Of a DNA stretch of 20,957 nucleotides, positions 1 through 20,957 are shown piece by piece. The DNA is from a virus. The translations under genes were made by a program, and so were the position numbers. Each line of letters starts with the position of its first letter. Position 1 is the stretch's first letter. The notes beneath the pieces were generated by a model, which worked only from the letters and a program-made list of their open reading frames with translations, was not told the DNA's origin and made no database searches. Where the stretch lies: positions 1-20,957 of the IMG/VR virus record IMGVR_UViG_3300047509_000172; one strand, written 5' to 3'.

Positions 1-542
1 CGACCAAGATCGAGCAGTTTGGCTTCTCGCCCAACGAGATGACCCTGCGGGATCTACGCAACATCCCAGAGGAGCGCATCACTGCAGTGCTCGGGATCCC
101 GGCAGCCGTCGTCGGCTTCGGCGCTGGCCTTCAGTACACGAAGGTAGGCGCGACCTTCGCCGGCTTCCGCGACCAGGCGTGGCAGTCGAACCTCATCCCG
201 ACGCAGCGCCTGATGAGCGCCGAGATCCAGACGCAGCTGCTGCCGGACTTCACATCGGACCTCGAGACCATGGAGTTCGGGTTCGACATCAGCAAGGTCA
301 AGGTCCTCCAAGAAGACCAGGGCAAGATGGCTGAGCGCTGGGCACGCCTCGTTTCTGCCGGCATCGCCAAGCGAGGCGAGGCGCGCAACGCATTCGACCT
401 CATCAGCGGACCGGAAGACGACATCTACCTGCCGCAGCCAGGGGTGCAGGGCGGCTCTGCTGACTTCACGCCGGGAGCCAAGGAGTTCCAGCAGCAGATC
501 GACGACATCAAGGCCGAGCTGCTCCAGCTAACGCCCAACTGA
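1..542 (+). CDS. Phage portal protein, C-terminal part (5' end outside window)
   Basis: The reading frame is open from base 3, so the gene starts upstream and only about 179 residues are visible. The visible part has the hallmarks of the HK97-type portal family: the segment SPNEMTLRDLRNIPEERI followed by a Gly/Ala-rich turn (VLGIPAAVVG), then a helix with FRDQAWQSNLIPTQRLMSAE and a C-terminal stretch (KMAERWARLVSAGIAKRGEA) typical of the crown side. The portal is the dodecameric ring at one capsid vertex through which DNA is packaged and ejected and to which the connectors bind. It lies just upstream of the prohead protease and major capsid genes, the standard HK97-like order. The Shine-Dalgarno sequence of the next gene overlaps its stop codon. 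An ATG at 39 is internal and is not the start. Identification rests on family resemblance and gene order. Confidence 0.88.
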   Translation, partial: TKIEQFGFSPNEMTLRDLRNIPEERITAVLGIPAAVVGFGAGLQYTKVGATFAGFRDQAWQSNLIPTQRLMSAEIQTQLLPDFTSDLETMEFGFDISKVKVLQEDQGKMAERWARLVSAGIAKRGEARNAFDLISGPEDDIYLPQPGVQGGSADFTPGAKEFQQQIDDIKAELLQLTPN

Positions 543-551
543 GGTGAACAC

Positions 552-1556
552 ATGCCAATAACGATGAGCCGGAAGTCGATTCCCTTCGCCGACATCCAGT
601 TCAAGGCCGATAAGCCCGGGACGTTCCGCGCGCGCATCGCGACCCTGAACGCGGTCGACAAGGACGCTGACGTGACGCTTCCAGGAGCATTTCCGGACGG
701 CAAAGCGATCGTTATCAGCGCCTATGGCCACAAGTCATGGGACGGCGCGCTGCCGGTCGGCAAGGGCGTGATCGGCTCCGACCAGAGCCAGGCCTGGGTC
801 GACGGCGAGTTCTTCCTGAACACCATGCAGGGCAAGGAGACATACGAGACCGTCAAGGCCCTTGCTGCGGCCGGCCTCGGTGAATGGAGCCATGGCTACC
901 AGGTGCTGGAGTCCTCGACCGAACCTGGCGACCTGTCGGCTTACCCGGGCGCGGCGCAGATCCTGAAGAAGCTCGACCTCTGGGAGGCCTCGCCGGTGCT
1001 CGTGGGCGCCGGGGTCAACACCGCGACCGAACGCATAAAGTCCCCCCTGCTCATGATCGCCGGCGCGGGACCGCTGAAGGCCCGAGCCCTGGCGGCTCGC
1101 ATGAAGGTCCTCTCGCCCGATGCCGTCGAGCTCGAGACGGTCGCGAAGATCGACCTTCTCGCTGACGAGATGGACGGCCTGGTCGAGACGCTGATGGACC
1201 AGTTCGAGATCCCCGAGCTCGAGGACCTCGCCGCCGGCGAGCCCGACGAAGCCAAGAGTTTTTCGTTCGTCGACCATGCCTCGCACGCTCTTGCTGGCGT
1301 GCAGGCTTTCGTTTCCCGCGGAAAGTCTCTTGCGGACCTCCGCGCGAAGAAGCAGCAAAAGGAAGGTCGCGTGCTCTCTGTCGCCAATCGTGAGCGTCTT
1401 GCTGCGCTTGCCGAGGGGCTCAACGGAGCGCTCACCGACATCTCGGAGCTGCTCAGCGCCACGGAACCCGAAGCCGCCAAATCGGCCGATGACGAAGAGC
1501 TGAACGCGATCTGGCTGCAGCTGCAGCGCCGCGCAGCTGGCGTCGACGCCGCCTAA
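552..1556 (+). CDS. Prohead (capsid maturation) protease with long C-terminal extension
   Basis: A 334-residue protein whose first about 165 residues match the HK97-type prohead serine protease family (U35/S78). Visible landmarks are His60 in AYGHKSWDGALPVGKG, Ser113 in GEWSHGYQV, and LDLWEASPVLVGAG near residues 141-154, where Glu145 may complete the catalytic set. The enzyme cleaves the capsid protein's N-terminal delta domain and other head proteins during maturation. Residues about 165-334 are extra compared with a usual length near 200. They are acidic and helical with coiled-coil character (RERLAALAEGLNGALTDISE), like a fused scaffold domain. The start is ATG 552, preceded by GAGGTG at 541-546; Met5 is an alternative. 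It sits between portal and capsid genes. The protease call is firm; the scaffold role of the tail is inference. Confidence 0.88.
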   Translation: MPITMSRKSIPFADIQFKADKPGTFRARIATLNAVDKDADVTLPGAFPDGKAIVISAYGHKSWDGALPVGKGVIGSDQSQAWVDGEFFLNTMQGKETYETVKALAAAGLGEWSHGYQVLESSTEPGDLSAYPGAAQILKKLDLWEASPVLVGAGVNTATERIKSPLLMIAGAGPLKARALAARMKVLSPDAVELETVAKIDLLADEMDGLVETLMDQFEIPELEDLAAGEPDEAKSFSFVDHASHALAGVQAFVSRGKSLADLRAKKQQKEGRVLSVANRERLAALAEGLNGALTDISELLSATEPEAAKSADDEELNAIWLQLQRRAAGVDAA

Positions 1557-1588
1557 ATCCAAAACCACAAGGAGTCGAAGCACACGCT

Positions 1589-2833
1589 ATGCCAACACCA
1601 CTAGCAACCAAGCGCGAAGAGCTGTTCGAGAAGCAGAAGGCGCTCGGCGCCATCTTCGAAGAGGCCGGTCCCGACATGGACATGAAGAAGATCAAGTCCA
1701 TCGAGGGCGACACCTCGCACAAGCGGATGGAGATCAAGCGCCTCAACGACGAGATGACCGAGCTCGGCAAGGAAGTCGAGACGCTCGTCGCGCAGGAGAA
1801 CGTCCTGCTGATGGGCGCGAAGCTCAACATGCCTGGCGGCATGCTCCCGATCCCCAACGGCCGGGAGTCCTCTCAGAAGAGCTTCAGCGACGTCTTCGTC
1901 GAGAGCAAGGCCTTCGTCGAGGGCAAGAAGGCCGGCAAGAACGACGGCCCCGAGGAGACCCTCGACATCGACGCCAAGTCGTGGCTGGCCGGCAAGCAGA
2001 CCAAGGCGGTGATGACCACCGCGGCCGGTTTCGCGCCGCAGGCCATCCGGTCGGGCGACATCGTGCCGATCGCCACCAGGCCGATCCAGATCCTGGACAT
2101 CCTCCCGCAGCTGGACACCAGCCAGGCGAACGTGGTCTACATGGAAGAGACCACCTTCACCAACGCCGCGACTGAGGTGTCTGAAGGTGGGAACTACGCG
2201 CAGAGCACCATCGTCTACACCGAGCGCACCTCGAACGTCCGCAAGATCGGGCACTACCTGCCCGTGACCGACGAGCAGCTCGAGGACGTGCCGCTGGTGG
2301 CCGGCCTGGTCGACACCCAGCTGCTGTTCGGAGTCAGGCAGCGCCTCGACGGTCAGTGCTTCAACGGGAACGGCATCGCGCCGAACCTGCTGGGCATGCT
2401 GAACGCCGTCGGCCTGCAGACCCAGGCCAAGGGCTCCGACCCCGGCCCCGACGCGCTGTTCAAGGCCATCGTCAAGGTCTACCTCGTCGGCCGTGCAAAC
2501 GCGAGCGCCGCGATCCTGCACCCGACCGACTGGCAGAACGTGCGCCTCCTGCGCACCGCTGAGGGCGTCTACATCTGGGGCTCGCCGAGCGAGGCGGGAC
2601 CGATGTACGTCTGGGGCCTGCCGGTCGCACAGTGCGACGCCGGCGCCGCTGGAACCGCGTTGGTTGGCGACTTCGTCAACTACGTCTACCTCGCCTTCCG
2701 CCGCGGCCTGAACGTCCAGGTCGGCTTCGTCAACGACGACTTCATCAAGGGCCAGAAGTCGATCCGCGCAGACGTCCGAGCGGCCCTCGTTGTCCGCCGC
2801 GGCGCGGCGCTCTGCCAGGTCACCGGGCTCTAA
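1589..2833 (+). CDS. Major capsid protein, HK97 fold
   Basis: A 414-residue protein with the layout of HK97-family capsid proteins. Residues 1 to about 75 form a charged helical delta domain (KREELFEKQKAL, KRLNDEMTELGKEVETL) that would act as internal scaffold and be removed by the upstream protease. A flexible Lys/Glu-rich linker follows to about residue 140. The shell domain then carries typical signatures: PIQILDILPQLDTSQANVVY, the E-loop region TEVSEGGNYAQSTIVYTERT, VRKIGHYLPVTDEQLED, and LDGQCFNGNGIAPNLLGML. The C-terminus (FVNDDFIKGQKSIRADVRAA) is also characteristic of the family. The start ATG 1589 has AAGGAG at 1569-1574, slightly far. A strong hairpin follows the gene. The exact cleavage point, and whether subunits cross-link as in HK97, cannot be read from the sequence. 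Confidence 0.93.
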   Translation: MPTPLATKREELFEKQKALGAIFEEAGPDMDMKKIKSIEGDTSHKRMEIKRLNDEMTELGKEVETLVAQENVLLMGAKLNMPGGMLPIPNGRESSQKSFSDVFVESKAFVEGKKAGKNDGPEETLDIDAKSWLAGKQTKAVMTTAAGFAPQAIRSGDIVPIATRPIQILDILPQLDTSQANVVYMEETTFTNAATEVSEGGNYAQSTIVYTERTSNVRKIGHYLPVTDEQLEDVPLVAGLVDTQLLFGVRQRLDGQCFNGNGIAPNLLGMLNAVGLQTQAKGSDPGPDALFKAIVKVYLVGRANASAAILHPTDWQNVRLLRTAEGVYIWGSPSEAGPMYVWGLPVAQCDAGAAGTALVGDFVNYVYLAFRRGLNVQVGFVNDDFIKGQKSIRADVRAALVVRRGAALCQVTGL

Positions 2834-2858
2834 CCGCCCGACAGCTGAATTTCAGGCG

Positions 2859-2882
2859 AGAGGGCGGCTTCGGCCGCCCTCT
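2859..2882 (+). terminator. C(UUCG)G hairpin after the capsid gene
   Basis: A perfect 10-bp stem (arms 2859-2868 and 2873-2882) closes a TTCG tetraloop with a C-G closing pair, the very stable C(UUCG)G type. It lies between the capsid stop and the next gene and ends four bases before that gene's AAAAGGAG ribosome site. No T-run follows (the next bases are TCCAAAA), so it is not a classic intrinsic terminator. It may be a partial terminator, an RNA-processing or stability element that protects capsid mRNA, or a structure limiting downstream translation. Confidence 0.6.
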
Positions 2883-2900
2883 TCCAAAAGGAGACAAGCA

Positions 2901-3311
2901 ATGCCCCAGATGGAGCAGACCCGCGACCTCAAGGTCGTCAAGGGCGAGTACGACTTCGCCGTGGACGGTGGTGCGATCAGCACCATCCTTCTGCGCGCGA
3001 GCTCGGACGATGAGCTCGGAAACGACATTCCACCCAACGCCGTCCTCCTCGGTGGCTACATCGAGGTCGACACGATCCTCGCGTCCGGCGGCGCGCCGAC
3101 AGTCGCAATCAACTCGGAAGCCGCAGGGGATCTCTTGGCGGCAGCCGCCTTCAACGGCGCTCCATGGTCGACCATCGGCCGCAAGAGCATCATCCCGGTT
3201 TTCACCGGCGCCACCACCGTCAAGACCACGGCTCGCCGGCAGCTCGCCATCACGATCGCGACCGCAACCCTCACCGGCGGCAAGTTCCGCGTAGTCGCCC
3301 TCTACCTGTAG
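2901..3311 (+). CDS. Putative head decoration or small structural protein
   Basis: A 136-residue protein, MPQMEQTRDLKVVKGEYDF onward, with alternating hydrophobic beta-type segments and many Thr/Ala residues (TVKTTARRQLAITIATATL). No signal peptide or membrane segment is seen. The frame is open further upstream to 2790, but ATG 2901 has an excellent ribosome site (AAAAGGAG at 2886-2893) and the upstream part overlaps the capsid gene, so 2901 is chosen. Position directly after the major capsid gene, a beta-rich composition and small size fit a capsid decoration or accessory virion protein. I do not recognise a named family; the role is inferred from context only. Confidence 0.72.
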   Translation: MPQMEQTRDLKVVKGEYDFAVDGGAISTILLRASSDDELGNDIPPNAVLLGGYIEVDTILASGGAPTVAINSEAAGDLLAAAAFNGAPWSTIGRKSIIPVFTGATTVKTTARRQLAITIATATLTGGKFRVVALYL

Positions 3312-3360
3312 CCAGTTGCTGCAGGTCCGCACCGCAAGACAACAGCAGGAGGAGTCCCAA

Positions 3361-3645
3361 ATGGCGATGTACACAGCTCCCGTCAAGCTCTGGCTCACCG
3401 AGGACAAGAAGCGAGTCGTCGAAGACGGTGATCCGGAGATGGCACACCTCTTTCTGCCCGCGGGTCACCAGATCCCCGAGGAAGAGGCGCGCAAGTACGG
3501 CCTGATCAAGTCCGCAAAGGCTCCGAAGGCAGAGAAGGCTGCGCAGCCGGCTGAGGACAAGAAGGCCGCGAAGCCCGAGGACAAGAAGGCCGCCAAGCCG
3601 ACCGACAAGTCGGTGAAGAAGCCGGCTAGCAAGGCCAAGGCCTAG
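3361..3645 (+). CDS. Small structural-region protein with Lys/Ala-rich repeat tail
   Basis: A 94-residue protein. Residues 1 to about 55 look folded (MYTAPVKLWLTEDKKRVVED, then PAGHQIPEEEARKYGL), resembling short accessory proteins common between capsid and connector genes. The rest is a disordered, very basic tail containing two tandem copies of EDKKAAKP, encoded by a 24-nt direct repeat. The frame extends upstream to an ATG at 3316, but ATG 3361 is preceded by AGGAGGAG at about 3346-3353 and starts after a clear gap, so it is preferred. The basic tail could contact DNA or an acidic partner surface; that is speculation. Function unknown. Confidence 0.7.
   Translation: MAMYTAPVKLWLTEDKKRVVEDGDPEMAHLFLPAGHQIPEEEARKYGLIKSAKAPKAEKAAQPAEDKKAAKPEDKKAAKPTDKSVKKPASKAKA
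3553..3599 (+). repeat. 24-nt tandem direct repeat inside coding sequence
   Basis: Two near-identical units start at 3553 and 3577 and differ at one third-codon position. Each encodes EDKKAAKP in the basic tail of the small protein. The repeat keeps the reading frame and probably arose by slippage; unit number may vary between relatives. Confidence 0.75.
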
Positions 3646-3649
3646 TCCG

Positions 3650-3994
3650 ATGCCACTCAGCAACGCGCCGATCATCAAAGAGGTCGCCGGCCTCGCGATC
3701 GTGGCGGGCGTGCCAGCGGACATCTGGACCCCCGCAGCCGGCAAGAAGATCAGGGTTTGCGGGTACCGCCTCGGAGTCTCGGCGGCGACGTCGGTGCTTT
3801 TCAAGGAGGGCGTCGGTGGCGCTGCTGCTTTTGGCAGCGGCATTCGCACGCCGCTGATCGGCGCAAACCTGTCCGACGGTGGCGACATTGCGTTTGGCCA
3901 GGGCATGCTTGCCACCACTGCGGACGACCACCTCAAGCTCGACGTGTCAGCGTCAGCGACAGTCCATGGCTACGTGTGGGGTTACGAGGAATAG
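3650..3994 (+). CDS. Small beta-rich virion-region protein, function unknown
   Basis: A 114-residue protein rich in Gly, Ala and Val with beta-sandwich character: GKKIRVCGYRLGVSAATSVLF in the middle and ASATVHGYVWGYEE at the end. It has no membrane segment or signal peptide. The pattern of a GKKIRV-type strand followed by a VLFKEG turn is one I associate with small phage surface or accessory proteins, but I cannot name a family. The ATG at 3650 follows the previous stop by four bases with only a weak ribosome site (AAGG at 3637-3640), which suggests translational coupling. It lies between the decoration-type genes and the head-tail connector. Confidence 0.65.
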   Translation: MPLSNAPIIKEVAGLAIVAGVPADIWTPAAGKKIRVCGYRLGVSAATSVLFKEGVGGAAAFGSGIRTPLIGANLSDGGDIAFGQGMLATTADDHLKLDVSASATVHGYVWGYEE

Positions 3995-3997
3995 TCG

Positions 3998-4729
3998 TTG
4001 GCTGGGCCTGCCGACTACTGCACGCCCGACGACATCCAGCTGCGGCTGCCGAACGCCTCTGAAGGCGAGGAGGCGACGAACTGGTCCGACTACATTCATA
4101 GCGCCTCGCGAGCGATCGACCGGTTCTGCAAGCGGTACTTCTACCCCGACGGCACGGGCCTCAAGTACTTCGACGTCGAGGGCGATCCGTATACCGGTCG
4201 CGACACGTGGCCGCCGAACGGAGCTCGAGGCGGCAAGATGCTGTTCCTCGACAAGCACGATTTCTACAACCTCACGGCGCTGAAAGTCGCGCAGATCGAG
4301 AACGGCAACCCGAACAGCCCAACCGACTGGATCACCCTGACCGGAGACGGCATCACGCCGCCGACAGACTTCTTCCTCGAGCCTTCGAACCAGACCTACG
4401 TTGGAAAGTTCGGCGACACAAACAAGAAGCCGTTCTGGTGGGTCCAGCTGCCGTCGTTCGGCCCCCTCATCTCGAGCACGTTCCGCGGCTACTTCACGTC
4501 AGGCAAGCGGACGGTGTCGATCAACGCCAACTGGGGCTGGCCGGCAATCCCCGATGAGATCCGCGACATCTGCATAAAGATCGTCATCCGGATGGCCGCG
4601 AGCTCAGGCACGGGCTACACCGGCCAGGTCGGATCGCCCGAATACGGAGCGGCGATCGTGACGAAGTACCTCGACGTCAACGACCTCTACACGCTGTCCG
4701 ACTACAAGAAGACCACGATCGATGGCTGA
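3998..4729 (+). CDS. Head-tail connector (gp6/gp15-like adaptor)
   Basis: A 243-residue protein starting with TTG at 3998, supported by GAGGA at 3986-3990 seven bases upstream; no ATG lies nearby in frame. The N-terminus has the typical adaptor pattern: DYCTPDDIQLRLP, then a helix SDYIHSASRAIDRFCKRYFYP, matching the short helical proteins that dock under the portal in HK97- and SPP1-like phages. The C-terminus (PDEIRDICIKIVIRMAASS, then YLDVNDLYTLSDYKK) also fits, since such adaptors end in helices that contact the portal. The middle, about residues 55-180, is an enlarged beta-rich insertion, so the protein is longer than the usual 100-180. It overlaps the next gene by 8 bases. Confidence 0.78.
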   Translation: MAGPADYCTPDDIQLRLPNASEGEEATNWSDYIHSASRAIDRFCKRYFYPDGTGLKYFDVEGDPYTGRDTWPPNGARGGKMLFLDKHDFYNLTALKVAQIENGNPNSPTDWITLTGDGITPPTDFFLEPSNQTYVGKFGDTNKKPFWWVQLPSFGPLISSTFRGYFTSGKRTVSINANWGWPAIPDEIRDICIKIVIRMAASSGTGYTGQVGSPEYGAAIVTKYLDVNDLYTLSDYKKTTIDG

Positions 4730-5198
4730 CATCACCTACAAGATCGCAGGCCTGCGCAAGCTGCAGGACGCGACGAAGAAGGCGCCGGCCGTCATCTTCA
4801 ACCTGGAGATGCAGGCAATGCATCGCTCGGTCGACCTCCTCGAGGGGCTTGCCGTAATGAGCAGCCCGAGAGGTCCAGGCCATTTCGGGTTCCACATGAT
4901 CGACAGGTGGTCGACGCACGTGTCAACCGGTCCTCGTCGCATCGTCGGCGTGGTTCAGAACTCGGCAGTGCAGGCCCGCCTGACCGAGTTCGACACTCGG
5001 CCCCACCTGATCAAGTCGACCGGTCACGGTCACCTGAAGATGGGCGAGCAGGGCTGGAGCACGGTGATCCAGCATCCAGGCCACAAGGGCACGCACATGA
5101 CGAAGAAGGCGCTATCGGCGTCCAGGGGCGCCATCAGAGTCTTCTTCCTCACAGCTGCGAAGGGTGTCACGCAGTCCATGGCTACCTCGGGGGACTGA
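4722..5198 (+). CDS. HK97 gp10-like head-closure or tail-completion protein
   Basis: A 158-residue protein. The N-terminal half is an amphipathic helix (AGLRKLQDATKKAPAVIF) and the C-terminal half contains VIQHPGHKGTHMTKKAL, the His-Pro-Gly-x-Lys-Gly signature of the HK97 gp10-like family, where it precedes a buried C-terminal helix. Members act at the head-tail junction or early in tail assembly. His residues are frequent around 110-135. The ATG at 4722 lies inside the connector gene's last codons, so the two are likely translationally coupled. Position between connector and tail terminator agrees. The family call is good; the exact joint occupied is not resolved by sequence. Confidence 0.75.
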   Translation: MADITYKIAGLRKLQDATKKAPAVIFNLEMQAMHRSVDLLEGLAVMSSPRGPGHFGFHMIDRWSTHVSTGPRRIVGVVQNSAVQARLTEFDTRPHLIKSTGHGHLKMGEQGWSTVIQHPGHKGTHMTKKALSASRGAIRVFFLTAAKGVTQSMATSGD

Positions 5199-5201
5199 CG
5201 C

Positions 5202-5705
5202 ATGGCTGATGCGATGGACGTCTTCATGGGCCGGCTGGCGCGCGTTGTCGGTGGCACCGTGAACCCTCGAGATCACACGTTCTTCTCGGGCGCGATCGCG
5301 AAGGACGGCACCGGCATCACGGGGATCAAGGGCTGCTACTCGGTGGTCCCGAAGACGATCTCGCCACGTTCGACGCCGGTGGCCATCATCTACCCCGCCC
5401 CCTTCACGGCCACGCTCGCCTCAGAGGGCGAAGAGGACAACGTCGACCGCTTCCCGATCCTCCTGCTGGTGGCGCCGATCGACAAGTCGCAGATCTCTAT
5501 CCTGGTCAAGTACCGCGACCTGGTACCAGCTGCGTTTCGAGCTCACATGCGAGCCTTCCCGCCGGACCCGAACAATCCCGACGCGCTGTCCTGCTTCATC
5601 GAGAGCGGCACGCCGGGGGAGCACGAATTCGCCGGGATCCGCTACTACGCGTGGGAGTTCATCTGCCGCTGCGATCGCATGCTGCCCGTGGTCTACGTCG
5701 CATGA
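5202..5705 (+). CDS. Probable tail terminator protein
   Basis: A 167-residue protein with no recognisable catalytic motif. It has a short N-terminal helix (MADAMDVFMGRLARVVGG), then mixed beta strands (TPVAIIYPAPFTATL, RFPILLLVAP, ISILVKYRDLVPAAFRAHM), and an end rich in aromatics and Cys (YYAWEFICRCDRM). Size, mixed alpha/beta pattern and position just after the gp10-like gene match the tail terminator, the hexamer that caps the tail tube at the head end. The start ATG 5202 follows a GGGGGA-type ribosome site. Its stop overlaps the next start in an ATGA junction. The assignment is mainly by gene order. Confidence 0.6.
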   Translation: MADAMDVFMGRLARVVGGTVNPRDHTFFSGAIAKDGTGITGIKGCYSVVPKTISPRSTPVAIIYPAPFTATLASEGEEDNVDRFPILLLVAPIDKSQISILVKYRDLVPAAFRAHMRAFPPDPNNPDALSCFIESGTPGEHEFAGIRYYAWEFICRCDRMLPVVYVA

Positions 5706-7240
5706 GCCCAGCAGCCGCCACCGAAGCGATCGCGAACAAGGCCGTCTACAAAAGCATCGTGCTCGGCGACGGACCTCTTGGGTATTGGCGCCTCGACGAG
5801 ACGACCGGTCTGGTTGCTGCGGATTCGTCAGGCAACGGCCACAACGGAGCGCTCAGCGCCGCCGGCATCACGAAGGGCCAGGCGAGCCTCCTTGCAGGCG
5901 ATCCGGTCGATCCATCGATGGCCTTCGACGGCGCGCTCGGCACAATGATCTCGACCGGCTGGACAGTCCCGATTCCTTCGGGATCCCCCTTCTCGCTGGA
6001 AGCGTGGGTGATCTACACCGATCCCTCCACGGCGCACGGAAACATCGTCGTCGTCGGCTTTCCGACGGCAGTTCCGACCAACGAGACCTGCATTGGCCTC
6101 TCGACGGTGACTCTGATCCCTTTCTTTCGATTTGGAGGCGGGCTGAACATCTTTGTGCCAGCTATCACGCGGGGCTCGATCCACCACCTGGTCGCCACGT
6201 ATGACGGAAGCAACGGTCTCCTTTACCTCGATGGAGTTCCGGGCATCGGAGGTTCGAGCGCGCCGTCGGGGACTCCAGGCAACGGGCTGATCATTTCCTT
6301 CACGACCACGAACCTCGCGTACTGGACGGGCCAGCTGGACGAGGTCGCGATCTACGGTTACGCGCTGACGCCGCAGCAGATTCAGAATCACTACCTCGCT
6401 GGTGCCGTCGCATTAGGTTCGACAGCCAAGTGTGCGGAGGTGGGCGTGTGGACTGCGAAGGCCGCAGATGCTCTAGGGACATCAGCTGACTACGCAAACA
6501 CCATCCTCATGGACGGCCCCTCGGCGTACTTCCGGCTCGCCGAGCTCGTGGGTGCGAGCGTCGCCGTCGATGCCAGCGGTAACGGACTGAACGCCGCAAT
6601 CAGCGGCGGCATCGCACTCCGACAGCCGAGCCCCATCGCCGGAGACTCAGCCGACCGGTCAGCCACCTTTAACGGCACCAGCCTGGCTGTCGGCACGAGC
6701 AAGATCGTCCTCCCGCTCAACAGCCTTGAAGTCACCGGCCTTCCCTTTAGCGTCGAATGTTGGATCAACCCGACAGCGGTGATGTCGAGCTCCCCAAACA
6801 CGTGGAGTTGGATCGCCTCCCGCGAAGCCGCCTCCGGACAGCGTGAGGGCTGGGGCCTTGTGCTGAGCCCAGGGAACGGGCTCAGCTTCGAACAATGGCA
6901 CCTCGGGGCTGGGACTAGCGCGGGCTTCGCAGCCAACCTCGCAATCGGAGTCTGGCACCACGTCGTCGGCACCAATGACGGGCTCGGCGTCTCGAAGATT
7001 TACATGGACGGCGTCTTGAAGGCGACGCAGAATGCCTCGCTCCTATTCACCGCCGTTTCGGTGACCCCGACGATCGGAGTCAAATCCAGCCTCAGCTCTT
7101 TCGTGCCCGCGACACTGGATGAGGTCGCCTTCTACCCCTACGTCCTCTCTCAGGCACAGGTGACGAAGCACTACCAGGTTGGCGCCGGAAGTCTCTATGC
7201 CGTCGGGGCGATCGCCACCGCGAAGGACCAGGCAGCCTGA
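5702..7240 (+). CDS. Tandem LamG (concanavalin-like) domain virion protein
   Basis: A 512-residue protein with two laminin-G/concanavalin-type lectin domains in tandem. Domain 1 (about residues 20-235) opens with GYWRLDETTGLVAADSSGNG, includes FSLEAWVIYTD and IHHLVATYDGSNGLLYLDG, and closes with LDEVAIYGYALTPQQIQNHY. Domain 2 (about 265-500) repeats the order: AYFRLAELVGASVAVDASGN, FSVECWINPT, WHHVVGTNDGLGVSKIYMDG, LDEVAFYPYVLSQAQVTKHY. These are the classic LamG_3 landmarks. Such domains bind glycans or proteins and are common on phage fibres and surface decorations. ATG 5702 forms an ATGA overlap with the previous stop; an in-frame ATG at 5651 lies inside that gene and is unlikely. The position between tail terminator and tube genes is unusual for a fibre. 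No signal peptide or chaperone domain is seen. Confidence 0.85.
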   Translation: MSPAAATEAIANKAVYKSIVLGDGPLGYWRLDETTGLVAADSSGNGHNGALSAAGITKGQASLLAGDPVDPSMAFDGALGTMISTGWTVPIPSGSPFSLEAWVIYTDPSTAHGNIVVVGFPTAVPTNETCIGLSTVTLIPFFRFGGGLNIFVPAITRGSIHHLVATYDGSNGLLYLDGVPGIGGSSAPSGTPGNGLIISFTTTNLAYWTGQLDEVAIYGYALTPQQIQNHYLAGAVALGSTAKCAEVGVWTAKAADALGTSADYANTILMDGPSAYFRLAELVGASVAVDASGNGLNAAISGGIALRQPSPIAGDSADRSATFNGTSLAVGTSKIVLPLNSLEVTGLPFSVECWINPTAVMSSSPNTWSWIASREAASGQREGWGLVLSPGNGLSFEQWHLGAGTSAGFAANLAIGVWHHVVGTNDGLGVSKIYMDGVLKATQNASLLFTAVSVTPTIGVKSSLSSFVPATLDEVAFYPYVLSQAQVTKHYQVGAGSLYAVGAIATAKDQAA

Positions 7241-7533
7241 TGGCGAACGCCTACCTCGCGGGCAACAAGATCCGCCTCAGCGTGGCCTTCACGGACAGCA
7301 ACGCCGCACCGATCGACCCGGGCACGGTGAGCCTGGAGTACGCGATCCTGCCAGCGGCGCCGACGGTGCAGGGCTACAACCCCGGGAACATCGTGCGCGA
7401 CTCGACCGGCGCCTACCACTACGACCTCGACACCACGGGCATGGTCGGCACGCTGACCTACGAGTGGGTCTCGACCGGCGTCGGACAGGCTGCCGTTCAA
7501 GGCTCCTGCTACATCCAGCCGGATCCCGTCTAA
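7240..7533 (+). CDS. Small beta-rich protein paired with the LamG protein, unknown function
   Basis: A 97-residue protein with an Ig-like strand pattern: GNKIRLSVAFTDSNAAPIDP, GTVSLEYAI, DSTGAYHYDLDTTGM, GTLTYEWVSTGVG. The order 'x-Val-x-Phe-Thr-Asp ... Gly-x-Tyr-His-Tyr-x-Leu-Asp-Thr' resembles small Ig-like or beta-sandwich modules found as stand-alone phage accessory proteins. Its ATG overlaps the LamG stop (TGATG), so the two are translationally coupled and may form one surface structure. A terminator-like hairpin follows. No firm family name. Confidence 0.65.
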   Translation: MANAYLAGNKIRLSVAFTDSNAAPIDPGTVSLEYAILPAAPTVQGYNPGNIVRDSTGAYHYDLDTTGMVGTLTYEWVSTGVGQAAVQGSCYIQPDPV

Positions 7534-7545
7534 ACACAACAACCT

Positions 7546-7566
7546 TTTAGCCCTCGGGCTAAATTT
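7546..7566 (+). terminator. Small intrinsic-terminator-like hairpin
   Basis: A 7-bp stem (arms 7546-7552 and 7557-7563) with a CTCG loop; the next inner pair is also complementary. It is followed by TTTC at 7564-7567. It is AT-richer than its surroundings and lies 13 bases after the stop of the 97-residue gene, in a 97-base gap. It may be a weak or partial terminator dividing head/LamG genes from tail-shaft genes. Because essential tail genes lie downstream, either read-through or a promoter after it is needed. Confidence 0.5.
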
Positions 7567-7630
7567 CACCGCCGCCCTTCCCCACCTCGCGACCTCGCAC
7601 GTCCACACCACTCAAGGAGGCCTTCAGCTG

Positions 7631-7978
7631 ATGGCTCAGTTCACCTACAAGTTCAACGGCGACACCCCGAAGCGATTCCAGGGCCGCGTCATCAAGCCGG
7701 GTGACCTCATCGAATCGGACGACGAGATCATCAACGGCGAGTTCGAGCCGACCAACGCCGCAGCCAAGGCGGCGCAGAAGGCGACCGAAGCAGCAGACGC
7801 AGCTCGGGCCGACGTGCACGCCAAGGAGCGCGAAGCCGCAGCTCAGGGCCTGACCCTCGAGGAGGCCTTCCCAGAGCTCGCAGCTCCCGTCGACGCCGCG
7901 CCGGCGCCCGTGGTTTCCGCGGGAAAGTCGACCACCAAGACCGCCGCGGCCGCCGCAACCGACGCCGCCTCCAGCTAA
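7631..7978 (+). CDS. Small accessory protein upstream of tail tube, Ala-rich tail
   Basis: A 115-residue protein with AAGGAGG at 7614-7620 ten bases before ATG 7631. The first about 45 residues look folded (MAQFTYKFNGDTPKRFQGRV, then IKPGDLIESDDEI). The rest is a long Ala/Glu-rich helix (AAAKAAQKATEAADAARADV) and a disordered Ala/Thr/Ser end. The plan, a small folded head plus low-complexity tail, parallels the small protein at 3361-3645 but without clear sequence identity. The role is unknown; position directly before the tail tube gene suggests a tail accessory or chaperone function. Confidence 0.65.
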   Translation: MAQFTYKFNGDTPKRFQGRVIKPGDLIESDDEIINGEFEPTNAAAKAAQKATEAADAARADVHAKEREAAAQGLTLEEAFPELAAPVDAAPAPVVSAGKSTTKTAAAAATDAASS

Positions 7979-8017
7979 AACCACCCGATCCGGAAATACA
8001 TCGCCGCTTCCAACGGC

Positions 8018-8023
8018 AAGGAG
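8018..8023 (+). promoter_or_regulatory. Ribosome binding site fixing the tail tube start
   Basis: AAGGAG lies nine bases before ATG 8033. It supports translation of the unusual Arg/Trp-rich N-terminal extension, since no other ATG, GTG or TTG lies in frame before the family core begins at about residue 44. Confidence 0.75.
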
Positions 8024-8032
8024 ATTTAGAGA

Positions 8033-9091
8033 ATGTTTCGACGCTTCACCACCTGGCTCCGTTGGCAGCGGGCGCTGTTCCTTGCGCCTTATCTGCGGCG
8101 CTGGTCCGCCTTCCGCCGCGGTCTTTCGCTCGACGCAGCGATCTTCGCCTCGAACCCCACCTGGCGCCAGGTTCTCGGACTCGCCAAGGAGACCACGTGG
8201 GGCACGCCAGTGGTTGCGACCACCTTCTTCCCCGTCGCCAAGCCCTCGAGCTTCGTCCCTGACTTCGAGGACATCATGGACGACGGCGAGCGCAACAACG
8301 CCTCCTTCGACCAGGCGTACTACCAGGGCGTCGGCCTGACTCAGTTCGACACGGGGGAAATGCTGGTCTGGCCGGACGACTCGCTGCACTGGCTGATGGG
8401 CCTCTTCGGCGTCGACACCATCAGCGGCGCCGGCCCGTACACGCACCCGCTCACCCTGTTCAACACAGGCTTCCCGCCCTCGTACACGCTGACCCTCTAC
8501 GACAACCTGATCGCGACGGCGCGGCGCATCTCAGGCGCCATGGTCAACGAGGTCACGCTGAAGTGGTCGGTCAAGGGCAAGCTCACGATGCAGGCCAAGG
8601 GCATCGGCAAGATTGCCGACACGGTCGCCAAGCCGACCGAAGTCTTCAGCGCCGCAGCTGCCTACCTCGGCTGGCAGTTCGCGGCAAACATCGGCGGCGC
8701 CAACACCAAGATCGAAGAGGGCGAGCTCACGCTCAAGCGCCAGGTCGACGCTGTCTACGGCGCCGCCGGCACCCAGGATATGAACGACCGCTCGATCGAC
8801 ACCCTCTCCGTGACTGGCCGGTACACGTTCGCCGCGGCGGACGACACAGAGAAGGCCCTCTACACCGGCAACACGCAGCCCTCCTCGCTGCTCACCTGGA
8901 CGTCGGGTGCGAACAGCCTGGCCATCCAGATGACCAAGACGGCCTTCGGCAAGGGCGGCACGATCGACCGCTCGAACAAGTACAGCCGAACCGTGCTGCC
9001 GTTCAGGGCCATCGCCAACGCGACCGACGCCGGCACCGGAAACGGGCCCGCAAAGATCACCGGCATCAACACCAAGGCGGTCGCCTACTAA
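8033..9091 (+). CDS. Major tail tube protein with N-terminal extension
   Basis: A 352-residue protein. From residue 44 it reads TWRQVLGLAKETTWGTPVVA, the typical opening of siphovirus tail tube proteins of the Phage_tube_2 type. Later segments fit the same family: ITRD-like strands, a GPYTHPLTLFNT loop, SYTLTLYDN, SGAMVNEVTLKWSVKGKLTM, and a final region in which the chain returns to beta strands (NKYSRTVLPFRAIANATD). It polymerises as hexameric rings around the tape measure to form the tail shaft. Residues 1-43 are extra: eight Arg and three Trp in the first 33 residues with no acidic residue, amphipathic and strongly basic. The strong ribosome site supports this start. It lies just before the assembly chaperone genes, the standard order. 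Confidence 0.85.
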   Translation: MFRRFTTWLRWQRALFLAPYLRRWSAFRRGLSLDAAIFASNPTWRQVLGLAKETTWGTPVVATTFFPVAKPSSFVPDFEDIMDDGERNNASFDQAYYQGVGLTQFDTGEMLVWPDDSLHWLMGLFGVDTISGAGPYTHPLTLFNTGFPPSYTLTLYDNLIATARRISGAMVNEVTLKWSVKGKLTMQAKGIGKIADTVAKPTEVFSAAAAYLGWQFAANIGGANTKIEEGELTLKRQVDAVYGAAGTQDMNDRSIDTLSVTGRYTFAAADDTEKALYTGNTQPSSLLTWTSGANSLAIQMTKTAFGKGGTIDRSNKYSRTVLPFRAIANATDAGTGNGPAKITGINTKAVAY

Positions 9092-9130
9092 CCGGCCTTC
9101 TTCCACTCACACAAGCAAGGGGAACCGACT

Positions 9131-9631
9131 ATGTCAGATGAACTCAAGCCTGTCGCCGTGCCACCGCCAACGGTCACGCTGCCCGAGTGCGGCTACACGA
9201 TCACCTTCCGCAAGCGCACCGCGCAGGACCACCACGAAGCTCGAGAGGCCGTCATCTTCGACGGCTACCACAACCGGCAGCGCTACCTGCGCTACCTGCT
9301 CTACATGGCGGTCAGCATGGCCGTCAGGTGGGACAAGGTCGATGAGAACCAGCGCATGGTGCCCATCACGCTCGAGGAGCTCACCAACCTCAGCGACGCG
9401 GATTACATCTACCTGCTCAACGACATGCCGGCCCGCGTGGAAGTACGCCAGGAGGTGAACCCCCAGGCCGAAGACCCTTTCGCGCCATCGCCTACGCGCT
9501 CCTCAGAGGCCACGAGCTCGACGGAAGCGACCCCCTCGTCCAGTACGCCGTCGACCTCATCCAAGACCTCGAGCTCGCGGGCCAAAAGAACTGGACGCTC
9601 CAGCAGCTCCGCGCCCTCGACCGGCAGGTAG
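9131..9631 (+). CDS. Tail assembly chaperone (G-type, zero-frame product)
   Basis: A 166-residue protein. The first about 117 residues are folded-like: PECGYTITFRKRTAQDHHEA, a helical YHNRQRYLRYLLYMAVSMAV, and NLSDADYIYLLNDM, similar to tail assembly chaperones that sit between tail tube and tape measure genes. Such chaperones bind the tape measure during tube polymerisation and are absent from the virion. From residue 117 the zero frame turns into a Ser/Thr/Arg-rich low-complexity tail of 49 residues. At that same point a slippery heptamer occurs, and the -1 frame carries a normal-looking protein. So the Ser-rich end is probably the default, perhaps functionally unimportant, terminus. ATG 9131 follows AAGGGG. 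The call rests on position and the frameshift. Confidence 0.75.
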   Translation: MSDELKPVAVPPPTVTLPECGYTITFRKRTAQDHHEAREAVIFDGYHNRQRYLRYLLYMAVSMAVRWDKVDENQRMVPITLEELTNLSDADYIYLLNDMPARVEVRQEVNPQAEDPFAPSPTRSSEATSSTEATPSSSTPSTSSKTSSSRAKRTGRSSSSAPSTGR

Positions 9632-9699
9632 TCGAAGACATCAGGACCATCGAGGTTTTCAAGCGAGACCTCGGAGCGCTGCCGGCGCAGGAGGGATAG
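9131..9699 (+). CDS. Tail assembly chaperone GT-type product by -1 frameshift
   Basis: Predicted join of 9131..9481 and 9481..9699, giving 189 residues. After slipping at CCCTTTC (9475-9481) the ribosome would enter a frame encoding 72 further residues: RAIAYALLRGHELDGSDPLV, then QYAVDLIQDLELAGQKNWTL, QQLRALDRQVVEDIRTIEVF, KRDLGALPAQEG and TAG at 9697-9699. This stretch is helical, has normal composition and GC-ending codons, unlike the Ser-rich zero frame. It contains no ATG, GTG or TTG, so it cannot be translated independently. Fusing a G-like and T-like part by -1 frameshift is a conserved feature of siphovirus tail chaperone genes (lambda G and GT). The length ratio of the two products is not observable here. 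Strong inference, not proven. Confidence 0.75.
9475..9481 (+). promoter_or_regulatory. -1 ribosomal frameshift slippery heptamer CCCTTTC
   Basis: The heptamer fits the X XXY YYZ rule in the zero frame (C CCT TTC), so that the Pro and Phe tRNAs re-pair with CCC and TTT after slipping back one base. It lies exactly where the zero frame turns low-complexity and the -1 frame turns protein-like. No downstream pseudoknot or stem was established by eye. Confidence 0.75.
9689..9695 (+). promoter_or_regulatory. Ribosome binding site for an ATC-initiated tape measure gene
   Basis: AGGAGGG is a near-perfect Shine-Dalgarno sequence ending seven bases before an ATC codon at 9703. The nearest ATG in frame (9775) has no comparable site. 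The element overlaps the last codons of the -1 frame chaperone product and its TAG stop. Confidence 0.65.
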
Positions 9700-9702
9700 G
9701 CC

Positions 9703-12369
9703 ATCACAGACAGAGCTGAGCTCGAGGTTGTCGTCAGTGCCCAGGTCGACCGGCTACTTGCCGGCGTCTCGAGCATGGAGCGATCTCTGGCTGCCATCGA
9801 GAAGGCTCATGGCAGCGCCGCAACCGCGGCTGTGCAGCAGCAGAACGCGCTGACGAACCTCGAGGGGAAGGTCTCGAGCGTCACCGGAACGATCGGCAAG
9901 CTCACCGCGGTCTTCGGCGGTCTGTTCCTGGCCTACGAGGCCATCAAGCGCGGCTTCGAGGCCTTCGACTCGCTCGAGCAGCACAACATCGACTTGCTGC
10001 GCACTACAGAGATCCTCGGTGGCAACGCGCAGGCCGCCTCTTTGTGGAGCGTCGCCGCGAACGAGATGGGCCTGAGCCTCGACATGATCGACAAGGCCTT
10101 CACGAAGCTGTCGACGGACATGAACGCCGCTGCCAATCCGGCCCTCAAGCAGATGGGGATCAACGTCGAGGACGTCAACGGCAAGCTGCGCCCGGTCAAC
10201 GACGTCATCCTCCAAGCGGCCGACTATTTCCACCAGCACGCCGGCGCGGTGAATAACGCTGCGCTCGCCAACCAGCTCTTCGGGCGCAGTGGTTACGAGC
10301 TGCTCCCCATCCTCGAGCAGGGGCGTGCAGGCCTGGCAGCGCTCACCGAAGAAGCGAAGAAGTACGGACTCATCCTTGACTCGACGACGATCGAAAGAAA
10401 CGCGGCCCTCACCTTCCAGCTGAAAGAAGCTCAGATGGCAGGTGAGGGCCTTGCTTTGTCTCTGGAGAATGCGCTGCTGCCCGGCATCGCCGCGATCGGC
10501 CAGGCGTTCTCAAAGGTCGTCTCGGACAACCTGCCGGCCTTCATCGCCGGCGTGAACCGCGCGGTCAGCTACATCATCGGCTTCGTCGAAGGCCTGACTG
10601 GCATGACCATGAAGGTCGGCGAAGGCGCGATGGCGCTTTCCAACCTCGGCTCTGTCTCTGGCGACACCGGGACCGGCCTGGACAAGGCAGCCAGCTCCAG
10701 CCAGGCACTCGCCGACGCACAGCAGAGGGTCCGCGACCAGGCGCAGGAAGCCACTCGAGCGATCGATGCGCAGGTCACGGCGCTGAACGCACAGATGGCC
10801 GCGACCGCCTTCAGCGACCAGCAAGCGAGCCTGAAGCAGAAGTCCGAAGACGAGCAGCTGAATATCACGAAGCTCTCGCAGGACAAGCAGCTCGCGCTCT
10901 TCCTCGGAAACTCGGTGCAGGCCAAACAGATCGACGAGCAGCTGACCACCGCGAAAGAGCAGAACGCGCAGACGACGCTGCAGATCACGCGCGGAATCGA
11001 GAACGAGAGCATCAAGGACAAGATCGCGTCCCTCGAGCTGCAGAAGCAGAAGATCCAGGACGCGGCGAACGATCACATCCAGGCGATGCAGCGCGCGGCG
11101 CGTGGCACGACGGAGGCGATGGGCGGCGCGGCCGCAACGATGGCCCCCCTGTTCAGTAAGGCTGGCCAGGACGCCGCATCGAAGTTCAAGTTCGCCATGG
11201 ACGCCGGCGCCGAGGCCACGGGTGCCTCGATGGGCCAGAAACTCATGGACGCTCTCTTTGGGCCAGAGGTGTGGGTCGACACGGACCGCAACATCAAAGG
11301 GCACTTCGAGCGCCAGGGCGGCACAGACTTCATGAAGATCGGACAGGTTATCGGCGAGACGATCGGGACCGGCTTGACGACAGCGCTCGGCAAAGCATTC
11401 CAGAAGTGGTGGAACGACCTTGGCCAGAGGCTGTTTGACCCGGCCAGCGTTCCTGGTGCCGACACGGGACCTCTCCCGGGCACCCCGGGCGGGCCGCCCA
11501 GCACGTTGCCTTGGTATGCGGGCTTCGGAAGCGCCGAAGGGGGTGTCTTCACCCAGCCGACTCTCACGTGGGTCGGCGAGAAGCCCGGCAACCCAGAAGC
11601 GATCGTGCCGGCCGCTGCTCTGCAGGCACTCACTCAAGCCGCGGCCGCACCGCCAACGGGCTTGCGCCCAGGCAACACCGCGCCAGGCGCCTCGCCGCTG
11701 CCGGCAATCGCAGCTGCGTCACTGCCAGGCATGCCGGGGTCCGCAATCCCGACGTCCCTGCCTGCGGCGCCGCCCGCATCCACAGGCAGCGGGGCAATGC
11801 CGCCGACGGTCAGCAGTGCGCCACAGGCTGTGAGCGCTCCTTCATCCCTGCCGCCCATCCCGCCGGCCACGGTCGCTGCGTTCTCGCGCGGTGCTGGATT
11901 GTCCGAAGGTGCTTCCGTCCCCGCGGCCTTCGCAGCACAGCCCGGCACCGCAGCGCCCGCAAGCCCCCAGCAGCCGGTCAGCGGCTACAGCATTCTCAGA
12001 CTGCCCGAAGTAAACCCGGCGCAGCCTCCGTCGGCCTCCTCTCAGCCCGTGCCTTCGCTCGCACAGACCTCGACGATCGCCCCTGCCCTTCCCAGCTCGA
12101 GCCCGGCGCCGGCATCGCTGGCCCTTCCGAGCTCGTTCGCTGGCGCGGCCGTGAGCCAACCGGTCAGCGTGGCAACGAGCGGCGCGAGCTCCTCGACCAT
12201 CCGCGTCCAGGTCGACCAGGCGGCAGCCGCGGGGCCGCTTAGCGACCCCGAGATCAAGGCCCTCCTGAAGCAGATCGTGCAGGGTCAGGCAGCTGCCAAT
12301 CGGTTGCTCGAGGCTATCGGCAGCTATAGCCCGCGTGGTGGCTTGGCTGCGACACAGGGCCTCGCATGA
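9703..12369 (+). CDS. Tail tape measure protein
   Basis: An 888-residue protein if begun at ATC 9703 (864 from ATG 9775). The upstream 24 residues (ITDRAELEVVVSAQVDRLLA and on) look like a genuine tape-measure N-terminus and follow a perfect ribosome site; ATG 9775 has none. Regions, numbered from ATC: hydrophobic VFGGLFLAYEAI near 69-80; family core about 90-280 with GKLRPVNDVILQAADYFHQH; hydrophobic VSYIIGFVEGLTG near 285-300; coiled coil about 330-465; PEAIVPAAALQALTQ near 631, a motif common in tape measure C-termini; Pro/Ala/Ser-rich disorder about 646-826; final helix SDPEIKALLKQIVQGQ. It sets tail length, occupies the tube and aids DNA entry. At 0.15 nm per residue this implies a tail near 130 nm (inference). 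Its stop overlaps the next start (ATGA). Confidence 0.88.
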   Translation: MTDRAELEVVVSAQVDRLLAGVSSMERSLAAIEKAHGSAATAAVQQQNALTNLEGKVSSVTGTIGKLTAVFGGLFLAYEAIKRGFEAFDSLEQHNIDLLRTTEILGGNAQAASLWSVAANEMGLSLDMIDKAFTKLSTDMNAAANPALKQMGINVEDVNGKLRPVNDVILQAADYFHQHAGAVNNAALANQLFGRSGYELLPILEQGRAGLAALTEEAKKYGLILDSTTIERNAALTFQLKEAQMAGEGLALSLENALLPGIAAIGQAFSKVVSDNLPAFIAGVNRAVSYIIGFVEGLTGMTMKVGEGAMALSNLGSVSGDTGTGLDKAASSSQALADAQQRVRDQAQEATRAIDAQVTALNAQMAATAFSDQQASLKQKSEDEQLNITKLSQDKQLALFLGNSVQAKQIDEQLTTAKEQNAQTTLQITRGIENESIKDKIASLELQKQKIQDAANDHIQAMQRAARGTTEAMGGAAATMAPLFSKAGQDAASKFKFAMDAGAEATGASMGQKLMDALFGPEVWVDTDRNIKGHFERQGGTDFMKIGQVIGETIGTGLTTALGKAFQKWWNDLGQRLFDPASVPGADTGPLPGTPGGPPSTLPWYAGFGSAEGGVFTQPTLTWVGEKPGNPEAIVPAAALQALTQAAAAPPTGLRPGNTAPGASPLPAIAAASLPGMPGSAIPTSLPAAPPASTGSGAMPPTVSSAPQAVSAPSSLPPIPPATVAAFSRGAGLSEGASVPAAFAAQPGTAAPASPQQPVSGYSILRLPEVNPAQPPSASSQPVPSLAQTSTIAPALPSSSPAPASLALPSSFAGAAVSQPVSVATSGASSSTIRVQVDQAAAAGPLSDPEIKALLKQIVQGQAAANRLLEAIGSYSPRGGLAATQGLA

Positions 12370-15300
12370 CGACACCGAACCTCCCGCAGTGGCTTTCTCC
12401 GTCTGCCTCGGGGCAGATGTCGAACAAGCGCGGATCCAACACGGGCGCGGATGCGATCGCGCTGCAGTTCAAGGCGTCGACGCAGCGCGGCGCTGCCGAC
12501 CTCCTGAGCAGCTGCCGCATCGTAGCGAGCAAGTCAGGCGTTGCCTCGCCCGTGCTCGACACCTGGTGGATGGGACCGGGCGCGGCCGTGGCGCCGCCAG
12601 TGGCCGACATCCGCACGAACCAGGTCTTCGTCTACAACGGGCGCGTATACGTGCACGGTTGGGCGGCCGCTAATGCCGGCGCAGCGAACACCAACATCTA
12701 CTCCGCTCCCATCAACGGGCCGAACGTCGGGCCCGTCTGGAGAGGCGAAAGCAGCCCTCCCACGGCCACGGGCACCACCGGGGCGCAATACGGAATGGCG
12801 CAGGCGGGCGGCTTCATCTACTTGCTGATCCTCCAGGTGATCTGGTACGCGCCGATACAAGCGGATGGGACCTTCGGGGCCTGGGTGAAGTCGACCGGTA
12901 CAGCGACGGCAAACTCTCAGATCCTTTTCGGGTTCACCGATGCGTCCGGAAGCTATCTCTACGTCGTGGGCGGCGAGACGACGGCCCTTACCAAGGGCTG
13001 CAAGATCAATGCGGATGGCAGCCTTCCCGCATTGATTGCCGGCGGCAACCAGACCGCGCAGCGAGGACATGGCGGGATCTATTTCACGCCTTCGGGCCTC
13101 GGCGATGGCAACGGAACGATCTGGGTGATCGGCGGATTTGATGGCGTCAACCCCCAGCTGACAGTCCAGTCGGCGCCCGTGACTGGTGGCAACGGAACCA
13201 TCGGCGTTTGGGCGAACGCTGCCACAGGGCTGCCGGCCGCGCGAAGCAATGGAGCCTTTTCCGTCTACACGATTGCCGGCGCGACCTGGCTGTATTTCAT
13301 CGGTGGCAGCAGCGCCGGCGCGCCTACCGCCAACGCCACCACAACGATCTATCGAATCCTCGCCGCGGGTCTCGGCGGCGCGTGGACCACGGACGCGACG
13401 GCCCTCGGTGTCGCTCAGGTCGGAGGTGGTGTTTCTCAGCAAGCACCTGGTGCGGTCGTCGCCGGCACGGTGGCCGACCAGGGTGAGCCGACCCAGACCA
13501 GCTTCACGGGCGCGACGACGGTCACGCTCACGAAGATCAACGGCAACACCGCCGCGGTCCTCTCTGTAGTCGGTTCGCAGTCAACCGGTCTCTTGCTCAC
13601 AGCAAATCTGGGGACCGGCGGATCGGCGGTCACAAATGTGGACTCAATGACGGTGACGTACAACTGGGGCGCCGTGGCTGCTATCGGCGGGGCAGCGCTC
13701 GTCGACGGCGACGTGGTCACCATCACTGTGTACGTCTGCGATCAGAACACTGGGGCTATCTCCGGCGCCTCCACCACGCAGTTCAAGATTGGGCAGGCCC
13801 CGACACTTTCGAGCCTGCTGCCAGGCGCGGGGATCACGACAGGCAAGCCGACCGCCTCAATGGCTCCCCTGCCAGGCGCAGGCGGCGGCCCGATTGTCTC
13901 CTGGCAGATCACGGTGAAGATCGGGGCGACCGTCTATTTCGATTCTGGCGTGCGGTACGACAGCCTGTACTCGGTGCTCGTGAATCTCGCGCCTGTCCTT
14001 GCGACAGCAACCGCCTATACGTTCGCCTGGACGGCCACGTCGAATGACACGCTCTTCAACGGTGCCACGAACACTGCGACGAGCACGCTGGCCGTAACGC
14101 CCACCTTGGCGCCGCCGGCGGCGCCCACCGGGCTGACCGTCACCGCCGACAACCCGAATGGGGCACTCCTTCTTGCATGGGTCAATCCCGCACCAGCAGC
14201 AAATGCGGGCAGCCGCGTCTACTACCGGCGCAACGGTTCGTCGATTTGGGCCTGGTCGCTGCTGTGCGACGGCCCTCTCATCGACCGCTTCACGGCCATG
14301 GATCAGATAGCGCTCGGCGTCGCTTACGACTTCGCAGTCAGCCAGCTGGACCTTGCCGCGGTCGCCGAATCTGCGATGAGCATCCCCGCCCTGATCAACG
14401 CCGACTTCGAGGACGCTGGCGCCACGGTCACGCTGTTCAAGTCGCTCGGCACCGGCACGCTCGGCTCATTGGCTGCGTGGACCACAGACCTCGGCGTGCC
14501 GACGATCGCCGCCAATGTTGCATCGCTGCCGCCGGCCAGCACCCAAATCCGCGGTGGCCACATCGATACGACTGACTGCACCTACACCTGCCGTGTGGTC
14601 ACGGGGGCAACGGGCTCGCCGCAGATACTCGTCCACGCAACCGGCTCCGCGACGTACATCACGGCATGGCTGGTTCTCGGCGCGGGCACCGGGAGCCTCA
14701 ATCTGGGCAAGAACTTCGCCGGGGTCTTCACGACCGTGGCGACAACCGGCGGCCAGACATTCAACGCTGCAACCGCCTACTGGTTGCGAATCGTGGCCGC
14801 AGGAACCACTTACACAGCGACCGCTTACGCCGACACAGCCGGCGCCATCGGGGCGTTGATCGCCACCGCTGCTGGCACGATCGCCGACACGACGCTGCAG
14901 GCTGGCCAGGTCGGGATGCGGAACGACAGCGCAACGGGCACGCAGCAATTTGGAGGCGCCTTCGCGAACGTCTGCACGCTCACCGGCCCAATGGCCAACG
15001 GCTGGAGCCCCGATAGCTCGGACTGGACGAAATTCGAGCCCGCGTTTGCCTGGAGCAAGGTCTCGCCTTACTCAGGCCTGCGCTGCGTCTCGATCTATGC
15101 CGCGGCCGGCGCCACCGGAGGCGCAACGGCATGGGTTGCAGCTGCTCCGTTTGCGGCGGGTCCGGCACCGCAGATCGCTGGCCAGCTCAAGGCAACCGGC
15201 ACGATCGCTGCATTCATGCAGATCGACAGCTCGGGTGTCTCAGCCAACGTGACTGCTGACGGGACCTGGCGGCTGATCACCGCCAACCTGACGGCGATCG

Positions 15301-15884
15301 GCGCGGGTTCTGCGTTCCGGTGCATGGCGAGCACGGGCGTTGGGACTGCCTACTACGACCTCGTCTCCGTGAACCTGCCGGCGGCCGCGAACGTCAAGAT
15401 CGATCCCAGCGCATACGGCTGCTTCTTGCACATCGCCGGCCAGGGCTCGACGTACAAAGTGCCGCTGTCGTTCAAGAAGGGCACGCTGGCTTTCCCGAGC
15501 CACCTGGATGCTGCGCTCGTGCATCGGTTCGGACAGCTGGCGCCAGTCGCGCGGTACGGCCCGGCGAATTACAAGGACATTCAGTTCCAAGCCTTCCTCA
15601 AGGATCTCCCAACGCTCAAGCAGCTGATCCAGCTGCTGCAGCAGGCTCAGCTCGGGAACGTGATCTACTACCGCGACGGCTTCGGGGCCATGTTCACGTG
15701 TGGGCTGGATCCGTCACAAGGCCCACTGAGCTATTCGCAGCCGCTGTATCGCTACGTCCCGCTGAAGTTCGTGCAGGTCCCCAATGGCTACTCGCCAAGC
15801 CTCGCGCAAGGTTCCGCCCAGGGCATCCCGGCGCAGGTCTCAGGGTCCGTGCCTCCGCTCGATCCCGTAGAGCAACTGGTCTAA
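12366..15884 (+). CDS. Large multi-domain tail-tip protein (kelch, Fn3, LamG-like, Dit-like end)
   Basis: A 1172-residue protein beginning at ATG 12366, four bases inside the tape measure gene. Residues about 85-350 show spaced hydrophobic strands ending in Gly-Gly turns (VFVYNGRVYVHGW, YLYVVGGETT, GTIWVIGGFDG, TWLYFIGGSSAG), a kelch-like propeller pattern. About 358-580 is beta-rich Ig/Fn3-like. About 582-675 is a clear Fn3 domain (PPAAPTGLTVTADNPNGALL ... YDFAVSQLD). About 678-878 is a LamG-like beta-sandwich. About 878-1010 resembles a jelly-roll carbohydrate-binding module (NGWSPDSSDWTKFEPAFAW). About 1015-1172 looks like a distal-tail (Dit)-like or tip structural domain (YKVPLSFKKGTLAF, KDIQFQAFLKDL). 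It probably joins tube end to hub and displays receptor-binding domains. Domain calls are by pattern only; the Fn3 is the firmest. Confidence 0.72.
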   Translation: MTTPNLPQWLSPSASGQMSNKRGSNTGADAIALQFKASTQRGAADLLSSCRIVASKSGVASPVLDTWWMGPGAAVAPPVADIRTNQVFVYNGRVYVHGWAAANAGAANTNIYSAPINGPNVGPVWRGESSPPTATGTTGAQYGMAQAGGFIYLLILQVIWYAPIQADGTFGAWVKSTGTATANSQILFGFTDASGSYLYVVGGETTALTKGCKINADGSLPALIAGGNQTAQRGHGGIYFTPSGLGDGNGTIWVIGGFDGVNPQLTVQSAPVTGGNGTIGVWANAATGLPAARSNGAFSVYTIAGATWLYFIGGSSAGAPTANATTTIYRILAAGLGGAWTTDATALGVAQVGGGVSQQAPGAVVAGTVADQGEPTQTSFTGATTVTLTKINGNTAAVLSVVGSQSTGLLLTANLGTGGSAVTNVDSMTVTYNWGAVAAIGGAALVDGDVVTITVYVCDQNTGAISGASTTQFKIGQAPTLSSLLPGAGITTGKPTASMAPLPGAGGGPIVSWQITVKIGATVYFDSGVRYDSLYSVLVNLAPVLATATAYTFAWTATSNDTLFNGATNTATSTLAVTPTLAPPAAPTGLTVTADNPNGALLLAWVNPAPAANAGSRVYYRRNGSSIWAWSLLCDGPLIDRFTAMDQIALGVAYDFAVSQLDLAAVAESAMSIPALINADFEDAGATVTLFKSLGTGTLGSLAAWTTDLGVPTIAANVASLPPASTQIRGGHIDTTDCTYTCRVVTGATGSPQILVHATGSATYITAWLVLGAGTGSLNLGKNFAGVFTTVATTGGQTFNAATAYWLRIVAAGTTYTATAYADTAGAIGALIATAAGTIADTTLQAGQVGMRNDSATGTQQFGGAFANVCTLTGPMANGWSPDSSDWTKFEPAFAWSKVSPYSGLRCVSIYAAAGATGGATAWVAAAPFAAGPAPQIAGQLKATGTIAAFMQIDSSGVSANVTADGTWRLITANLTAIGAGSAFRCMASTGVGTAYYDLVSVNLPAAANVKIDPSAYGCFLHIAGQGSTYKVPLSFKKGTLAFPSHLDAALVHRFGQLAPVARYGPANYKDIQFQAFLKDLPTLKQLIQLLQQAQLGNVIYYRDGFGAMFTCGLDPSQGPLSYSQPLYRYVPLKFVQVPNGYSPSLAQGSAQGIPAQVSGSVPPLDPVEQLV

Positions 15885-15890
15885 CCAAGC

Positions 15891-17054
15891 GTGCAGACGC
15901 TTGCGAGACTTTCGTCCGCAGGGACGAGCTACTCCGCGGCTCAGGTCTACGCGCAAATGACCGCGACTGCCGCGCGAGAGAGATGGATCTTCGATCAGCT
16001 CAATTCATCTCTGCAGTGGCTCGGAGATCTAACTCCGTTCGTCGACGACGCCAGCCCGGCCGAGGTCGATCACGACGCCACGCGGGCGGTGCGCCGAACA
16101 CTGAAAATGCGCGTTGCCGGCAATGCCCCGCTGACGCCGCTGCACGACCTGATCCGCCCGCACTACCAGCTCCTCATGCCAGACGGCGGCTACGTCGACT
16201 TTGTGCTCGGCACCTTCGCCCTACTGCCTTCGGGCAAGACGGTAACCGAGGGAGCGACGTGGATCGACATTCAAGGAGCGGACGTCTCCCAGCTGCTCGC
16301 CGATGCAGGCTTCCTGGTCTCGACGGGACTGCCGGCAGGCACCGGTGTCATCGCCGGCCTGCAGAGCCTGATCGCCAGTTACAGCGGTCTCACTCCGATC
16401 CCCGTCCGGATCATCGACCCAGGCACCCTGCTTCCGGCCTCGATCGGCTGGGAGTACGGCAACAATCCGCTCAAGGCCGCCAACGATCTGCTGGCTGCGC
16501 TCAACTTCATGTCTGCGGCCGCCGACGAGCTCGGAAGCCTCTACAGCTATCCGATTCCCGACTGGAATACAGCGTCGCCTGTCTTCACCATCGACATGAC
16601 CGCCGGCGCCGGGCACATGGTCACCACGCCGATCGTCGAGCAGCCTGATTTCTCGAAGGCCTTCAACGTGGCCCTCGTCTTGATCGAGGACCCGCGTCGA
16701 CCCACCATCTCCTGTGCGGTCTTCAACTCCAGAAGCGACAGCCCGATCTCCACCGTCAACTGGCACACGAAGACGCAGGTGATACGTGATAGTCGCGTGA
16801 TTGATCTGACGACAGCGCAGGCCGTCGGCTTGTCAGCTCTCCAGGAGGCCGCTCGCGTTTACAGCCCGCTTGTCATCAACACACTGCCGTGGCCAGCGAG
16901 CCAGGACCAGGACGTTTATCGCCTGGTGTACTCGACGCCGGATGAGGGGCTTGTGGCCGCGAACTTTATCGAGACCCGCTGGACGCACCGCTGCAAGGCT
17001 GGCGCTGCGACAACGCACACCCTGGCCAAGGTCGTGCCGGCGGGCCCGGCGTGA
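15891..17054 (+). CDS. Tail hub / minor tail protein (Tal-like)
   Basis: A 387-residue protein starting at GTG 15891, six bases after the previous stop. The opening (WIFDQLNSSLQWLGDLTPFV) followed by an Asp-rich strand-turn region (ASPAEVDHDATRAVRRTLKM) matches the N-terminal domain of many minor tail or hub proteins in high-GC siphoviruses. A 'x-x-F-V-L-G-T-F' strand (YVDFVLGTFALLPSGKTVTE) and WIDIQGADVSQLLADAG are further typical hub features, as is the later run of gp27-like beta segments. It would form the trimeric baseplate hub that closes the tail tube. No peptidase or glycosidase motif is visible. It overlaps the next gene by a GTGA junction. The call rests on pattern and position. Confidence 0.68.
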   Translation: MQTLARLSSAGTSYSAAQVYAQMTATAARERWIFDQLNSSLQWLGDLTPFVDDASPAEVDHDATRAVRRTLKMRVAGNAPLTPLHDLIRPHYQLLMPDGGYVDFVLGTFALLPSGKTVTEGATWIDIQGADVSQLLADAGFLVSTGLPAGTGVIAGLQSLIASYSGLTPIPVRIIDPGTLLPASIGWEYGNNPLKAANDLLAALNFMSAAADELGSLYSYPIPDWNTASPVFTIDMTAGAGHMVTTPIVEQPDFSKAFNVALVLIEDPRRPTISCAVFNSRSDSPISTVNWHTKTQVIRDSRVIDLTTAQAVGLSALQEAARVYSPLVINTLPWPASQDQDVYRLVYSTPDEGLVAANFIETRWTHRCKAGAATTHTLAKVVPAGPA

Positions 17055-17608
17055 TCGGCTTTAACGAAGGCGAGCTGCGGTCGTTTGTTCAGACCCTCCT
17101 CACGAAGGGTCCGTATCCCCGACTGCTCGGCTCGCGCTTCTTCCAGGGGACGATTCAGACTGTCGCGGTCAGCGGGGCTGGCTACCTCTGCAAGATCTCG
17201 CGCACCAACGAAGCGACAACCGACGGCGTCGACTACTTTTGCCTGACTCCCAACTACGTGCCGCACGTTGGCGACCTGGTCCAGCTCGTCTGGCTCGACG
17301 CGAACGTCGCCATGATCTTGTGGCCGCTCAATCGGCCGGCCACTCAGAACGGGACCACGACGCTGACAGTCCTCAACGCGACGAAGGAAATTACCGGCTC
17401 GGTCGTCTTCCCCTTTCCCTATCCCGCGGCCATCACGCCGTTGGTCCTCGTAACAATTCAGAACATCAACACCACGGTTGCGGGTGAACGACCGGCGAGC
17501 GTCGCGGCCTATCAGGTCACGAACCTCGGCTTCAACCTGAGCGTCGACACCTTCATCAACGTCGCAGCGAACCGCGCCCTGACAATCGGCTGGATGTCCA
17601 TCGGCTAG
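17051..17608 (+). CDS. OB-fold plus H-type-lectin-like tail protein
   Basis: A 185-residue protein starting at GTG 17051, overlapping the hub stop. Residues about 32-94 have an OB-fold pattern (FQGTIQTVAVSGAGYLCKIS ... GDLVQLVWLDANVAMILW), as in central tail-tip or spike proteins that follow the hub gene. Residues about 114-185 fit the H-type lectin fold: FPFPYPAAITPLVLVTIQN, a middle strand, then VTNLGFNLSVDTF and a closing ALTIGWMSIG. H-type lectins bind GalNAc-type and other sugars as trimers and occur on phage tail fibres. A compact two-domain protein of this kind could be a short receptor-binding spike under the hub. Its stop TAG shares the palindrome CTAG with the stop of the convergent reverse-strand gene. 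The lectin call is a pattern match. Confidence 0.68.
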   Translation: MIGFNEGELRSFVQTLLTKGPYPRLLGSRFFQGTIQTVAVSGAGYLCKISRTNEATTDGVDYFCLTPNYVPHVGDLVQLVWLDANVAMILWPLNRPATQNGTTTLTVLNATKEITGSVVFPFPYPAAITPLVLVTIQNINTTVAGERPASVAAYQVTNLGFNLSVDTFINVAANRALTIGWMSIG

Positions 17609-18177
17609 CAGGCGTCGAATTCGACCTGCCAGCGGTGGCCAGGGACGGCAGGATAGACAGCAGTCGGGTTCTCGATCTCCACATAAGGAGCCTGGTCTGG
17701 CGTGCCAACCGGGACCGTGATGGTGAAGTTCTCGGCGCCGTTGAACCACCCGCTACCGAACGGTACATATTCCTGGCCCGTCACCTCGCCCATTACCGAG
17801 ATCGTGCCCGGGTCCACGACATTGCCCGGCAGCGGGCGGATCCAGACGCAGACCTGCGAGAAGCTCTGCCATTGAGGAATCCCGGTCACGAACGTGCTCG
17901 CGTCGGTCATGTCTACCACCAGCAGCTGCGTTCCGCTGGCCACTCGAGGAACAGAATGCCGTGCCGCTTTGCGGGGCGCGACCAGACGGGCGTGAGTGCG
18001 CAGCTGCGCGAACGCGGTGATCCTCGACGTGAGCCGTGGCGCCGGCGGCCGCTCAACTGCCGTCCGCTGCATGACAGCCAGAGCCACGCCGTGAGTCGAG
18101 CTCGAGGACGTCGAGCCGCCGACGACGAGCGCCAAAACCCCGAAGCAGACCGCCGCTAGAAAGCGCATTCCAATCAC
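17605..18177 (-). CDS. Reverse-strand exported protein, possible moron gene
   Basis: A 190-residue protein read on the opposite strand to all surrounding phage genes. The start is GTG at 18177 (an ATG at 18168 is an alternative). Residues 4-20 (MRFLAAVCFGVLALVVG) form a signal-peptide or single membrane segment followed by a Ser run. No lipobox is present. Residues about 35-80 are basic and Pro/Arg-rich. Residues about 82-190 look like a beta-sandwich (GTQLLVVDMTDASTFVTGIP, QVCVWIRPLP, ENFTITVPVG, APYVEIENPT) ending in Cys190; Cys110 could be its partner. Codon use ends mainly in G/C like its neighbours. An independently oriented gene for an exported protein between tail and lysis genes suggests a moron, perhaps altering the host surface, but I cannot name a family. 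The forward-strand frame here is Arg-rich and judged a shadow. Confidence 0.65.
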   Translation of the reverse strand: MIGMRFLAAVCFGVLALVVGGSTSSSSTHGVALAVMQRTAVERPPAPRLTSRITAFAQLRTHARLVAPRKAARHSVPRVASGTQLLVVDMTDASTFVTGIPQWQSFSQVCVWIRPLPGNVVDPGTISVMGEVTGQEYVPFGSGWFNGAENFTITVPVGTPDQAPYVEIENPTAVYPAVPGHRWQVEFDAC

Positions 18178-18191
18178 CGCTTCTTTCTAGC
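18155..18191. promoter_or_regulatory. 9-bp inverted repeat around the reverse-strand start
   Basis: Perfect arms GCTAGAAAG (18155-18163) and CTTTCTAGC (18183-18191) flank a 19-base spacer that contains the start codons of the reverse gene. In that gene's mRNA the upstream arm includes the likely ribosome-binding purines, so folding could hide them. As DNA, the dyad could be an operator. No clear promoter hexamers were found. Confidence 0.5.
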
Positions 18192-18235
18192 ACCTTTCCG
18201 GCGGATTACGCCATTCCCCTCGAAGGAGATCGCCC

Positions 18236-18967
18236 ATGCAGGCCAAGCAGCTCTTCAATCAGATGGACCCGAAGTGGAAAGATCACGTCCTCGGCTGGGG
18301 CCCGGCGCTCGGCACGATCGGAGCGTTCGGTTGCTTCAACTGCGTGCTGGCCATGGTCGCGGTCGCCTGCGGGCTGAACTACCCGCCGGCGACGCTCGAC
18401 GAGCTCTTCACCAAGCTGAAGATCTTCGTCAAGGACCCGACCGGCACCTTCGACATGCTGCCGAGCGATGCCCTCGACAGAGCTTTCCCCGGGAAATTCA
18501 AGAGCGTCAGGTATGCCGGGTTCCGCGGCGACCTCATCCTCGCGGCACGCAAGTCGAAGGACACGTTCGCTGCAGTCCAGGTTGTCGGCTACTCGCCGCT
18601 GTGGGGCATGGTCATCAAGACCCACTTCGTCCTGATGGCCGGCGCGGGCCCCTCGATCGCAGACCCCGAGGGCGGCGTAGTGCGGCTGCTGTCAGCCTAC
18701 GGGGGCCCTGGCGCCGTGCAGGAGACGATCATCATCAAGCACCTGGCGGCGGCTCCCGCAAAGCCCGTGCCGGTCACCGTGACCCCGCCGGCGACGCCGG
18801 CAGCCTCATCCCCGGTCGGCCAGGACGTGCTGCCAACACCGCCGGCGCAGGCAGCGCTGCCACCGTGCCCGATCCCCTTGCCCACTCCCCCGCCGTCGAC
18901 CCCACCCTCCGTCAACGCCTGGCAGGTCATCCTGGCCCAGCTGCTCGCGCTGCTGAAGGGGCATTAG
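18236..18967 (+). CDS. C39-like cysteine peptidase, probable endolysin-type enzyme
   Basis: A 243-residue protein. Residues 1-150 match the C39-like peptidase family: Gln9 in NQMDPKWKDHVLG, catalytic Cys33 in GAFGCFNCVLAMV (Cys36 is a second candidate), His130 in KTHFVLMAGAG and Asp143 in IADPEGG. Such papain-fold enzymes cleave peptide bonds; in actinobacterial phages they occur as the N-terminal peptidase part of endolysins acting on peptidoglycan cross-links. Residues about 168-225 are a Pro/Ala/Thr-rich linker (PLPTPPPSTPPS), ending in a short amphipathic helix (VNAWQVILAQLLALLKGH) instead of a recognised wall-binding domain. No signal peptide, so export would need a holin. ATG 18236 has AAGGAG at about 18222. 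It heads a five-gene cassette ending in a holin-like gene. Lysis role is inferred. Confidence 0.75.
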   Translation: MQAKQLFNQMDPKWKDHVLGWGPALGTIGAFGCFNCVLAMVAVACGLNYPPATLDELFTKLKIFVKDPTGTFDMLPSDALDRAFPGKFKSVRYAGFRGDLILAARKSKDTFAAVQVVGYSPLWGMVIKTHFVLMAGAGPSIADPEGGVVRLLSAYGGPGAVQETIIIKHLAAAPAKPVPVTVTPPATPAASSPVGQDVLPTPPAQAALPPCPIPLPTPPPSTPPSVNAWQVILAQLLALLKGH

Positions 18968-18973
18968 CCGCCG

Positions 18974-19516
18974 ATGTCCGAAGGCCGAACGTTCAGCGAG
19001 GCAGAGGTCGAGCATCTCGTCGCCAAGCGCCTCAAGGAGCGCCAGGAGATCATCGCGGAGACGGTCAGTGCGCTCAAGCCCCACCTCGAGCGAATGAGTG
19101 ACGAGATCGCCTCGGCCAATCACATCAAGCAGACCCTCGGGCGTGACATCAACCGGCTCTCTCGCGAGGTTCGCGCCACCAACCGCCAGCTGACCCAGCA
19201 CATGGCGCTCGCGGGTCATCCAGGAACGATCACAGAGATCGGCGAGATTAAGGAGGACCTCGAGCGCAGTGAGGAGTTGATGCATGAACTCGGCGTCAAC
19301 GATCTAAGTGCCGATCAACGCCGGGTGTTCCCCGCCGTCCTGAAGTCTTACGTGATGACCGGCGAGGAGCAACAGAAGGCCGATCGCAGGTCCGCGCGTC
19401 GCCAGGTCTGGATACATCTGGCCACTAGCTTCCTGTCGGCGCTGGTCACCGCGATCGTCGTGGTCTCGGGCTTTATTGCCTGGCTCGCATCGCACCACAT
19501 CAGGGTCGGCCCATGA
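18974..19516 (+). CDS. Coiled-coil protein with C-terminal membrane anchor
   Basis: A 180-residue protein. Residues about 8-110 are charged and helical with coiled-coil heptad character (VEHLVAKRLKERQEIIAETV, RDINRLSREVRATNRQLTQH, EIKEDLERSEELMHELG). A single membrane segment follows at about 147-171 (WIHLATSFLSALVTAIVVVS), preceded by the positive cluster DRRSARRQ. This predicts a cytoplasmic N-terminus and a short outside tail. Similar small coiled-coil membrane proteins lie near phage lysis genes, where they may act as holin partners, antiholins or other lysis regulators. It starts six bases after the peptidase stop and ends in an ATGA overlap with the next gene. No family name; the membrane topology is the firm part. 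Confidence 0.65.
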   Translation: MSEGRTFSEAEVEHLVAKRLKERQEIIAETVSALKPHLERMSDEIASANHIKQTLGRDINRLSREVRATNRQLTQHMALAGHPGTITEIGEIKEDLERSEELMHELGVNDLSADQRRVFPAVLKSYVMTGEEQQKADRRSARRQVWIHLATSFLSALVTAIVVVSGFIAWLASHHIRVGP

Positions 19517-19674
19517 GCAAGACGCACCTCGAGAAAGAGGACTACGCCTGGACGATCAATGTGGGCGACCACGCTGCGCGCGCGGACTCGCCAGGGTACG
19601 CACGGGCCCGAAAGCTCATGATCGCCATCCTCAAGACCCTGACGAAGCACTTCTTCGGAGGCGGCAATCAGTGA
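19513..19674 (+). CDS. Short 53-residue protein in the lysis cassette
   Basis: A small gene between the membrane protein and the 202-residue protein. ATG 19513 overlaps the previous stop (ATGA) and its TGA (19672-19674) overlaps the next GTG start (GTGA). The product, MSKTHLEKEDYAWTINVGDH and on, is hydrophilic at the start and basic at the end (ARKLMIAILKTLTKHFFGGG), with one amphipathic helix. No family recognised. The precise double overlap supports a real gene even though it is short; the other frames here are Arg-rich. Confidence 0.55.
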   Translation: MSKTHLEKEDYAWTINVGDHAARADSPGYARARKLMIAILKTLTKHFFGGGNQ

Positions 19675-20279
19675 GCGTCGTTGCCGTGCAGGACCATCAC
19701 GGCGGCTCTCTCTGGGTGAAGGACGCGCAGGGATGGTTCCTTCTTCTCAATTTGGCCGGCATCGAGTGGAGCGCGCAGTTCTGTGCGGATCCAGCCAAGG
19801 TCGACCAGCTGCGGGCGATGGCCAAGCGCTGCATTGACGCATTCCCTCTGACCCTCCCGGGATACGAGGAGCTCGGCTACCACGAGGGAAAGGAGATCCT
19901 CGAGACGCCGATTACCGATGCGGCAGGGGTTGCCCGCTGGACCGACTCGATCTTCAACGCCGGCGTGCCGTTGCCGGCGGACAGCCACACTGGCGTTCTT
20001 CCGAAGGCTGCTGGATTCCACCACTACCCGAAGCCGATCGTCGACATGGAGTTCTTCAAGCACGACGACTTCACGCTCTTCGTGACCGATTCCGAAGGGC
20101 AGCCGGCTGCAGTCGCACCTGTGGCGCCTCGAGGGTCCGGAGATGGCCGCGTGGCCGTGTTGTATGCGACGCCGGGCACCAAGCTCCACAAGGCACACGC
20201 TGCCGCTCATACCAAGGGCAAGGCGCTGACGCTGCCCACGACTCATCCGCTGGCCAAGCAGGCCTTCGCCAAGCAGTAA
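19671..20279 (+). CDS. Orphan 202-residue protein, function unknown
   Basis: The frame is open from 19476, but the upstream part is an Arg-rich shadow. The start chosen is GTG 19671, a GTGA overlap with the 53-residue gene, giving MSVVAVQDHHGGSLWVKDAQ. Residues 1-55 look like a compact beta/alpha unit (GWFLLLNLAGIEWSAQF, VDQLRAMAKRCIDAFP). Residues about 60-130 include the Gly/Glu/His-containing GYEELGYHEGKEILETPITD and HHYPKPIVDMEFFKHDDFTL. The last about 60 residues are Ala/Lys/His-rich and probably flexible. No catalytic motif, signal peptide or membrane segment is apparent. It lies inside the lysis-type cassette, upstream of the holin-like gene. I do not recognise a family and give no function. 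Confidence 0.65.
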   Translation: MSVVAVQDHHGGSLWVKDAQGWFLLLNLAGIEWSAQFCADPAKVDQLRAMAKRCIDAFPLTLPGYEELGYHEGKEILETPITDAAGVARWTDSIFNAGVPLPADSHTGVLPKAAGFHHYPKPIVDMEFFKHDDFTLFVTDSEGQPAAVAPVAPRGSGDGRVAVLYATPGTKLHKAHAAAHTKGKALTLPTTHPLAKQAFAKQ

Positions 20280-20359
20280 CTCCCGCTCGCGCGCTGTCCA
20301 CGCCGGCCCAGCTGCGCGACGCCGCCACAGTCTCTCGCCGGCCATGCAAGGAGGAGCCC

Positions 20360-20725
20360 GTGCTCAAGTTCTCGCGCGTCGTCTTCATCGTCGTCTTCAT
20401 CGTCCTGGTGCTGCTGCAGGTGGCAGCCTCAGGAAACGCACAGGCCAGCGCCCTGACGATCGCCGGCGTAGTCGGTGCCGCGGCGCCGTTCGTGATCGGC
20501 TTCGTCAAGAACCAGTTCCATCTGAACTGGGATGGCAGAACGATGGTGGCGGCCGCCACGGTCGTCGCTCTTGTGGTCGCCCTGGTCGCCTTGGCGGTAA
20601 CCGGACAGCTGAACCTCGACGATCCAACCCACATGCTCGAGACACTGGCCGCGGCCTTCTCGCTCGAGCAGCTCGTGTTCCAGAGCTTCAAGGATTCGCC
20701 GAGGGTCGGCCCTCTACTGAAGTAG
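20360..20725 (+). CDS. Holin-like three-helix membrane protein
   Basis: A 121-residue protein starting at GTG 20360 with AAGGAGG at 20348-20354. Three membrane segments are visible: about 7-23 (VVFIVVFIVLVLLQVAA), 31-50 (ALTIAGVVGAAAPFVIGFVK) and 61-82 (TMVAAATVVALVVALVALAV), then an amphipathic end rich in Phe (LETLAAAFSLEQLVFQSF). Size and topology fit class I-type holins, small proteins that open the membrane at a set time to release endolysin. It is the last gene before a strong terminator and lies in the same cassette as the C39-like peptidase. There is no dual-start motif as in lambda S. Assignment is by topology and context. Confidence 0.68.
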   Translation: MLKFSRVVFIVVFIVLVLLQVAASGNAQASALTIAGVVGAAAPFVIGFVKNQFHLNWDGRTMVAAATVVALVVALVALAVTGQLNLDDPTHMLETLAAAFSLEQLVFQSFKDSPRVGPLLK

Positions 20726-20740
20726 CGGCTCCCCCTGCCG

Positions 20741-20777
20741 GGCCCCGTCTCGAAAGAGGCGGGGTCTTTTCTGTTTT
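20741..20777 (+). terminator. Strong intrinsic terminator ending the late operon
   Basis: An 11-bp stem (arms 20741-20751 and 20756-20766, two G-U pairs) with a GAAA tetraloop, directly followed by TTTTCTGTTTT. It lies 16 bases after the holin-like stop. It would end transcription of the forward late genes and protects the convergent reverse gene that stops at 20777. Confidence 0.85.
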
Positions 20778-20957
20778 CAGGCCGAGAACAGCCGATCGGC
20801 CTCCGCGACCTCCTCGTCCGTCGCGGTCAGGCAGAACTGGATCTTCCAGCGGATCCACTCGACGCCGAATGCACGAGCGGCAGGCTTATCACCCTCGCAG
20901 ATGGGAGTTCGATTCTCCTCTCCTCCATCGACGACGAAGGGCCAGTCGCTGCCCTCG
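20777..20957 (-). CDS. 3' end of a reverse-strand gene (5' end outside window)
   Basis: An open reverse frame runs from the window edge to a TGA at 20777-20779, giving about 59 residues. The last part (WIRWKIQFCLTATDEEVAEA, then DRLFSA) is acidic, helical and has G/C-ending codons, so it looks coding. The preceding part (VVDGGEENRTPICEGDKPAA) has more A/T-ending codons and coincides with a stretch that resembles a tRNA T-arm on the forward strand. No family is recognised. It converges on the late operon at the terminator, which suggests the border of a different transcription unit. Confidence 0.5.
   Translation of the reverse strand, partial: EGSDWPFVVDGGEENRTPICEGDKPAARAFGVEWIRWKIQFCLTATDEEVAEADRLFSA
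20903..20927 (+). other. tRNA T-arm-like sequence, possible attachment-site remnant
   Basis: GGAG (20904-20907) and CTCC (20915-20918) flank TTCGATT, the form of a tRNA T-loop, and are followed by TCTCCTCCA, like an acceptor strand end. No matching 5' acceptor arm, D-arm or good anticodon arm lies upstream within the window, so it is not a complete tRNA. It may be chance. Confidence 0.2.

Follow-up and report, generated by a model that had tools for sequence, protein, structure and literature searches.

A very probable lambda-type −1 frameshift in a tail assembly chaperone gene of an uncultured siphovirus-like phage, overlapping a conserved Ser/Thr-rich tail

The G/GT frameshift of phage tail assembly genes is well known, and the locus described here is assigned to it. 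The gene lies on a metagenomic viral contig of 20,957 nucleotides, a fragment of an uncultured siphovirus-like phage that is called the window below. Judging from its sequence and those of its relatives, the locus is very probably a lambda-type tail assembly chaperone gene expressed with programmed −1 ribosomal frameshifting. The evidence consists of the gene architecture, a slippery heptamer at the homologous codon of the relatives, a conserved −1 product, a chaperone-like fold and an excess of conservation in both reading frames.

The zero-frame ORF at 9131–9631 (+ strand) encodes the unshifted product G, of 166 residues. Directly 5′ of it is the gene of the major tail (tube) protein (8033–9091, + strand; Pfam PF18906 Phage_tube_2, E = 1.2e-21) and on its 3′ side the tape measure gene (9703–12369, + strand; PHROG tape-measure families), the placement of a G/GT gene. 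A blastn comparison of the window with phages gave no match. Four close relatives were found in all, the IMG/VR contigs L044, L006, L007 and L047, by aligning the tail-tube protein to its THSA-485A, Mufasa8 and Sonali relatives and then by a closer alignment; scans for close relatives with G, T or the tail-tube protein taken singly, and scans of genome contigs, returned none. Their tail-tube proteins are 48–71% identical to that of the window (71% in L044, 63% in L006, 50% in L007 and 48% in L047). Against PHROG, the G of the window has a weak match to phrog_508 (E = 0.006–0.04), and that of L006 matches phrog_313, Tail assembly chaperone, with E = 1.4e-8. The G part, modelled with AlphaFold at a mean pLDDT of 74, has as its best PDB match in Foldseek the HK97 tail assembly chaperone (PDB entry 2OB9; E = 0.15, probability 0.87, compared with 0.06 for the next match), at a low sequence identity of 16%, and the named top matches in BFVD are tail assembly chaperones. 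Homology of G to known tail assembly chaperones is thus carried by the phrog_313 match of L006 and the 2OB9 fold.

The original prediction had placed a CCCTTTC slippery site in the zero frame at 9475–9481, and this site is indeed present: the zero-frame codons GAC CCT TTC (9473–9481) hold an in-phase C CCT TTC (9475–9481, + strand), which is the sole XXXYYYZ, whatever the phase, from 9346 to 9700 and the only one in the stretch over which both frames stay open. G therefore carries an X XXY YYZ heptamer in zero phase near its 3′ end, as G/GT genes do. At the same aligned codon all four close relatives have a heptamer in phase (AAATTTC in L044, CCCTTTA in L006, CCCTTTC in L007 and L047). In L044, the closest of them, the three X bases have all changed with respect to the window (CCC to AAA) and the X XXY YYZ slipperiness is retained. 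The background, counted over the genes of the window plus two relatives, is 7 in-phase X XXY YYZ heptamers with Y = A/T in 10,012 codon positions; that the window and all four close relatives have one at the homologous codon is, on this background, more than chance. Further, more remote relatives have CCCTTTT, CCCTTTA, CCCAAAA, CCCAAAC or AAAAAAC at the equivalent position. In the actinobacteriophage-like L011, L013 and L014, it should be added, the gene that follows the tail-tube gene ends with an apparent −1 shift near TCCCCTACTGG or TCTTTTACTGG, which are non-standard with respect to the X XXY YYZ heptamer.

From 9346 onwards the −1 frame meets no stop codon before the TAG at 9697–9699; it has 74 codons from the start of the heptamer and 72 after Pro-Phe. 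The T part occupies 9482–9699 (+ strand), its first full −1 codon starting at 9481, and the predicted GT fusion has 189 residues. The prediction of 72 protein-like residues ending at this TAG in a frame devoid of its own start is thereby borne out: the GC content at the three codon positions of the −1 region is gene-like (0.77, 0.35 and 0.85), and the product expected after the slip begins with (P/K)-F-R and runs for 60–81 codons in the window and in all four relatives. The window thus has a conserved −1 extension with no start of its own. That the −1 frame is open says little in itself, for it stays open in 28% of the synonymous recodings made of the zero-frame tail. We held the zero-frame amino acids, resampled synonymous codons and scored how similar each of the four relatives is to the window in the −1 frame; the observed similarity was reached in a simulated fraction of only 0.0005–0.006, so rarely that the −1 frame must be regarded as selected. 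The model of T has four predicted helices at modest confidence (pLDDT 69), and T, although conserved in all five phages (the window and the four close relatives), matched no profile family and no fold. Synteny, homology, fold, aligned heptamer and −1-frame conservation thus all support the G/GT-type shift at CCCTTTC that had been proposed. One might suppose that T is instead a separate protein, initiated at a start codon of its own or at a non-standard one with no frameshifting, all the more as some relatives (THSA-485A, and Sonali with its gene 14) are annotated or listed with a distinct downstream ORF that has a start. Yet the −1 frame after the heptamer has no ATG, GTG or TTG in the window, L047 or L009, the window has no start-bearing −1 ORF of at least 40 residues there, the first −1 start codon of L006, L007 and L044 lies well inside T, and the conserved ‘PFR’ residues of the −1 frame start exactly at the heptamer; we consider a separate T very improbable. 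That the two frames reflect a sequencing indel or gene decay in what is really a single-frame gene might be imagined for a metagenomic contig, but the same −1 transition falls at the same codon in five separate contigs, where the intact zero frame runs on for 12–49 codons, and the relatives refute this explanation in practice, leaving it a negligible chance.

The zero frame continues beyond the heptamer as a Ser/Thr-rich tail of 49 residues (9482–9628, + strand) that overlaps the −1 frame. The original prediction was right about the presence of a Ser-rich low-complexity tail but had set it against the −1 frame, whereas the tail itself proves to be conserved and enriched beyond what a by-product would be. 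We find it doubtful that this tail is merely a functionless consequence of GC-rich −1 coding. High GC3 does put C or G at position 2 of the zero-frame codons and so yields Ser, Thr, Pro, Ala and Arg there, 40% Ser + Thr is expected in the window on this basis, and the length of the unshifted tail varies (12, 24 and 49 codons). However, the tail of the window has 57% Ser + Thr compared with the 38–40% expected from −1 coding, and an excess over this expectation is also seen in L044, L006, L018, L025 and L031. With the wobble composition fixed, the excess appears in all seven phages compared (the window and six relatives, L018 and L025 being closely related to each other), with a simulated fraction below 0.006 in six and of 0.054 in L044. 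Control windows in other genes that reach the Ser + Thr z-score of the tail numbered 0 of 303 in the window and 0 of 362 in L006. In the reverse test, the −1 amino acids were held and the zero-frame similarity in the overlap was scored, with the region past the zero-frame stop as a control. The observed similarity was reached by 0 of 1000 simulations for L044–L006, 0.6% for the window and L006 and 4.5% for the window and L044, and none of these pairs showed an excess in the control region. For L044–L006 the zero-frame BLOSUM score in the overlap is 62 compared with 3 expected, and the −1 wobble position is identical at 19 of 25 codons in the overlap compared with 17 of 49 beyond it. The Ser/Thr tail is thus conserved beyond the −1 prediction among the three closest sequences (the window, L044 and L006). 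It is unlikely that this extra conservation is due to an RNA element that stimulates the shift and not to a coded tail. The overlap does lie directly 3′ of the heptamer and L006 has a hairpin with a z-score of −2.8, but no covarying consensus fold emerges from three sequences, changes between L044 and L006 are rarest at zero-frame positions 1 and 2 (on small numbers), and the Ser/Thr enrichment recurs in remote relatives. Between these explanations we lean, from simple tests on few sequences, towards an overlap that is truly dual-coding, in which an unshifted chaperone with a selected, probably disordered Ser/Thr-rich tail is encoded atop the start of T. If so, the frameshift would swap one functional C-terminus for another and not merely add T. 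A conserved Ser-rich tail with a −1 frame gaining stops had been put forward as grounds for rejecting the shift; the tail is indeed conserved, yet the −1 frame is open and conserved in four relatives, and such an either/or test is ill-fitting because both frames look functional.

In the mechanism that we propose, most ribosomes would pass C CCU UUC without slipping and produce G with its Ser/Thr-rich end. A minority would slip with the Pro and Phe tRNAs on CCU UUC, which would re-pair in tandem to CCC UUU, and would continue in the −1 frame to give GT, in which a helical T domain replaces the Ser/Thr tail. On the lambda model, G and GT would coat the tape measure protein and T would recruit tail-tube subunits. 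That slippage occurs is what we infer from the sequences, as are its rate and these protein interactions.

Several candidate contributors to a shift at this site were considered and set aside. A Shine–Dalgarno-like AGGAGGTGA (9450–9458, + strand) lies 16 nt before the heptamer and its pairing with the 3′ end of 16S rRNA amounts to −15.7 kcal/mol; as a selected stimulator it is unsupported, this level being reached by 24% of synonymous recodings and its conservation being absent in L006 and L007. A downstream pseudoknot or stem-loop is likewise unsupported, with fold z-scores of 0.5 to −1.1 in the window in addition to the lack of covariation noted above. Transcriptional slippage was rejected, as no homopolymer of at least five bases lies at the site, the only such runs being C5 at 9460 and 9531.

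The slippery heptamer of lambda is G GGA AAG, and the locus differs from lambda in its C CCU UUC, its longer unshifted tail (49 codons) and its closer product lengths (166 and 189 residues). It resembles lambda gpG/gpGT in the position of G between the tail-tube and tape measure genes, the late −1 shift and a T that would exist only as a fusion. In lambda, G binds the tape measure protein and the minority product GT links it to tail-tube subunits through T (PMC5009743). A second parallel is SPP1 gp17.5/gp17.5*, likewise a putative −1 shift in a tail chaperone gene whose zero frame encodes a long tail past the slip: gp17.5 has 173 residues, 112 of them shared with gp17.5*, the slip site is UUUUUUC and the fusion, at 297 residues, is far longer than the unshifted form (PMC6316719). 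The window differs in its heptamer and in the length of its fusion (189 compared with 297 residues). The original prediction had singled out the C-then-U heptamer as a departure and the two products of similar length as unusual. The composition and the lengths are as described; these features are nevertheless uncommon rather than exceptional, because the heptamer conforms to the usual X XXY YYZ pattern, relatives have it too in the forms CCCTTTA/C/T, and gp17.5 provides a precedent for a long unshifted tail. A search of open papers for frameshifting at CCCUUUC, CCCUUUA or CCCTTT found no phage case, and novelty of the heptamer is not claimed; a search for reports of tail assembly chaperones whose tail is serine-rich or overlapping gave nothing relevant. 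The new element is possibly the selected, dual-coded Ser/Thr tail. With this locus the conserved frameshift of tail chaperones would reach into an uncultured lineage and take in the CCCUUUN slippery class, and a dual-coded tail would make a neglected question testable, namely whether unshifted G requires its own C-terminus.

The cultured Arthrobacter phage Sonali could serve as a laboratory system for this question. Its tail region is homologous, although it is a distant relative (tail-tube protein 26% identical): near the end of the gene that follows its tail-tube gene it has C CCT TTT, the −1 frame there is open and the zero frame encodes a Ser/Thr-rich tail. In its record, genes 13 and 14 (L062:152–849) are each annotated as a hypothetical protein and no fusion is given; the two resemble an unannotated G/GT pair whose heptamer is CCCTTTT.

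Finally, some features of the neighbouring genes should be mentioned. The conserved N-terminus of the tape measure protein is without an ATG, GTG or TTG (9690–9705) and begins at ATC 9703 and not at ATG 9775; this ATC lies 8 nt past a GGAGG and aligns with the ATG start of L044, so that it may be either an AUC start codon or an error in the base. The −1-frame stop TAG 9697 shares its frame with the tape measure gene, as in L006 and L047, whereas the frames differ in L007, and its read-through would give a GT–tape measure fusion. The tail-tube protein starts about 35 Arg/aromatic-rich residues (8033–8140) upstream of the start in its relatives, with a good Shine–Dalgarno site. Between the head–tail connector and tail genes, an ORF of 529 residues (5651–7240) contains a Laminin_G_3/concanavalin-like domain (E = 2.2e-37), and its product is possibly a virion decoration.
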